Position numbers and translations under genes: made by a program
Notes under the pieces: generated by a model
What the model saw: the letters and a program-made list of their open reading frames with translations, nothing else
Told to the model about the DNA's origin: nothing
The model's database searches: none
Source of the DNA: Trueperaceae bacterium
Lineage (GTDB): Bacteria; Deinococcota; Deinococci; Deinococcales; Trueperaceae
Length of the DNA: 64,000 nt
Reading direction: 5' to 3'
Assembly: GCA_036381035.1 (NCBI GenBank)
Contig: DASVDQ010000021.1
Coordinates: 62,001 to 126,000, forward strand
Shown: one piece after another, positions 1-64,000 of the stretch
Numbering within the stretch: the first letter of the stretch is position 1
Layout: the number at the start of each line of letters is the position of its first letter

Positions 1-782
1 CCGGGGGCTTCGGGACCCGGCTCTCAGAAGAGACCACGGTGAAGCCCAAGCCCATGGTCGAGGTGGGGGGACGCCCCATCCTCTGGCACATCATGAAGAT
101 CTTCGAGGCCGGCGGCGTGGACGAGTTCGTGATCGCGCTCGGCTACAAGGGCGAGGTCATCAAGGACTACTTCCTGAACTTCTACGCCATCAACAACGAC
201 ATAACCGTCGACCTCGCGACCGGCGCGACGACGATCCACGACGGCAACCAGCCCGCCTGGAAGGTCCACCTCGTCGACACGGGCCTGCACACGATGACGG
301 GCGGGCGCCTCAAGCGCCTCGAGCGGTGGCTGACCCCCGGCGAGGCGTTCTTCTTCACCTACGGCGACGGCGTGGCCGACCTTGACGTGAGGAGGCTGGC
401 GGCGTTCCACCGTTCGCACGGGCGCCTCGCCACCGTCACCACGGTGCGGCCGCCGGCGCGCTTCGGGAACCTCACGTTCGAGGGCGACAGGGTCGAGAAC
501 TTCCACGAGAAGCCCGAGGAGGGCGAGGGCTGGATCAACGGCGGCTTCTTCGTCCTCGAGCCGCAGGCCATCGACTACATCGACGGCGACGCCAGCGTCT
601 GGGAGCGCGAGCCCGTCGACCGCCTCGTGCGCGACGGCCAGCTCATGGGCTACCGCCACTACGGATTCTGGTCGTGCATGGACACGCTCAAGGAGAAGCA
701 GATGCTCGAGGAGATGTGGTCCTCGGGCGCGGCGCCGTGGAAGGTGTGGGAGGCGACGCGGGAGCCCGTCACCGCTCCCTGA
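1..782 (+). CDS. rfbF: Glucose-1-phosphate cytidylyltransferase (5' partial)
   Basis: Transfers CMP from CTP to glucose-1-phosphate to make CDP-glucose, the precursor of CDP-deoxysugars in surface polysaccharides. The reading frame is open to the window edge; in the frame starting at base 3 it reads the nucleotidyltransferase signature GG-x-GTRL-SEET followed by KPKPMVEVGG, so only about the first 8 residues are missing. The GTG at 39 lies inside this signature and is not the true start. The conserved YGDGVAD metal-binding segment (around 360-380) and the WINGGFF-VLEP segment (530-560) match the family. It converges on the NYN gene with a shared hairpin between them. It may be the edge of a further sugar locus to the left. 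Confidence 0.93.
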   Translation, partial: GGFGTRLSEETTVKPKPMVEVGGRPILWHIMKIFEAGGVDEFVIALGYKGEVIKDYFLNFYAINNDITVDLATGATTIHDGNQPAWKVHLVDTGLHTMTGGRLKRLERWLTPGEAFFFTYGDGVADLDVRRLAAFHRSHGRLATVTTVRPPARFGNLTFEGDRVENFHEKPEEGEGWINGGFFVLEPQAIDYIDGDASVWEREPVDRLVRDGQLMGYRHYGFWSCMDTLKEKQMLEEMWSSGAAPWKVWEATREPVTAP

Positions 783-812
783 GGGGACGACCCCGCCGCC
801 CGGTCGTCCTCA
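780..812. terminator. Bidirectional hairpin between convergent genes
   Basis: Left arm TGAGG-(GG)-ACGACC (780-792) pairs with GGTCGTCCTCA (802-812), 11 bp with a two-base bulge and an 8-9 base loop. The TGA stop of the left gene (780-782) pairs with the complement of the TGA stop of the right gene (810-812), so both stop codons form the base of the stem. There is no clear T-tract. A shared bidirectional terminator is likely. Confidence 0.55.
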
Positions 813-1346
813 GCGGGGCGGCAGGAAGATGCGCTCGACCTGCGTGAGGTCGACGAACCGGTCGCAGGCGTCCTTCAGCTCCTGGCCGGCGAAGTCGCGG
901 AACGCCAGCACCTCGACGCGCGCCCCGCGCTCCTGGGCCAGCTCCACCAGCGGCGTGAAGTCGGCGTCGCCGGTCGCCAGCGCGACGACGTCGCAGCGCC
1001 CGAGGGACCTCACGACGTCGACGGCGATGCCGAGGTCCCAGTCGCCCTCGAGGACCTGCCTGTCGTCCTCACCCACCCGCACGCGCACCTTCAGCCGCCT
1101 CACGCGGTAGCCGAGGGCGGTGAGCTTGGCCACGAAGCCGTGGTTCGCGGTGTCGCCCTCGCGCTCGACGACGTAGGCCGTCGCCTGCGCCAGCCGACGA
1201 CCGCGCCCGGCGACCTCGAGGAGCCTGGCGTAGTCGACGGCGGCGCGGCTCAGGTCGCGGGCCGCGTAGAACAGGTTCTGGGTGTCGACGAAGAGGGCGA
1301 CGCGCTGCTCGCCCCACTCGAACGCGTCGGCCGGCTCGCCGCTCAC
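810..1346 (-). CDS. NYN domain (LabA/DUF88-like) protein
   Basis: A 178-residue protein of the NYN/PIN-like nuclease superfamily, whose members are metal-dependent RNases or nucleic-acid binders. The acidic positions expected of the fold are visible: FVDTQN with D21 near the N-terminus, the DWD segment around 102-104 with D110, and TGDADF with D127 and D129. The GTG start at 1346 lies 7 bases downstream of a TAGACT box on the same strand, which supports a leaderless start there. It ends tail to tail with the cytidylyltransferase gene. The target RNA and function in this organism are unknown. Confidence 0.85.
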   Translation of the reverse strand: MSGEPADAFEWGEQRVALFVDTQNLFYAARDLSRAAVDYARLLEVAGRGRRLAQATAYVVEREGDTANHGFVAKLTALGYRVRRLKVRVRVGEDDRQVLEGDWDLGIAVDVVRSLGRCDVVALATGDADFTPLVELAQERGARVEVLAFRDFAGQELKDACDRFVDLTQVERIFLPPR

Positions 1347-1353
1347 GGCGGCC

Positions 1354-1359
1354 AGTCTA
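1354..1359 (-). promoter_or_regulatory. -10 box, NYN gene (leaderless)
   Basis: TAGACT on the minus strand, 7 bases before the GTG start at 1346. Spacing puts the transcription start at or next to the start codon. Confidence 0.5.
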
Positions 1360-1430
1360 CCCGGCCCGTGGCGGGCCCCTGCCCGCGGGCCGGTCGCGGC
1401 GCACCGAGGCGGCGCCCGCCCCGACGGCGC

Positions 1431-1961
1431 CTAGCCGCCCGGGGGCGCCCCCGCCAGCCAGCGCGCCATGATCACGTTGTCCTCGAACTCGTCGCGTCCG
1501 GGCCGCAGGCGCACCTGCCCCCTCTCGCGCCCCTCGACTACGAACCCCTCGGACTCGTAGAGCGCGATCGCCGCGGCGTTCCCGGCGCGCACGTTGAGGC
1601 TGACCTTCAGCACGCCCACGCGCCGGCACCAGTCGTACGACCGCCGCATGAGGCTCCTGCCCACGCCGCGGCGGCGCTGCGCGGGCGCGACGGCCAGCGT
1701 GAGCACGGCCACGTGGCTGAGCCGCCAGGCCGCAGAGCGGTGCAGCTCCAGCCAGCCGGCCACCTCGCGGCCGCAGAGCGCGACGAGGTAGAGCGACTGC
1801 GTGGGGTCGTCGGCGGCGATGCGGGCGGCCAGCGACGAGGCGGGCGCCGGAGCGTCGCCGACGAAGTAGCTCTGCTCTGAGTAGATGACCTCGAGGAGCC
1901 TCGTCACGCCGGCCGCGTCCGCCGCGCGGGCGCTCCTCACCTCGAGACCGGCCGGGCCCAC
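1431..1961 (-). CDS. GNAT family N-acetyltransferase
   Basis: A 176-residue single-domain acetyltransferase. The acetyl-CoA pyrophosphate-binding motif QRRRGVG (about residues 95-101, the Q/RxxGxG/A signature) follows a beta strand, and the C-terminal ALYESEGF segment (about 133-140) is the usual GNAT motif B region. Length and order match RimI-like enzymes, but the substrate (a protein N-terminus or a small amine) cannot be read from sequence. The GTG start at 1961 follows a TATACT box by 6 bases. It is transcribed divergently from metK, and the promoters are only about 15 bases apart. Confidence 0.85.
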
Positions 1962-1967
1962 GCCGCG

Positions 1968-1973
1968 AGTATA
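1968..1973 (-). promoter_or_regulatory. -10 box, GNAT gene (leaderless)
   Basis: TATACT on the minus strand, 6 bases upstream of the GTG start at 1961. Confidence 0.5.
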
Positions 1974-1986
1974 GGCGCCGGCGTGC

Positions 1987-1995
1987 TGATATCCT
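1987..1995 (+). promoter_or_regulatory. Extended -10 promoter of metK
   Basis: TG-A-TATCCT, an extended -10 form (TGnTAnnnT). The same promoter and initially transcribed sequence recur before the transketolase gene at 63535. Confidence 0.5.
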
Positions 1996-2008
1996 TGCCG
2001 GGGCCGCG
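1990..2008 (+). repeat. 19-base promoter/leader repeat, copy 1 (metK)
   Basis: TATCCTTGCCGGGGCCGCG, identical to 63538-63556 upstream of the transketolase gene. Including the preceding CTGn the match is 22 of 23 bases. It covers the -10 box and the expected transcript 5' end. Confidence 0.8.
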
Positions 2009-2009
2009 T

Positions 2010-2031
2010 GCCGCCGGCCGGCGCCGGCGGC
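2010..2031 (+). promoter_or_regulatory. Hairpin in metK 5' leader
   Basis: Perfect 9-bp stem, GCCGCCGGC (2010-2018) with GCCGGCGGC (2023-2031), around a CGGC loop. It lies between the promoter and the GGAG ribosome binding site (2039-2042) of metK. It is too small and lacks the conserved elements of known SAM riboswitches. It may simply reflect GC-rich sequence. Confidence 0.35.
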
Positions 2032-2047
2032 CGCGCCCGGAGCCCAC

Positions 2048-3223
2048 ATGGCGAGACTGGTATCCGCTGAGTCGGTGACCGAGGGTCACCCAGACAAGCT
2101 CGCTGACCGCATCAGCGACTCCGTGCTCGACGCGATCCTAGCCCAGGACCCGAACGCCCGCGTGGCCGTGGAGACCCTGCTGACGAAGGGCCTGGCGCTC
2201 GTCGCCGGCGAGGTGACGACCACGGCCGACGTCGACGTCCAGGCGTGCGTGCGCGGCGCGGCGCGCGAGGTCGGCTACGTCGACTCGTCGTACGGCTTCG
2301 ACGCCGACCACTCGGCGGTGCTGATCGCGCTCTCGGAGCAGTCGCCCGACATCGCCCGGGGCGTCGACGCCGCCGTGGAGGCCGGGAGCGGCGACAGCCT
2401 CGACCTCATCGGCGCCGGCGACCAGGGCCTGATGTTCGGCTACGCGATCGACGAGACGCCGGAGCTCATGCCCCTGCCCATCACGCTGGCCCACCGCATG
2501 GCGCGGCGCCTCGCCGAGGTGCGCCGCAGCGGCGAGCTGCCCTACCTGCGGCCCGACGGCAAGACCCAGGTGACGCTCGTCTACGAGGACGGCGTGGCCA
2601 CGGCCCTCGACACCGTGGTCCTCTCGGCGCAGCACCACGACGGCATCGACCTCGTCGAGCTGCGCGAGGACCTCGTCGAGCGCGTGATCGAGGCCGTGCT
2701 GCCGCCCGGTCTCGACACCTCGCGCGCCAACTACCTCGTGAACCCCACGGGACGCTTCGTCGAGGGCGGGCCCGCCGCCGACGCCGGCCTCACCGGCCGC
2801 AAGATCATCGTCGACACCTACGGCGGCGCGGCGCCCCACGGCGGCGGGGCGTTCAGCGGCAAGGACCCGACGAAGGTCGACCGCTCGGGCAGCTACTACG
2901 CCCGCTACATCGCCAAGAACGTGGTCGCCGCCGGCCTCGCCGGCCGCTGCCAGGTGCAGCTCGCCTACGCGATCGGCGTGGCCAGGCCCGTGGGCATGTA
3001 CGTCGACACCTTCGGCACCGGCGCGGTGCCGGACGACAGGCTCGTCGAGGTCGTGAGGCGCTGCTTCGACGGGCGCCCCGCGGCGGTCATCGCCGAGCTC
3101 GACCTGCGCCGGCCCATCTACACGCCCACGAGCTCCTACGGTCACTTCGGCGACCCGTCCCTCCCCTGGGAGCGCACGGACAGGGTGGAGGCCCTGAGGG
3201 CGGCGGCGCGGGAGGTCGCGTGA
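2048..3223 (+). CDS. metK: S-adenosylmethionine synthetase
   Basis: Makes S-adenosylmethionine from ATP and methionine in the cytoplasm. At 391 residues it has the usual length and three-domain order. The N-terminal nucleotide/Mg motif is at residues 13-24 ([12 protein letters not shown], with H14, D16 and K17), the central GAGDQG is at 122-127, and the glycine-rich P-loop-like GGGAFSGKD with the following KVDRS is near residues 264-276. The ATG at 2048 has a GGAG site 5 bases upstream. Promoter and leader are shared with the transketolase gene. No known SAM riboswitch is visible. Confidence 0.97.
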
Positions 3224-3279
3224 GCAGAAGAGTTCGCTCAGGACGGGCTTCCTGGGTTCTAGAGGGCGGACGCTTCGGT

Positions 3280-3285
3280 TAGACT
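3280..3285 (+). promoter_or_regulatory. -10 box, hemC-like gene (leaderless)
   Basis: TAGACT, 6 bases before the ATG at 3292. The following bases CTTGGCC resemble the CTTGCC discriminator seen at metK, the transketolase gene and 26108. Confidence 0.5.
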
Positions 3286-3291
3286 TGGCCC

Positions 3292-4131
3292 ATGGCGAGA
3301 ATCGTGTTGGGCAACAGGGAGGGGACCCTGGCCGTGCGCCACGGACGCGGCGTCATGGAGGCGCTGAGCGAGGAGTGGCCCGACCTCCACGTCTCGGTCC
3401 GCACGCTCCAGGGCGGCGAGGGCTCCTCGCCGCTCCTCGACGCCCTCGCCAAGGGCAACATCGACGTCGCCGTCGTGCAGCTCGACACGCTCCCGCCGCA
3501 CCTGCCGGACGAGCTGACCCTCGCCGCCGTCTGCCGCCGGCCTGAGGCCCGCAGCGCGCTCGTCGCCAAGGGCTCGAGCTCGCTGGACAAGCTGCCCCAG
3601 GGCGCCGTCGTCGGCGTGTTCTCGGCGCGCGACGAGGCCTTCCTCAGGGCCGCCAGGCCGGGCGTGCAGACGCGGCTGCTGGCGGGCACGCCGGAGCAGC
3701 GCCTCGCGCTGGTGGCCTCGGGCGAGCTCGCCGCGATCGTCATGCCGGCCGCGGCGCTCATCGCGCTCGACCTGCGCGACCACCTGAGCGCGCTGCTCGA
3801 CGTCGAGGCGTTCACGCCCGCCCCCGGCCAGGGGGCCGTGGGTCTCGTCGTGAGGGCCGACGACGACCTCGCCTTCGAGTCCATCTACCCGCTGCAGCAC
3901 CGCCCCAGCTTCGACCGCGTGCGCGCCGAGCGCGCGTTCGCCGCCGCCGTGGGCGAGCTGCCCGTCGGGGCGTCCGCCACGGTGACGGACGACGGCGACC
4001 TCACGCTGGTGGGGGCCGTCGTCAAGGACGACACCACGCTGCAGGCCAGCGTGAGCGGCGAGGCCCGCGAGGCCGACGAGCTCGGCCGCGAGCTGGCCTC
4101 CGACGTCATGGAGCGCCTGGCCAGGATCTGA
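3292..4131 (+). CDS. HemC-like protein lacking catalytic residues
   Basis: A 279-residue protein with the fold signature of porphobilinogen deaminase (hydroxymethylbilane synthase): an N-terminal GNREGTLA segment, APGQGAVG (about 177-184), and the ERA helix leading into the C-terminal domain. The residues needed for catalysis are missing. The HSLKDVP motif carrying the catalytic Asp is VQLDTLP (62-68), the double-Arg SSLRR segment is FSARDE (110-115), and the Cys that holds the dipyrromethane cofactor (GGCQVP in the family) is replaced in AVGELPVGAS (219-228). It is also shorter than active enzymes (about 310). I read it as a diverged, probably non-enzymatic paralogue; a regulatory or binding role is speculation. 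The start is set by the leaderless TAGACT box. Confidence 0.75.
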   Translation: MARIVLGNREGTLAVRHGRGVMEALSEEWPDLHVSVRTLQGGEGSSPLLDALAKGNIDVAVVQLDTLPPHLPDELTLAAVCRRPEARSALVAKGSSSLDKLPQGAVVGVFSARDEAFLRAARPGVQTRLLAGTPEQRLALVASGELAAIVMPAAALIALDLRDHLSALLDVEAFTPAPGQGAVGLVVRADDDLAFESIYPLQHRPSFDRVRAERAFAAAVGELPVGASATVTDDGDLTLVGAVVKDDTTLQASVSGEAREADELGRELASDVMERLARI

Positions 4132-4228
4132 CGCTCGCGGCGCCGACCGGCCGCACCTCGCCGCGCGACGCGGCCCTCGGCCGGACCAGGGGCGCCCTGA
4201 GCCCCCCGTGACCCGTAGCCACGGCGCC

Positions 4229-6286
4229 TCAGCCGACGGCGCGCTCGGTGGCCTCGGACGCGCGGGCGGCCAGCACCCTCTCGGCCACCTGGTGCGGCAC
4301 GGCCTCGTACCTGTCGAACTTCAGCGAGAAGGCGCCGCGCCCGCCGGTCATCGAGCGCAGGTCGGCGGAGTAGCTCTGCAGCTCCGACATGGGCACGTGC
4401 GCGCTGACGACGCTCACCGAGCCCTCGGCGTCCATGCCGAGGATCCTCGCCCGGCGGGTGTTGAGGTCGGAGATCACGTCGCCGGTGAAGCGGTCGGGGA
4501 CGCGGACCTTCACCAGCATCAGCGGCTCGAGGAGCTGCGGCGACGCCTTGGCCATCGCCTCCTTGAACGCCTGGGCGGCCGCCGTCTGGAAGGCGACGTC
4601 CTTCGAGTCCACGGGGTGGTCCTTGCCGTCGTAGACGACGACCTTCACGTCCTGCACCGGGAAGCCCCCCAGCGCCCCCGAGGACATGCCCGCGCGCACG
4701 CCCTTCTCGCAGCTCGACTGGAACTGCGTGGGGATCGCGCCGCCCACGACGGCCCACTCGAACTCGAAGCCCGCGCCGCGCGGCAGCGGCTCCACGCGCA
4801 GCGCCACCTCGGCGAACTGCCCGGCGCCGCCGGTCTGCTTCTTGTGCCGGTAGCGGGCGTCGCCGGTGCCCGCGATCGTCTCGCGGTAAGCGACGAGCGG
4901 CGTGCGGGTCTCGACGTCGACGCCGTAGCGCTCCTTCAGGACCTGGGCGGCGATCTCGAGGTGCACGTGCCCCATGCCCCACAGCACCGTCTCCCTGGTG
5001 TCGGCGTTGCGCTCGAGGCGCAGGCCGGGGTCGGCGTCGAGGAGCCGGTGCAGGGCGTCGCCCAGCTTGTCCTCGTCGCCGCGGCTCTTCGGGTAGAGGG
5101 CCAACGCCATCACGGGCTCGGGCATGCGGATCTGCGAGAGCACGAGGTCCACGCCCGGCACGGCCAGGGTGTCGCCGGTGGCGACGACGTCGGCCTTGTT
5201 CAGGGCGCCGATCATCCCCGCCGTCAGCTCCTTGACCTCCTTGAGGTCCTTGCCCTCCGGCACGTAGAGGTGGGCGGTCTTCACCTCCTCGCCCTTCGTC
5301 GTGTCGACGACGGCGTCGCCGGCCTTGAGCGAGCCGCCCAGCACGCGCATCAGCGAGACCTTGCCCATGTACGGGTCGATCACGGTCTTGAACACGCGGG
5401 CCGTGAACGGGGCGTCGGGGCCGAGCTTGGGCGGCTCGCCCCTGTCGACCCGCAGCGGCTTGTGGTCCTCGACCTGCCGCACGCCCTCGAGCATGAAGTC
5501 GAGCAGGAGGCTGACGCCCATGACCTTCGTCGCCGACGTGAGCAGCACCGGCGTGAGCTCGTTGCGGCGCACCGCGGAGTCGAAGGCCCGCTTCAGCTCG
5601 TCGTCGCCGATGTCGGCGTCCTCGAGGTACTTCATCATGAGGTCGTCGTCCGTCTCGACGATCGCCTCCACGAGCCTGTCGCGGTACTCCTGCGCCAGCC
5701 CCGCCACCTCGTCCGGCATGGGGACCGGCCGCGGCTCGCCGTCGTCCCACTGGTAGGCCTGCATGCCGAGGAGGTCGACGATGCCGCGGAACGACTCGGC
5801 CTGGCCGATGGGCACCTGGATCGCCGCGAGGTTGCCCGCCAGCGTCGACTCGATCTCGGCCATCGTGCGGAAGAAGTCCGCGTTCTCGCGGTCCATCTTG
5901 TTGACGACGACCATGGTCGAGAGCTCGCGCTCGAGGCTCGAGTTCCACACGCGCTCGGTGCCGACGGCGACGCCGGAGACGGCCGACACGACGATCATCG
6001 CCGAGTCGGCGGCGGCCATCGCCCCGCGGATCTCGCTGACGAAGTCGGCGTAGCCGGGCGTGTCGATGACGTTGAAGCGCTGACCCTTCCAGGTGAGCGG
6101 GTGGACCGTGGCGTAGATCGAGATCTTGCGGCGCTTCTCCTCCGGCGTGTAGTCGGACGCGGTCGTGCCGTCCTCGACCGAGCCGAGCGTGGGGATGGCC
6201 CCAGCGCGGTAGAGGAGGGCCTCGACCAGAGACGTCTTGCCGGCGCCGCTGTGAGATAGGACCGCGACGTTGCGGATGTCTGACAT
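4229..6286 (-). CDS. Elongation factor G-like GTPase (EF-G-2 type)
   Basis: A 685-residue translational GTPase of the EF-G family. G1 SHSGAGKT is at residues 11-18, the switch II DTPGYADF near 75 and the NKMD base-recognition motif near 130. EF-G domains II to V follow. The Ser-rich G1 motif and slightly short length are those of the EF-G-2/EF-G-like branch found beside the canonical EF-G in Thermus and relatives; members bind ribosomes with GTP but are not the main translocase. It stands alone, away from the str operon where true fusA normally lies. The ATG at 6286 has a GGAG site on the minus strand. Confidence 0.9.
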   Translation of the reverse strand: MSDIRNVAVLSHSGAGKTSLVEALLYRAGAIPTLGSVEDGTTASDYTPEEKRRKISIYATVHPLTWKGQRFNVIDTPGYADFVSEIRGAMAAADSAMIVVSAVSGVAVGTERVWNSSLERELSTMVVVNKMDRENADFFRTMAEIESTLAGNLAAIQVPIGQAESFRGIVDLLGMQAYQWDDGEPRPVPMPDEVAGLAQEYRDRLVEAIVETDDDLMMKYLEDADIGDDELKRAFDSAVRRNELTPVLLTSATKVMGVSLLLDFMLEGVRQVEDHKPLRVDRGEPPKLGPDAPFTARVFKTVIDPYMGKVSLMRVLGGSLKAGDAVVDTTKGEEVKTAHLYVPEGKDLKEVKELTAGMIGALNKADVVATGDTLAVPGVDLVLSQIRMPEPVMALALYPKSRGDEDKLGDALHRLLDADPGLRLERNADTRETVLWGMGHVHLEIAAQVLKERYGVDVETRTPLVAYRETIAGTGDARYRHKKQTGGAGQFAEVALRVEPLPRGAGFEFEWAVVGGAIPTQFQSSCEKGVRAGMSSGALGGFPVQDVKVVVYDGKDHPVDSKDVAFQTAAAQAFKEAMAKASPQLLEPLMLVKVRVPDRFTGDVISDLNTRRARILGMDAEGSVSVVSAHVPMSELQSYSADLRSMTGGRGAFSLKFDRYEAVPHQVAERVLAARASEATERAVG

Positions 6287-6386
6287 CTCGGCTCCAATCC
6301 TCGGGCGAGGCCTGAGTTCCGTGACGTGCCCGCTCCCACCGGGCGGACGCGCTTGGCTGGAAGTGGGGCCATGGTAGCAGAGGCGC

Positions 6387-6392
6387 TAGAGT
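6387..6392 (+). promoter_or_regulatory. -10 box, CYTH gene (leaderless)
   Basis: TAGAGT, 6 bases upstream of the GTG at 6399. Confidence 0.45.
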
Positions 6393-6398
6393 CCGGAT

Positions 6399-7028
6399 GT
6401 GGACGTGGAGCGCGAGCTGAAGTACTCGACGACCGACGAGCACGTGCCGAGCCACGCCGAGCTGGCCGCGGCGACGCGGGACAGCGGGCTCGAGCTCGGC
6501 TCGCCGACGGTGGAGCGCTACGTCGACGTCTACTACGACACGCCGCGGGGCGAGCTGCGCGCCGCCGGCGCGGCGCTGCGGCGCCGGCACCGGCCCAGCG
6601 TGACCCTCGCGACGCTGAAGGGCGCGGCGACGCGCGACGGCGAGCTGCACGCCCGCCCCGAGCTCGAGGTGCCCATGGCGGGCGACGGCTGGCCCGGCGA
6701 GGTGCTGGCCGCCCTGCCCGCGTCCGCCGACCCCGAGGCGCTCGCGCCCGTGGCCGAGCTGTGGGTCGAGCGCGTGCGGCTCGTGGCCAGCGACGCGCGC
6801 GGGCCCGTGGCCGAGCTGGCCTTCGACGCCGTCGAGTGCCGCGCGCCCGGCCGGGAGGACGCCGCGGTGCGGTTCAACGAGGTCGAGGTCGAGGCGCTGG
6901 CCGAGGGCGACGACGCCGTCGGCCGCATGCGCGCGCTGGCCGACGCCGTGGGCACGATCGTGCCGCTCACGCCGTCGAGCGCCTCGAAGCTGGAGCGCGC
7001 GCTGGCCCTGCTGGCCGCTTTCGGCTAG
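6399..7028 (+). CDS. CYTH domain protein
   Basis: A 209-residue protein of the CYTH superfamily (adenylate cyclase class IV / thiamine triphosphatase / triphosphate tunnel fold), which binds polyphosphate-containing substrates with divalent metal. The N-terminal ExExK-type signature is present as VERELKY (residues 3-9). Basic residues later in the chain (RRRH near 62-66, K near 75) and paired acidic strands (ELEVP; FNEVEVE near 165) fit the tunnel. The C-terminal SSASKLERAL is typical of the family. Substrate is unknown; inorganic triphosphate is the usual one for stand-alone bacterial members. A CHAD domain is absent. Confidence 0.85.
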   Translation: MDVERELKYSTTDEHVPSHAELAAATRDSGLELGSPTVERYVDVYYDTPRGELRAAGAALRRRHRPSVTLATLKGAATRDGELHARPELEVPMAGDGWPGEVLAALPASADPEALAPVAELWVERVRLVASDARGPVAELAFDAVECRAPGREDAAVRFNEVEVEALAEGDDAVGRMRALADAVGTIVPLTPSSASKLERALALLAAFG

Positions 7029-7154
7029 GGCGCGGCTCTCGTCAACTGCGGCCTCCCGTCGGGCCCGAGGGCGCGCCCCGTCGCACGGCCCTCCGGTCGC
7101 CGGTCGGGTCCGCGGGCGGTCGCCGCTCGCCCCGGTCGCGGGCCGATGGGGCCC

Positions 7155-7910
7155 TCAACGCGCCAGGTAGCCGCCGTCCACCGGGAAGTACGCGCCGTGC
7201 ACGAACGACGCCTCGTCGCTCGCCAGGAACACCGCCAGCGACGCCACCTCCTCGGGCTCGCCCAGCCTGCCGATCGGGTGCAGCGACACCAGCATGTCGT
7301 GCGCGGCCTTGTCGTCCTCTAGCGCCGCGATGAGCGGGGTGCGGATGAACGCCGGGCCTATCGCGTTCACGCGCACGCCCTTGGACGCGTACTCGAGCGC
7401 GGCCGACTTCGTCAGGCCCAGGACGCCGTGCTTGGCGGCGACGTAGCCCGCCGACGTCGCCCAGCCGACCGCCCCGAGGATCGACGCCATGTTGACGATC
7501 GCGCCGCCGCCGGCCGCCAGCATCGCGGGGATCTCGTGCTTCATCGCGTAGAACACGCTGGAGAGGTTGACGGCGATGATCTTCTGCCAGCCCTCGACGC
7601 TGTAGTCGGCGACGGGGTTGACCTCGCCGCCGATGCCGGCGTTGTTGCAGGCGACGTGCAGCGCCCCGAAGCGCTCGACGGTCTCGCGCACCATGCGCTC
7701 GTTGTCCTCGGGCCGCGACACGTCGGCCCGCACGAAGACCGCCTCGCCGCCGGCGGCCGTCACGGACGCCACGGTCTCGCGCCCGCTCTCCTCCGTGAGG
7801 TCGACGACGGCGACCTTGGCGCCCTCCCTGGCGTAGGCCTCCACCACGGCCCGACCGATGCCAGACGCGCCGCCGGTGACCAGCGCGACCTTGCCCTCCA
7901 GGCGTGCCAT
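7155..7910 (-). CDS. Short-chain dehydrogenase/reductase (SDR)
   Basis: A 251-residue classical SDR oxidoreductase. Nucleotide-binding TGGASGIG is at residues 12-19, NNAG at 89-92, and the catalytic Ser-Tyr-Lys are S143, Y156 and K160 (YVAAK). Asp at position 37 at the end of beta-2 favours NAD over NADP. The start is the ATG at 7910, not the upstream ATG of the longer frame, because AAGGAG lies 6 bases before it and the extra residues are not SDR-like. The substrate is not predictable; glucose/3-oxoacyl-ACP-type reductases are the closest look. It is transcribed divergently from glyA. Confidence 0.9.
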   Translation of the reverse strand: MARLEGKVALVTGGASGIGRAVVEAYAREGAKVAVVDLTEESGRETVASVTAAGGEAVFVRADVSRPEDNERMVRETVERFGALHVACNNAGIGGEVNPVADYSVEGWQKIIAVNLSSVFYAMKHEIPAMLAAGGGAIVNMASILGAVGWATSAGYVAAKHGVLGLTKSAALEYASKGVRVNAIGPAFIRTPLIAALEDDKAAHDMLVSLHPIGRLGEPEEVASLAVFLASDEASFVHGAYFPVDGGYLAR

Positions 7911-8136
7911 AGATAGCTCCTTCCCCGCCGCCCTACGCGACCAGCGGCGGCTGCGCGACGCCCGAGTATGGGCCCGCGCCCTCACCCTGCCACCGCGGCG
8001 CGCGACGCCCCAGGAGCGGATGTCCCGGCGCCGGAGAGGCGCGGCGGCGGTCCTCCGCGGCGGCCGCAGCGACCGACGTCCCGCGCGGTGCCGCGCCGCG
8101 CGTCACGACGGGAGCGGGCGTGCCGGAGGGCCGACT

Positions 8137-8142
8137 TATACT
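8137..8142 (+). promoter_or_regulatory. -10 box, glyA (leaderless)
   Basis: TATACT, 7 bases before the ATG at 8150. It decides the start codon over the in-frame upstream ATG/GTG candidates. Confidence 0.55.
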
Positions 8143-8149
8143 CGTCGCC

Positions 8150-9364
8150 ATGCAGCGCGACGCCACGGTCTTCGACCTCATCGCCCGCGAGCACGAGCGC
8201 CAGCGCGCGGGCCTGGAGCTCATAGCCTCCGAGAACTTCGTGTCACGCCAGGTCCTGGAGGCCGTGGGGTCGGTGCTGACGAACAAGTACGCCGAGGGCT
8301 ACCCGGGCAAGCGCTACTACGGCGGCTGCGAGTTCGTCGACGAGGTCGAGCGCCTGGCGATCGCTCGCTGCAACGAGCTCTTCGGCTCCACCTGGGCGAA
8401 CGTGCAGCCGCACTCCGGCTCGAGCGCGAACCTGGCGACCTACTACGCGCTGCTCCAGCCGGGCGACAGGGTCCTCGGCATGGACCTCGCCCACGGCGGC
8501 CACCTCACGCACGGCTCGCCCGTGAACTTCTCGGGCATCTACTACGAGGTGAGGGGCTACCCGGTCGACCGCGAGACCGAGCGCATCGACTACGACGAGC
8601 TCGCCAGGATCGCCGAGGAGTTCCGGCCCAGGCTGATCATCGCCGGGGCGTCGGCGTACAGCCGCCTCATCGACTTCGCGCGCTTCCGCCAGGTCGCCGA
8701 CGCGGTGGGCGCCTACCTCATGGCCGACATCGCGCACATCGCCGGGCCGGTCGCCGTCGGCCTCCACCCGCACCCGCTGCCCCACGCGCACGTCGTGACG
8801 AGCACGACGCACAAGACGCTGCGCGGCCCGCGCGGCGGGCTGATCCTCGGCCAGGACGAGGAGGTGGGGGCCAAGGTGGCGCGGACGATCTTCCCCGGCA
8901 CGCAGGGCGGGCCGCTGATGCACGTGATCGCCGGCAAGGCCGTCGCCTTCGGCGAGGCGCTCACCGAGGAGTTCCGGGAGTACACGCGGCGCGTGCTCGA
9001 GAACGCCGCCGCGCTGGCGCGGGCGCTGGCGGAGCGCGGCTACCGCATCGTCTCGGGCGGCACCGACAACCACATGTTCGTCGTCGACCTCAGGCCGCAG
9101 GGCCTCAAGGGCAACAAGGCCAGCAACCTGCTCGACGCCGCGCTGATCACGGTGAGCAAGAGCATGATCCCCTACGACCCCGAGAAGCCGTGGGTCACCT
9201 CCGGCATCAGGATCGGCACGCCGGCGATCACCACGCGCGGGTTCACCGCCGAGGACATGCCCGTGATCGCCGAGCTCATCGACGAGACGCTGAGCGGCGC
9301 CGACCCGGCCAAGGTCGCGGCGCGCGTGCGCGAGCTCACGGACGCGCGGCCGCTGCCGGCCTGA
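8150..9364 (+). CDS. glyA: Serine hydroxymethyltransferase
   Basis: PLP enzyme that interconverts serine and glycine with tetrahydrofolate, feeding one-carbon metabolism; it complements metK upstream. The protein is 404 residues with the family hallmarks LIASENF near residue 25, [15 protein letters not shown] around 45-60, and the PLP lysine K222 in [29 protein letters not shown] near the C-terminus is also typical. A longer frame opens at 8120, but the TATACT box at 8137 sits inside it, so 8150 is the better start. Confidence 0.97.
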
Positions 9365-9461
9365 GGGCGAGCCGCGCCCCTGACGGCCAGGGGGCTAGCG
9401 TCCCGCCCGCCGCCTGCCGCGAGCCTCGCGTCGGCGTCGGACCGCCGCCGCGGGCCCGGCG

Positions 9462-10931
9462 TCAGCGCCGGCGCCTGAGACGCTCCAGCCCCTCGCGCAG
9501 GCTGATGCGCATGCGCTCCACGGCCCTGGCGATCTGCCCCAGCTCGTCGTCGCGCCTCAGCTCCACGGGCTGCTCCAGGTCGCCATGGCTGATGCGGTCG
9601 GTGGCCACCAGCAGGTAGCGCACGGCGTCGGTGATGCCGCGCGTGAGCGAGAGCGCGGCGAGCACGGCGAACAGCACGGGGACCAGGCCCACGAGCAGCG
9701 CGGTCAGCAGCACGCGACCGAGGTCGTCGCGCAGGCCCGAAGGGTCCACGCCCACGACCACGGTGCCCAGCGGCGAGCCGAGGCGCTCCATGCGCGCGGC
9801 GGCCACCACCGGCTCGGCCTCGCGTAGGCCGACGACCGTGAGCAGCGTCCCCCAGGTGCGCGAGAGCGAGTCCACCCAGCCGGCCTCGGGCAGCGGCAAG
9901 GCGCCCCTGGCGGCCTCCTCGACGAGCCCGCTCGTCGCCGGCGAGAGCTGGTCGCCCCGCCCCTCCCAGCCGAGCACCGTCCGCCCGTCGGCGCCCACGA
10001 CGGCGACGAACGCCACGCCCTGGTCGGCGAGCTCGGCAGCGGCCCGGTCCTGCACGCCGACGAGCCGCGCCCTGATCACCGGGGACGACGCCGGCAGGCC
10101 GCCGGAGAGGCCCTCGATCGTGGCCGCCACCGCCGTCGCCGTGCCCTGGGCGCGCTCGAGCTGCTGGGCGCGCAGGGCCGGCAGGAGCGTGGCGCTCAGG
10201 ACGACGAGCGCGGCGAGCAGCGTGAGCACCGCCGGCAGCGTCGCGGCCGTGGCGATGCGGCGGCGCAGGCCGCGCCTGTCGACGTCGGGCGGCTCGCGCA
10301 CCAGGGTGGTCTTCGTGGGGTCGCGCGGCGGCGTGGTCGTCGTCGTGCCGGCCGGCGGGGCCTGCGTGGAGCGGGCGGCCTCCTCGGGCCCGTCGTCCGC
10401 CTCCGGAGCGCGCTCGGCGCTCCCTCCCTCGGCAGCGGCCTCGTGCGAGGACCCCGCGGCCCGCTCGCCCGGGGCGACCGCCTCCTCGGCGGCGCCTACC
10501 CCGTCCTCGGCGGCGCCGGTCTCGGCCTCCGCCGCCCGCCCCTCCTCCTCGGCGGCGCGGACCCGGGCCGGCGACGGGCCGATGCCCAGCCCCTCGGCGC
10601 GCGGGTCGAACGGCTGCCCCGGCGGCGCGGTCTCGCTCGGCGCCCCCGCCTCGCGGTCCCCGGCGTCCGCCGGCGGCGCCGGCGCGGCGAAGGGCACGGC
10701 GGGCCCGTCGACGCCGCCCTCGCGCAGCTCGACCTCCAGGCCGGCCTCGGCGAGGATCGCCGCCACGGTGCGCGCCTGCGCCTCCGCGACGGGCTTCGTG
10801 ACCGGCCCCGGCACGCGGCGCAGGAGCTGCGCCGCGCGGTCCTCCGGGATCTTGAAGCGCTGCGCCACGAAGCTCGTGATCCCTGTCAGGTCCTCCGGCA
10901 AGGGGCTGAGGACGACGACCACGTAGTCCAT
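9462..10931 (-). CDS. Membrane HAMP-domain sensor protein without output domain
   Basis: A 489-residue protein. Residues 1-75 form a small alpha/beta domain, 76-215 an Ala/Glu/Pro-rich linker of low complexity, then a transmembrane helix (about 228-255), an extracytoplasmic sensor region of about 150 residues, a second transmembrane helix (about 400-425) and a HAMP domain ending in Arg residues. The chain stops directly after HAMP, with no kinase, chemotaxis or cyclase domain. It overlaps by one base (TGATG) with the DUF4388 gene upstream, so the two are translated together and probably act together. The signal and partner are unknown. Confidence 0.8.
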   Translation of the reverse strand: MDYVVVVLSPLPEDLTGITSFVAQRFKIPEDRAAQLLRRVPGPVTKPVAEAQARTVAAILAEAGLEVELREGGVDGPAVPFAAPAPPADAGDREAGAPSETAPPGQPFDPRAEGLGIGPSPARVRAAEEEGRAAEAETGAAEDGVGAAEEAVAPGERAAGSSHEAAAEGGSAERAPEADDGPEEAARSTQAPPAGTTTTTPPRDPTKTTLVREPPDVDRRGLRRRIATAATLPAVLTLLAALVVLSATLLPALRAQQLERAQGTATAVAATIEGLSGGLPASSPVIRARLVGVQDRAAAELADQGVAFVAVVGADGRTVLGWEGRGDQLSPATSGLVEEAARGALPLPEAGWVDSLSRTWGTLLTVVGLREAEPVVAAARMERLGSPLGTVVVGVDPSGLRDDLGRVLLTALLVGLVPVLFAVLAALSLTRGITDAVRYLLVATDRISHGDLEQPVELRRDDELGQIARAVERMRISLREGLERLRRRR

Positions 10932-11851
10932 CACTGCCTCCCGGCTGGCACGGGGTCGAGCGCGAACATGTCCCTCAGCTCGGCCGCGCGTCGCGCGAAC
11001 TCCTGGCGGGCGGCGGCGTCGCCGAAGGCCGACTCGATCGCCGCGACGAGCTCGCCCACGCGGCCCACCGGCACGGCGTCGGCGCTGAGCCCCAGCTCGT
11101 AGAGGGCGTCCTCCACGACGATCGCGCCCACCGGTCCGAGCAGGTCGACGGCCTCCCTGGCCAGCTCCTGCGGGAAGCGCGGGTCGGCGACGGCCACCGA
11201 CTCGAAGCGGGCCAGGCCGCACCCGAGCAGCTCGTCGCCGGCGGCGACGACCTCGGCCAGGGGCCGGCCCGACGCCGCGGCCAGCTGGCGCAGGCTGGAG
11301 ACGCCGTCGAGGCGCCGCCACAGGTGCAGGGCCGCGAGCGAGAGCGACACGCTCTCCGGCGCGGCCACGCCGACGCCCAGGTAGGCGTCGCCGACCTCGC
11401 CGAGGACGCGGACGGGGCCGAACGGCCCGTCGCCGTACGCGTCGCGCGCCAGCGGGCCGGCCAGGGACGAGCGCGGCGGGTCGGCGGGCTCGCCGCTGAC
11501 CGCCGTGAGGACCGAGTCGGGGTCGACGGCCCCGTTCGCGGGCTCGTCGGCGCGCCGCGCGGCCTCGAGCAGCAGCGCCTCCATGGGCATGTCGAGGGTC
11601 CGCCGCGGCGACGGCACGCCGGCGCGGAAGGCGAAGCGGCCGTCCTGCCAGCCGAGCAGCTCGCTCAGCGCCGCGACGTCGTGGAGCGGCCTGGCGTCGA
11701 CGAACACGACGCGGCCGCTCTCCAGGTAGACGTACGCCTGCCGCTGCTGCGGGTGACGCAGCAGCAGGCAGCCCGAGGCGCGCGAGAGCGCCATGTACTG
11801 CAGCAGGTCGGCCAGCGCCCCGGGTCCGAGGCGCCCGCTGAGACTCGTCAC
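10931..11851 (-). CDS. DUF4388 (PATAN-like) domain protein
   Basis: A 306-residue cytoplasmic protein. The first 100 residues match DUF4388: SLSGRLGPGALADLLQYMALSRASGCL followed in the same domain by a YVYLESGRVVFVDA strand pair and an AALSELLGWQDGRFAF segment. Such domains occur in gliding, signalling and response-regulator contexts in Deinococcota and myxobacteria. The C-terminal 150 residues are helical and unassigned. GTG start with GGAG 8 bases upstream. It is co-translated with the HAMP protein, and a related domain occurs in the gene at 20235. Confidence 0.8.
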   Translation of the reverse strand: MTSLSGRLGPGALADLLQYMALSRASGCLLLRHPQQRQAYVYLESGRVVFVDARPLHDVAALSELLGWQDGRFAFRAGVPSPRRTLDMPMEALLLEAARRADEPANGAVDPDSVLTAVSGEPADPPRSSLAGPLARDAYGDGPFGPVRVLGEVGDAYLGVGVAAPESVSLSLAALHLWRRLDGVSSLRQLAAASGRPLAEVVAAGDELLGCGLARFESVAVADPRFPQELAREAVDLLGPVGAIVVEDALYELGLSADAVPVGRVGELVAAIESAFGDAAARQEFARRAAELRDMFALDPVPAGRQ

Positions 11852-11911
11852 GCGTCCGCTCCAGGCATGTTTCGCGCCATCCTAACAGCGCTCTGGCGCC
11901 ACTGCCCCGCG

Positions 11912-11920
11912 TGATACCTT
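11912..11920 (+). promoter_or_regulatory. Extended -10 promoter of homoisocitrate dehydrogenase
   Basis: TG-A-TACCTT, an extended -10 form similar to the metK and transketolase promoters. The leader is about 50 bases. Confidence 0.4.
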
Positions 11921-11977
11921 CGAGGGGCTTCGCCCACGTCGCCCCCCTGAGGCCGCGGGCCCCACGAGGAGTGTTCC

Positions 11978-12982
11978 ATGCCTACCATCTGCCTCATCCC
12001 CGGTGACGGCATCGGGAAGGAGGTCGTGCCGGCCGCGCGCCGGCTCCTAGAGGCGACCGGCCTAGACCTGGAGTTCGTGGAGGCCGAGGCCGGCTGGGCC
12101 ACCTTCAACCGCACCGGCACCAGCGTCCCGGCCGAGACGCTCACGAAGGTGACGAGCTCCGACGCGACGCTGGCCGGCGCGTTCACCAGCCCCTCCCACA
12201 AGGTCCAGGGCCACCAGGGCGCGATCCGCTACATGCGCCGCACCCTCGACCTGTTCTCGAACCTGCGCCCGGCGCGGTCCCGTCCCGTGCCCAAGTGCCT
12301 GCCGGGCATCGACATGCTCATGGTCAGGGAGAACACCGAGGGGCTCTACGTCGAGAACGAGCGCCGCTACGCGGGCGGCGAGATCGCCATCGCCGACGCG
12401 GTCGTCACGCGCCGGGCCAGCCTGCGCATCGCGCGCGTGGCGCTGGAGCAGGCGCGCCGGCGCCGCAAGCGCCTGGCCGTGATCCACAAGGCCAACGTCC
12501 TGCCCCTGACGTCGGGGCTGTTCCTCGAGACCGTCATGGAGGTCGCGAGGGAGTACCCCGACGTCGAGACCTACGACGTCATCGTCGACGCCGCCGCCAT
12601 GAAGCTCGTGCGCGAGCCGGAGAGCTTCGACGTGCTCGTCTCGACGAACCTCTTCGGGGACATCCTCTCCGACCTCATGGCCGGCCTCACCGGCGGACTC
12701 GGCGTGGCGCCGAGCGCGAACGTTGGCGAGCGCTACGCGATCTTCGAGCCCGTGCACGGCAGCGCGCCGGACATCGCCGGCCAGGGCGTCGCCAACCCCA
12801 CGGCCACGATGCTCACGGCCGCGATGATGCTCGACCACCTCGGCTTCAGGGAGGAGGCCTGCCGCATCGAGGCGGCCGTCGACCGGGTGCTGGCCGCGGG
12901 GCCCGTCACCCGCGACCTCGGCGGCGACGCCACCACCGAGCAGTTCACCGACGCGGTGATAGCGGCGTACACTTCCGCCTGA
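11978..12982 (+). CDS. hicdh: Homoisocitrate dehydrogenase
   Basis: NAD-dependent beta-decarboxylating dehydrogenase of the alpha-aminoadipate lysine pathway: homoisocitrate to 2-oxoadipate and CO2. The 334-residue chain closely follows the Thermus HICDH pattern: [11 protein letters not shown] at the N-terminus, VEAEAGW with GTSVP, the substrate-loop region [37 protein letters not shown] and the C-terminal [14 protein letters not shown] and [15 protein letters not shown]. The substrate-loop Arg pair distinguishes it from isopropylmalate dehydrogenase; the closely related isocitrate activity cannot be excluded. Its end overlaps the ftsX start (ATGA). Confidence 0.92.
12968..12973 (+). promoter_or_regulatory. 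-10-like box before ftsX
   Basis: TACACT, 8 bases before the ATG at 12982 and inside the end of the preceding gene. It could give ftsX its own leaderless transcript in addition to translational coupling. Confidence 0.35.
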
Positions 12983-13842
12983 TGTACGCGCTGGCGCAGG
13001 CCATGCGCGCCATCCGGGCCAACTGGGTGGCGAGCGTCTCCACCATCACCACGATGACGCTCTCCCTCACGATGTTGGCCACGCTCAGCCTGGCCAGCGC
13101 CAACCTCAGCCAGGTGCTGGCGAACCTGCAGGGGGAGCTCGAGGTGGCGGTGTACCTCGCACCCGAGGCCAACGACGAGCAGCTCGTAGGGACGGTGCGG
13201 GCCTGGCCGGAGGTCGAGCAGGTCGAGTACGTGCCCGCCGACCGGGCGCTGGCCGAGCTCGTCGCCGAGCTCCCGGCGCTCTCGCGGGCCGCCTCGTTCG
13301 TCGAGAACCCCCTGCCCGACACGATGCTCGTGCGGCTCCTCGACCCGGCCCTGACGCGGACCGTGCGCTTCCGGCTCGAGCAGCTCCCCGGCGTCGACGA
13401 GGTGGACGACGCCAGCGAGGCCGTCGACACCTTCCTCGCCGTCTACGACGCCCTGCGCGTGGGCGGCTCGATCCTCGTGGTCGTGCTCCTCTCCGCCGCG
13501 CTCTTCGCGATCGTGAACTCGATACGCGCGGCCATCACCGCCCGCCGCGACGAGATCGACGTGATGCGCCTGGTGGGCGCCAGCCGCGGCTTCATACGCG
13601 GCCCCTTCCTCATCGAGGGCGTCCTCCTCGGCCTCATCAGCGCGACGGTCTCGCTCGGCCTGGTGATACCGGGCTACCAGTTCGGCGTCGCGCGCCTCTC
13701 GGAGCAGTTCACGTTCGTGCCGTTCGTGCGCGACCCGGCCCTGCTCGGCTGGATCGCCGGCGCGCTGGCGGCGCTGGCCGTGCTCGTCGGCTTCGTGGGC
13801 AGCGCCATAGGCCTCTCGCAGTTCCTGCGGGAACGGCAGTGA
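12982..13842 (+). CDS. ftsX: Cell division protein FtsX
   Basis: A 286-residue inner-membrane ABC-transporter-like protein that, with the ATPase FtsE, activates peptidoglycan hydrolases at division. Topology fits FtsX: one transmembrane helix near residues 20-42, an extracytoplasmic domain (about 43-160), then three helices at about 165-190, 215-240 and 257-280. MRLVGASRGFIRGPF matches the family signature before the third helix. The ATG overlaps the stop of the previous gene. No ftsE is next to it, which is unusual, as ftsE normally precedes ftsX. The gene downstream encodes an EnvC-like activator, its expected periplasmic partner. Confidence 0.93.
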   Translation: MYALAQAMRAIRANWVASVSTITTMTLSLTMLATLSLASANLSQVLANLQGELEVAVYLAPEANDEQLVGTVRAWPEVEQVEYVPADRALAELVAELPALSRAASFVENPLPDTMLVRLLDPALTRTVRFRLEQLPGVDEVDDASEAVDTFLAVYDALRVGGSILVVVLLSAALFAIVNSIRAAITARRDEIDVMRLVGASRGFIRGPFLIEGVLLGLISATVSLGLVIPGYQFGVARLSEQFTFVPFVRDPALLGWIAGALAALAVLVGFVGSAIGLSQFLRERQ

Positions 13843-15134
13843 GGCGCCGTCTCCCCGCTCTCCTGGCCGCCGCCCTGCTCGTCGGGTCGTTCTCCGCCGG
13901 CCAGCCGGTGCTCGACTCGCCGGAGCGTCGTCAGCTCGAGGCGGACATACAGCGCTACGAGCAGCTCCAGGCCCAGCGGAGCCAGGAGCTGGCCGAGATC
14001 GAGGCGGCCCTGGGCGCCACCGCCGCCCAGCTCCAGGAGCGCATCGAGGAGCGCAACCGCGTCAGCGCCGAGCTCGCCGAGAAGCGCCGCGAGCGCGAGG
14101 GGATCCTCGCGCGGATCGGCGAGCTCGAGGAGCAGCGTCGGCAGACCGAGGAGCGCATCGCCGGTCTCGAGGTGCGCCTGGGCGAGATGCGCACGCGGGT
14201 CAGCGAGGTGCTCGTCGCCCTCTACAAGCAGCGCGGCTCTCCCGCGCTCTTCGCGCTCTCGCGCAGCAGCAGCTTCGCGGAGCTGAGGGTCAGGAACCAC
14301 TACGTGGGGCTGCTCTCCCGGCAGGACGCCGACGTCATAGGCGAGCTCGACTCGCTCCTCTACGCCCTGCAGATGGAGCGCCAGAGCCTCGCCGAGCAGG
14401 AGGACCAGCTGAGGCAGGCGGAGGCCGAGCTGGCCGCCGCCGAGGCCGAGCTGTCCGCGGCGCAGGAGCGACTCGACGCCATCGTCGCCGACCTCGAGTC
14501 GACGCGCGAGGGCCAGCTCGCGCTGCGGGCCGACCTCATCGCCGAGCAGCAGCGGCTCGAGGCGAGCCTCGGGGACCTGGGGGCCGCCCTGGACGCCGAG
14601 ATCGCGCGCCTCCGGGAGCAGGAGAGGCGGGACCGCGAGGAGGCGGCGCGCGCCGCGCAGGACCGCGAGCGGCAGCTGGAGGCGCAGCGCCGGGCGGACG
14701 CCGCCGCGGAGCAGCTGGGCGAGCTCGAGGCGGCGCTGCAGCCGCTCGAGAACGGCCTCGTCAGGCCCCTCGACGGCGCGCGCCTGATCACCCGCTTCGC
14801 CGAGGTCAACAACTCCTACATCGCGCTGCAGTCGCCGGTCGAGAACGCCGCCGTTCACGCGGTCGGCCCCGGCGTGGTGCTGGCGACGAACTACCTCGGT
14901 GCGAACCTCGGCTACCTAGTTGCCGTCGAGCACGGCAGCGGTTTGCGCAGCATCTACGTGAACCTCCGGCCGCCGGTGGTGCACGAGGACCAGATAGTGG
15001 CGCGCGGCGACCTGCTCGGCTACCTTGGTGGCGGGACGCTGGTCCATAACGACACGTTGCACTTCTTCATGCAACGTACCGCTGCTGACGGCGAGGCCAC
15101 CTACGTGGACCCCGCACCGCTGCTCGGTTGGTGA
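13839..15134 (+). CDS. EnvC-like murein hydrolase activator (degenerate LytM)
   Basis: A 431-residue secreted protein: N-terminal hydrophobic signal (residues 5-25), a long coiled coil rich in Glu, Gln, Arg and Leu (about 30-300), and a C-terminal LytM/M23-like domain (about 310-431). The zinc ligands of active M23 enzymes are mostly lost: the HxGxD segment is absent, the usual YAHL is YVNL, and the HxH motif is reduced to one His in TLHFF. This is the pattern of EnvC, which activates amidases without cutting peptidoglycan itself. GTG start overlaps the ftsX stop. The amidase at 18140 is a plausible target. Confidence 0.88.
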   Translation: MRRRLPALLAAALLVGSFSAGQPVLDSPERRQLEADIQRYEQLQAQRSQELAEIEAALGATAAQLQERIEERNRVSAELAEKRREREGILARIGELEEQRRQTEERIAGLEVRLGEMRTRVSEVLVALYKQRGSPALFALSRSSSFAELRVRNHYVGLLSRQDADVIGELDSLLYALQMERQSLAEQEDQLRQAEAELAAAEAELSAAQERLDAIVADLESTREGQLALRADLIAEQQRLEASLGDLGAALDAEIARLREQERRDREEAARAAQDRERQLEAQRRADAAAEQLGELEAALQPLENGLVRPLDGARLITRFAEVNNSYIALQSPVENAAVHAVGPGVVLATNYLGANLGYLVAVEHGSGLRSIYVNLRPPVVHEDQIVARGDLLGYLGGGTLVHNDTLHFFMQRTAADGEATYVDPAPLLGW

Positions 15135-15138
15135 CGAC

Positions 15139-17247
15139 TTGACCTGCACTACCTGCGGCAACCACAACCCAGAGGGCAACCGCTACTGCGGTATGTGCGG
15201 GAGCCCTCTCGCGCGCCAGCTCACCGGCCGCGAGCGCCGCAGGGTCAGCGTCGTGTTCGTCGACCTCGTCGCGTTCAGCTCGATGACGCGGGGCCTCGAC
15301 CCCGAGGAGGTGCGCGACCTCGCCGACAGGGTGCTCACGGCCGTCGCCGGCGTCATCGAGGACTTCGACGGCTACGTGGACTCGTTCAAGGGCGACGGCC
15401 TCATAGCGCTCTTCGGCGCGCCGCACTCGCACCCCGACGACCCGCAGCGCGCCGTTCTGGCCGCCGCCAAGGCTCTCGAGACCATCGAGGAGATCGGGCG
15501 CTCCCGCGGGCACGAGCTCGCGGGTCGGGCCGGCGTGAACACGGGCATCGTGATCGCCGGCGCCATCGGGTCGGGCAAGGTGCGCAGCTACACCGTCATG
15601 GGCAGCGCCGTGAACCTCGCCGCGCGCCTCGAGGAGGCCGCCAGCCCGGGCGAGGTGTGGGTCGGACCCGAGACCTACGAGGCGACCCGCCACCGCCTCT
15701 TCTACGAGCCCACGGGCGAGATCGAGCTCAACGGCTTCCCCTCGGTGCGCGAGGCCTACAGGCTCGTCGCGCCGCCATCGCAGCCCGACGTCGACCCGTT
15801 CGCGCACCTGGCCTTCGTCGGGCGCCACGAGGAGATGCTGCGCCTCACGGCCGCCCTCGACACCGTGGCGGCCACCGGCCAGGCCGCCGAGCTGTGGGTC
15901 GCGGGCGAGGCCGGACGCGGCAAGACCAGGCTCATGCGCGAGTTCGTCTCGCGCATCAAGGACAGGGCCGTGACGCTGTGGCTCGAGCTCACGCCCGCCT
16001 CGGAGTTCTCCTGGGAGCCGCTGGCCGAGCAGGTCTTCGGCCTCGCGCCCGGCCTCGAGGAGCACGCGGCGATCCTGCAGGCGCAGGCGGTCCTCGACGC
16101 CGTGATGCCGGGCGACACCAGGGCGCACCGCGCCGTGCTCGGCAGCCTGAACCTGGCGCCGCTGCAGACCTGGACCCGCCTGGAGCGCCGCCGCGTCGAC
16201 CGCACCAGCCTCGCCTGGCGCGACCTGCTCGCCCGCCTGCCGGGCCGGCAGGGGCGCCCTCCCGCCCTCGTGCTCGTCGTCGAGGGCGAGCCGCGCGACA
16301 AGCAGCTCCTGCAGTTCCTCGACCTGCTGAGGAACGCCGCCGCGCCGGTCCTGGTGCTGCGCTCGAGCCGCGCGCGCACGCTGCCGGAGGGCGCCGACGC
16401 GATCCACCTGCCGCCCCTGTCGTTCGAGGAGAGCCTGCACCTGCTCGGCGAGGTCGTCAGCCCCGCCCTGCGCGTGGCGGCCGACAGCCTCGTGCGCCAG
16501 GTGGGCGGCGTGCCCGCCTACGTCCTCGAGCTCGGCCGCGCGCTGTCGATCACGCAGGAGGAGTCGTTCTCGGGCTCGCTGGCGTCGCTGCTGCAGTCGC
16601 GCCTCGACATGCTCGACCTGCGCCCGCGGCGCCTGCTGGCGCAGGCCGCCCTGGTGGGCGAGAAGTGCTGGGAGGGGCTGCTCAGGGAGCTCGCCGGCGG
16701 CGTCGACGCCGCCGACATCAGGGTGCTGGTGAACGAGAACCTGCTCGTGAAGCAGCCGGGCTCGCTGATCCCCGATCAGGTGGAGTACCGCTTCCAGAGC
16801 GAGCTCCTGCGCAACGCCGTGCTGCGCATGGTGCCCTACGGGGACAGGCCGCTCCTGCACCTGCGCATCGCCACGTGGCTGGAGCTCCACGCGCCGCTGG
16901 CGCTCGCCTCGCTCACCGCCGAGCACTTCGAGAAGGGCGGCTCGCCCGACTCCGCCTTCGACCACTACCTGACCGCGGCCGAGCACGCGCTCTCCCAAGG
17001 CGACTTCGAGACCTGCTTCGCGCTCTACGAGCGCACGCTGGCCCAGAAGGTGCCGGCCGTGACGCTGGCGCAAGGTGCGCTGGCCTACCTCCAGGCGGCG
17101 ACGCTGCAGGGCGACCCCGAGAGGGTGGCCGAGGCGCGCGTCCGCGCCGAGCGCGCCGTGGCGGCCTGCCCCGAGGACGCCAGGCGCGACCTCGAGCCGC
17201 TCCTGGATCAGCTCAAGGAGGCCCCCGCCACGTCGACGCTGGGCTGA
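15139..17247 (+). CDS. Class III adenylate/guanylate cyclase with zinc ribbon and AAA ATPase
   Basis: A 702-residue cytoplasmic signalling protein. It opens with a zinc ribbon (C3, C6, C17, C20), then a class III cyclase domain (about 33-210) with both metal aspartates (D42 in FVDLVAF, D86 in FKGDG), K84, and the transition-state pair N159 and R163 in VNLAAR. A STAND-type ATPase follows with the P-loop GEAGRGKT at 256-263, and a helical C-terminus that resembles TPR. All catalytic positions look intact. TTG start at 15139, 4 bases after the EnvC stop. Cyclic nucleotide produced here could act through the Crp/Fnr protein at 50144, but that link is inference. Confidence 0.88.
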   Translation: MTCTTCGNHNPEGNRYCGMCGSPLARQLTGRERRRVSVVFVDLVAFSSMTRGLDPEEVRDLADRVLTAVAGVIEDFDGYVDSFKGDGLIALFGAPHSHPDDPQRAVLAAAKALETIEEIGRSRGHELAGRAGVNTGIVIAGAIGSGKVRSYTVMGSAVNLAARLEEAASPGEVWVGPETYEATRHRLFYEPTGEIELNGFPSVREAYRLVAPPSQPDVDPFAHLAFVGRHEEMLRLTAALDTVAATGQAAELWVAGEAGRGKTRLMREFVSRIKDRAVTLWLELTPASEFSWEPLAEQVFGLAPGLEEHAAILQAQAVLDAVMPGDTRAHRAVLGSLNLAPLQTWTRLERRRVDRTSLAWRDLLARLPGRQGRPPALVLVVEGEPRDKQLLQFLDLLRNAAAPVLVLRSSRARTLPEGADAIHLPPLSFEESLHLLGEVVSPALRVAADSLVRQVGGVPAYVLELGRALSITQEESFSGSLASLLQSRLDMLDLRPRRLLAQAALVGEKCWEGLLRELAGGVDAADIRVLVNENLLVKQPGSLIPDQVEYRFQSELLRNAVLRMVPYGDRPLLHLRIATWLELHAPLALASLTAEHFEKGGSPDSAFDHYLTAAEHALSQGDFETCFALYERTLAQKVPAVTLAQGALAYLQAATLQGDPERVAEARVRAERAVAACPEDARRDLEPLLDQLKEAPATSTLG

Positions 17248-18074
17248 GGCTCGCCGAACACGGCGAACCACCGCCTGAAGCTCGGCTCGACCTCGACGAG
17301 GGCCCGCGCGACGTCGCCGCGGTGCGGGGCCGGCGCGCCCTCGTCGCGCGCCAGGGCAGCCCTCAGCGCCACGGCCAGCTCCCAGCCGCGGGCCTCGGCG
17401 AGCTCGAGCGCGCGCTGCGTGAACGTGCCCTGGAACCACAGCAGCTTGGCGAGCTGCATGCGTCCGCGCGGGTACTCGAACTCGTCGAGCGCGCCCCTCA
17501 GGTCGGCGGTGGCGGCGACCTGCACGCGCGTCCACCGCTCCAGGAGCGCGTGCCCCTCGGCGCCGCCGGTGGCGAGCAGGCCGGCGACGAGCAGGTAGGT
17601 CGCCATGAGCTCGTCGAGCCACTTGACGCCCGTCCGCAGGCCGGAGCGGTTCGCGACGGCGTGCCCCCACTCGTGGCCGACGAGCAGGTCGAGGAACTCG
17701 CTCACCGGACCGGGCGCCGCGCCGGCCTTGCCGGCGGCGAGCAGCAGGTCGTCGAACCGCTTCTTCAACCGCTCGGGGTAGTCGGCGGCGGCGATCACGA
17801 CGGAGGTGCCGGGCAGGCTCCGCGTGAACGGCAGGCCGTAGGGGTAGCTGCACACGAGCTGCCAGTCGCGGGAGTTGACGACCAGCAGCGAGACCTCGCC
17901 CTGGGGGTCGAGCGCCGCCGCGGCGGCCTCCTGGAGGGGGGAGAGGAAGCCGAGCAGGTGGGCCGTGCGGGTCCGCGCCCCCGACGAGTGGCGCGCCGAG
18001 AGCGCGTCGTCGGCTAGGGACCGCAGGTAGAGGCGAGCCGAGGAGAGGCGCTCGCCGGGCCGGCGCCTCGACAC
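17208..18074 (-). CDS. Uncharacterised protein with HExxH motif
   Basis: A roughly 288-residue soluble protein of no family I recognise. It carries a HEWGHAVANRSG segment, which fits an HExxH zinc-protease helix, and a downstream helical region with an acidic DELMATY stretch that could supply a third ligand. No signal peptide or membrane helix is seen. The start is taken as the GTG at 18074, 6 bases after a minus-strand TATCAT box; an ATG 21 bases upstream (18095) is the alternative. Its 3' end overlaps the cyclase gene tail to tail by 40 bases. Confidence 0.7.
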   Translation of the reverse strand: MSRRRPGERLSSARLYLRSLADDALSARHSSGARTRTAHLLGFLSPLQEAAAAALDPQGEVSLLVVNSRDWQLVCSYPYGLPFTRSLPGTSVVIAAADYPERLKKRFDDLLLAAGKAGAAPGPVSEFLDLLVGHEWGHAVANRSGLRTGVKWLDELMATYLLVAGLLATGGAEGHALLERWTRVQVAATADLRGALDEFEYPRGRMQLAKLLWFQGTFTQRALELAEARGWELAVALRAALARDEGAPAPHRGDVARALVEVEPSFRRWFAVFGEPQPSVDVAGASLS

Positions 18075-18080
18075 GGCCCG

Positions 18081-18086
18081 ATGATA
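18081..18086 (-). promoter_or_regulatory. -10 box, HExxH protein gene (leaderless)
   Basis: TATCAT on the minus strand, 6 bases before the GTG at 18074. Confidence 0.45.
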
Positions 18087-18123
18087 GCGAAGCATCTCAT
18101 CCGGGTCGTCGCGGGGCCGATGA

Positions 18124-18129
18124 TAGACT
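18124..18129 (+). promoter_or_regulatory. -10 box, amidase gene
   Basis: TAGACT, 10 bases before the GTG at 18140; about 40 bases from the divergent box at 18081. Confidence 0.45.
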
Positions 18130-18139
18130 CGGCGGCGTC

Positions 18140-19690
18140 GTGCCCCGTCGGCTACTCAGCGTCACGTTCGCGCTCCTCGTCGGCCTGGCGGCCGCCCAGC
18201 AGCGGTACAACTACCTGGCCGTCGACGGCGAGCTCGTGGAGGCCGGCCCCTACTACTTCATCGCGTACGGCGACAACACCAACGCCTTCGCGCGCGCCTC
18301 GCTCCTCGCCGAGGCGATGGGCCTGAAGGTCGAGTACCTGGGCGAGCAGAGGCTGCTGCGCTTCACCGACGGCTTCCGCGTCGTCACCTTCGAGGCGACG
18401 GCCGACGTGGCGCTCGGCCTCGAGAAGCGGCCGGGCATCGTCAAGCTCGACCCGCCGCTGCGCGGCTCGAACACCCTCGACAGCCCCATGGCCATCATCG
18501 TCGACGGGGTCTCGTACGTGCCCATCACGCCCCTCGTCACCGCTTTCGACGGCCAGAGCGACTGGGACCCCGACGCCAAGCTGGTGACGATCGACACCGC
18601 CGATGTCCTCGGCTTCGTCGTCCCCGCGCCGCGCATCGGCGTCAACGGCGGGTACACGCGCGTCGCCCTCGACCTACCGCAGGGCGCCACCTACCAGCTC
18701 GCGGCGGGCGGGCGCAGCTTCGTCGTCATCGTGCCGGGCGCGCGCGCCGAGGCGCTCACGGTGCCGGTCGACGACGAGAACCTGGGCAGCGTGACGGTCT
18801 CCAGCTCCGGCGGGCGGGTGACGGTGACGGTCGCGACGCGCTTCGACCTCGACCCGAGCGGGCGCGGCTTCTCGGTGGGCACCGTGCCCAAGGAGAACGG
18901 CACGACCCTCTACGTCGACTTCGCGCCGGGCCGCGAGGGCCAGGCCGTCACGGCCATCGGCCAGGGACGGGCCGAGGGCCCGCAGGCGCTGGCGCAGGCG
19001 CCGGAGGGGCGCCAGATCGTCGTCATCGACGCCGGCCACGGCGGCCACGACCCCGGCACCCAGTCGCGCTACGCCGTCGAGGAGCAGGTCGTCCTCGACG
19101 TCGCCCTCAAGCTCAAGAAGCGCCTCGAGGAGGCCGGGCTCGAGGTCGTCCTCACCCGCGACCGCGACGCCTTCCTCACGCTGCAGCAGCGCTCCGAGTT
19201 CGCCACGATGGACAGGAACATCTTCGTGTCGATCCACGCCAACTCGGCGCCCAGCGACTCGGCCGAGGGCGTCGAGACCTGGGTGTTCGGCGAGCCGCTG
19301 GACCCCACGCTCATCGAGAGGGCGATCCGCGAGAACGGCGGCGGCGCGGTCGGCGAGGAGCTGACGCGCGAGGCGCGGCGCGTGGCCGACCAGCTCGCGT
19401 TCGACATCCTGCGCGAGGCGCAGTTCAACCTGTCGCTGGCGCTGGCCGAGTCGGTGCAGTCGCACCTCGTCGCCGCCACGGGCGCCAAGGACCGCGGCGT
19501 GAGGACGAACCTGTTCTACGTGCTCAGGACGGCGCGCATCCCCGCGGTCCTCGTCGAGCTGGGCTTCGTCAACCACCCGCGGGAGGGCCCGCGGCTGGCC
19601 GACCCCGGCTACCAGGACACGCTCGCCGAGGGCCTGGCCGAGGGCATACTCTCCTTCCTCCGGAGCGGCGGCGCGATCGCTCGGCGCTAG
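18140..19690 (+). CDS. N-acetylmuramoyl-L-alanine amidase (Amidase_3), secreted
   Basis: A 516-residue peptidoglycan amidase that cleaves between muramic acid and the stem peptide. Domains: signal peptide (1-20, ending AAA), a copper-amine-oxidase-N-like domain (about 25-160), an AMIN-like beta domain (about 165-260) and zinc Amidase_3 (about 285-510). Catalytic segments are all visible: DAGHGGHDPG, the EEQVVLD glutamate, SIHANS and VELGFVNHP. The two N-terminal beta domains probably anchor it to the cell wall or outer layer. It is a likely client of the FtsX/EnvC pair upstream. Confidence 0.93.
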   Translation: MPRRLLSVTFALLVGLAAAQQRYNYLAVDGELVEAGPYYFIAYGDNTNAFARASLLAEAMGLKVEYLGEQRLLRFTDGFRVVTFEATADVALGLEKRPGIVKLDPPLRGSNTLDSPMAIIVDGVSYVPITPLVTAFDGQSDWDPDAKLVTIDTADVLGFVVPAPRIGVNGGYTRVALDLPQGATYQLAAGGRSFVVIVPGARAEALTVPVDDENLGSVTVSSSGGRVTVTVATRFDLDPSGRGFSVGTVPKENGTTLYVDFAPGREGQAVTAIGQGRAEGPQALAQAPEGRQIVVIDAGHGGHDPGTQSRYAVEEQVVLDVALKLKKRLEEAGLEVVLTRDRDAFLTLQQRSEFATMDRNIFVSIHANSAPSDSAEGVETWVFGEPLDPTLIERAIRENGGGAVGEELTREARRVADQLAFDILREAQFNLSLALAESVQSHLVAATGAKDRGVRTNLFYVLRTARIPAVLVELGFVNHPREGPRLADPGYQDTLAEGLAEGILSFLRSGGAIARR

Positions 19691-19814
19691 CCCGGCGCTC
19701 TGTCCCCGGGGACGCGGGCGCCTCTCCGCCCCGCCCCGCCGCCTGCGCCCTCACCCCTACTCCCGCGCCGCCGACGACGGCCGCCCCCGTCACGAGACGC
19801 GTGCTGCACGGTGA

Positions 19815-19820
19815 TAGCAT
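19815..19820 (+). promoter_or_regulatory. -10 box, Nudix gene (leaderless)
   Basis: TAGCAT, 7 bases before the ATG at 19828. It lies inside the longer open frame that starts at 19801, arguing against that start. Confidence 0.45.
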
Positions 19821-19827
19821 GGGGCCG

Positions 19828-20238
19828 ATGTACCGGGCGGCGCAGGTCCCCGGCGCCGGCGGCGTCGTCTTCGACGACGCTGGCCGCGTGCTGGTCCTCA
19901 CGCTCGCGGGCGGCGAGACGGTGTTCCCCAAGGGGCACATCGAGCCGGGAGAGACCGCGCTGCAGGCGGCGGTCCGGGAGGTCGAGGAGGAGACGGGCGT
20001 GAAGGCCTGGTGCGACGACCCGACCGAGTACACGACGAGCTACGTGAACCCGCGCGGCGTGCCCCGGCGCGTCACCTGGTTCGCCATGCGCGCCTCCGGA
20101 CAGACGCCGGTCGTGACCGAGCGGGGCCTGCGCTCGGCGCGGTTCCACCCCGTCGGCGAGGCCCTGCGGCTCCTGACGCACGAGGACAACCGCGAGCTGC
20201 TGCGCAAGGTGGCGTCAGCCAAGGGGATCCTGCGGTGA
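19828..20238 (+). CDS. Nudix hydrolase
   Basis: A 136-residue pyrophosphohydrolase. The full Nudix box is present, GHIEPGETALQAAVREVEEETGV (residues about 38-60), with the REVEEE metal helix. VFPKGHIEPGET is typical of the diadenosine polyphosphate hydrolase / MutT-like branch active on Ap(n)A or NDP-x compounds. The TAGCAT box at 19815 places the start at 19828. The stop overlaps the GTG of the next gene by 3 bases, so it leads the polysaccharide locus but is probably housekeeping. Confidence 0.92.
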   Translation: MYRAAQVPGAGGVVFDDAGRVLVLTLAGGETVFPKGHIEPGETALQAAVREVEEETGVKAWCDDPTEYTTSYVNPRGVPRRVTWFAMRASGQTPVVTERGLRSARFHPVGEALRLLTHEDNRELLRKVASAKGILR

Positions 20239-21254
20239 GGCAGGGCCTCGTCGGCTACACCGGCGACCTGGGGGCCGACGCGGTCCTCGAGGACCTGCGC
20301 TCGCTCAAGCGCAGCGGCACGCTGCTCGTCTCCGACGAGGGCGGCTCGCTGGTGCTGCTGCTGGCGCGCGGCCAGGTGGAGGCGAGCTTCAGGCTCGGTG
20401 CCTACGGGCGCCTGGAGTCGCCGGGGCAGTCGTACCACCTCCACCTGCACGAGCCGACGCCCACCCCGCAGCTACCCAGCCGCTCCTCCGAGAGCGCCTC
20501 GGCGCTCCTCAGGGCGCTGCCGCGCACGCGCGCGCCCATGCGCCTGCCCACCGGCATCGTCGACCTGCCCGCCCTCCTCGACAGGCTGGCGTCCCTGGCC
20601 TTCGACGGCCTGCTCGCCTACGTGGCCGACGACGAGCTCGCCGTCGCCCTGCTCCTCGACGGCACCGTGCGGGCGGCGGTGCACGAGCGGTCCGGCCGTC
20701 TCTCGAGCCGCGCCGAGGCGCTGCGCGTGCTGCAGAAGCGCTGCCAGGAGCCCGGGCCCGGCGAGCTCGAGCTGGAGCGCATCGAGCGCGCGATCCTCGA
20801 GCCGCTGCTGGCCCTGGCGATCGAGAGCGTCGCGCCGCCGGAGAGCGGCCCCTTCTCGGGCCTCGAGGTCGACGAGCGGGGGTACAGGTACGTCAGCCAG
20901 GGGCAGGCGTTCCTCACGGTGCCCTCGGCGCCATTGGGGCCGCCGCGGCGTCACGCGCTCGACGTGGCCATCAGGCCGCTGCCGCACATCGCCATGCCGA
21001 CAGAGCCTCCCGGCTGGGAGGAGAGCCGCTACACGCTCACGCTGCGCGGGAAGGACGCGCTGAACCCGATGACCGACCTGAACATGGACTTCCGCAGCCA
21101 CCACGGGGAGGAGGGCCAGCGCGTGCTCACCCTGCTCGGCTCCGGCGAGACCCTCACGGGCTGCGCCGAGCGCCTCGGCCTGGACCTGGCCGACCTCAAG
21201 CCCTGGGTCGAACGCTTCGAGTCCGCCGGCTTCATCAGGGCGCAACGTGGTTGA
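20235..21254 (+). CDS. DUF4388-like regulatory protein
   Basis: A 339-residue cytoplasmic protein. The N-terminal 70 residues (GYTGDLGADAVLEDLRSLKRSGTLLV, then VLLLARGQVEASF) resemble DUF4388; a second similar unit occurs near residues 105-160 (LPALLDRLASLAFDGLL). The C-terminal 60 residues look like a small helical domain (LLGSGETLTGCAERLGLDLADLKPWV). The GTG start at 20235 overlaps the Nudix stop, and its end overlaps the Wzz-like gene. The position at the head of the polysaccharide operon suggests a regulatory role, but this is inference. Confidence 0.7.
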   Translation: MRQGLVGYTGDLGADAVLEDLRSLKRSGTLLVSDEGGSLVLLLARGQVEASFRLGAYGRLESPGQSYHLHLHEPTPTPQLPSRSSESASALLRALPRTRAPMRLPTGIVDLPALLDRLASLAFDGLLAYVADDELAVALLLDGTVRAAVHERSGRLSSRAEALRVLQKRCQEPGPGELELERIERAILEPLLALAIESVAPPESGPFSGLEVDERGYRYVSQGQAFLTVPSAPLGPPRRHALDVAIRPLPHIAMPTEPPGWEESRYTLTLRGKDALNPMTDLNMDFRSHHGEEGQRVLTLLGSGETLTGCAERLGLDLADLKPWVERFESAGFIRAQRG

Positions 21255-22452
21255 CGAGCGGCTGGCGGCGGCCGAGGAGCCCCGCGCCGGCGCCGTCGAC
21301 CGCGGCGCCGGCGCGGGGGGCGAACGCCCCGCGGCGGCGCCCCGCACCGAATCCGCCGGCTCCGAGGACACGGTCACGCTGCGCGAGCTCTACCTCGTGT
21401 TCCGGGCGGGCCTGCCCGTGGTCCTCGGCGTGGCCCTGCTGCTCGGCCTGGCGGCCTTCGCGTTCCGGGCGCTGCAGGGCGCGACCTACACCAGCACCGC
21501 CGTCGTGCAGGTGGTCCAGCCCCGCGTCTCGGCGCAGCCGGGCCCCGGGCTGGACGTCAACGTCGCCTCGCCGCTGAACGCCCCCACCTACCGCGCGATC
21601 GCCATGAGCCCCGCCATCCTCAACGCGCTCGCCGACCGGCTAGACCTGGCCGACGTCCTCGAGCTCGGCGTGCTCGACGTCGTCCCCGGGCCCGGACCGT
21701 CCTCCGGCGACGCCATAGGCGTGACGCACGTCGTGACCGTCCCCACCGCGCGCGGCGCGGAGTGGGCGGCCACGGTCGCCAACGCCTGGGCCGAGGCGAC
21801 GGTCGAGGCCGCCAGGGAGGTGCTTCTAGCCCCGTTCAACGAGGCCGGCGACCGCGTGGCCGCCGACCTCGCCGCGCGCGAGTCCGCCTACCAGGCCGCG
21901 AGCGAGGCCTGGGCCGACTTCCTGGCCGTGGACGAGCGCGAGGAGCTGCGGCGCCGCTTGGGCGCCCTCGTCGACCTCGAGGCCTCGCGGCGGGGGCGTC
22001 TCGACGACGTCGAGGCCGAGGCCCAGGCCCTGCGCGCCCGCATCGCGGCGCTGCGGGACGCTGGCCGGACGTCGGACGAGCTGGCGGCGGACCTGGCGGC
22101 CCTGGAGGCCGAGGCCGAGCACCTGCGGGGCGAGCTGGAGGCCAGCGGCAGGGAGGGCGACGGCCTGCGCACGCGCCTCGGCGAGCTGGAGCGGCAGGCC
22201 GCGGAGCTGCAGCGTCGCGTCTCGACCACCTCGCTGGCCTACTTCAGGGCCGCCCCGGCGGCCGCCGAGCTGCAGCTCCAGCGGGAGCTCGCCGCCGGCG
22301 CGGTGCACGTCGCGATCCCAGCCGACGTCCCGCTCGAGCCAGACCCGCGCAACACCTTGCTCACGGTCCTGGCGGCGATGGTCGTGGGCGCGCTGGGGGC
22401 CACGCTCTACGTGTTCATGCGCGAGGCGATAAGGGAGCCGGAGCCGGCGTGA
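21247..22452 (+). CDS. Wzz-type polysaccharide chain-length regulator
   Basis: A 401-residue polysaccharide co-polymerase of the Wzz family. Two transmembrane helices bracket the protein: GLPVVLGVALLLGLAAFAF (about 54-76) and LLTVLAAMVVGALGATLYV (about 368-388), with a periplasmic segment containing a long coiled coil (about 190-330). Just inside the second helix the chain ends without a tyrosine-kinase domain. It controls polymer length in Wzy-dependent synthesis. GTG start inside the previous gene; its stop overlaps rfbD. Confidence 0.85.
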   Translation: MVDERLAAAEEPRAGAVDRGAGAGGERPAAAPRTESAGSEDTVTLRELYLVFRAGLPVVLGVALLLGLAAFAFRALQGATYTSTAVVQVVQPRVSAQPGPGLDVNVASPLNAPTYRAIAMSPAILNALADRLDLADVLELGVLDVVPGPGPSSGDAIGVTHVVTVPTARGAEWAATVANAWAEATVEAAREVLLAPFNEAGDRVAADLAARESAYQAASEAWADFLAVDEREELRRRLGALVDLEASRRGRLDDVEAEAQALRARIAALRDAGRTSDELAADLAALEAEAEHLRGELEASGREGDGLRTRLGELERQAAELQRRVSTTSLAYFRAAPAAAELQLQRELAAGAVHVAIPADVPLEPDPRNTLLTVLAAMVVGALGATLYVFMREAIREPEPA

Positions 22453-23198
22453 GGGTGCTCCTCACCGGCGGCAACGGGCGACTGGGCCGGGAGCTGAGGG
22501 CCCTGCTGGGGGCTCGCGAGGACGTGGAGCTGCTGGCGCCGCCCCGCGCCGAGCTCGACGTCACCGACGCCGGCAGCTTCCGCGCGGCCGCCCTGGGCTT
22601 CCGGCCGGACGCCGTCGTCCACGCCGCGGCCTACACCGACGTGGCCGGGGCGGAGCGCGACAGGGAGGCCTGCTGGACCGTGAACGTGGTGGGGACGCGC
22701 AACGCCGCGTCCGCCGCCGACGCCGCCGGTGCCCGGCTGGTGCACGTGAGCACCGACTACGTCTTCTGGGGCGACCGCGGCGGCTACGCCGAGGACGACG
22801 TGCCGGGCCCGGTGCGCAACTACTACGCGCTCACGAAGCTCGTCGCCGAGGAGGCCGCGCGCGCGTCCCGGCGACCGCTGATCATCCGCACCAGCTTCAG
22901 GCCCCGGGAGTGGCCCTACCCCGAGGCGTTCACGGACCTCTACACGTCGCAGGACTACGTCGACGTGATAGCGCCGGAGGTGGCGCTGGCCATCCTCCAC
23001 GCCGCTACGATCCCGTTCGAGGTGCTGCACGTGGCGACGGAGCGCAAGAGCGTCTTCGAGCTGGCGTCCCGACGCGCTCCCGGCGTGCGCCCGGCCAGCA
23101 AGGACGGGGCGCCCGTGGCCCTCCCCGACGACGTCTCCCTCGACGTCGGCCGCTGGCGGGCGCTGCGGGACGAGCTGCTCGCGGGGAGCGTGGCGTGA
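22449..23198 (+). CDS. rfbD: dTDP-4-dehydrorhamnose reductase
   Basis: Last step of dTDP-L-rhamnose synthesis, NAD(P)H reduction of dTDP-4-keto-L-rhamnose. The protein is 249 residues, shorter than the usual 280-300. It has the Rossmann motif TGGNGRLG (6-13), HAAAYTDVAGAE, STDYVFWG and the catalytic YYALTKLVAEE (YxxxK) near 120-130. The substrate-binding C-terminal part appears reduced. GTG start at 22449 overlaps the Wzz stop. It is the first of the four rhamnose genes here; order is rfbD, rfbC, rfbB, rfbA. Confidence 0.9.
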   Translation: MRVLLTGGNGRLGRELRALLGAREDVELLAPPRAELDVTDAGSFRAAALGFRPDAVVHAAAYTDVAGAERDREACWTVNVVGTRNAASAADAAGARLVHVSTDYVFWGDRGGYAEDDVPGPVRNYYALTKLVAEEAARASRRPLIIRTSFRPREWPYPEAFTDLYTSQDYVDVIAPEVALAILHAATIPFEVLHVATERKSVFELASRRAPGVRPASKDGAPVALPDDVSLDVGRWRALRDELLAGSVA

Positions 23199-23278
23199 GG
23201 GCGGCGGAGGCGGCGTCGGACGGCGCGGCGGCGCGCGGCGCGACGGCCTCGAGCGCAGCGTTGGGGGCGACGGCGTGA
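23195..23278 (+). other. 27-codon bridging ORF between rfbD and rfbC
   Basis: GTG at 23195 overlaps the rfbD stop, and the TGA at 23276-23278 overlaps the rfbC GTG at 23275. The 27-residue product is Ala/Gly/Ser/Thr-rich with no recognised motif. The exact start/stop overlaps on both sides suggest that ribosomes could carry over from rfbD to rfbC through it; the peptide itself may have no function. In sequence this GC-rich, chance remains possible. Confidence 0.3.
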
Positions 23279-23880
23279 CGGGCGAGCGGGACGCGGCGGC
23301 GGCGCGGGGCGTGTCCGTGGAGCGCTTCGACGTCCCGGGCCCCCTCCTGCTCACGCCCATCGTGCGCCGGGACGACAGGGGCTACTTCCTCGAGCGCTGG
23401 CGCGACGACGTCTGCGCCGCCGTGGGCCTCGACGCGAGGTTCGTGCAGGACAACCTCTCCCGCAGCCGCCGCGGCGTGCTGCGTGGCCTCCACTTCCAGC
23501 GCGCGCCGCACCAGCAGGGGAAGCTCGTGAGCGTCGTGCGGGGGCGCGTCCTCGACGTGATCGTCGACCTGCGGCGCGGCTCGCCCACGTTCCTGCGCCA
23601 CCTCGCGGTGCTCCTCGACGACGAGGCGCACCGTCAGCTCTGGGTGCCGCCGGGCTTCGCGCACGGGTTCCTCGCCCTGGGCGAGGTCAACGACGTGCTC
23701 TACAAGGTCGACGCCTACCACGCCCCCGAGGCGGAGGGCGGGCTGCGCTGGGACGACCCGGCGCTCGGCATCGACTGGGGCCTGGACGAGCACCTGGGCG
23801 GGGAGCGGCCCTCCCTCTCGGCGCGCGACGGCGCCCTGCCGACCGTCGCCGACGGCCTGCCCGACTTCCCGTACCCGTAG
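23275..23880 (+). CDS. rfbC: dTDP-4-dehydrorhamnose 3,5-epimerase
   Basis: Epimerises dTDP-4-keto-6-deoxyglucose at C3 and C5. At 201 residues it has the family motifs: FLERWRDD, FVQDNLSRSRRGVLRGLHFQ with catalytic His near residue 65, GKLVSVVRGRVLDVIVDLRRGSPTF, and WVPPGFAHGFLAL with FDAYH-type KVDAYHAPEAEGGLRWDDPALGIDW. All conserved positions look intact. GTG start overlaps the bridging ORF stop. Confidence 0.95.
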   Translation: MTGERDAAAARGVSVERFDVPGPLLLTPIVRRDDRGYFLERWRDDVCAAVGLDARFVQDNLSRSRRGVLRGLHFQRAPHQQGKLVSVVRGRVLDVIVDLRRGSPTFLRHLAVLLDDEAHRQLWVPPGFAHGFLALGEVNDVLYKVDAYHAPEAEGGLRWDDPALGIDWGLDEHLGGERPSLSARDGALPTVADGLPDFPYP

Positions 23881-24004
23881 GCGCCGGGCGGCGGGCGCCG
23901 GTCGGCCTCCGCGCCCCCCGGGCGCGGCAGCGGCGGTCCGGTGTCGGCCTTCGCGCCCCGCGCCTGGCGCGTTGGCCGTAGGCGCGAGGGGCCGGCGTGC
24001 CTGG

Positions 24005-24010
24005 TAACCT
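24005..24010 (+). promoter_or_regulatory. -10 box, rfbB (leaderless)
   Basis: TAACCT, 6 bases before the GTG at 24017; a new transcript within the rhamnose cluster after a 136-base gap. Confidence 0.45.
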
Positions 24011-24016
24011 CCGGGC

Positions 24017-25126
24017 GTGACTGACCTCGATCGGCTGGGCACGGCCCTCGTCACCGGCGCCGCCGGGTTCATCGGCTCGGCGCTGGTCAGGCGCCTCAAG
24101 GCGCGCGGGGCCCCGCGCGTCGTCAGCCTCGACTCGCTCACCTACGCCGGCGACGTCTCGCGGCTCGAGGAGGCGGGCGGCGAGCCGGGCCACAGGTTCG
24201 TCCACCTCGACGTGCGCGAGCTGGACGCCGTGCTCGCGCTCCTGCGCGAGGAGCGCCCGACGGTCGTCTTCCACCTCGCGGCCGAGACGCACGTCGACCG
24301 CTCGATCGACGGGCCGGAGGCGTTCGTGCAGGCGAACGTGCTCGGCACCCTGCGGCTCCTGGAGGCGCTGCGGCGCTACCGCGACGAGCTGCCGGACGCC
24401 GAGCGCCGGCGGCTGAGGGTCGTCAACGTCTCCACCGACGAGGTCTACGGGTCCCTCGGACCCGAGGGCGTCTTCACCGAGGACTCGCCGTTCGCCCCCC
24501 GCTCCCCCTACAGCGCCAGCAAGGCCGGCGCCGACCACCTGGCCGCCGCCTACTTCCACACGTACGGTTTGCCCGTCATCACCACGCACGCCTCGAACAA
24601 CTACGGCCCCTACCAGTTCCCCGAGAAGCTGCTGCCCCTGGCGCTGGGCAAGGCGCTGGCCGGCGAGAGCGTGCCGCTCTACGGCACGGGCGAGAACGTG
24701 CGCGACTGGCTGCACGTCGACGACCACGCCGACGGGCTCATCGCCGCCGCGTTGCGCGGCGCGCCCGGCGAGGCCTACCTGCTGGGCGGCGGCAACGAGC
24801 GCAGTAACCGGGCGGTGCTGGAGGCGCTGCTCGGCGCCCTCAACGAGCTGGCCCCCGCCGGGCGCGACCACCGCGAGCTGATCACGCTCGTTCCCGACCG
24901 CCCCGGCCACGACTTCCGCTACGCCGTCGACTCCGGCAAGGCCGAGCGCGAGCTGGGCTGGCGACCGGCGGTGCCGTTCGAGAGGGGCCTGCGCGACACC
25001 GTGGCCTGGTACCTCGCGCACCGCGACTGGCTCGACGCCGTCACGCGCGGGCGCTACCGGCTCGAGCGCCTGGGCACCGTCGGCGTGGCGCCGGGCGCGC
25101 CCCGGGAGGGCGAGCGTCCGGCATGA
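24017..25126 (+). CDS. rfbB: dTDP-glucose 4,6-dehydratase
   Basis: Converts dTDP-glucose to dTDP-4-keto-6-deoxyglucose with tightly bound NAD. The 369-residue extended SDR has [16 protein letters not shown] at the N-terminus, [16 protein letters not shown], the STDEVYGS segment with catalytic [15 protein letters not shown] (YxxxK), and [15 protein letters not shown]. The C-terminal tail after residue 350 is longer and looser than usual. GTG start set by the TAACCT box. ATGA overlap with rfbA. Confidence 0.96.
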
Positions 25127-26019
25127 GCCTCAAGGGCATCGTCCTGGCCGGCGGCAGCGGCACGCGCCTCTACCCGGCCACGCTGGCCGTGAGCAAGCAG
25201 CTCATGCCGGTCTACGACAAGCCGATGGTCTACTACCCGCTCTCCGTGCTCATGCTCGCCGGCGTGCGCGAGGTGCTGGTCATCTCCACGCCGCGCGACC
25301 TGCCGCTGTTCCGGTCCCTCCTCGGCGACGGCTCGCGCTGGGGCATGAGCTTCGCCTACGCCGAGCAGCCGCGGCCCGAGGGCCTGGCGCAGGCGCTGGT
25401 CATCGGCGAGGAGTTCCTGGGCGGCAGCCGCGTGGCGCTGGTCCTCGGCGACAACCTCTTCCACGGCTACGGTCTCTCCGGCCTCCTGCGCGCGGTGGCG
25501 ACGCGCGAGGACGAGGCGACGGTCTTCGGCTACCGGGTGAAGGACCCCCAGCGCTACGGCGTCGTGGCCTTCGACGACGACGGACGGGTCACCGACATCG
25601 AGGAGAAGCCCCGCGAGCCCAAGAGCGACTACGCCGTCACCGGCCTCTACTTCTACCCGCCCGACGCCCCCGCCTACGCCCGGGGCCTGAGGCCCTCGGC
25701 GCGCGGCGAGCTCGAGATCACCGACCTCAACCGCGTCTACCTGGAGCAGGGCCGCCTGCGCGTCGAGCTGCTCGGGCGCGGCATGGCCTGGCTCGACACC
25801 GGCACCCACGAGAGCCTGCTGCAGGCCGCGAACTTCGTGGAGACGCTCGAGTCGCGTCAGGGCACGAAGATCGCCTGCCCCGAGGAGGTGGCCTACAGGC
25901 AGGGGTGGATCGGCCGCGACGAGGTCGCCGCCCTGGCGCGGGAGTACGGGCCGGGCAACGCCTACGGACGCTACCTGCTCACCCTGCTCGAGGAGCGCCA
26001 GCCGACCCCGGCCGCCTGA
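25123..26019 (+). CDS. rfbA: Glucose-1-phosphate thymidylyltransferase
   Basis: First committed step of dTDP-sugar synthesis: dTTP plus glucose-1-phosphate to dTDP-glucose. The 298-residue protein has the signature [34 protein letters not shown], then [28 protein letters not shown] and [21 protein letters not shown], all diagnostic of short RmlA enzymes. It completes the rhamnose set with the three genes upstream. Confidence 0.97.
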
Positions 26020-26107
26020 GCGGCACGACCACGAGCACGTCGTCGGACGGGCGCGTGCCCGCCACCGGTGACCCCGAGCGTTAATCGTCTCCCACGCTCC
26101 GCGGGGG

Positions 26108-26113
26108 TAACCT
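26108..26113 (+). promoter_or_regulatory. -10 box, aminotransferase-cysD-cysNC operon
   Basis: TAACCT, 8 bases before the ATG at 26122, followed by TGCCC as in the CTTGCC discriminator of metK. Confidence 0.45.
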
Positions 26114-26121
26114 TGCCCGGT

Positions 26122-27246
26122 ATGCCCGAGGTATCGACCCCGCCGTCGCCGGCCCACGTCCCCATGCTCGACCTCGCGCCCGAGGTGGAGGCGCTGTGGG
26201 ACGGCCTGGCGGCGGCGTTCGAGCGAGTCATGAGGAGCGGCCAGTTCGTCGGGGGGCCCGAGGTCGCGGCGTTCGAGGCCGAGGCCGCGGCGTACCTGGG
26301 CGTGCGCCACGCGGTCGCCGTGAACAGCGGCACCGACGCCCTGGCGATCGCCCTGCGCGCCCTCGGCGTCGGGCCCGGCGACGAGGTCGTCACGACGCCC
26401 TTCAGCTTCTTCGCCACGGCCGAGGCGATCGCCAACGTGGGCGCCGCCCCCGTCTTCGTGGACGTGGACGAGCGCACCTACAACATCGACCCCGCGCTGA
26501 TCGAGCCGGCGGTGACCTCGCGCACCAAGGCGGTCCTGCCCGTGCACCTGTTCGGGCGCCCCGTGGACATGGACGCGGTCATGGACGTGGCCGAGCGGCA
26601 CGGCCTCAAGGTGGTGGAGGACTGCGCGCAGTCGTTCGGCGCCGCCTGGGGCGGACGCAAGACGGGCGCCATCGGCGACGCCGGCGCCTTCTCGTTCTAC
26701 CCGACGAAGAACCTGGGCGGCTTCGGCGACGGCGGCCTGGTCGCGACCGACGACGACGAGGTCGCCGCCACGGCCCGCATGCTGCGCGACCACGGCTCGC
26801 GGCGCCGCTACCACAACGTGATGCTCGGCTACAACTCCCGTCTCGACGCCCTCCACGCCGCGATGCTGCGCGTGAAGCTGCCCTTCGTCGACGAGTGGAA
26901 CGAGCGCCGGCGCGAGGCGGCGCGGCGCTACGACGAGCTGCTGCGCGACGTGCCTGGGTTGGTGACGCCGGAGCTCGTCGACGAGCACGTGTTCCACCAG
27001 TACACGGTGCGCGTCCTCGGCGGACGCCGCGACGAGGTGCGCGACCGCCTGGCCGCGGCGGGCGTGGCGACGCTCGTCTACTACCCCGTCCCCCAGGACC
27101 GGCTGCCCGTCTTCGCGCACCTGGGCGGCCGCTGCCCGGCAAGCGACAGGCTGGCGCATGAGGTCCTCAGCCTGCCCATGGGCCCGTTCCTCGACCCCGC
27201 GGCGCAGGCGTCCGTGGCCGGCGCCCTGGAGGGGGCGTGCCGGTGA
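26122..27246 (+). CDS. DegT/DnrJ/EryC1 family sugar aminotransferase
   Basis: PLP enzyme that aminates a nucleotide-linked keto-sugar, here probably a dTDP- or UDP-keto-deoxy sugar for the polysaccharide. The 374-residue chain has [34 protein letters not shown], the DCAQSFGA segment that stacks on PLP, and the Schiff-base lysine in [28 protein letters not shown] is also family-typical. The ATG at 26122 follows a TAACCT box. Its last 10 bases overlap cysD, so sulfate activation is co-translated with sugar amination. The exact sugar is unknown. Confidence 0.92.
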
Positions 27247-28172
27247 CGCCGAGCGAGCCGGGCCTCGGCGCGGCGGAGGTGAGCCACCTCAGGGACCTGG
27301 AGGCCGAGGCCATCTACATCCTGCGCGAGGTGGCCGCCGAGTTCGAGAAGCCCGTGATGCTCTACTCGATCGGCAAGGACTCCAGCGTCATGCTGCACCT
27401 GGCGCGCAAGGCGTTCCACCCGGGCAGGGTGCCGTTCCCCGTCCTCCACGTCGACACGACCTGGAAGTTCAAGGAGATGATCGCCTTCCGCGACAGGACG
27501 GCGCGGGACCTCGGCCTCGACCTCATCGTCCACGTCAACGAGGAGGGTCTGCGCCAGGGCATCACCCCCTTCACGCACGGCTCCCGCGTCTACACCGACG
27601 TGATGAAGACGGAGGGCCTCAAGCAGGCGCTGAGGCGGCACGGCTTCGACGCCGCCATCGGCGGCGCGCGCCGCGACGAGGAGGCGAGCCGCGCGAAGGA
27701 GCGCGTGTTCAGCTTCAGGAACGCCAACCAGGCCTGGGACCCGCGCAACCAGAGGCCGGAGCTGTGGCAGCTCTACAACACCAGGGTCCACCCGGGCGAG
27801 TCGTTCCGCGTCTACCCCCTCTCGAACTGGACGGAGCTCGACGTCTGGCTCTACGTGCTGCTCGAGCGCATACCCGTGGTCCCGCTCTACCTCGCCGCCA
27901 AGCGCCCCGTCGTGGAGCGCGACGGGCAGCTGATCATGGTCGACGACGAGCGCTTCCCGCTCGCGCCGGAGGAGACCCCCAGGATGGAGATGGTGCGGTT
28001 CCGGACGCTGGGCTGCTACCCGCTGACCGGCGCCGTGCGCTCCGAAGCCGACACCGTCGCGAAGGTGATCGAGGAGCTGCTCCGGACCCGCTTCAGCGAG
28101 CGCCAGGGCCGCGTGATCGATCGCGACCGGGCGGGCAGCATGGAGCTCAAGAAGCGCCAGGGCTACTTCTGA
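27237..28172 (+). CDS. cysD: Sulfate adenylyltransferase small subunit
   Basis: PP-loop subunit of ATP sulfurylase, which forms adenosine 5'-phosphosulfate (APS) with CysN. The 311-residue protein has the N-type PP motif [18 protein letters not shown] (residues about 42-59), [29 protein letters not shown] and the C-terminal [16 protein letters not shown]. All match CysD of the CysDN type. GTG start overlaps the aminotransferase end; an in-frame GTG two codons later is possible. No APS or PAPS reductase lies nearby, so this copy probably serves sulfation. Confidence 0.96.
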
Positions 28173-28191
28173 TGTCGAGGCACGAACCCTG

Positions 28192-30117
28192 ATGGCAGAC
28201 GTGTCAACCTCGGCCGAGCTGGCCACCTACCTGCGGCGGCACGAGAGCCGCGGCCTCCTCCGCCTCATCACGTGCGGGAGCGTCGACGACGGCAAGAGCA
28301 CGCTGATCGGGAGGCTCCTCTACGACTCGCAGGCGGTCTTCGAGGACCACCTCTCCTCCCTGGCCGACGACAGCGCACGCTGGGGGACGACCGGCGCGTC
28401 CCCCGACCTCGCGCTCCTGCTCGACGGGCTCCAGGCGGAGCGCGAGCAGGGCATCACCATCGACGTGGCCTACAAGTACTTCGACACCGGCCGGCGGAAG
28501 CTCGTCATCGCCGACACGCCCGGCCACGAGCAGTACACGCGGAACATGGCCACGGCCGCCAGCACCGCCGACCTGGCCGTGCTCATAGTCGACGCCACCA
28601 AGGGCGCGACGGCTCAGACCAGGCGCCACTCGGCGATCGCGCAGCTCATGGGCATCCGCCACCTGGTCATCGCCGTCAACAAGATGGACCTGGTGGGCTT
28701 CGACCGCGCGAGGTTCGAGAGCGTCCGCGACGGCTACCTCGGCTCGCTGGGCGCCCTCGCCGAGCGCCTGTCGATAGCCTTCGTCCCCGTCAGCGCCCTG
28801 CACGGCGACAACGTCGTCCACAGGAGCGACCGCACGCCGTGGTACGAGGGTCCCAGCCTGCTCGAGCACCTCGAGACGGTGGAGGCGCGGTCCCCCCGGG
28901 CGCCGGGGCGGCTGCGCTTCCCGGTGCAGTACGTGATCAGGCCGGACCCCACCTTCCGCGGCTACGCGGGCACCGTCGCCGCCGGCGAGGTCAGGGTGGG
29001 CGACGACGTCCTGGTCCTGCCCAGCAAGCGCCGGACCCGCGTCAAGCGGATCGTGACCTGGGGCGGCGAGGCGGGCGGAGGGACAGAAGAGGCCCTCGAG
29101 GGCGACGCCGTCACCCTCGTGCTGGAGGACGAGCTTGACGTGACGCGCGGCGACGTGCTGGCGCACCCGAACGACGCCCCCAGCGTCACCGACGCCGTCG
29201 AGGCGAACCTGATCTGGCTCGACGAGCAGCCCCTGGTCCCGGGCAAGGCCTACGACGCGAAGGTCGGCACGAGGCTGACGCAGGCGACGGTGAGGGCGCC
29301 CCTGCACCGCGTCGACATCGACACCTTCGCCGAGCTGCCCGACGCCGCCCTGCGCCTCAACGAGATCGGCCGCGCCCAGGTCTCCTTCAGCTCGCCGGTG
29401 GCCGTCGACCCCTACGCGGCGTCGCCGCGGACCGGGTCCTTCGTGCTGATCGACCCCATCACCCACGCCACGGCCGCCGCCGGCATGGTCCTGCGGAGCG
29501 CGCGGGAGGGCCGCGAGGTCAGGGCCACGAACGTCACCTGGCACGAGTCCAAGGTCACGAAGGCGCTGCGCGCCCGCCTCAAGGAGCAGACGCCCTGCTG
29601 CCTCTGGTTCACGGGCCTGTCCGGGGCGGGCAAGAGCACCATCGCGAACGCTCTGGAGCACCGCCTGGCGTCGATGGGCTACCACACCTACCTGCTCGAC
29701 GGCGACAACCTCAGGCACGGCCTCAACAAGGACCTCGGCTTCTCCGACGAGGACCGCATCGAGAACATCCGCCGCGTCGGCGAGGTGGCGCGGCTGTTCG
29801 TCGACGCCGGCCTCATCGTGATCACGGCGTTCATCTCCCCGTTCCGCAGCGACCGCCAGATGGCGCGCGACCTGTTCGACGCCGGCGAGTTCCTGGAGGT
29901 CTTCGTCGACACGCCCATCGAGGTCGCGGAGCGGAGGGACCCCAAGGGGCTCTACGCGAAGGCGAGGGCGGGCCTGCTCAAGAACTTCACCGGCATCGAC
30001 TCGCCGTACGAGAGGCCGGAGGAGGCGGAGGTCGTCCTGCACGCTGGGGAGCACGGCGTGGAGCGCTGCGTGGAGGACGTGGTGCAGGCCCTCGTGTCCC
30101 GCGGCCTGATCGGGTAG
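28192..30117 (+). CDS. cysNC: Bifunctional sulfate adenylyltransferase large subunit / APS kinase
   Basis: A 641-residue fusion. Residues 1-450 are CysN, a GTPase that drives APS formation: P-loop GSVDDGKST near 28-36, [15 protein letters not shown] and EF-Tu-like barrels. Residues 465-641 are APS kinase (CysC), which makes PAPS: P-loop [33 protein letters not shown]. The product PAPS is the donor for sulfotransferases such as the one at 31750. It starts 19 bases after cysD. The adjoining flippase gene shows that the sulfate genes sit inside the polysaccharide operon. Confidence 0.96.
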
Positions 30118-30145
30118 GCGCATGCCGAGGAGCGGTCGCTAGCCG

Positions 30146-31669
30146 ATGCTGGCCAGGGCCGTAGGGGGCACGCTGTGGCAGGCCAGCACCACGGTGGTCC
30201 AGCTCTTCCTCCAGCTCGGCGTCACGGCCACGCTGGGCCGCCTGCTCGAGCCCGCCGAGTTCGGGCTCGTGGCGATAGCCACGGCCGTGGCGGCCTTCGC
30301 GGGCCTGGTGGCGCAGCTCGGCGTCGGCCAGGCGCTGATCCAGCGCCAGCACCTCGACGAGCGGATCGTGAGGGCCGGCTTCGGCCTCAGCGCCACCGGC
30401 GGACTGCTCGTCGCCCTGCTCGTGGCGGCCGCCGCCGGGCCGCTCGCCGACGCCTTCCTGGAGCCGGCGGCGGCGCCCTTCATACGGCTCGTGGGCCTGT
30501 CGGTGCTGGGCATCGGCCTGGGCACGACCTCAGACGCCCTGCTCCAGCGCGACATGCGCTTCAGGGACCACGGCGTCATCACCGTGGCGTCCTACGGCGT
30601 CGGCTACGGCCTCGTGGCGATCCCGCTGGCCGCCCTGGGAGCGGGCGCGTGGTCGCTGGCCGCCGCTCCCGTCGTGCAGGCCCTGTTCAAGGCCGCGCTC
30701 ACGTTCGCGGCCCGCCGCCACGACGTCAGGCCGCTGCTCTCCCTCGGCCTGTGGCGCGAGCTGATCGGCTTCGGCGGCGGCGTGACGGTCTCGCGGCTCC
30801 TCAACGCGCTCGCGCTGCAGGGCGACAACATCATCGTGGCGCGTGCCCTGGGCCCCGTCGCGCTGGGCCTCTACAGCCGCAGCTACCAGCTCATGCTGAT
30901 ACCGGTGCAGCTCGTGGGCCAGACCATGGCCAACGTCCTCTTCCCCGGCCTGTCCCGGGTCCAGGACGCGCGGGCCCCGCTGCGCGAGGCGTACCTCACC
31001 GCGGCCAGCTTCGCGACTCTGCTGGGCGGGGCGAGCGCGGCCGTCTTCGTGGTCCTCGCGCCCGAGATCATCGGCGTGCTGCTCGGCGCGGGCTGGGAGG
31101 GCGCGATAGCTCCCTTCCGCATCCTGTCGGCCGTGATCATGCTCCGCGTCGCCTACAAGCTCGACGACACCCTGGCCAAGGCCACCGGGGCGATCTCCGC
31201 CCGCCTGGTCAGGGACATCGTCTACAGCGGGGCGATCCTCGTGGGCGTCGCGATCGCGGTCCGCTGGGGCATCGGCGCCGCGGCCCTGGCCGTGAGCGTC
31301 GCGATCGGCCTGAACTGGGCGCTCGGGCTCGCCATGAGCCTGAGGATCACCGAGACCCCTTGGCGCCGCTACGTCGCGTCGCAGCGCTCTTCGCTCCTCC
31401 TGGTGCCGGCCGTGGGCCTGCTCGCCCTCGGCCTGAAGGCGGCGGTGACGGGGCTGACGTCGCACCCCCTGGCCGTGCTCGCGCTGGTGGTCGCGTCCGT
31501 CGCGGTCGTCATGGCCGTCATGGTCTGGCTCTGGCCGCAGCTCCTGACCGCGTCGCAGCGAAGGGTGGTCGCGGTGGGCCTGCGGGCGATCCCGCTGCTG
31601 CCCATGGCCGGGGCACTGGCCGTCCGCCTCGCGCCCGACCTCTCATCTCCGCGTCTGGAACGACCTTGA
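30146..31669 (+). CDS. Lipopolysaccharide/exopolysaccharide flippase (Wzx/MOP family)
   Basis: A 507-residue integral membrane protein with about 12-14 predicted helices. The start has the MOP/PST signature: WQASTTVVQLFLQLGVTATLGRLLEPAEFGLVAIATAV, and ALQGDNIIVARALGPVALGLYSRSYQL is typical of WzxC-like transporters. It moves the lipid-linked repeat unit across the membrane for Wzy-type polymerisation. ATG start with a GAGGAG site upstream, 28 bases after cysNC. Confidence 0.9.
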   Translation: MLARAVGGTLWQASTTVVQLFLQLGVTATLGRLLEPAEFGLVAIATAVAAFAGLVAQLGVGQALIQRQHLDERIVRAGFGLSATGGLLVALLVAAAAGPLADAFLEPAAAPFIRLVGLSVLGIGLGTTSDALLQRDMRFRDHGVITVASYGVGYGLVAIPLAALGAGAWSLAAAPVVQALFKAALTFAARRHDVRPLLSLGLWRELIGFGGGVTVSRLLNALALQGDNIIVARALGPVALGLYSRSYQLMLIPVQLVGQTMANVLFPGLSRVQDARAPLREAYLTAASFATLLGGASAAVFVVLAPEIIGVLLGAGWEGAIAPFRILSAVIMLRVAYKLDDTLAKATGAISARLVRDIVYSGAILVGVAIAVRWGIGAAALAVSVAIGLNWALGLAMSLRITETPWRRYVASQRSSLLLVPAVGLLALGLKAAVTGLTSHPLAVLALVVASVAVVMAVMVWLWPQLLTASQRRVVAVGLRAIPLLPMAGALAVRLAPDLSSPRLERP

Positions 31670-31675
31670 TAGAAT
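31670..31675 (+). promoter_or_regulatory. -10 box before sulfotransferase operon
   Basis: TAGAAT immediately after the flippase stop; the transcript would have a leader of about 65-70 bases. No clear -35. Confidence 0.35.
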
Positions 31676-31749
31676 CGGGGGCCTGGCGCTGGGAGACCGC
31701 GGCCCTGGGGCGACGCAGGGCCTGACAGTGAACGGAGTCGTACCTCAGA

Positions 31750-32709
31750 TTGGGTGGCGAGCCATCGCTCAACTCGGCGCCGATCTTCATCGGCGGGTGT
31801 GACCGCAGCGGCACGACGCTCCTGGGCTCGATCCTGGGCAGCCACCCGGCCTGCGTCGTCACGCCGGAGTCGCCCTTCAAGACCGAGGTCATCGCGAGGC
31901 TGCGCGGCACCGGCGAGGGCACGGGCAAGGCGGCGCTCGAGGCCATCGGGAGCCACTGGCGCTTCAAGATCTGGGGGCACCCGCTGCCCGAGGGGCTGAG
32001 CCCCGGGACCTACGCCGAGGCGCTGAGCGCGCTCGTCGCCAGCTACGCGGTCGCGCACGGCCGGCCCCCCGACGCCCGCTGGGTCGACCACACCCCGAAC
32101 AACGTGCGCTACGCCCCGACACTGCTCGCGCTCTTCCCCGACGCGCGGTTCATCCACATCGTCAGGGACGGTCGCGCCGTGGCCGCGTCGGTCATCCCCC
32201 TCGACTGGGGCCCATCCACGACCTACTTCGCCGCGCCCTGGTGGGTGGAGAGGGTCGCGTACGGCCTCGCCGCCGAGTCGAGCCTGGGGCCGGAGCGCGT
32301 CATGCGCGTCAGGTACGAGGACCTCGTCACGCAGCCGGAGGCCACGATCCGGCGCGTCCTCGCGTTCGCGGGGCTCGACCCGGACCCCGCCGTGTTCGGC
32401 ACGCCGCAGGGCGTGCGGCCCACCTACACGGTGCAGCAGCACGAGCTGATAGGCCGCCCCGTCGACCCGAGCCGCGTGAACGCCTACCGCAGCAAGCTCA
32501 GCGGGCGCGACCTCGAGGTCTTCGAGTGGTCTACGAAGGAGTTCCTCACCCTCCTCGGCTACGAGCAGGAGTTCGGGACGAGGGCCGCGCCGCCGACGCG
32601 CTCGGAGAGGGCCGCGGCCATGGCGCGCGAGCTGGTCGCGCGCCTGCGGAACCGGGTCCGGCACGCCCGACGGAGGCTGAGCGCCGATGCCGGCGACGCG
32701 CGGGGCTGA
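31750..32709 (+). CDS. PAPS-dependent sulfotransferase
   Basis: Transfers sulfate from PAPS to an acceptor, here probably the polysaccharide repeat unit or a lipid-linked sugar. The 319-residue protein has the 5'-phosphosulfate loop GGCDRSGTTLLGS (residues 15-27) and the 3'-phosphate motif FIHIVRDGRAVAAS (about 133-146). A C-terminal stretch of about 30 residues is Arg-rich. The TTG start at 31750 is chosen because it lies 10 residues before the conserved strand; no ATG is available in frame and the Shine-Dalgarno is weak. PAPS comes from cysD/cysNC two genes upstream. Confidence 0.88.
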   Translation: MGGEPSLNSAPIFIGGCDRSGTTLLGSILGSHPACVVTPESPFKTEVIARLRGTGEGTGKAALEAIGSHWRFKIWGHPLPEGLSPGTYAEALSALVASYAVAHGRPPDARWVDHTPNNVRYAPTLLALFPDARFIHIVRDGRAVAASVIPLDWGPSTTYFAAPWWVERVAYGLAAESSLGPERVMRVRYEDLVTQPEATIRRVLAFAGLDPDPAVFGTPQGVRPTYTVQQHELIGRPVDPSRVNAYRSKLSGRDLEVFEWSTKEFLTLLGYEQEFGTRAAPPTRSERAAAMARELVARLRNRVRHARRRLSADAGDARG

Positions 32710-34030
32710 GCTGGCCGCGCGGCGCGCCGCCGGAGCCGTCCCCTGGAGCGCCGGCGGCATCTTCCGCGCGCTCGGCGCGGCGACCGCGGCGCTGTACGCG
32801 TTCTTCGCGACCTTCCCCGTCGAGGTCCCGGGGCTGCCCGCGCGGCTGAACCTCGTGAGCGCCGTCCTGTGCGTGGCCGCGCTGGGCTGGCTCGTCCTGC
32901 TGTACCGCCGCGTGCCGCTCCTCGGCGCGGGTCCGGGGACCGTGGTCCGCGCGCTGCTCTTCGCCGGGCTCCTGTCGGTCGCGGCCACCGGGCTGATGGC
33001 GAGCGCCGGCGCCGAGGACCTCGGCGCCGCGGTCTCCTACAGCCTGCGCTTCGTCCTGGGCGCCCTGCTGATCATGGCCACCGCCGGCTACGCGGGCGAC
33101 GGCCAGGCGCGCGTGCGCCAGGTCACGCGGGCGCTGCTGGCTGGCGGCGTCGCCTCGGTGGTGCTGGCGGTCGCGGGCTACGTCGTACCGGCCATCGGCG
33201 CCACGACGATCGGGGTCGGACGACGCGCCCAGGCCCTGTTCGACCACCCGAACCAGCTGGGCATGGTGCTCGCCTGCCTGTTCCCGCTGGCGCTCGGCAG
33301 GTTCCTCGCGGCGCCGGCGCGCGTGCCGCGGCTCCTCACGATGGCGCTGCTGGCCGCGGGAGTGGTGCTCAGCGGCTCGTTCGTCAACACGCTGCTGCTC
33401 GCCGTCGGTCCCCTGCTGGTGATGGTCACCACCATGAGCCGCCGCGTGTCGCGGGCGCGGACGATCGCCGTCCTCGGCCTGACCGTGGCCCTGGGCACGG
33501 CGGTCGTCGTGATGGGGCCCGACCGCCTGGCGGAGGTATCGCCGCGGGTGGCGCGCATGTTCGTCTCGCTGCAGGAGGAGGGCGACCTCGAGGACCGCCT
33601 GCCCAGCGTCCACGAGCGGCTGCAGCTCTACCGGGTGGCGCTGGAGACCTGGCTCGAGCGGCCGCTCACCGGCGTCGGCGGGGACAACGCCTACCTCTAC
33701 CTCTACAACCCCTCCGGCAGGCCGATCTCCCACGCGCACAACCTGTTCGTCAACGCGGCCCTCACCACCGGGACGCTCGGCCTGCTGGCGATGGTCGCGT
33801 TCGCCTTCGGCTGGGTGCTCCTGGCGCTCCACCTGCTCCTGACCAGGCTCGCGCTCACCGGCGGGGAGAGGTTCCTGGCCCGGGGCGTGGGCGCGGGCCT
33901 CCTCCTGCTGTTCCTGAGCAACCAGTCCAGCGACTCGCTCAGCGGGACCATCGCCTACCCGCTCTGGTCGCTCATCGGCGTCGGCCTCCTGCTCGTCCGG
34001 CGCGGCGCCGGGGCGCGGGGGCAGCCGTGA
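32687..34030 (+). CDS. O-antigen ligase/polymerase family membrane protein
   Basis: A 447-residue protein with about 11-12 hydrophobic helices and a family-typical C-terminal loop: ETWLERPLTGVGGDNAYLYLYN followed by ISHAHNLFVNAALTTGTLGL. This GxG...H-x-H-N pattern is found in Wzy polymerases and WaaL ligases. It is the first of three such proteins in the locus. The start lies inside the end of the sulfotransferase gene. Whether it polymerises or ligates cannot be told from sequence. Confidence 0.85.
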   Translation: MPATRGAELAARRAAGAVPWSAGGIFRALGAATAALYAFFATFPVEVPGLPARLNLVSAVLCVAALGWLVLLYRRVPLLGAGPGTVVRALLFAGLLSVAATGLMASAGAEDLGAAVSYSLRFVLGALLIMATAGYAGDGQARVRQVTRALLAGGVASVVLAVAGYVVPAIGATTIGVGRRAQALFDHPNQLGMVLACLFPLALGRFLAAPARVPRLLTMALLAAGVVLSGSFVNTLLLAVGPLLVMVTTMSRRVSRARTIAVLGLTVALGTAVVVMGPDRLAEVSPRVARMFVSLQEEGDLEDRLPSVHERLQLYRVALETWLERPLTGVGGDNAYLYLYNPSGRPISHAHNLFVNAALTTGTLGLLAMVAFAFGWVLLALHLLLTRLALTGGERFLARGVGAGLLLLFLSNQSSDSLSGTIAYPLWSLIGVGLLLVRRGAGARGQP

Positions 34031-35193
34031 GCGGGAGGCTGCGGGTGCACCTCTACGGCGCCGCGGGGCACAACCTCGGCGACGACGCCATAGCGCTGGC
34101 GGCCGCGCACGAGATCGCGAGCCGCCTCCCGCACGCCGCCATCAGGGTCGCGAGCGTGGCCGGACCCGCCTTCACCCGACGGTACGGGTTGCCGTCGCTG
34201 GCCCTGAACCGGAGGAGCCCCATCGGCATGCTCCGCCTCGTCGACTCCGTGAGGCGCGCCGACGTCGTGCTGCTCGGCGGCGGCACCCTCGTCCAGGACC
34301 GGCTGGGCCTGTCCCGGTTCAGGGGGATCCTGGCCTACGCGCGGCAGGTCGCGGCGTTGGCGAAGGCGTTCGGGAAGCCGCTGGGCACGCTGGCGATAGG
34401 CGTCGACGAGCTATCGACCCCGCGCGGCAGGGAGTACGCGCGCGACCTGCTGGCGCTGGTGGACGCGCTCGTGGTCCGGGACGAGCGCTCGCTGGCGCTC
34501 GCCAGGTCGTACGCCGGCGCCAGACCCGTGGACGGCGTCGCGGCGGCCGACCCGGCCTACCTGCTGCGCCACCACCCTGCGGCCGTCGCCGCCGCGAGCC
34601 GCCCCTCCCCGCACGGCGCGTACGCCGTGGTGTCGCTTGCCAACGAGGGCATGGAGTTCGGCCCGCTGCTGCCGGAGCTCACGAGCGCGGTCAGGCGCCT
34701 GGTCGAGCGGCACGGCGTCGACAAGGTGCTGCTCGTCGCGATGGACACGCGCCCCGGCGAGGAGCTGGCCGTGTTCCGGCGCTGGCTCGCGAGCGCGCCC
34801 GAGGTCTCGCGGTGGGCGCAAGCCGTCACGCCCCGCGACGCCTTCGAGGCCCACGACCTGGTCTCGCGCGCCAGGTGCGTGGTCGCGATGAGGCTGCACG
34901 CCATGATCTTCGCGCTGGGCCGCGCCCCGCTCGTGGGGATCTCCCGCACCACCAAGACCGACTCGCTGCTGCGGTCCGCCGGCGTGCGCGGGCTGGGCTT
35001 CGCCGAGGCGTCCTCGGGCGCGCGCCTGGCGGAGCTGGTAGACGAGGTCATGGCGGACTCCCGGGCGCTGGCCGTGCAGGCCGAGCACCGAGGCGAGCAG
35101 GAGGACCTGGCGCGGCAGGGCATCGCGAGGCTCGTCGAAGAGCTGACGGTTGGGCGGTCCGCCGCGGTCGTAGAGGCGGGGGCGAGCGGTTGA
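34027..35193 (+). CDS. Polysaccharide pyruvyltransferase (CsaB-like)
   Basis: Adds pyruvyl ketals from phosphoenolpyruvate to sugars, giving the polymer a negative charge. The 388-residue protein begins LRVHLYGAAGHNLGDDAIALAAA, contains LLGGGTLVQD and the C-terminal ARCVVAMRLHAMIFALGRAPLVGISRTTKTDSLL with RxHxxIFA, the standard marks of the family. In Deinococcota, CsaB-type pyruvylation can anchor S-layer proteins with SLH domains to the wall polymer. GTG start overlaps the previous stop by 3 bases, as does its own stop with the next gene. Confidence 0.9.
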   Translation: MSGRLRVHLYGAAGHNLGDDAIALAAAHEIASRLPHAAIRVASVAGPAFTRRYGLPSLALNRRSPIGMLRLVDSVRRADVVLLGGGTLVQDRLGLSRFRGILAYARQVAALAKAFGKPLGTLAIGVDELSTPRGREYARDLLALVDALVVRDERSLALARSYAGARPVDGVAAADPAYLLRHHPAAVAAASRPSPHGAYAVVSLANEGMEFGPLLPELTSAVRRLVERHGVDKVLLVAMDTRPGEELAVFRRWLASAPEVSRWAQAVTPRDAFEAHDLVSRARCVVAMRLHAMIFALGRAPLVGISRTTKTDSLLRSAGVRGLGFAEASSGARLAELVDEVMADSRALAVQAEHRGEQEDLARQGIARLVEELTVGRSAAVVEAGASG

Positions 35194-36404
35194 GGCTCCT
35201 GCTGTCGAACACCAACTACCTGTCTGGGGTGGTGGGGGGTGGCCAGCGCTCCGTACAGGTCCTGGCGGAGGGGCTCGCCGCCCAGGGGCACGAGGTCACG
35301 GTCGTGAGCCTCGGCGAGACCGGCGCCGAGGGCTCCACCAACGGCGTCCGCACCGTCCGCCTGCCCCTGCGCAACCTCTACTGGCCCTTCGACGGCCGCG
35401 AGCGCCCCGCGCTCGTGAAGGCCGCCTGGCACCTCGGGGACGTGTACAACCTCCGCATGCGCGCCGACATGGAGGCCGTCATCGACGAGGTGCGGCCCGA
35501 CCTGCTCCACACGAACGTGATGACGGGGTTCTCGTCCGCCATCTGGTCGGCCGCGACCGGCAGGGGCGTCCCCGTGGTGCACACGCTGCGCGACTACCAC
35601 GCCGTCTGCGTGAGGTCCGAGATGTTCCGCTCCGGCAGGCCCTGCGTCCGCCAGTGCCTCGACTGCCGGGCCTTCAGCGCCGTGAGCCGGCGGCTCAGCG
35701 ACACCGTCGACGCCGTGGTCGGCAACAGCCGCTACATCCTCGACGCGCACCTGGAGGCGGGGGCGTTCGGGCGCGTGCCCATCAAGGCCGTGATCTACAA
35801 CGGCTACGAGCCGCCCGCCGACCGCGCGCCGGCGCCGCACGGCGACGGGAGGCTGCGCGTGGGGTTCCTCGGGCGCATCGCGCCGCACAAGGGCGTGGAG
35901 CACCTCCTGGAGGCGCTGCGCGGGCTGCCCGCAGGCAGCTTCGCCCTGCTCGTCGCCGGCGACGGCGACGGCGCGTACGTGGAGAGGCTGCGCGCCAGGT
36001 ACTCGGGCCTCCCCGTCGAGTACCTGGGGTTCGTCAAGCCCACCGAGCTGTTCCGGCGCATCGACGTGCTCGTCGTGCCCTCGCTGTGGCCGGAGCCGCT
36101 GCCCCGGACGATCATCGAGGCCTACGCCCACGGCGTGCCCGTGGTCGGCTCCGACCGCGGCGGCATACCCGAGGTGATCGCGGAGGGGGTGACCGGCTTC
36201 GTCTTCTCGCCCGACCGGCCCGGCCACCTGCGCGACGTCCTGGCGTCCCTCCTCGGCGACCGGGAGCGGCTCGCCGCGCTGAGGCGCGGCGCCGCGGAGC
36301 GGTCGGCCGAGTTCCTGCCCGGCAACGTGGTAGCCAGGTACCTCGAGGTGTACGCCGAGGCGCTGGCCAGGCGCAAGGGAAGCGGGGCCGCATGGACCTC
36401 GTGA
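35190..36404 (+). CDS. Glycosyltransferase family 4
   Basis: A 404-residue GT-B glycosyltransferase acting on the cytoplasmic side. The N-terminal domain begins LLLSNTNYLSGVVGGGQRSVQVLA; the C-terminal domain has FLGRIAPHKGVEHLLEAL and the donor-binding E-x7-E motif in PLPRTIIEAYAHGVPVVGSDRGGIPEVI. A Cys cluster (CVRQCLDC, about 151-158) near the domain junction may bind metal and occurs in a subset of GT4 enzymes. TTG start at 35190 overlaps the previous stop. Sugar specificity unknown. Confidence 0.9.
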   Translation: MRLLLSNTNYLSGVVGGGQRSVQVLAEGLAAQGHEVTVVSLGETGAEGSTNGVRTVRLPLRNLYWPFDGRERPALVKAAWHLGDVYNLRMRADMEAVIDEVRPDLLHTNVMTGFSSAIWSAATGRGVPVVHTLRDYHAVCVRSEMFRSGRPCVRQCLDCRAFSAVSRRLSDTVDAVVGNSRYILDAHLEAGAFGRVPIKAVIYNGYEPPADRAPAPHGDGRLRVGFLGRIAPHKGVEHLLEALRGLPAGSFALLVAGDGDGAYVERLRARYSGLPVEYLGFVKPTELFRRIDVLVVPSLWPEPLPRTIIEAYAHGVPVVGSDRGGIPEVIAEGVTGFVFSPDRPGHLRDVLASLLGDRERLAALRRGAAERSAEFLPGNVVARYLEVYAEALARRKGSGAAWTS

Positions 36405-37486
36405 TCAACGCGCGGTTCCTGACGCAGCGCGTCACGGGGGTCGAGCGCTACGCCCGCGAGGTGACCCCCCGCGTCGCCGCCGCGTTGGGGAGCGACCGCG
36501 TCGTGGGCATCGCGCCCCGCGGCGCCGCTGACGCCGGCGCTCTGGGTTACCCGGTCGTCACGGCGGGCGCGACGAGCGGACACCTGTGGGAGCAGCTCGA
36601 GCTGCCCAGGCTGCGACCCGACGCCCGCGCGCTGCTGTGGTCGCCGTGCAACGTCGGGCCGCTGGCCGTGGCGCGCCAGGTGCTCACGCTCCACGACGTG
36701 TTCTCCGTCAGCCGGCCCCAGTGGGTCAGCCGCCCGTTCCACCTCTGGTACTCGGCCCTGCTGCCGCCGCTGACGCGGCGCGTCAGGCGGATCATCACGG
36801 TCTCGCGCTGGTCGCGCGACCAGATAATGGAGCACCTGGACGTGCCAGAGGAGAAGCTCGTCGTGATCCCCGAGGGCGTGGACCCGCGGTTCTCGCCCCC
36901 GGGGCCCGGGGCCATGGAGCGGGCGCGCCGCGCGCTGGACCTCCCCGACGAGTACGTCCTGGTGCTGGGCTCCCTCGAGCCCCGCAAGAACCTCGAGCGC
37001 GTGGTCATCGCCTGGTCGCGGCTGCCCGAGGAGAGCCGCCCGCCCCTGCTGATCGCGGGCGGCTCGGGCCTCGCGAAGGTCTTCGGCGACTACGACGCCG
37101 CGCGCCTCGTCGACAGGGAGGGGGTGCGGCTCCTGGGGTACGTGCCGGACGAGCACCTGCCGGCCCTCTACGCCGGCGCGACGCTGTTCGTCTACGCGTC
37201 GCTGGAGGAGGGCTTCGGCCTGCCCCCGCTCGAGGCGCTGGCCTGCGGCACCGACGTCGTCACCTCGAACACCTCGGCGATGGCCGAGCACTGCGCTCCC
37301 TACGCCACGCTCGTCGACCCCACCTCGGTGGAGGACATCGGGCGCGGGATCGCGTCGGCGCTGTCCTCCCGCGCCTCGCCTGAAGAGCGGTCGCGCCGCG
37401 CGGCCGCCGTGCGCGCAGCCTTCGACTGGGACCGCACCGCGCGGGAGACCGTGCGCGTGATCGGGGAAGCCAGCAGCGCGGGATGA
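36392..37486 (+). CDS. Glycosyltransferase family 4 (mannosyltransferase-like)
   Basis: A 364-residue GT4 enzyme. N-terminal VINARFLTQRVTGVERYAREV and the LGSLEPRKNLERVVIAW start of the second domain are typical of mannosyl- or rhamnosyltransferases (MtfB/WbdA-like). The E-x7-E motif is in ASLEEGFGLPPLEALACGTDVVTSN. Overlaps the preceding GT4 gene by 13 bases and the next by 4. With the mannose-1-phosphate guanylyltransferase at 44393 nearby, GDP-mannose is a plausible donor, but this is inference. Confidence 0.9.
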   Translation: MDLVINARFLTQRVTGVERYAREVTPRVAAALGSDRVVGIAPRGAADAGALGYPVVTAGATSGHLWEQLELPRLRPDARALLWSPCNVGPLAVARQVLTLHDVFSVSRPQWVSRPFHLWYSALLPPLTRRVRRIITVSRWSRDQIMEHLDVPEEKLVVIPEGVDPRFSPPGPGAMERARRALDLPDEYVLVLGSLEPRKNLERVVIAWSRLPEESRPPLLIAGGSGLAKVFGDYDAARLVDREGVRLLGYVPDEHLPALYAGATLFVYASLEEGFGLPPLEALACGTDVVTSNTSAMAEHCAPYATLVDPTSVEDIGRGIASALSSRASPEERSRRAAAVRAAFDWDRTARETVRVIGEASSAG

Positions 37487-39342
37487 GGCGCGAGCGGACG
37501 CTCCGCCTGGCGAGCGCGGCGCTCATCCCCTTCCACGTGGCACCGGCGCTCCTGCTGGCGGCGCTCGCCGGGCCCTTCACGCGCCGCGCGTACGGGGGCG
37601 CGCTCGCCGCCTGGCTGCCCACGTGGGCCGGGTTCGCGCTGCCGCTGCTCGTCTGGGCCCTCGTCTCGGGCCGGTGGCTTGAGGGGGCCCTGCTGCTGGG
37701 CCAGGCAGCCCTCGGGCTGGCCGCCGGCGCGTTCATGCGCGGTCCGGCCAGGCCCGTGCGCGTCGGACTGCTCGCCGCCCTCTGCGCCCTCGCCCTGGCG
37801 GGAGCGGCCGGCGCCTGGCTCGGCCCGCGCAGCTTCAGGGCCTACGAGGGCCATCGCGTCGCGACGCGCCTCGGCCCCACGGGGATCTACCAGAGGGTCG
37901 CCGGCGGCGGGGACGGGCAGCCCTCCGCCAGCCGCTCCTGGCTGCTGAGCGGCGCGGCGCCCCTGCGGCTCGAGGCGCGCGTCAGGCTCGCCGGCGACGA
38001 CCCGAGCTGGCTGTGGTCGACGCGCGGACCCGCCGCGGTGACGCGCGGAAGCGAGCCCGGCGCCGCGCACGCGGTGCTGGGGGACGGGGGCGAGGTCCTC
38101 CGCTTCGCCGACCCCTACCTCCTGGCCGGGAGCGACGAGGTCAGGGGAGCGGTCACGTGGTCCGCCGCCGGAGCCGCGGAGGCCTGCGTCACCGTGAGCC
38201 TGCGCACGGGGGACAGGGTGCTGGGTCGGTCCGCACGCGAGTGCCTGGCGCCGGGGGCCGGCCCGCGCACCACGTCCCTGGTCGCGCCGGCCGTCCGCGC
38301 CGCGGCGCCGGTGGAGCTCGTCGTGAGCGGGACCGGCGAGCTGAACCTGGAAGGCGGGACCGTGGAGGTCAAGGGCGCCGTGTGGCGCAGCGTCGGTCCG
38401 CTGGGGCCGGGGTCGGTGCTCCTGACGCTCGACTGGCCCGGCAGGACCGAGCCCGCCCGCGCGCGCTTCACGCCCGGCGCCGACTGGACCGACGTGGCGA
38501 TCGCGGTCCCGACGCCCGTCGACGCGCCCTTCGTCATCGCCCGCGTGCACCTGCCGCCCGGCGCCGCGGTCGACCTGGCCGGCGTGCGCCTCTCCGCGAC
38601 CGAGGGGCCCGACCCGTCGCCGCCCCCGCCCACCAGGCAGGGCCTGTTCTTCGGCGGGCCCGTGACCCTGTCGCACGTCGCCGTGGCGCTCGCCACCGGC
38701 CTGGTGGCCGGCGGGGCGGGGCCCCGCGCCCTGCTCGTCGGAGCCGCCTCGCTCGGGGTCATCGGGCTGACGAGCGCCTCCCGCGGCGCGCTCCTTGCGG
38801 TCGGCGCCTGGGTCGTGCTGCTCCTGGGCTCGCGCCGTCCCCGGCGCCTCCTGCTGGCGGCCGTCGTGGCCCTGGCGGCGGGTCTCACCGCCTACCTCGT
38901 GCAGCTCGGCCGCGAGCCCGACCTCGCGAGCGCCGTCCCCCGGACGCAGATATGGACCACGGCGCTGGCGGCCGTGCGCGACCACCCGGTCCTCGGCCTG
39001 ACCGGCGCCGGAGAGACCTTCGAGGCCTACGCCGCCGAGCGCGGGGCGCCGAGGTCCGTCGCGCACGCGCACGACCTGTGGCTGGACCTCGCCAGCCGCT
39101 ACGGCGTCCTGGGGGGTCTGGCGGCGCTCGCCCTCGTGGTCGGGCTCGTGAGGTCGGCGTGGCGACGCGCCGGCGCGCGGGGCGCGATCGTCCTGCTGCC
39201 CGTGCTGGCCCTCAACGTCATCGACAGCACGCTCCTGCAGGGGCCGGTCCTCGTGGCGACCGTGCTGGCCGTGAACCTCCTCGGCGAGGCGCGCGCCGGC
39301 GAAGACGGCGCCCCGGCTCAGCCGGCGTCGCGAGACCAGTAG
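37483..39342 (+). CDS. O-antigen polymerase/ligase with inserted extracytoplasmic domain
   Basis: A 619-residue membrane protein. About four helices at the N-terminus (1-110) are followed by a hydrophilic region of about 250 residues (115-385) rich in beta-type sequence, then more helices and a Wzy/WaaL loop: AAVRDHPVLGLTGAGETF with VAHAHDLWLDLASRYGVLG. The insertion probably folds outside the membrane and may bind carbohydrate. It has the same layout as the N-terminal half of the fusion at 40318, and the end NVIDSTLLQGPVLV parallels [14 protein letters not shown] there. Its 3' end overlaps the convergent glycosyltransferase gene by 25 bases. Confidence 0.82.
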   Translation: MRRERTLRLASAALIPFHVAPALLLAALAGPFTRRAYGGALAAWLPTWAGFALPLLVWALVSGRWLEGALLLGQAALGLAAGAFMRGPARPVRVGLLAALCALALAGAAGAWLGPRSFRAYEGHRVATRLGPTGIYQRVAGGGDGQPSASRSWLLSGAAPLRLEARVRLAGDDPSWLWSTRGPAAVTRGSEPGAAHAVLGDGGEVLRFADPYLLAGSDEVRGAVTWSAAGAAEACVTVSLRTGDRVLGRSARECLAPGAGPRTTSLVAPAVRAAAPVELVVSGTGELNLEGGTVEVKGAVWRSVGPLGPGSVLLTLDWPGRTEPARARFTPGADWTDVAIAVPTPVDAPFVIARVHLPPGAAVDLAGVRLSATEGPDPSPPPPTRQGLFFGGPVTLSHVAVALATGLVAGGAGPRALLVGAASLGVIGLTSASRGALLAVGAWVVLLLGSRRPRRLLLAAVVALAAGLTAYLVQLGREPDLASAVPRTQIWTTALAAVRDHPVLGLTGAGETFEAYAAERGAPRSVAHAHDLWLDLASRYGVLGGLAALALVVGLVRSAWRRAGARGAIVLLPVLALNVIDSTLLQGPVLVATVLAVNLLGEARAGEDGAPAQPASRDQ

Positions 39343-40238
39343 GCCCTGTGCCAGCTGAACCTCCTGCGCAGCGGCAGCGGCAGCAGCTCGTGGCGTCGGC
39401 CGAGGTGGAACGCCGTGAACTTCGTAGCGGCCTCGACGAGCACCCTCAGCGCGTCGGCCGCGGAGCCCTCCGCGAGGGCGTAGCTCAGCTGCCCGCGGAC
39501 GAAGGACAGGCCGGCCGAGGTCGTCCCCACGCGGCGGAGCAGCCCCTCCGCCTGGGCGTGCGACACGCCGATGTCGAAGTTCCGCCGGAACTGCAGCGAC
39601 AGCGGGTAGTCGTGCGAGTGGACCACCCGCGACTCGGCCACGTAGGCCACCTTGTGGCCGGCCGCCAGGAGCTTGGCGGCGTACTGCCCGTCCTCGTTGA
39701 TGATCGTCCGCGTCGGGAACCCGCCGACGCTCTCGAACACCCGCCTGTCGGTGGCCGAGCTGACGTTCGAGAAGAACGTGGCCCGCACCCCCAGCCTGTC
39801 GGCGTCCGCGAGGGTCCTGACGTGCGAGGCGTCGGGGTAGTTGTGCAGGCGCGCGTACCGCTCGAGGACCGTCGCGTCGGGCCGCGGCAGCTGGCGCGAG
39901 AAGGAGGCGGCGGACGCGCCGGCGGCCACTGGGGCGACCAGTGCCTCGAGCCACTGCTCGTCGGCGGGCAGGGCGTCCTGGGTCAGGTAGACGAGGATCG
40001 ACCCGGCGGCCAGGGAGGCGCCCAGGTTGCGCGTGCCGCCGTGGTCGAACTCCTCCCTCCTGATCTCGTGGACCCGCCAGCCGTAGCTCCGGCAGGTGGC
40101 GGCCGTGTCGTCAGTCGAGCTCGAGTCGACGACGACGACCTCGTCGGGTCGTCGGCGCTGGGCGTCGAGCGCCTCGCGCAGGGCCGGGAGGTGGGGCCCG
40201 GCGTTCAGGGTGGGGATGATCAGGGAGACCTTGTGCAT
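39318..40238 (-). CDS. Glycosyltransferase family 2 (rhamnosyltransferase-like)
   Basis: A 306-residue GT-A enzyme and the only minus-strand gene inside the polysaccharide locus. The N-terminus VSLIIPTLNAGPHLPAL with VVVVDSSSTDDTA (nucleotide site) and VYLTQDALPADEQWLEAL (the DxD-equivalent region) fit bacterial rhamnosyltransferases; EEFDHGGTRNLGA is a hallmark of that group. dTDP-rhamnose is made by the rfb genes upstream, so a rhamnosyl transfer is likely. ATG start at 40238. Confidence 0.88.
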   Translation of the reverse strand: MHKVSLIIPTLNAGPHLPALREALDAQRRRPDEVVVVDSSSTDDTAATCRSYGWRVHEIRREEFDHGGTRNLGASLAAGSILVYLTQDALPADEQWLEALVAPVAAGASAASFSRQLPRPDATVLERYARLHNYPDASHVRTLADADRLGVRATFFSNVSSATDRRVFESVGGFPTRTIINEDGQYAAKLLAAGHKVAYVAESRVVHSHDYPLSLQFRRNFDIGVSHAQAEGLLRRVGTTSAGLSFVRGQLSYALAEGSAADALRVLVEAATKFTAFHLGRRHELLPLPLRRRFSWHRAYWSRDAG

Positions 40239-40303
40239 GGTCGAAGCGTCGAGGGGCGCCCGCGAGACTATGCGCGTCTGTGAGAAGACTCAAGAAGCGG
40301 GGC

Positions 40304-40309
40304 TAGACT
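40304..40309 (+). promoter_or_regulatory. -10 box, polymerase-phosphoglycosyltransferase fusion (leaderless)
   Basis: TAGACT, 8 bases before the ATG at 40318, followed by TGCCCCC. It lies within the longer open frame from 40096 and decides the start. Confidence 0.5.
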
Positions 40310-40317
40310 TGCCCCCG

Positions 40318-43300
40318 ATGGCCACGCGAGCCAATCCTAACTCCAGCAAGAGTATCGCCTTCCTCGCCGGGGTCGGTTTCGCGGCGGTGCCCGCGGCCGG
40401 ACCGTTCCTGGCCCTGCTCGCCTGGCTGAACCGCCGCCTCCAGCTCCAGAGGGCCGACCAGCTGTGGTGGTCCGCCGCCGCGCTCCTCGCCGCCCCGCTG
40501 CTGCTCACCGGCCACGCCGTCGCCGCCGCCGAGACGGTGGCGCAGGTCCTCGCCGCCTGGCTGCTGTTCCGCTCCGCCACGGCGCTCCGCGAGCGGCTGG
40601 CGCCGCACGGGCTCGCCGACGTCATCGGCGCCGGGCTCGTCGTCGGGCTGGGCATCGCGTTCCTGGTGGGCCTGCGCCAGCTCGACGGCTTCCGCTGGGA
40701 GACGGCCCGCACGCCACTAGACGCCATCACCTGGCAGTCGCACCCGGCCACGTTCGGGCACATGATGGTGGTCCTCGCTGCGCTCGTCGCGATCACGGTG
40801 CCGTCGCCGCGCCTGCGCGTCGTCTCGCTGGCGCTGGGCGCCGCCGGCGTGGTCCTCTCCGGCGCGCGCGAGGCGATGTTCGCCTGGCTCCTCGTGGCGG
40901 TGCTGCTGCGCTTCGTGGGGCGTAAGGGCACGGCGGGCACCCGCTTCGCCGAGTGGACGCTCGTGGGCGTCATGTTCCTGCTCGCCTCCGGCGTCCTCTC
41001 GCCCGTGGGCGTCGGCCGCACCGGCTTCCTCACCGCGTTCCAGCCCGCGCCGGCCGAGGCGAACCTCTTCCGCGGCACCGAGGTCGCCGACGGCGACTGG
41101 TGGCTGCCGCTCGGCGTCACGTACTCCGGCTCGACGCTGGAGGTCGAGGGCGTGCTGCGCTCGGCGATCATCGTCACCAAGCGCTCCGAGGACAACTGGT
41201 CGCGTCTGCAGCAGGTCGTGATGCTCGAGCCCGGCCAGACGTACACGCTCAGCGCCGTGCTGAGGCCGCTGGCCGAGGCCCGGCCCGGCTTCGACGGCTG
41301 GGGCATGCAGCAGGGCGACGCCGGCGCCGTCCACCTGGGGACGACGCTGGCCGAGGGCGCCCACGACGCGAGGGCCACCGGCCCGCTGGCCATCCTCTCC
41401 GCGAGCGCGGTCGAGCTCGCGGACGGCATGACGCGCGCCCAGGTGACCTTCCGCTACGACGGCGAGCACCCCCTCGCCTGGTACGTGGGCGTGGTGCCCG
41501 ACCGCTCGAACCTCACGAACGTGAGCACGGCCTTCGCCGAGCTGCAGCTCACCGCCACCGACGCGCCGCTGCCGTACGTCCCGGGGCGCGCCGAGCGCGG
41601 CGTCGCCTCGCTGCGCGCCTCGCGCTACCCCATCTGGCGCGACGCCCTCACGGCGATAGGCGCCAGGCCCCTGCTCGGCTGGGGCCCGGGCGGCCTGCCG
41701 GCGGCGGTCCACGAGCTCGAGGGCGAGCAGGCGCGCCTGCGCCCGGTGGCCGTCCACGCCCACAACATGGCCCTGGCCGTGTGGGTCGAGCGCGGCGCCG
41801 TGGGCCTCGCGGGCCTCGGGGTCCTCTTCGTCGCGCTGGCCCTGCGCGCCGTCCAGCAGCGGGACCGCACCGCTGCGGTGGTGCTCCTCGGCGTGGTGGT
41901 CCTCAACGCCCTCGACGCGACGCTGCTCACGGGCGCCCTCATCTACCCCCTGGCCGCGGTGCTGGGCTGGCGGGCCGTGGGCAGCAGGGCGTTCGCCCAG
42001 GCGGAGACGGGGGTGCTGAGCGCCGCCGGCGTGAGGGTCGCGCTCGCGCTGGGTGACGCGGTGGCCGGCGCCCTGTCCATCGCCCTGGGGCTGCTGGCGG
42101 CCGAGGGCGGGACCGGCGTCTTCACGTCCGCCCTCGCCTACGCGACGCTGGCCTGGCCCCTCGTGGGCGTCCTCACCGGGCACTACCCGGCGTACGGGCG
42201 GCCCAGCCACCTCGAGCTCGCCGGCTCGGTGAACGTGGGCGCCATGGGCTCGCTGCTCGTGGCGGGCGCCTCGGTGCTGCTGCCGGCGGTCGAGCTCTCG
42301 GCCGGCACCCTGGCCGTCACCCTGGCCGCCAGCGTGGTGCTGGCGCCGGGTCTGCGCGCCCTCGTGAAGGCCGCTCTGCGCGGCCTCCACCTGTGGGGGC
42401 GAGCCGTCGTCGTCCTCGGCACCGGGCCGGCGGCGGCCCGCACGGCGCGTCACCTCGCCGCCCACCCCGGCCTCGGCCTGCACCCCGTGGCCGCCTTCGG
42501 CGACAGCGGCTGGGACCTGGAGCGTCCGCCCGTCACGGGGCGCCTCGAGCACGCCTGGCGCTACGTCAGGGACAACAACATCAGGCACGCGATCGTGGCG
42601 CCCGCGGCCGCGCGCCGGCTCGCGTTCGACGAGGTGCTGCGGCGCGCCGACAGGCAGCTCCGCTACGTCCAGTACCTGCCCGACCTCGGCGACCTGCCGG
42701 CCAGCTCGGTCACGGCGGCGCCGCTCGGGTCGTCGGTCGCGCTCGAGGTCACGAACCAGCTCGCCTCGCCCACGAACAGGGCCGTGAAGCGCGCTATCGA
42801 CCTGTTCCTGGCCACCCTGCTGCTCGCCGTCCTCGCCCTGCCGCTGGCGCTCGTGGCCCTGCTGGTGGTCCTCGACTCGCGCGGCTCGCCGTTCCACCTG
42901 TCTCCGCGCGTGGGGCGCGGCGGCAAGCCGTTCGACTGCCTGAAGTTCAGGACCATGCACGTGGACGCCGAGAGCCGCCTGGAGCGCCTCCTCGACGAGG
43001 ACCCCGCGGCCCGCGAGGAGTACGCCCGCTACCGCAAGCTCACGAACGACCCGCGCGTGACCCGCGTGGGCCGCGTCCTGCGCCGCCTCTCGCTCGACGA
43101 GTTCCCGCAGCTCGTGAACGTGATCCTCGGCCACATGAGCCTGGTGGGCCCCCGGCCCTACCTGGTCAGGGAGCTCGAGGACATGGGCCCCGAGCGGGAG
43201 CTGATCTTCCTCGCCCGCCCCGGCATGACGGGCTACTGGCAGGTGGAGGGGCGCAACGACTTCAGCTTCGAGGAGCGCCAGGCGATGGAGGCGCACTACG

Positions 43301-43380
43301 TGCGCAACTGGTCGGTGTGGTGGGACCTCGAGATCCTGCTGCGCACGCCCCTGGTCATGCTCTCGCCCAACGGCAAGTAG
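40318..43380 (+). CDS. Fusion of Wzy/WaaL-like polymerase with WbaP-like priming phosphoglycosyltransferase
   Basis: A 1020-residue protein made of two normally separate proteins. Residues 1-560 are an O-antigen polymerase/ligase: hydrophobic helices, an extracytoplasmic insertion (about 235-430), then [11 protein letters not shown] with [17 protein letters not shown]. Residues 565-1020 follow the polyprenyl-phosphate glycosyl-1-phosphate transferase plan: four or five helices, a Rossmann-like CoA-binding-type domain ([17 protein letters not shown] near 694), a reentrant helix (about 825-850) and the catalytic domain with KFRTMH (near 880), [22 protein letters not shown] and [20 protein letters not shown]. 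One chain would therefore both start and polymerise (or ligate) the glycan. No frameshift or stop separates the halves. Confidence 0.88.
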
Positions 43381-43462
43381 GGCGCGGGTCCACCGGCAGC
43401 GTCCCGCAGCGCGCATGAGGGCGCTCTCACGGGCGCGGGCACGGGTCCCGGTCCGGCGGCGT

Positions 43463-43468
43463 TAGACT
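43463..43468 (+). promoter_or_regulatory. -10 box, uppS (leaderless)
   Basis: TAGACT, 7 bases before the GTG at 43476. Confidence 0.5.
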
Positions 43469-43475
43469 CACCAGC

Positions 43476-44396
43476 GTGCCCGCAGTGAAGACCGGCCCCG
43501 TGGTGGCCGAGGAGCCGGAGGCCGCGCCGACGCCCCCCGGGTCACCAGCCGCGGAGCCCGCCCGCGGCGGCGACGGCTCTCGCGCCAGGGCGGCCCGGCG
43601 CACCCTGAGGGCGTTCAACGCGCTCACGCGGCCGCTCTACTGGCTCTACGAGCGGCGGCTCGTCAGCGCCATACGCGCCGGCGGCAGGGTGCCGCGGCAC
43701 ATCGGCATCATCATGGACGGCAACAGGCGCTTCGCGCGGGCCGTGGGCCTCGACGTCAAGGCCGGCCACGACCACGGCGCCGACAAGGCGCGGGAGGTCC
43801 TCGACTGGTGCCTCGAGCTCGGCATCGAGCACGTGACGCTGTGGGGCTTCTCGACGGACAACAGGGGCCGCGCGCCCGACGAGGTGGCCCACCTCCACGC
43901 CCTGTTCGCGCAGCAGGCGCGCGACCTGCTGAGCGACGCGAAGCTGCACGCCAACCGCGTGCGCGTGAAGGTCATCGGCGACACCTCCGACTTCCCCGAC
44001 GACGCCAAGGAGGCGCTGCGGGCGATGGAGGAGGCGACGGAGGGCTACGACAACCTCCACGTGAACGTCGCGCTCGGCTACGGGGGCCGCGAGGAGATCA
44101 TCGACGCGGTGAACGCCCTGCTGCGCGCTCGCCTCGCCGCCGGGGAGACGCTGGAGAGCGTCGCCGGCAACGTGCGCGCCGAGGACCTCACGGAGCACCT
44201 CTACACTGCCGGCATGCCGGACCCCGACTTCGTGATACGCACCTCTGGCGAGGTGAGGCTCTCCGGGTTCATGCCGTGGCAGACGGCCTACAGCGAGTTC
44301 TACTTCTGCGACGCCAACTGGCCGGAGTTCCGCAAGGTCGACTTCCTGCGGGCGGTCAGGGACTTCCAGGCGCGCGAGAGGCGGTACGGAAGGTGA
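43476..44396 (+). CDS. uppS: Undecaprenyl (polyprenyl) diphosphate synthase
   Basis: Cis-prenyltransferase that makes the lipid carrier used for peptidoglycan and for the polysaccharide made in this locus. The family signature HIGIIMDGNRRFAR (about residues 73-86) with the catalytic Asp, then LWGFSTDNRGR, and the C-terminal DPDFVIRTSGEVRLSGFMPWQTAYSEFYF are intact. The protein is 306 residues; the 70 residues before the signature form an unusual Pro/Ala/Arg-rich extension. GTG start set by the TAGACT box. Stop overlaps the next gene. Confidence 0.94.
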   Translation: MPAVKTGPVVAEEPEAAPTPPGSPAAEPARGGDGSRARAARRTLRAFNALTRPLYWLYERRLVSAIRAGGRVPRHIGIIMDGNRRFARAVGLDVKAGHDHGADKAREVLDWCLELGIEHVTLWGFSTDNRGRAPDEVAHLHALFAQQARDLLSDAKLHANRVRVKVIGDTSDFPDDAKEALRAMEEATEGYDNLHVNVALGYGGREEIIDAVNALLRARLAAGETLESVAGNVRAEDLTEHLYTAGMPDPDFVIRTSGEVRLSGFMPWQTAYSEFYFCDANWPEFRKVDFLRAVRDFQARERRYGR

Positions 44397-45490
44397 AGGC
44401 AGGCGACGACACGCCGGGCGAGCCGGGGACCATACCCGGCTTCCGCGCGGTGGTCATGGCGGGCGGTCAGGGCCAGCGCTTCTGGCCGCTCTCCACCCCC
44501 GAGAGGCCCAAGCAGTTCCTCGACCTCGGCCGCGCGGGACGCACGCTGATCCAGCAGACCTACGACAGGGTGCTGCCGCTGGCGGGCTCGCCGGCGAACG
44601 TCTACGTGGCGACGGCCCGCAAGTACGTGGGGCTCGTCTGCGAGCAGCTCCCCGACGTGCCCGTCGAGAACCTCCTGGTCGAGCCCACGCCGCGCGACTC
44701 CGCCCCGGCGGTCGCGCTCGCCTGCCTGACCATCGCCCAGCGGGACGGCGACGTCGTGACCGGCTTCTTCTCCTCCGACCACCGCGTGGGACCGGGCTTC
44801 CACGAGGCGATACGCTCCGCCGCCCAGGTCGCCGCGGCGACGGGCGGCCTCGTCACGGTGGGCATCACGCCCACCCGCCCCGCCACCGGCTACGGCTACA
44901 TCGAGGCCGGCGAGACCGAGGGGCCGGCCCTGCGCGTGCGTCGCTTCGTCGAGAAGCCCAGCGCCCGCACCGCCGAGGCCTACCTCGCCGCCGGCGGCTA
45001 CCTGTGGAACGCCGGCATCTTCGTGTGGCGCGTCCACGCAGCGCTGGCCGAGCTCGACCGCCACGCCCCCGACCTGATGGTGCCGCTGCGTGACGCCTTC
45101 GATGCCGGCAGGGTGGCCGAGGCGTTCCCCGACCTGCCGCGCATCTCGATCGACTACGCGCTCATGGAGCGCACCGACAGGGCCTACGTCGTGCCGGGAC
45201 GCTTCGAGTGGGACGACATCGGCGACTGGATGGCGCTCGAGCGCCTGCTGGAGGGCGACGGCACGAACACGGTCGTGGGCAGGCACGTGGGCCGCGACGC
45301 CTCGGGCAACATCGTCTACACCGAGGACGACGGCGACGTGGTCGTGACCCTCGGCGTCCACGACCTCGTGATCGTGAAGCGCGGCCACGCGCTGCTGCTG
45401 GTCCACAAGGACCGCGTGCAGGAGATCAAGGAGCTGCTGGCCGACGAGCGCCTGTCGGGCCTGCTCGAGGAGCCGGTCGGCAGGGGCTGA
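44393..45490 (+). CDS. manC: Mannose-1-phosphate guanylyltransferase
   Basis: Makes GDP-mannose from GTP and mannose-1-phosphate. The 365-residue protein has the signature VVMAGGQGQRFWPLSTPERPKQFLDL (about 18-43), then EPTPRDSAPAVALA, FFSSDHRV, FVEKPSARTAEAYLAAGGYLWNAGIFVWR and FEWDDIGDW. It lacks the C-terminal isomerase domain of bifunctional AlgA/ManC enzymes. GTG start overlaps the uppS stop. Its converging neighbour ends 5 bases away. It supplies the donor for the GT4 mannosyltransferase-like gene. Confidence 0.93.
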   Translation: MKAGDDTPGEPGTIPGFRAVVMAGGQGQRFWPLSTPERPKQFLDLGRAGRTLIQQTYDRVLPLAGSPANVYVATARKYVGLVCEQLPDVPVENLLVEPTPRDSAPAVALACLTIAQRDGDVVTGFFSSDHRVGPGFHEAIRSAAQVAAATGGLVTVGITPTRPATGYGYIEAGETEGPALRVRRFVEKPSARTAEAYLAAGGYLWNAGIFVWRVHAALAELDRHAPDLMVPLRDAFDAGRVAEAFPDLPRISIDYALMERTDRAYVVPGRFEWDDIGDWMALERLLEGDGTNTVVGRHVGRDASGNIVYTEDDGDVVVTLGVHDLVIVKRGHALLLVHKDRVQEIKELLADERLSGLLEEPVGRG

Positions 45491-45495
45491 GGCCG

Positions 45496-47094
45496 TCAGA
45501 ACAGGCTCGAGACGTCCACCTCTCCCTTCGGCTCCACGTAGGCCGTGTCCATCTGCGCCAGCTGCAGCCTGCCGGAGACGTCGTCGTTGACGGCGTGCCA
45601 GTAGGTGTAGCCCTCGATGACCCAGATGCCCGACTCGCGCGCGCCGTTGCCCGAGCCCTTCACGCCGCCGAAGGGCATGTGCGCCTCGGCGCCGACTGTC
45701 GTGTTGTTGATCGAGGACATGCCGGCCTCGATGTTCTCCTTGAAGTGGTGCGCCCACTCGCGGTCGTTCGTGTAGATCGCGCTGGAGAGGCCGTAGTCCA
45801 CGGAGTTCGCGACCCGCACCGCCTCCTCGATGCCGTCGACCCTCACGAGGTTGATCGTGGGGCCGAACACCTCGGTCTGGAAGATCCTCATGCCGGGCCT
45901 CACGCCCTCCCACACGGTCGGCCAGCCGTAGTAGGCGGCGTCGGGGTCGCCCACGAAGCCGGCCGGCGCGTTGCCGGGCGCGATGCGGCCCCGGCCGTAG
46001 AGCAACGTGGCGCCGTCCTCCCGTCCCCAGTCGTAGTGCTCGAGCCACCGCCGGAAGAAGCGCTCGTTGATGAAGGGGCCGTACAGGACGTCCTCGTGCT
46101 CGTTGGGGTCGCCGATCCTGATGGCCTCGACGCGCTCGAGGAACCGGCGCTTGAACTCGTCGTAGACGGGGGCGTCGACGATGAGGTTGCCGGCCGAGGT
46201 GCAGCGCTGACCGCCGGTGCCGAACGCCGAGAAGACGGCGCCCTCCACGGCGTTGTCGAGGTCGGCGTCGCGCATGACGATGAGGGGGTTCTTGCCGCCC
46301 AGCTCCAGGGTGGGGTGCAGCAGGTTGCGCCCGGCGATCTCGCCGATGCGCCGGCCCACCGCCGTGCTGCCCGTGAACGCGAACTTGTCGAGGCGACCCT
46401 CGTCCATCATGTCGACGAGGAACTCGCCGGCAGCGCCGGCGCCGCCGCCGAAGACGACGTTGAGCACGCCCGCCGGCACGCCGGCCTCCTCGAAGAGCTT
46501 GGCGAAGGCGTAGGCGACAGCTGGGGCGTCCTCGGACGGCTTCCACACGACGGTGTTGCCGGTGAGGAGCGCCGGCACGATCTTCCACGACGGCACGGCG
46601 ATGGGGAAGTTGCCGGCCGTGACGATGCCGACGACGCCCAGCGGCCGGCGGTAGGTGTTGAGCTCCTTGCGCGGCATCTCGGAAGGCACGGTCTGGCCGT
46701 AGAGCCTGCGTCCCTCCGACTGGAAGAAGTGGCAGGTGTCGATGGCCTCCTGCACGCTGCCGCGCGCCTCCTTGAGCGTCTTGCCCATCTCGCGCGTCAC
46801 CAGCCGGGAGAGCGACTCCTTCTCGCGCTCCAGCGCCTTGCCGAGCTGCCCGATGAGCTGGCCGCGGATCGGCGCGGGCGTGCGCGACCACGTCCTGAAC
46901 GCCTCGCAGGCGGCCTCGCACGCCTCCCTCACCTGGTCCTTGGTGGCCTCGGGGAAGTGCCCCACGACGTCGGACAGTCGGCTCGCGTTGCGGGAGGCGA
47001 AGGTGCCCTCGCTGGGCACGCTGCGCCAGCCTATGAGGTTACCGTAGGTCTTGGCGGCGCCGGCCGCGGGCGCCTCGGTTGCCGTCTCGGTCAT
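45496..47094 (-). CDS. Aldehyde dehydrogenase family protein
   Basis: A 532-residue NAD(P)-dependent aldehyde dehydrogenase. The general-base Glu is in LELGGKNPL, the nucleophile Cys in GGQRCTSAGNL, and the N of TAGNFPIAVPSWK supports the oxyanion hole; FTGSTAVG is the cofactor motif. The sequence resembles the ALDH7 / semialdehyde dehydrogenase group (aminoadipate or glutamate semialdehyde), but the substrate is not certain. The start at 47094 is set by a TATCGT box 7 bases upstream. It is transcribed away from the pyr operon. Confidence 0.88.
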   Translation of the reverse strand: MTETATEAPAAGAAKTYGNLIGWRSVPSEGTFASRNASRLSDVVGHFPEATKDQVREACEAACEAFRTWSRTPAPIRGQLIGQLGKALEREKESLSRLVTREMGKTLKEARGSVQEAIDTCHFFQSEGRRLYGQTVPSEMPRKELNTYRRPLGVVGIVTAGNFPIAVPSWKIVPALLTGNTVVWKPSEDAPAVAYAFAKLFEEAGVPAGVLNVVFGGGAGAAGEFLVDMMDEGRLDKFAFTGSTAVGRRIGEIAGRNLLHPTLELGGKNPLIVMRDADLDNAVEGAVFSAFGTGGQRCTSAGNLIVDAPVYDEFKRRFLERVEAIRIGDPNEHEDVLYGPFINERFFRRWLEHYDWGREDGATLLYGRGRIAPGNAPAGFVGDPDAAYYGWPTVWEGVRPGMRIFQTEVFGPTINLVRVDGIEEAVRVANSVDYGLSSAIYTNDREWAHHFKENIEAGMSSINNTTVGAEAHMPFGGVKGSGNGARESGIWVIEGYTYWHAVNDDVSGRLQLAQMDTAYVEPKGEVDVSSLF

Positions 47095-47101
47095 GATCCG
47101 C

Positions 47102-47107
47102 ACGATA
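47102..47107 (-). promoter_or_regulatory. -10 box, aldehyde dehydrogenase (leaderless)
   Basis: TATCGT on the minus strand, 7 bases before the ATG at 47094. Confidence 0.4.
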
Positions 47108-47195
47108 CCACCGGGTCCCCGCGGGCCCGTCGCGCGGTTCGACCCGTCCAGGACGGCGCGTTCTCGGCGCTCATGGCGGGACGGGGCACCGGCGT

Positions 47196-47201
47196 TATGC
47201 T
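47196..47201 (+). promoter_or_regulatory. -10 box of the pyrRBC operon
   Basis: TATGCT; transcription would begin near 47208, directly before the PyrR-binding hairpin at 47211. Confidence 0.5.
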
Positions 47202-47210
47202 GCCTCGACC

Positions 47211-48806
<1,596 letters not shown>

Positions 48807-48810
<4 letters not shown>

Positions 48811-50075
48811 GGCTCGCCCTGAGAGGCGGTCGCCTGCTGGACGGGGCGGGCGACCGCGGCGTCCACGACCTCTACGTGCGCGACGGGGTCATAGAGGGGC
48901 TCGACCTCGGGGGCGAGGTGGACCTCGACGTCGACGCCGCGGGCCGGGTCGTCACCCCGGCGTTCCTCGACCTCCACGCCCACCTGCGCGACCCCGGCCA
49001 GGAGGTCAAGGAGGACCTCGCCAGCGGCCTGGCCGCGGCCGCGGCCGGCGGGTACGGGACCGTCGTCTCGATGGCGAACACCGACCCCGTCGTCGACGAC
49101 CCGGGGATCGTCGCCGACCTGGTCGCGCGCGCCGCGCGCGTGGAGGGCGCCAGGCTCAGGCCGGCGGCGGCGATCAGCAAGGGCCTGCGCGGCGAGGAGC
49201 TGACGGACCTGGCGGCGCTCAAGGCCGCCGGCGCGGTCATGGTCACCGACGACGGCGTGCCCGTCGCCGACTCGCGGCTCTTCCGCAGCGCCTGCGAGTA
49301 CGCCGCCGCGCTGGGCCTCATCGTCCAGACCCACTCCGAGGACCCGTCGCTGCGCGACGGCGGGGTCATGAACGAGGGGGCGGTCAGCCAGCGGCTCGGC
49401 CTGCCGGGCAACCCTGACGCGTCCGAGGCCGTGATGGTCTTCCGCGACGGCGAGGTCGCCAGGCTCACGGGCGCGCGCGTCCACCTGGCGCACGTGAGCT
49501 CGCGGCGCGGGCTCGAGGTCGCGCGCTGGCTGAAGGCCGGCGGCGCGCCCGTCACCGTGGAGGTCACGCCGCACCACCTGACGCTCACCGACGAGTGCCT
49601 GAGGAGCTTCGATCCCGTCTACAAGGTCGCGCCGCCGCTGCGCACCGCGGCCGACGTGGAGGCCCTGCGCGCGGGCCTCGTCGACGGCGCCGTCGACTCG
49701 ATCGGCACCGACCACGCGCCGCACACGCTGGCCGAGAAGCAGCAGGACATGCTGAGCGCGCCGTTCGGCATCGCGAACCTCGAGGTGGCGTTCCCGCTGC
49801 TCTACACGCGTCTCGTCGCCACGGGGAGCCTCCCGCTCGAACGCCTGCTGTGGCTGCTGCAGGACGGCCCGGCGCGCGTGATGGGCTGGCCCGCGCCGCG
49901 CCTCGAGCCGGGCGCACCGGCGGACCTGACGGTCCTCGACCTCGAGGCCGAGCGCGAGGTCGACGGCACGCGCTTCAAGAGCAAGGCCAAGCACACGCCC
50001 TGGCAGGGCGAGGCGCTGAGGGGCTGGCCCGTGGCCACCGTGGTGGCCGGCAGGCTCGTGCACGGGGAGGGGTAG
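48807..50075 (+). CDS. pyrC: Dihydroorotase
   Basis: Zinc amidohydrolase that cyclises carbamoyl aspartate to dihydroorotate. The 422-residue type I enzyme has DLHAHLRDPGQEVKEDL (metal ligands HxH and the Arg-Asp substrate site), MANTDPVVD, HLAHVSS, VTPHHLTL and the catalytic Asp in IGTDHAPHTLAEK. ATG overlaps pyrB. The class fits pyrBC pairs in Deinococcota, where the two proteins may form a complex. Confidence 0.96.
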
Positions 50076-50131
50076 AGCCGCCCGCGCCTCGGCCTGAGAC
50101 CGGCTACACTCGCGAGCCCCGCGCACGGGCT

Positions 50132-50137
50132 TAGAAT
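50132..50137 (+). promoter_or_regulatory. -10 box, Crp/Fnr gene (leaderless)
   Basis: TAGAAT, 6 bases before the ATG at 50144. Confidence 0.5.
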
Positions 50138-50143
50138 CGTTTC

Positions 50144-50848
50144 ATGACGCCGGCCTACGACGCCACTACGACCCGCGTCGCGGCGCCGCAGGAGCTGCCA
50201 CCGCCCCAGGCGCAGCCCGCGGCGGAGGCCCTGCTGCTGCCGCAGCACGACCTCGGGCGCGGCATCACGCTGTCGGCCGGCGAGACCCTCTACCGCGAGG
50301 GCGACGAGGTCGAGTCCGCCTACCTCGTGGCGTCGGGCCTGCTGGCGCTGGCGGTCGGCTCGGGCCGCGGCCGCGAGCGCGTCGTCGACCTCGCCGGACC
50401 GGGCGACGTCGTCGGGGCCCTCTCCGGGCACCAGGTCAGGTACCTCGACACCGCCACGGCCCTGGGGCCCGACACGCGCGTCGTCGCCGTGCCCCTGGGG
50501 CCGGGCTCCGACGCCGCCAGGGACCTGGTCGACAGGGCCGCCGCCCGGCGGCTCGAGCGCCTCACCGAGCAGCTCGAGGAGGAGGGCGCCCCGGTCGCCG
50601 CGCGCGTGGCCACCGCGTTCGCCCGCCTGGCCGAGCGGTTCGGGCAGGAGGTGGCCGACGGCATGGTCCGCCTCACGCTGCCGCTGACGCACGACACCCT
50701 CGCCGGGCTCGTCGGCGCCGCGCGCGAGACGACGAGCGCGGCCGTGCAGCAGCTGCGCCGCGCCGGCCTCATCGCCGGCACGCGCGGGCGCTACCTCGTG
50801 CTGCCGCGCGCCCTGCGCGCTTTCGCGCAGGAGTCCTCCCTCAACTGA
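50144..50848 (+). CDS. Crp/Fnr family transcriptional regulator
   Basis: A 234-residue regulator: cyclic-nucleotide-binding-like beta roll (about 35-120) and a winged helix-turn-helix (about 165-228) with THDTLAGLVGAARETTSAAVQQLRRAGLI as the HTH. The cAMP pocket signature (GExxx-RxA) of true CRP is not evident, and there is no Cys cluster as in Fnr, so the ligand is uncertain. It is a candidate effector for the cyclase at 15139. Its start is set by the TAGAAT box. Confidence 0.9.
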   Translation: MTPAYDATTTRVAAPQELPPPQAQPAAEALLLPQHDLGRGITLSAGETLYREGDEVESAYLVASGLLALAVGSGRGRERVVDLAGPGDVVGALSGHQVRYLDTATALGPDTRVVAVPLGPGSDAARDLVDRAAARRLERLTEQLEEEGAPVAARVATAFARLAERFGQEVADGMVRLTLPLTHDTLAGLVGAARETTSAAVQQLRRAGLIAGTRGRYLVLPRALRAFAQESSLN

Positions 50849-50920
50849 GGGCAGGTCCTCCCGACCGACGAAGCTCCCCGCTGGCGGCGGACGCGGCGGG
50901 CCCTGCGCGCCTCGCCCGAC

Positions 50921-51511
50921 CTAGAGCTCCCGGAGCAGGCGCGGCAGGTCGCGCCCGAGGCTCCTGACGGCGTCGGAGCCGTAGACGTACCGCAGGCGCC
51001 CCTCGCGGTCGAGAACGGACACGTACTCGGTGTGGACGGTCTCCACGCCCGCGCCGCCGTAGCCCACGAAGAACGCCTTGGCGGCCTCCGCCACCTGCGA
51101 GTTCGCCCCGGTGAGGCCGATGAACGCGGGGTTGAACCGCTCGACGAAGGCACCCACCACCTCGGGCGTGTCGTACTCGGGGTCGACGCTGACCATGACG
51201 ACCTTCAGGTCGTCCGGCTCGCCGACGGCCTCGTAGGCGCTGGAGAGCTGCGCCATCGTGAGCGGGCACACGTCGGGGCAGCGGGTGAAGCCGAAGAACA
51301 CGAGCGTGACGTGGCCGCGCAGGTCGTCGGCGAGGTGGAACTCGTCGCCGTCCTGGTCGACGAGCGTGAGGCCGGAGATGCTCACGGGGTCCCGCAGCGC
51401 CGTGCCGGCGGGCTCCGGCCGCGGGCGCAGCCAGGCGCCCAGCAGGTAGGCTCCGGCCCCGGCCGCGACGAGCAGGGCGAAGGTGAGGAAGAAGCGCGCG
51501 GGACCTCTCAC
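50921..51511 (-). CDS. SCO1/SenC-type copper chaperone
   Basis: Membrane-anchored thioredoxin-fold protein that delivers copper to the CuA site of cytochrome oxidase. A single N-terminal membrane helix (about residues 7-27) precedes the domain. The copper ligands are C78 and C82 in FTRCPDVCP and H160 in TVHTEY. The start is taken as the GTG at 51511, 8 bases after a TATGCT box on the minus strand, giving 196 residues; the longer frame to 51556 adds an unlikely Arg-rich head. No oxidase genes lie nearby. Confidence 0.9.
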   Translation of the reverse strand: MRGPARFFLTFALLVAAGAGAYLLGAWLRPRPEPAGTALRDPVSISGLTLVDQDGDEFHLADDLRGHVTLVFFGFTRCPDVCPLTMAQLSSAYEAVGEPDDLKVVMVSVDPEYDTPEVVGAFVERFNPAFIGLTGANSQVAEAAKAFFVGYGGAGVETVHTEYVSVLDREGRLRYVYGSDAVRSLGRDLPRLLREL

Positions 51512-51519
51512 GCGGGCCA

Positions 51520-51525
51520 GCATAG
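51520..51525 (-). promoter_or_regulatory. -10 box, SCO1 gene (leaderless)
   Basis: TATGCT on the minus strand, 8 bases before the GTG at 51511. Confidence 0.4.
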
Positions 51526-51679
51526 CCCCGGCCCTAGCGCGTCCCCGGGGCCGCATGAGACCGTGCCGGCCGTCCCGGCGCCGCCAGGACCGGCCGCCGA
51601 AGCGCCGCCGCCGGTGAGCGGGCGCAGGGCCCCGGACGTCCGGCGCGCGACTCGCCGCCGCGCGCCGGCCGGCTGACGG

Positions 51680-53968
51680 CTACTCCCCCGCCTCGATCAT
51701 CTCGAAGAACGCCTCGGCGACGCGCGGGTCGAAGCGCGTGCCCACGCCCTCCCTGATGTGGGCCAGCGCCTCCTCGCGCGTCCACGCCCGGCGGTAGGGA
51801 CGGTCCGACGTGAGCGCGTCGAACACGTCGACGATCGCGAAGATGCGCGCCGCCAGCGGGATCTCCTCGCCCTTGAGCCCGCGCGGGTAGCCGGTGCCGT
51901 CCCAGCGCTCGTGGTGGGCGTAGGGGATGTCGAGGGCGGGCCTGAGGAACTCGATCGGCCCCAGGAGCTCGTAGGCGTAGACGGGGTGGCGCTTCATGAT
52001 CTCGAACTCCTCCTCGGTGAGCGGGCCGCGCTTGAGGAGTATCGAGTCGGGTATGCCCATCTTGCCGATGTCGTGGAGCAGCGCGCCGCGCTGGACGTGC
52101 ACGAGCTCCTCGGCCGACATGCCCAGGCGCCGCGCCAGGCGCACCGTCATGTCCGTCACGCGCTTGCTGTGGCCGGCGGTGTCCTCGTCCTTGAGGTCGA
52201 GGGCGTTCGCCCAGCCGGCGATCGTGCGGTCGTAGGCGCGCTGCAGCTCCACGTTCGAGCGCTCCAGCGAGCGCAGCAGCTGGGCGTTCTCGATCGCGAT
52301 GGCGCCCTGGTCGGCGTAGGTCTCGAGGAACTCGAGCCACTCGTCGTTGGGCACGAGCGTCTCCTTCGAGTAGAGCTCGATCACGCCCTGGAGCTGGCCC
52401 TTCGCGAACATCGGCACGGCCATGTAGCTGGCGAAGCCTTCCTGCTGCGCCTCCGCCACGGCCGCGCCCTTCTGGGCCTCCTGCTTGAGCTCGGGCAGGA
52501 AGATCGAGCGCTGCTCCAGCGCCGCGCGCCCCGCCGGTCCGTCCCCCAGGGCCAGCCGCAGGCGCTGCCTGAGCTCGCCCGTGAAGCCGCGTCCGACGGC
52601 CGGCCGCAGCACCTGGCCGGCCGGCTCGTAGAGGAGCACGGCCACGGCGTCCACGCCCAGGTCCTGCACGAGCTGGTCCATGAAGATGTCGAGCACCAGC
52701 CTGACGTCGACGGAGTTCGTGATCGCCATGTCGATGCGCCGCAGCGACTGCACGTGGTCGAGGCGGCGCTTCAGCTCCTCGTTGAGGTTCTGGATCTTCT
52801 CCATCGCCCGCACGCGGTCGCTGATGTCGCGGAAGTTCAGCACGTACGCCCGCACGTCCGGGTCCTCGAGCAGGTTCGTGACGGTGCCCTCGAGCCAGCG
52901 CCAGTCGCCGCGCGCGTCGCGGCAGCGGAAGCGCAGGCTCTCGGTGGCGCCCGGCATCGCCTCGGCCATGTCGAGCGCGTCGAGGAGCGCGTCGCGGTCG
53001 TCGGCGTGGACGAGGTCGGTGCGGTCGAGCCCCACGAACTCATCGGCGGGGTACCCGAGCATGTTCACGACGGCGCCGCTCACCGAGCGTACGCGCCTGT
53101 CGCGACCGAGGAGCACGACGCCCTCGAGGCTCTTCTCGAAGATCGCGCGGTAGTACGCCTCGCTGACCCGCAGGCGCTGGGCCGACTCCTCGCGCTCGGT
53201 GACGTCGCGGACGTTGAGCACGATGCCGCGGACGTCGGGGTCGTCGCGCAGGTCGGTGCCGACGGCCTCGATCCAGCGCCACTCGCCCCGCACCCGGTAG
53301 CGGAAGCGCGACACGCGCGGCGGGCTCTGCGGCGTGGAGCCGGCGCGCGAGGCCTTCAGCTCGCGCATGTCCTCCTCCACGCGCGCGCGGTCGCGCGGGT
53401 GCACGACGCGCCAGAGCTGCGACTCGGTGAACACCGGCTGGTGCACGCCCAGCCTGACGATCGAAGGGGAGACGAAGCTCACGCCGCCGAGGCCGTCGAG
53501 GACGATCGTGACGTCGGAGGAGTGCTTGACGAGCGCCATGAACCGCCGCTCGCTGCGCTCGAGCGCCTGCTCGGCCGAGCGGGTGACGGTGGTGTCGCGG
53601 CACAGCAGCAGCGTGGCGCCGTCGTCGAGGCGCCGCGCCAGCATCTCCACCGGCACGAAGCCCCCGTCGCGCCGCTCCAGCTCGACCTCCAGCCGCAGCG
53701 GCTCGTCGGCGTCCTGCACCTCCAGCAGCGCCAGCAGCGGCGACCCCATGGGCACCAGCTCGGCGAGCGGCAGGCCCAGCAGCTCGCCGCGGCGGGCGCC
53801 CAGTGCGAGCTCGGCGCGCGGGTTGCAGTCGATGACCCTGTCGTCGGCGGACAGCACGAAGACGGCCTCGCTGGTGTGCTCCAGCATCTCCTGGAGCAGC
53901 CGCAGCGCGCGGTTCGCGGCGCTGACCGACTCGGTCTGCTTGTCGGGTGCCAGCTTGCCCGTCCCCAC
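51680..53968 (-). CDS. PAS-PAS-PAS-GAF-HD-GYP phosphodiesterase
   Basis: A 762-residue cytoplasmic signalling protein predicted to hydrolyse cyclic di-GMP. Three PAS domains (starting near residues 25, 150 and 275), a PAC-linked coiled coil, a GAF domain (about 400-560) and a C-terminal HD-GYP domain (about 590-755). The catalytic motifs are GHSKRV, LLHDIGKMGIPD, HHERWDGTGYPRGL and FDALTSDRPYRRAW; the GYP signature is intact. The start is the GTG at 53968, with GGAGGG 6 bases upstream. No transmembrane helix, so the signal is cytoplasmic. Targets in exopolysaccharide control are plausible but unproven. Confidence 0.92.
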   Translation of the reverse strand: MGTGKLAPDKQTESVSAANRALRLLQEMLEHTSEAVFVLSADDRVIDCNPRAELALGARRGELLGLPLAELVPMGSPLLALLEVQDADEPLRLEVELERRDGGFVPVEMLARRLDDGATLLLCRDTTVTRSAEQALERSERRFMALVKHSSDVTIVLDGLGGVSFVSPSIVRLGVHQPVFTESQLWRVVHPRDRARVEEDMRELKASRAGSTPQSPPRVSRFRYRVRGEWRWIEAVGTDLRDDPDVRGIVLNVRDVTEREESAQRLRVSEAYYRAIFEKSLEGVVLLGRDRRVRSVSGAVVNMLGYPADEFVGLDRTDLVHADDRDALLDALDMAEAMPGATESLRFRCRDARGDWRWLEGTVTNLLEDPDVRAYVLNFRDISDRVRAMEKIQNLNEELKRRLDHVQSLRRIDMAITNSVDVRLVLDIFMDQLVQDLGVDAVAVLLYEPAGQVLRPAVGRGFTGELRQRLRLALGDGPAGRAALEQRSIFLPELKQEAQKGAAVAEAQQEGFASYMAVPMFAKGQLQGVIELYSKETLVPNDEWLEFLETYADQGAIAIENAQLLRSLERSNVELQRAYDRTIAGWANALDLKDEDTAGHSKRVTDMTVRLARRLGMSAEELVHVQRGALLHDIGKMGIPDSILLKRGPLTEEEFEIMKRHPVYAYELLGPIEFLRPALDIPYAHHERWDGTGYPRGLKGEEIPLAARIFAIVDVFDALTSDRPYRRAWTREEALAHIREGVGTRFDPRVAEAFFEMIEAGE

Positions 53969-54228
53969 GTTCAGCCCTCCGCGGGACCGGGCGCGCCCTC
54001 TGCGCCGGGTCCGCGGGCGCGATCGGCGGCCGTCGCCACGAGGGAAGTCACCGTCACAGGATAAGAGGTGGCCCGCGCCACGGGCTGATGAACTTGCCAC
54101 TACGACGCGTCCCGCAAGTCGTCGGGCCCGTCTCCGGACGGGTCGTGGCCCGTCCGCGGGCGGCGCGGTGGGCACGACGACCGGGCCGGCCGCGGGCGTC
54201 CCGCTGACGCAGGCTGTGCGCCGCTCGC
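53969..54228. other. Gene-free stretch upstream of two divergent transcripts
   Basis: The region from here to 54462 has no convincing coding sequence. This part must hold the promoter of the HD-GYP gene (minus strand), which I cannot place with confidence. A small perfect hairpin, CCCGTC (54127-54132) with GACGGG (54137-54142), is the only clear structure. Confidence 0.4.
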
Positions 54229-54257
54229 TTGCACCCACGCGGTCCGGCGTGCACTAT
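54229..54257 (+). promoter_or_regulatory. Sigma-70-type promoter of the M43/ATP-grasp cassette
   Basis: TTGCAC (54229-54234), a 17-base spacer and CACTAT (54252-54257). It is one of the few promoters in the window with a good -35 box. The transcript would begin near 54264 and carry a leader of about 200 bases before the first gene, containing a GC-rich hairpin (CTCGGCCCC with GGGGCCGCGAG around 54285-54310). Confidence 0.55.
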
Positions 54258-54462
54258 GTTCCCACGCGAGCTTCGGGCGCTTGCTCCTCGGCCCCTCGGG
54301 GCCGCGAGTGGGACCTGGGCCGGCCGTCCTGCTTCCTCCGTTCCACACCTCCCGACCTCCACCGACCCGCGCAGGTCGACTCGCTCCTTCTCGCCTTCGA
54401 CACGATGGCGCGGGGTGTCCGTGGCGCGGCTCGCCGCGACCGCGGAGAGGAGATGGTAGGCG

Positions 54463-54774
54463 CTGGGACACGAAGTAGACGCCACGCTGCTCCACGGGAC
54501 CTGGCTGCACCTCCACGAGGAGGACGGCGAGGGCCTGGTGTTCCTCCGCCGCGGCGCCGACCTCCCGCCGTCGCGCGGTCGCACCGTCCTGACGTTCCGC
54601 GAGGACGGCGGCCTCGACGTCGGAGCTCCCGGGCCTGACGACCGCCCTCGCGACGCCGCCGGCACGTGGCGGCTGGAGGGCGACCTGCTGACCATCGAGG
54701 CCCCGGTGCTAGGCGGCACCTACCGCGTGGTGGTCGCGAGCCAGGAGAGGCTCGTGATCCGCAGACAGGAGTAG
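54463..54774 (+). CDS. Small hypothetical protein with GTWLHxHEED motif
   Basis: About 103 residues and mostly beta strand: an LLHGTWLHLHEEDGEGLVFLRR head, a PPSRGRTVLTFREDGG middle and a GTWRLEGDLLTIEAPVLGG end, the two GTW segments suggesting a lipocalin-like or small barrel fold. I do not recognise a named family. No ATG, GTG or TTG is available in frame before the conserved head: an in-frame TAG lies at 54457-54459, and the first GTG (54538) would remove it. The likely start is the CTG at 54463, 10 bases after AGGAG; the ATG at 54453 is out of frame by one base. It lies 16 bases before the M43 gene and shares its promoter. Confidence 0.6.
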   Translation: MGHEVDATLLHGTWLHLHEEDGEGLVFLRRGADLPPSRGRTVLTFREDGGLDVGAPGPDDRPRDAAGTWRLEGDLLTIEAPVLGGTYRVVVASQERLVIRRQE

Positions 54775-54790
54775 GGGGAGGGAGGCGGCG

Positions 54791-56404
54791 ATGGCGGAAG
54801 ACCAGCAGACCATGCGGCGCGAGTGCGGCACGATGGAGGTGCACGAGAGGCTACTCCGCCAGGTGCCGGGCTACGCGGAGGCTCGTTCGAGGGCCGAGAA
54901 CTACGCCCTGCGCGCGGCGGTCCTGCCGCAGATGGCCAGGGAGGGCTGCACCACGATCCCCGTCGTGGTCCACGTGGTGCACAAGACGCCCGCGCAGAAC
55001 ATCTCCGACGCCCAGATCCACAGCCAGATCGCCGTCCTCAACGACGACTTCCGCATGCGGAACGCCGACCTGTCGACGGCCCCCGCGCCGTTCGCGGCCG
55101 TCGCCGGCGACGCGCGCCTGAGCTTCGAGCTGGCGACGACGGACCCGGACGGCAACCCCACCGACGGCATCGTGAGGGTGAGGACCGACAAGTCGGAGTT
55201 CTCCACCGTCGCCGACGACATCAAGTTCTCCGCCCAGGGCGGCTCCGACGCCTGGCCCGCCGACAGGTACCTGAACATCTGGGTCGCCCCGAGGATCGTG
55301 GGCTCCGGCGGCCAGAACGTGCTGGGCTACGCCCAGTTCCCCGGCGGGCCTCCCCAGACCGACGGCGTGGTGATCCTCCACAGCGCCTTCGGCACCACGG
55401 GGACCGCCGCGGCGCCGTTCGACCGCGGGCGCACTGCCACCCACGAGATCGGCCACTGGCTGAACCTGAGGCACATCTGGGGCGACGACGGCACCGGCTG
55501 CGCCGGCAGCGACTTCGTGTCCGACACGCCCAACCAGGGCGGCCCGAACTACGGGGTCCCGACGTTCCCGCGCATCAGCTGCGGCAACGGCCCCAACGGC
55601 GACATGTTCGTCAACTACATGGACTACGTCGACGACGCGGCGATGGTCATGTTCACGGCCGAGCAGGTCGTGCGCATGCAGGCCGCCCTCGACAGCAGCC
55701 GCAGCACGATCGGCGAGACGCGCCCGTGCCTGAAGGTCCCCGTCAAGGACCACCCCAAGGACCCCATCAAGGAGCACCCCAAGGACCTGCCGAAGGAGTT
55801 CTCCAAGGACCCGCCCAAGGAACATCCCAAGGACCTCCCGAAGGACCCCTTCAAGGAGCACCCGAAGGACCTCCCCAAGGAGTTCCCGAAGGACCTGCCG
55901 AAGGACCTGCCCAAGGACCTCCACAAGGAGCCGACGAAGGAGCTCCCGAAGGACCCCCCCAAGGAGCTGCCCAAGGACTTCAGCAAGGACCCGCCGAAGG
56001 ACCTGCCCAAGGAGGTCTTCAAGGAGTTCCCCAAGGACCCGCCCAAGGAGCTCATCAAGGAGTTCCCGAAGGACGGGATCAAGGACTTCAAGGAGGGTCC
56101 AGTCGACCCGCAGAAGCCGCCCATCGCCGACGGGCCCAAGAACGTGTTCGACCCGCCGAAGGGCCTCATGGAGCCGCCGATCGACCTCGGTCCCGGCAAC
56201 CTGCCCTTCGTGCTCGGCACGGGCACCGCGGCCGCGGCGGGGGCGCGGGGCGGCGGGGCGCAGCAGAGGGCGGCCCTGCTGGCCGCGTACACGGAGCTGC
56301 TGGCCCAGTACGCGCGCCTGCACGCCGCCGGCATGCTGGACGCCTCCGGCATGGCCGCGTGGCAGCAGGCCGCGGCCGCCTACCAGCAGCTCATCGGGAG
56401 CTGA
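54791..56404 (+). CDS. M43 (pappalysin-like) zinc metalloprotease with Lys-Asp/Glu repeat tail
   Basis: A 537-residue protein. Residues 50-300 are an M43 metzincin-like peptidase: zinc motif HEIGHWLNLRH (218-228), which is the extended HExxHxxGxxH with Asn in place of Gly, followed by IWGDDG and the Met-turn YMDY (M277). Residues 319-437 are a repeat tract of Lys-(Asp/Glu)-x-x tetrads, 28 in an unbroken row, often with Pro at position 4. A Pro-rich linker and an Ala-rich helical domain (about 475-537) end the chain. There is no signal peptide, unlike most M43 enzymes. GGGGAGGGAGG precedes the ATG. The ATP-grasp gene 17 bases downstream may modify the tail. Confidence 0.88.
   Translation: MAEDQQTMRRECGTMEVHERLLRQVPGYAEARSRAENYALRAAVLPQMAREGCTTIPVVVHVVHKTPAQNISDAQIHSQIAVLNDDFRMRNADLSTAPAPFAAVAGDARLSFELATTDPDGNPTDGIVRVRTDKSEFSTVADDIKFSAQGGSDAWPADRYLNIWVAPRIVGSGGQNVLGYAQFPGGPPQTDGVVILHSAFGTTGTAAAPFDRGRTATHEIGHWLNLRHIWGDDGTGCAGSDFVSDTPNQGGPNYGVPTFPRISCGNGPNGDMFVNYMDYVDDAAMVMFTAEQVVRMQAALDSSRSTIGETRPCLKVPVKDHPKDPIKEHPKDLPKEFSKDPPKEHPKDLPKDPFKEHPKDLPKEFPKDLPKDLPKDLHKEPTKELPKDPPKELPKDFSKDPPKDLPKEVFKEFPKDPPKELIKEFPKDGIKDFKEGPVDPQKPPIADGPKNVFDPPKGLMEPPIDLGPGNLPFVLGTGTAAAAGARGGGAQQRAALLAAYTELLAQYARLHAAGMLDASGMAAWQQAAAAYQQLIGS
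55745..56101 (+). repeat. In-gene tetrapeptide repeat tract, K(D/E)xx
   Basis: 28 consecutive 12-base units (55745-56080) encode Lys-Asp or Lys-Glu plus two residues, followed by KDF and KEGP. Almost all units start AAGGA(C/G). Third and fourth positions are mostly Leu/Phe/His/Pro and Pro. Unit sequence varies at the codon level, so it is not a recent perfect duplication; the amino-acid pattern is under selection. Confidence 0.9.
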
Positions 56405-56421
56405 GCGCTACGAGGTGAGAG

Positions 56422-57369
56422 TTGATCCTCATCGTCAGCTACCCGAGCTACGACCACGTCGAGCGGGTCGTCGAGCACCTCACGCGGCCCTGGGCGCTCT
56501 TCGACACGGGCTCGTTCCCCGCGCGCGCGAGCCTCGCCGTGAGCGTCAAGGAGTGCTGCGAGGGCCTCCTGCTCACGACCGAGGGCGGCGAGGTCATCGA
56601 CCTCGCCAGGGTGGGCGCCGTGTGGCACCGCCGCATCAGCCCGCTCGGGCTCGACGGGTCGCTCACCGACCCGACGGGCCGGCTGTTCGCCTGGTCGGAG
56701 TCGAACGAGGCGCTGCTGGGCCTGTGGTACTCGCTGCACTGCTACTGGATGAACCCGCCCCTGGCGGACGAGGTCGGCCAGCGCAAGGTGCGCCAGCTCC
56801 AGCTCGCGCGGTCCGTGGGCCTCGCGGTCCCCGAGACGCTCATCACGAACGACCCGGCCCGCGCCCGCGAGTTCGTCGCCGCTCACGCCGGGGGCGGCGT
56901 GGTGCGCAAGGCGTTCCGGAACATCGCCGAGGCGCCGCGGGAGACGAGCCTGGTGAGCGAGGCCGACCTGCGGCTCATCGACACGGTGCGCTTCGCGCCC
57001 GTGATCTTCCAGCGCTACGTGCCGGCGGACCTCGACCTGCGCGTCACCTACGTCGACGGCGAGCTGTTCCCCGCGGCGATCCGCTCCGGCCCCGAGTACC
57101 GGACCGACTACCGCCTGGGCGTCGGGCGCGCCGACGTGTTCCCCTACGAGCTGCCGGACGACGTCGCCGCGAGGCTCGGCCGGCTGATGGACGAGCTCGA
57201 CCTGCGCTTCGGCGGCATCGACATGCGGGTGACGCCGGAGGGCGAGCACGTGTTCCTGGAGGTGAACCCGGCGGGCGAGTACCTGTTCGTGACGGAGCGG
57301 ACCGGCCAGCCCGTGCCCCAGGCCATCGCGGCGGCGCTGGACAGGCACGACGCCGCGTGGTCCGGCTGA
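56422..57369 (+). CDS. MvdD/MvdC-like ATP-grasp ligase (graspetide synthetase family)
   Basis: A 315-residue ATP-grasp enzyme. Members of this branch join Lys, Ser or Thr side chains to Asp or Glu side chains in ribosomally made peptides (microviridin-type). Family marks: N-terminal ILIVSYPSYDHVERVVEHL, VWHRR (67-71), WMNPP (109-113), KVRQLQLARSVGLAVPETLITNDP (122-145), ATP-binding K163, FQRYVPADLDLRV (196-208) and the metal/ATP motif FLEVNPAGEYLFV (278-290). TTG start with GAGGTG 4 bases upstream (56412-56417). Immediately after the protease gene, so the protease tail or the small protein is the expected substrate. A RimK-like glutamate ligase role is the alternative. Confidence 0.85.
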   Translation: MILIVSYPSYDHVERVVEHLTRPWALFDTGSFPARASLAVSVKECCEGLLLTTEGGEVIDLARVGAVWHRRISPLGLDGSLTDPTGRLFAWSESNEALLGLWYSLHCYWMNPPLADEVGQRKVRQLQLARSVGLAVPETLITNDPARAREFVAAHAGGGVVRKAFRNIAEAPRETSLVSEADLRLIDTVRFAPVIFQRYVPADLDLRVTYVDGELFPAAIRSGPEYRTDYRLGVGRADVFPYELPDDVAARLGRLMDELDLRFGGIDMRVTPEGEHVFLEVNPAGEYLFVTERTGQPVPQAIAAALDRHDAAWSG

Positions 57370-57384
57370 ACGGGACGTGAGCGA

Positions 57385-57408
57385 GGGGGAGGCCTCAGGG
57401 CCTCCCCC
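57385..57408 (+). terminator. Terminator-like hairpin after the ATP-grasp gene
   Basis: Perfect 10-bp stem GGGGGAGGCC (57385-57394) with GGCCTCCCCC (57399-57408) and a TCAG loop, 15 bases after the stop. No T-tract follows. The same loop is seen in the terminator at 59885. Confidence 0.55.
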
Positions 57409-57537
57409 GCCTCGTGGCGCCCGCCGTGCTCCGCGCCAGGGGCCCACGGGTCGCCCGCCGCGTTGCTCGCCGCGTGGGCGGCGAAGGCCTCGAGGACCCC
57501 GACCGCACGCCGCCCACCGCCCCCATCGGGCGGCGGC

Positions 57538-59637
57538 TCAGTCGCTGGCCGCGGAGGCGGCGTCCAGGCGGGCCTGGATGGCGTCGAGCCGCGACGCCAC
57601 GAGCTGGGCGACGTCGAGCACCGCGGGCGCGCCCTCAGACTGCGCGCTCTCGCTCGAGCCGAGCATGACCTTGCAGAAGGGACAACCGGTCGCCACGACC
57701 TCGGCGCCGGTGGCGAGGGCCTGAGCGAAGCGCTCCTCGGACACGCGCCTGTCCCCCGGCTCCTCCTCCTTCCAGAACTGGGCGCCGCCGGCGCCGCAGC
57801 AGAAGGAGTCGTTGCGGCTGTGCTCCATCTCGACGAGCCTCGTGCCGCCGGCCTTCAGCACCTCGCGCGGCGCGTCGTACACGCCGTTGTGGCGCCCCAG
57901 GTAGCACGGGTCGTGGAACGTGATCGTGCGCGTGTCGGCCAGCGGCGGCAGGCGCCCCTCGGCCGTGAGGCGCTCGATGAGCTGCGTGTGGTGCACGACC
58001 TCGTAGTGGCCGCCCAGCTGCGGGTAGTCGTTCACCAGGGCGTTGAAGCAGTGCGGGCAGGTCGTGAGCACGAGCTTGCTCTTCGCGCTGTCCAGTTTCT
58101 CCTCGATGAGCACCGAGTTCAGGGTCTCGACGTTCTCGCTGGCGAGCTGGTAGTAGAGGTACTCGTTCCCGGCGCGCCTGGCCGGGTCGCCGGTGCAGCG
58201 CTCGGCCTTGCCGAGGACGGCGTAGTTCACCTTGGCGTGCTCGAGGATCCGCACCATCGCCTTCGTCGTGCGCTGCGCGGCGGGGTCGTACGAGCCGGCG
58301 CAGCCGACGAAGAACAGCACCTCGAAGCCCGGGTTCTCCTCGACCGTCGGCACGCTCAGGCCCTCGGCCCAGGCCATGCGGTCGTCCTGGGCGATGCCCC
58401 AGGGGTTGCCGGTGCGCTCCATGCCACGGAACGCGTTCTGCAGCTCGGCGGGGAACTCGCCCCGCATCATGACGAGGTCGCGCCTGATGTCGACGATGTC
58501 GATCATCTGCTCGCAGCCCACGGGGCAGACCTCCATGCAGGCGCCGCAGGTGGTGCAGGCCCACACGGCCTCTGGCGAGATCGCGAACTCGATGAGCTCC
58601 CTGGGGCTCTCCTCGCCCCTGGCGAAGGCCTCGGCGATGAGGTTGAGCTCGTAGCGCTTGTTGATCTCGAGCGCCGCGGGCGAGAGCGCCTTGCCGGTCC
58701 GGTTCGCCGGGCAGACGTTCGAGCACCTGTTGCACTGGATGCAGGCGTAGGCGTCGAGGAGCTGCGGGAAGCGCAGGTGCTCGAGCTTGGCCGCGCCGAA
58801 CTGCTCGGCGGTCTCGTCCTCCAGGTCGAGCGGCTCGAGCGCGCCCGTCGGCACGGGCGAGAGGTCGTCGCGACGGCGCTCGAGCGCGAACTTCGCCGGC
58901 GCGGCGAAGAGGTGGATGTGCTTGGAGCGCGGGAAGTAGGGCAGGAACGCCAGGACCAGGCCGAGCGCGCCCCACCAGCCGACGTGCCAGCCGAGCATGC
59001 GCCCCTCGCCGAAGCCGACGAGCCCGGCGATGGTCGAGGCGAACGGCTGGAACGGGTCGGCGTGGCCCTCGGCGGCCAGCAGGAACGACTCGGCCGTGAG
59101 GCGGAAGCCCACGTGCAGGAGGATGAAGAGCGCCACGATCAGCGAGTCGCGCCGCACGCCCCCCTGCCTGACCTCCTCGTGCAGGTGCGTGCGCTCGTTC
59201 TGCCGCATCGCGGCCGGGCGCACCAGGAACCGGCGCAGCAGGAAGAAGACGATGGCGACGAGGATCAGGACCGTGACGACGTCGGACAGCAGGCGGTAGG
59301 CGTCGCCGACGGCGCCGAGGTCGAGGCGCGCGGTGAAGCTGCGCGGCAGGAAGCCGTTGAGCCCGTCGATGACGTTGACGAACAGGTAGAGGACGAAGCC
59401 GTAGAAGACGAAGGCGTGGAACGTGCTGGCCACGGGCCGGGCGCGGAACACGGTGCGCTGAGAAAGCGTCCTCAGCACGCCCTGCACGGCGCGCGTCACG
59501 AGCCGGTTCGTGCGCGGCAGCGGGCCCGCCTGCCCGCGCGCGATGACCCTCACGACCCGCGCGAAGCCCACGTACGTCAGGTAGAAGGACGCGCCGGCCA
59601 GCAGGACGAAGGCGACCTTCTCGGCGACGGTGAGCAC
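57538..59637 (-). CDS. Membrane-bound Fe-S oxidoreductase (HdrD/GlpC-like, CCG domains)
   Basis: A 699-residue protein. The N-terminal 250 residues hold five or so membrane helices with a NarI-like cytochrome-b pattern. Two [4Fe-4S] ferredoxin motifs follow, CIQCNRCSNVCP (near 297) and CTTCGACMEVCP (near 359), and two CCG domains: VGCAGSYDP (near 442) and FHDPCYLGRHN with SFCCGAGG (near 608). This layout is the (Fe-S)-binding quinone reductase type associated with electron-transfer flavoprotein or lactate/glycolate oxidation. It transfers electrons to the quinone pool at the inner membrane. GTG start with AGGAGGGAAG upstream. Confidence 0.9.
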   Translation of the reverse strand: MLTVAEKVAFVLLAGASFYLTYVGFARVVRVIARGQAGPLPRTNRLVTRAVQGVLRTLSQRTVFRARPVASTFHAFVFYGFVLYLFVNVIDGLNGFLPRSFTARLDLGAVGDAYRLLSDVVTVLILVAIVFFLLRRFLVRPAAMRQNERTHLHEEVRQGGVRRDSLIVALFILLHVGFRLTAESFLLAAEGHADPFQPFASTIAGLVGFGEGRMLGWHVGWWGALGLVLAFLPYFPRSKHIHLFAAPAKFALERRRDDLSPVPTGALEPLDLEDETAEQFGAAKLEHLRFPQLLDAYACIQCNRCSNVCPANRTGKALSPAALEINKRYELNLIAEAFARGEESPRELIEFAISPEAVWACTTCGACMEVCPVGCEQMIDIVDIRRDLVMMRGEFPAELQNAFRGMERTGNPWGIAQDDRMAWAEGLSVPTVEENPGFEVLFFVGCAGSYDPAAQRTTKAMVRILEHAKVNYAVLGKAERCTGDPARRAGNEYLYYQLASENVETLNSVLIEEKLDSAKSKLVLTTCPHCFNALVNDYPQLGGHYEVVHHTQLIERLTAEGRLPPLADTRTITFHDPCYLGRHNGVYDAPREVLKAGGTRLVEMEHSRNDSFCCGAGGAQFWKEEEPGDRRVSEERFAQALATGAEVVATGCPFCKVMLGSSESAQSEGAPAVLDVAQLVASRLDAIQARLDAASAASD

Positions 59638-59739
59638 TGGCTTCCCTCCTGCCCGTACGGGGCGAACGCGGCCTGGGCGGCTGCCTGACGCCCCACTTTA
59701 CTGTGACCCCGTTCATCACACCTCCCGCGTCGGGGGCGA

Positions 59740-59745
59740 TAGAAT
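59740..59745 (+). promoter_or_regulatory. -10 box of the candidate small RNA
   Basis: TAGAAT; expected transcript start near 59752. The -35 region is not recognisable. Confidence 0.4.
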
Positions 59746-59751
59746 CCTGCC

Positions 59752-59919
59752 ACCACGGGAAGGAGGTGGTCCGTATCAGCGAGAGTTCCGATGTGACCAG
59801 TGGAGGTGCCCGTCGAGGGTAACCAGGACCGCCTCCTGTGAGAGGAAGGAACCGTGGGTTCCCCTCAATCCAGGCGGACACCGGCTCGCCCCGCTCTCAG
59901 GAGCGGGGCGAGTTCTCTT
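59752..59919 (+). ncRNA. Candidate structured small RNA with terminator
   Basis: A roughly 165-base transcript is predicted from the TAGAAT box to a strong terminator. It contains a 12-bp stem, 59761-59772 with 59826-59837 (one G-U pair), enclosing a smaller hairpin (59805-59807/59822-59824 and 59809-59811/59817-59819). A second hairpin is GGAACC/GGTTCC (59848-59853, 59857-59862) extended by GAGG/CCTC around an AA bulge. A competing pairing, CCGCCT (59829-59834) with AGGCGG (59872-59877), would break the long stem. No downstream gene lies on this strand within 600 bases, so it is not an obvious leader. It does not match 6S, SRP RNA, tmRNA or a riboswitch I know. Confidence 0.55.
59885..59919 (+). 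terminator. Intrinsic terminator of the candidate small RNA
   Basis: Perfect 12-bp stem CTCGCCCCGCTC (59885-59896) with GAGCGGGGCGAG (59901-59912), TCAG loop, then TTCTCTT. The T-rich tail is on the plus strand only. Confidence 0.75.
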
Positions 59920-59959
59920 GCGCCCGTCGGCTCTTCGCCCGTCGCCTCGGCGGCGCCGC

Positions 59960-60559
59960 CTAGCTCTCCGAGCCCCTGCCCACGACCCGCCAGGCGGCGG
60001 GCAGGGCGGCCGCGGCGATCGCCAGCTTGATCAGGTCGCCGAGCACGAAGGGCGCCAGGCCGGCCGCGAACGTGGAGGGCCAGTCGAGGCCGAGGGACTG
60101 CCGCAGCCACAGCAGGCCGGGCACGTAGACGACGGCGTTGGCCAGCAGCATCGCGAGCGCGCACGAGAGCGGGCTCCTGTCCCAGCCGCGCGTGGAGAGG
60201 CGGCCGAGCAGCGCGGCCGCCAGCGCGAACCCGACGAGGTAGCCGCCGGTGGGTCCGAGCGCGTACGCCACGCCCGCCTCCCCGCCGGCGAACACGGGCA
60301 GGCCGAGCGCGCCGAGTACCAGGTAGGCGGCGACGGTGGCGAGCCCCAGCGGCGCGCCGTAGGCGGCGCCCACGAGCAGCACGCCGAGGGTCTGGCCGGT
60401 CACCGGCACGGGGCCGATGGGCACGCGCACCTGCGAGAGCAGCGCGAGCAGCAGCACGCCGCCGGCCGCGCACAGCAGCGCCCGCGCGACGGCGCCCGCG
60501 GCGGGCGCGCTCCGGACGGGCACGAGGTGGTCCAGTAGGGCCGCTGTCCTGTGTGTCAT
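59960..60559 (-). CDS. bioY: Biotin transporter BioY
   Basis: S-component of an energy-coupling-factor (ECF) biotin transporter; a 199-residue membrane protein with about six helices. PIGPVPVTGQTLGVLLVGAAYG and the GPTGGYLVGFALAAALLG segment are BioY signatures. No bioM/bioN is adjacent, so it probably uses a shared ECF module or acts alone. ATG start 8 bases after a TAACAT box on the minus strand. Divergent from the thioesterase gene, with only 46 bases between the start codons. Confidence 0.93.
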   Translation of the reverse strand: MTHRTAALLDHLVPVRSAPAAGAVARALLCAAGGVLLLALLSQVRVPIGPVPVTGQTLGVLLVGAAYGAPLGLATVAAYLVLGALGLPVFAGGEAGVAYALGPTGGYLVGFALAAALLGRLSTRGWDRSPLSCALAMLLANAVVYVPGLLWLRQSLGLDWPSTFAAGLAPFVLGDLIKLAIAAAALPAAWRVVGRGSES

Positions 60560-60567
60560 GGCCTGCG

Positions 60568-60573
60568 ATGTTA
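60568..60573 (-). promoter_or_regulatory. -10 box, bioY (leaderless)
   Basis: TAACAT on the minus strand, 8 bases before the ATG at 60559. No BirA-type operator is apparent. Confidence 0.4.
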
Positions 60574-60593
60574 GCGCGCGCGTGGAGCCTACC

Positions 60594-60599
60594 TATACT
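60594..60599 (+). promoter_or_regulatory. -10 box, thioesterase gene (leaderless)
   Basis: TATACT, 6 bases before the GTG at 60606. Back to back with the bioY promoter. Confidence 0.5.
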
Positions 60600-60605
60600 T
60601 CTCGA

Positions 60606-61100
60606 GTGGACCTGGGCCCCGATGAACCCCGCGTCTCCGACTGGGTCGTCACGGTGGACACCGTCTTCCCCAACCAGGTGAACCCCCTGGGCTCGGTGTT
60701 CGGCGGGCGGCTCTTGCAGCTCATGGACGTGAACGCGGCCGTCGCCTGCACGCGCTTCTGCCGCCGGGTCGTAGTCACCGCCTCCACCGAGCCCATCGAC
60801 TTCCGCGCCCCGATCCACGTCGGCGAGATCGTCGAGGTCAAGAGCCGCGTGGCGTGGACGGGGCGGACGAGCATGATCGTGCGCTGCGAGGTGCACGGCG
60901 AGAACCCGCTGACCGGCGAGAGGCGGCTGTGCACGGTGGGCCACCTGAACTTCGTGGCGCTCGGCGAGGACGGCAAGCCGACGCCGGTGCCGCGCCTGCG
61001 CGTGGAGACGGAGATGGAGAGGCGCCACTGGGAGACCGGCCAGCGCGTCAGGGACGCCATCGAGAGGCGCCGACAGGGCAGGGCCCACCAGCCCTCCTGA
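60606..61100 (+). CDS. Acyl-CoA thioesterase (YciA/BFIT-like hotdog fold)
   Basis: A 164-residue hotdog-fold enzyme that hydrolyses acyl-CoA. The VFPNQVNPLGSVFGGRLLQLMD segment (about 20-41), with the catalytic Asp in LMDVNAAVA, and STEPIDFRAPIHVGEIVEV match YciA and mammalian BACH. RTSMIVRCEVHGENPLTGER is also typical. GTG start set by the TATACT box, which lies inside a longer open frame. The C-terminal 20 residues are Arg-rich and variable. Confidence 0.92.
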   Translation: MDLGPDEPRVSDWVVTVDTVFPNQVNPLGSVFGGRLLQLMDVNAAVACTRFCRRVVVTASTEPIDFRAPIHVGEIVEVKSRVAWTGRTSMIVRCEVHGENPLTGERRLCTVGHLNFVALGEDGKPTPVPRLRVETEMERRHWETGQRVRDAIERRRQGRAHQPS

Positions 61101-61105
61101 GCGCG

Positions 61106-61120
61106 CCCGACCCCGTCGGG
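61106..61120 (+). terminator. Small hairpin after the thioesterase gene
   Basis: CCCGAC/GTCGGG with a CCC loop, 5 bases after the stop codon; no T-tract. A weak terminator candidate. Confidence 0.3.
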
Positions 61121-61156
61121 TGCGAGAAGCCACGGCCCCTGAGGGAGCGCCTGGCG

Positions 61157-61162
61157 TAGAGT
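61157..61162 (+). promoter_or_regulatory. -10 box, VWA protein gene
   Basis: TAGAGT; the leader of about 45 bases has a GGGCCG/CGGCCC hairpin (61181-61197) before the GAGGTGGAAGG ribosome binding site. Confidence 0.4.
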
Positions 61163-61211
61163 CCCTCGTCCACGAGAACCGGGCCGAGCCTCGGCCCACG
61201 AGAGGTGGAAG

Positions 61212-63461
61212 GTGGCCAGAACTACGCGCATCCTGAAGTCGGCCCTGCTCGCCCTGTGCCTCCTGCTTCCGGCAGCTACCGCCGCGGCCCAGGGGCCCGT
61301 CTACATCCAGCTGATCCTCGACGCCTCGGGCTCGATGTGGAACAAGCTCGCCGACGGGCGCTACCGCATCGTGGCGGCCAAGGACGTCCTGACCCAGCTC
61401 GTCTCCTCGCTGCCGGACCAGGAGGGGCTCAACGTCGGCCTGCGCGTCTACGGCGCCAACTTCTGGGCGAGCGACCCCGGCGCCTGCGAGGACTCGCAGC
61501 TCGTCGTGCCCATGGAGGGCGTCGACCGCGAGCGCCTGCTCGCCACCGTCCGCGAGACCGAGGCCCTCGGCGCCACGCCCATCGCGCTGTCCCTCGAGCT
61601 GGCCGCCCAGGACTTCCCCGCGGACGGACGCAAGGTCATCGTCCTCATCACCGACGGCATCGAGTCGTGCCGCAGCGACCTGCGCGAGGTCGCGGAGCGC
61701 CTGCGGCAGCAGGGCATCGACATCGACCTGCGCATCATCGGCATCGACCTCGACGCGTCGGCCCGCGCCGCGTTCGAGGGCCTCGGCACCTTCGAGAACG
61801 CCACCAGCGCCGCCGAGCTGCTGGGCGCCCTGAACCGCGCCGTGGAGGTCGCGCCGGCCGAGGCCACCTACCCGGTGACCGTGACGCTGACGCGCGAGGG
61901 GGCGCCCGCCACCGAGGGCGCCACCGTCGAGTTCGTCTCCGCCGTCACCGACGAGCGCTACCCGTTCGCCGCCGGCGACGCCGCCGGCGAGTTCACCGCC
62001 GACCTGCCCGCGGGCGCCTACGCGGCGCGCGTCGCCGACGCGTTCTCCGGCGAGCCGCTCACCTTCGCCGGCCTCACCGTCACCGAGGGCGAGAACGCGT
62101 TCGCCTTCGAGCTCGCCCCGCGAGCCGAGGTGACCCTGACCGTGGCCGACGAGCGTCCCGCCGCCGGCTCCAGCCTCACCGTCTCCTTCGAGGGCGCGCC
62201 GGATGGCCACGGGGAGGTGTGGCTCGCCCCCGCCGACGCCGGCGACGACGTGTGGCTGACGTTCGCGTACGTCGAGGGGCCCGCCGGCGAGGCCGAGCTG
62301 CGCGTGCCCGAGGAGCCCGGGGCCTACGAGGCCCGCTACGTCCTCCCGCTGCCCGAGGGCGGCTACGAGGTCGTAGGGCGCGCCGCCTTCGAGGCCCAGG
62401 CCGTCACGGCGTCCGTGAGCGCCCCGGCCGAGGCCGTCGGCGGCAACGAGATAGAGGTCGCCTGGGAAGGTCCAGACAACCCCGGCGACTTCATCACGGT
62501 CGTCCCGGCCGGCGCCGCGGAGGGCGCCTGGACCGACTTCGCGTACACGGCCACCGGCAGCCCGGCGCGCGTGAGCGTCCCCGAGGAGCCGGGCGAGTAC
62601 GAGGTCAGGTACGTCACCGGCCAGAGCAACAAGACGCTCGCGAGCACGACCATCGTCGTGACCGAGGCCACGGCTTCGGTGTCGGCCCCCGCCCAGGTCA
62701 TGGCCGGCGCCGAGGTCGAGGTCACCTGGACCGGGCCGAACAACAGCGGGGACTACATCACGATCGCGCCGGCGGGGTCGCGCGAGGGCACCTACCTCGA
62801 CTACGAGTACACGACCAGCGGCTCCCCGCTCACCATCAGGGCGCCGGACGAGCCCGGCGACTACGAGGTCAGGTACGTCACGGGCCAGAGCGACAGCACG
62901 CTGGCCATGGCGCCCATCGAGGTCACGGCGGCCACCGCCACCGTTGCCGGGCCCGCCGAGGTGGTGGCGGGCAGCCCTATCGAGGTGACGTGGACGGGTC
63001 CCGACAACTCCGGCGACTACATCACCGTCGCGCCGGCCGGTTCGCCGGAGGGCACCTACCTCGAGTACGACTACACGGCCAGCGGCTCGCCCCTGACGAT
63101 CAGGGCGCCGGAGGAGCCCGGCGAGTACGAGATCCGCTACGTGACGGGCCAGAGCGCGTCCACGCTGGCGAGCGCGCCCATCACCGTGGTCCCGGCCACG
63201 GCCTCGCTGTCGGCGCCGAGCGAGGTGGCCGCCGGCGAGCGCTTCGACGTCACCTGGGAGGGCCCCGGGAACAGCGGCGACTACATCACCGTGGCCCCGG
63301 CCGGTTCGCCGGAGGGCACGTACCTCGACTACGTCTACGCCAGCGGCAGCGGGGCGACGGTATCTCTCAGGGCCCCTGACGAGCCGGGGCAGTACGAGGT
63401 CAGGTACGTCACGGGACGCCAGGGGCACACGCTGGCCAGCTTCCCGGTGACCGTGCGCTGA
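61212..63461 (+). CDS. Secreted VWA protein with four tandem beta domains
   Basis: A 749-residue exported protein: signal peptide (1-26, ending AAA), then a von Willebrand A domain (about 28-210) with the MIDAS motif DASGS (37-41) and a TDG segment in VLITDGIES that completes the metal site. One or two Ig-like beta domains follow (about 215-395), then four tandem repeats of about 87 residues (starting near 398, 487, 574 and 660). Each repeat has a SAPAEV head, a W-x-GP-x-N-x-GD-(F/Y)-IT core and an EPG-EYE-(V/I)-RYVTG end. Probably a surface or adhesion protein; the ligand is unknown. GTG start with a strong Shine-Dalgarno. Confidence 0.88.
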   Translation: MARTTRILKSALLALCLLLPAATAAAQGPVYIQLILDASGSMWNKLADGRYRIVAAKDVLTQLVSSLPDQEGLNVGLRVYGANFWASDPGACEDSQLVVPMEGVDRERLLATVRETEALGATPIALSLELAAQDFPADGRKVIVLITDGIESCRSDLREVAERLRQQGIDIDLRIIGIDLDASARAAFEGLGTFENATSAAELLGALNRAVEVAPAEATYPVTVTLTREGAPATEGATVEFVSAVTDERYPFAAGDAAGEFTADLPAGAYAARVADAFSGEPLTFAGLTVTEGENAFAFELAPRAEVTLTVADERPAAGSSLTVSFEGAPDGHGEVWLAPADAGDDVWLTFAYVEGPAGEAELRVPEEPGAYEARYVLPLPEGGYEVVGRAAFEAQAVTASVSAPAEAVGGNEIEVAWEGPDNPGDFITVVPAGAAEGAWTDFAYTATGSPARVSVPEEPGEYEVRYVTGQSNKTLASTTIVVTEATASVSAPAQVMAGAEVEVTWTGPNNSGDYITIAPAGSREGTYLDYEYTTSGSPLTIRAPDEPGDYEVRYVTGQSDSTLAMAPIEVTAATATVAGPAEVVAGSPIEVTWTGPDNSGDYITVAPAGSPEGTYLEYDYTASGSPLTIRAPEEPGEYEIRYVTGQSASTLASAPITVVPATASLSAPSEVAAGERFDVTWEGPGNSGDYITVAPAGSPEGTYLDYVYASGSGATVSLRAPDEPGQYEVRYVTGRQGHTLASFPVTVR
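62398..63458 (+). repeat. Four in-gene repeats of about 260 bases
   Basis: Units begin near 62398, 62671, 62932 and 63190. The core encoding GD-Y-ITVAPAGSPEGTYL is nearly identical between units 3 and 4, showing recent duplication or conversion, while unit 1 has diverged most. Confidence 0.8.
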
Positions 63462-63534
63462 GCGCGGGGTGGGTCGGGCCGCGACCGCGGCGCCCCGACC
63501 CGCCCCCGTCACCGTCAGGAAGCTCACGGGCCAC

Positions 63535-63543
63535 TGTTATCCT
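63535..63543 (+). promoter_or_regulatory. Extended -10 promoter of transketolase gene
   Basis: TG-T-TATCCT, the same extended -10 as metK, differing only in the base after TG. Confidence 0.5.
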
Positions 63544-63556
63544 TGCCGGGGCCGCG
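63538..63556 (+). repeat. 19-base promoter/leader repeat, copy 2 (transketolase)
   Basis: Identical to 1990-2008 before metK; 31 bases before the ATG here, 39 there. Confidence 0.8.
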
Positions 63557-63587
63557 CGGGGCCAACCCGGCGCGTGCCGGAGGGAGC

Positions 63588-64000
<413 letters not shown>

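Follow-up and report, generated by a model that had tools for sequence, protein, structure and literature searches.

Ms_IGR-5 (Rfam family RF02471) is an actinobacterial sRNA that is filed as non-coding, and no function is given for it in the literature that could be searched. It is supported by RNA-seq in S. lividans (PMC8079986), is recorded as a transcription unit in S. avermitilis (PMC8780764) and has been found as transcripts in M. smegmatis (PMC10454040); ribosome-protected reads lie on it in both M. abscessus and M. smegmatis (PMC4974804). The RF02471 model passes its cut-off in 102 of the 148 sampled genomes of one actinobacterial class (that of genome G113, mycobacterial relatives included). 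The raiA/ModT RNAs (RF03072) are likewise a free-standing, abundant, structured class, found in Actinomycetota, and the dual-function sRNAs SgrS and SR1 likewise carry a small ORF. A further parallel is provided by the start control of infC (encoding IF3) and sigR, in which a non-canonical start codon follows a strong Shine-Dalgarno (SD) sequence. IF3 represses AUH-type starts (PMC5472188), and non-AUG starts accompany extended SD sequences in S. aureus (PMC13009471).

The RNA described here lies on the + strand of a 64-kb window (the whole stretch of DNA that was analysed), on contig 21 of an assembly whose relatives, by genome search, are Trueperaceae (Deinococcota). It shares with Ms_IGR-5 a 5' ACACGGGAAAGGAGGUGGUCC element, the helices H1, P0 and P1 (the last directly before the terminator), a tiny ORF ending at P1, its size, its single copy and the lack of a conserved neighbour. 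An RNA filed as non-coding, and as widespread as Ms_IGR-5 is in that actinobacterial class, carries a strictly kept tiny ORF; together with the fold, this ORF offers a direct, testable handle on an RNA to which the literature searched gives no function.

Identity and distribution of the RNA

The RNA spans positions 59750–59919 (+), with a 5' end estimated from a −10 promoter box, TAGAAT (59740–59745, +). R1, a covariance model derived solely from 15 Deinococcota copies, matches positions 59750–59884 at 108 bits, and the match is followed by a 12-bp intrinsic terminator with a UUCUCUU tail (59885–59919, +), detected by folding. The box and the terminator with its U-rich tail are present as reported in a preliminary description of the sequence, as is a bulged hairpin at about 59842–59866. 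In the homologs listed, Actinobacteria included, a TA-rich −10-like hexamer is similarly spaced from the RNA core, and a GC hairpin occupies the place of the terminator. The + strand of the element folds better than 200 of 200 shuffled sequences (z −3.8), and a good fold is likewise obtained for the minus strand (z −3.1), so folding energy alone cannot pick the strand. A TGTGA-N9-TCACA palindrome (59702–59720, +), tentatively CRP/FNR-like, is centred about 41 nt 5' of the likely transcript start. TGTG..CACA palindromes are similarly placed, near −41, 5' of many Trueperaceae homologs (L003, L004, L008, L020 and L025–L027).

The preliminary description had proposed conservation in relatives, an Infernal/Rfam search and covariation as checks, and all three were carried out. 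A search with R1 recovered one copy each in 39 of the 111 genomes of the phylum, so the element is not a product of chance; it is a real, conserved, structured, single-copy RNA. The copies come from 32 of 39 Trueperaceae genomes (family f1) and from the sister families f2 (3 of 4) and f3 (4 of 4), with none from families f4 and f5 among the R1 matches listed. The RNA was also present in 32 of 39 Trueperaceae genomes by blastn with the region as query. One complete, single-contig Trueperaceae genome (G020) has no copy by R1, though its genus mates carry the RNA, which must therefore be dispensable in this organism. Pattern matches in genome contigs outside Deinococcota, and model matches in Thermaceae and Chloroflexota were judged by eye to be chance matches in coding sequence.

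The RNA had been described as unassigned, and no Rfam family reaches its own cut-off in the window. In a permissive search, the best full-length match is RF02471 at 29.2 bits (E 5e-5; cut-off 45), with an alignment that covers the whole model (1–184), terminator included. The Deinococcota homologs score 26–42 bits against RF02471 (42.3 for the best copy), all below 45, and they therefore constitute a sister branch rather than members of the family as defined; the family occurs in Actinobacteria, whereas the kin found here by genome searches are Deinococcota. In the reciprocal test, R1 (Deinococcota only) recovered all 41 of the 41 actinobacterial Ms_IGR-5 sources offered, at full length and with E values of 2e-9 to 1e-4. 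Judging from these sequence matches, the Deinococcota RNA and actinobacterial Ms_IGR-5 are homologous.

Fold, extended Shine-Dalgarno sequence and tiny ORF

The conserved fold, all on the + strand, includes two covarying helices, one of 4 bp at the 5' end (P0) and one of 10 bp closing just before the terminator (P1). P0 pairs CCAC (59753–59756) with GUGG (59800–59803) and displays compensatory changes at three of its four pairs, the second of which appears as C-G, A-U, G-C or U-A. H1 pairs UGGUC (59767–59771) with GACCA (59795–59799), with the start codon in its loop, and the 10-nt bulge between P0 and H1, GGGAAGGAGG (59757–59766), presents the SD core in the consensus fold. P1 pairs GGUGCCCGUC (P1a, 59805–59814), which lies inside the ORF, with GGCGGACACC (P1b, 59873–59882), directly before the terminator, and P2 pairs GAGGG (59815–59819) with CCCUC (59862–59866). 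The AGGCGG before the terminator, for which CCGCCU had been proposed as a partner, belongs instead to P1b, and its pairing with P1a is accompanied by compensatory changes. The Rfam structure line of Ms_IGR-5 has neither P0 nor P1 as found to covary here, and the fold of that family needs to be redrawn with both helices added.

Because MAFFT misregisters P1 by 1 nt between the two phyla, pairing was counted on sequences aligned by fitting to a model; alignment A3 has 79 rows, of which three are stray matches. As P1b was picked by pairing energy and A3 was fitted to the structure, the following numbers lean towards the fold: P1 pairs in 657 of 680 cells (68 copies), against 568 ± 7.5 with partners swapped, and in 567 of 600 cells in 60 held-out copies; P0 pairs in 494 of 512 cells, against 447 ± 3.4 with partners swapped; and the paired share of cells is 90.8% in A3, 75.7% in its shuffles (0/500) and 36–50% in slid versions, with two-sided changes in 17 of 24 pairs. 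An independent sign for P1 is the position of the helix, which, as read from the aligned copies, is at the same place in both phyla; its sequence has been replaced between them, yet it remains paired (GGUACCCGUC/GACGGGUAACC versus GGUGGCUGCC/GGCAGUCACC). P0 too has changed in sequence between the phyla and kept its pairing. A phylogeny-aware test in the manner of R-scape, run on every column pair (about 8500), is weak: P1 pairs rank second in Deinococcota and first in Actinobacteria, but E stays above 1 unless the count is restricted to the proposed pairs.

The extended SD sequence, AAGGAGGUGGUCCG (59760–59773, +), forms 14 contiguous pairs with the 3' end of 16S rRNA, G-U pairs allowed; neither strand of the 64-kb window has a longer match of this kind. 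A strong anti-16S sequence had been noticed in the preliminary description, and it proves longer than was claimed. The 16S tail used (GCGGCUGGAUCACCUCCUU) has an exact match in 48 genomes of the phylum, two of them Trueperaceae, the organism's own 16S being absent from the assembly. In the homologs examined, the complement runs to 13–18 contiguous pairs (up to 18 in f3), and the pairing energy over 68 RNAs ranges from −20.8 to −34.6 kcal/mol. Substitutions within it are limited to pairing-compatible changes; in the f2/f3 copies L230–L232, for example, GGGGG replaces GGAGG and pairing is kept through G-U. This stretch can be taken to act as an extended SD sequence because a conserved tiny ORF follows it.

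This ORF, ISESSDVTSGGARRG (59775–59822, +), starts with AUC and has 15 codons plus UAA; it was found by reading backwards from the conserved UAA of GGGUAACC. The description of the element as a free small RNA, if read as purely non-coding, does not hold, and the remark that no + strand gene follows applies to long genes only, none of which occurs until near 60600, since the 15-codon ORF sits inside the RNA itself. An in-frame AUH start with a stop is conserved in Trueperaceae: the start is AUC in 17, AUU in 10 and AUA in 4 of the 31 copies, a non-canonical codon in every one, as in infC, and the AUU of the held-out copy L233 brings the total to 32/32. It sits 7–9 nt past GGAGG (5 nt in one count), compared with 10–12 nt in Ms_IGR-5. 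The Trueperaceae ORFs have no internal stop, while the other frames carry stops in 26/31 and 10/31 copies; in 14 of the 31, the rest of the ORF is free of AUG, GUG and UUG, and a stop codon stands immediately 5' of the AUH in four copies (L012, L029, L030 and L063). In the sister families, the start is CUG (L038, L040 and L041) or UUG (L039), and the held-out copies L230–L232 have a CUG start and a stop, identified by eye. Deinococcota starts are never AUG or GUG, and their stops are UAA, UAG or UGA throughout.

Ms_IGR-5 differs in starting with AUG, GUG or UUG, as codon 1 does in 33 of 33 copies of the actinobacterial discovery set, in which the stop is UAG, UGA or UAA. In 60 held-out actinobacterial copies, a start codon was found 7 or 8 codons ahead of GAG in all 60, with no internal stop, and the stop fell at the predicted codon in 59, the remaining copy (L149) ending one codon later; the other two frames contained stops in 42 and 55 of these copies. 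Over 93 actinobacterial copies, UUG is used 40 times, AUG 40 times and GUG 13 times, in ORFs of 12–13 codons. A non-coding reading, based on H1 loop lengths varying by non-multiples of 3, was rejected: the odd indels lie between the SD sequence and the start, and the stretch from start to stop stays in frame.

The stop codon is always just 3' of P1a. A 1-nt difference between the phyla (GUGGAGG versus GUGAGG) shifts the frame of the ORF relative to P1, and the peptides bear no resemblance to each other (..TSGGARRG in Trueperaceae versus ..TREVAAR in Actinobacteria), so that this RNA, compared with SgrS and SR1, has a peptide that is not conserved across phyla. The start near the SD sequence and the stop just after P1a persist in both phyla despite this shift. 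Within each phylum, the variable codons (2–4) can change freely, and those that are conserved coincide with helix arms: Trueperaceae peptides end in TSGG-A/T/S-R-R-G, and all actinobacterial peptides have E8 and V9 and nearly all have T6, the codons of these residues overlapping H1 and P1. A literature search for the peptide or motif returned nothing relevant. The act of translation is favoured over the peptide because frame and peptide differ between the phyla while the positions of start, stop and P1 persist; it is probably translation as such that matters, with the invariant E-V of Actinobacteria calling for caution.

The UUG, AUG and GUG starts, as found in Actinobacteria, are tolerated by IF3. 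In Trueperaceae, infC itself begins with AUA, AUU or AUC after GGAGGUG (L235–L240 and L243–L245, at about 1490; starts assigned by eye), and with AUA, again by eye, in the window's own genome (L238). By analogy, the Trueperaceae tiny-ORF start is possibly controlled by IF3 as in infC, although infC and sigR encode full proteins and the ORF here has only about 15 codons. If these starts were gated by IF3, the RNA would be unusual among small RNAs in sensing the fidelity of initiation.

Proposed ribosome gating and competing explanations

Two mutually exclusive stems had been proposed for the RNA, and the long one is present: the strand GGACCGCCUCC (59826–59836, +) can pair with GGAGGUGGUCC (59762–59772) and hide the SD sequence. 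Such a masking strand sets this RNA apart from Ms_IGR-5. CCUCC is found in the interior of 21/31 Trueperaceae copies, 0/4 copies from the sister families and 7/93 actinobacterial copies, and the stem with CCGCCUCC is accordingly enriched in Trueperaceae but not family-wide. The Trueperaceae masking duplex has a mean energy of −16.0 kcal/mol, versus −11.2 kcal/mol in shuffled interiors; Actinobacteria display no masking excess over shuffled sequence. The masking helix crosses P1, which makes the two mutually exclusive as nested folds, and P1 is the competing stem. As the excess is found only in Trueperaceae, the two-state idea is supported for that family only.

The reading proposed here, evenly poised between being right and being wrong, is that this RNA, free-standing and akin to Ms_IGR-5, is a switch gated by ribosomes; the conserved folds around the ORF suggest that it may respond to ribosome traffic as such rather than to the peptide. 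Comparison shows a promoter-like −10 box, a P0/H1 fold displaying the extended SD sequence in the 10-nt bulge, a tiny ORF of about 12–16 codons with its stop just past the P1 5' arm, and a 10-bp P1 that closes directly before the terminator. On the proposed reading, the 13–18-nt complement would dock 30S subunits strongly. A start of the kind that IF3 rejects (AUU/AUC/AUA in Trueperaceae, CUG or UUG in the sister families) would limit entry into elongation, which may thereby signal the state of IF3 or of initiation. On its way through the tiny ORF, the peptide of which is probably not the point, a ribosome would strip P0, H1 and P1 and, on terminating at the stop, would cover P2. In the closed state, P1/P2 would be shut or, in Trueperaceae, the SD sequence would be masked by CCGCCUCC; in the open state, the interior and P1b would be freed for a partner or for decay. 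Against this reading stand the lack of the RNA in G020, the actinobacterial starts, which IF3 tolerates, and the invariant residues of the actinobacterial peptide.

The RNA could instead be a decoy that holds small subunits via its anti-16S sequence, perhaps in slow growth, with the poor start parking the subunit. The preservation of the 13–18-nt complement by pairing-compatible substitutions only, the near-cognate starts and the ribosome reads on Ms_IGR-5 (PMC4974804) would all suit a decoy, but it would need neither an in-frame stop nor an open frame, both of which are strictly kept, and the actinobacterial copies of many species have efficient starts; this explanation is rather unlikely. 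A plain small-protein gene or dual-function sRNA making a functional micropeptide is unlikely as well. It would account for the conservation of an ORF whose start and stop codons alternate, for the invariant E-V and mostly conserved T of Actinobacteria and for the Trueperaceae ending; it fits poorly with a frame and sequence that differ between phyla, with free codons 2–4, with conserved residues falling on the H1/P0/P1 arms and with P1-codon substitutions that are often non-synonymous but compensated in P1b. An sRNA that base-pairs with mRNAs via its exposed loops, and whose stability alone is set by translation of the ORF, appears very improbable: the transcript is free-standing with a terminator and its interior loops vary freely, as in trans-acting sRNAs, but no conserved single-stranded seed was seen in the homologs except the SD bulge.

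The neighbourhood bears on the last alternative. Most Trueperaceae copies adjoin a divergent Fe-S oxidoreductase gene, whereas the downstream gene varies; actinobacterial neighbours vary too. The preliminary description was right to see a structured RNA that stands alone, carries a promoter-like box and a terminator of its own and has no downstream gene. The combination of a tiny ORF, alternative stems and a terminator would suit a riboswitch, or an attenuator with a leader peptide, that serves a neighbouring gene, but this explanation is scarcely credible and largely refuted by the lack of a conserved same-strand downstream gene in the Deinococcota and actinobacterial loci compared, where the downstream neighbour is mostly convergent and variable in both phyla. 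In the window, the Fe-S oxidoreductase (HdrD-like) occupies 57538–59637 (−), and its divergent pairing with the RNA is kept in many Trueperaceae.

Probably analogous designs in other bacteria

Identity with raiA/ModT was ruled out, as its model (RF03072) gave no match in the genome at E<=1. The CC2171 sRNA of Alphaproteobacteria (RF01867), the model of which scores 17.9 bits against the window, below its cut-off of 75, resembles this RNA in having a AAAGGAGGUGAUCC element, a short ORF and a helix that closes immediately ahead of the terminator, but is without P0/H1. Five CC2171-like loci (L209–L213, at about 1500–1700) carry AAAGGAGGUGRUC, a GUG/AUG ORF of 24–26 codons beginning (V/M)SHC and a CAUUGUC/GACAAU helix just before the terminator, its 5' arm inside the ORF. 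R1 did not recover these loci as a group, matching one of the five at E 0.03, and a comparison of the sequences indicates that CC2171 and this RNA are likely to be of analogous design. It is tempting, if doubtful, to see in them a class of free-standing translation-initiation sensors, combining an ultra-strong ribosome site, a poor start and an ORF that serves only to place the ribosome on the closing helix; both Deinococcota and Actinomycetota would have such sensors, and CC2171 would by analogy extend the class to Alphaproteobacteria. Two Azospirillum loci (L214 and L215, at about 1500–1700) have the same GAAAGGAGGUGAUCC leader and MSH start, followed by a longer ORF encoding a secreted/membrane-like peptide (MSHGASPVVAALFGLATLLTAGIANADC...).
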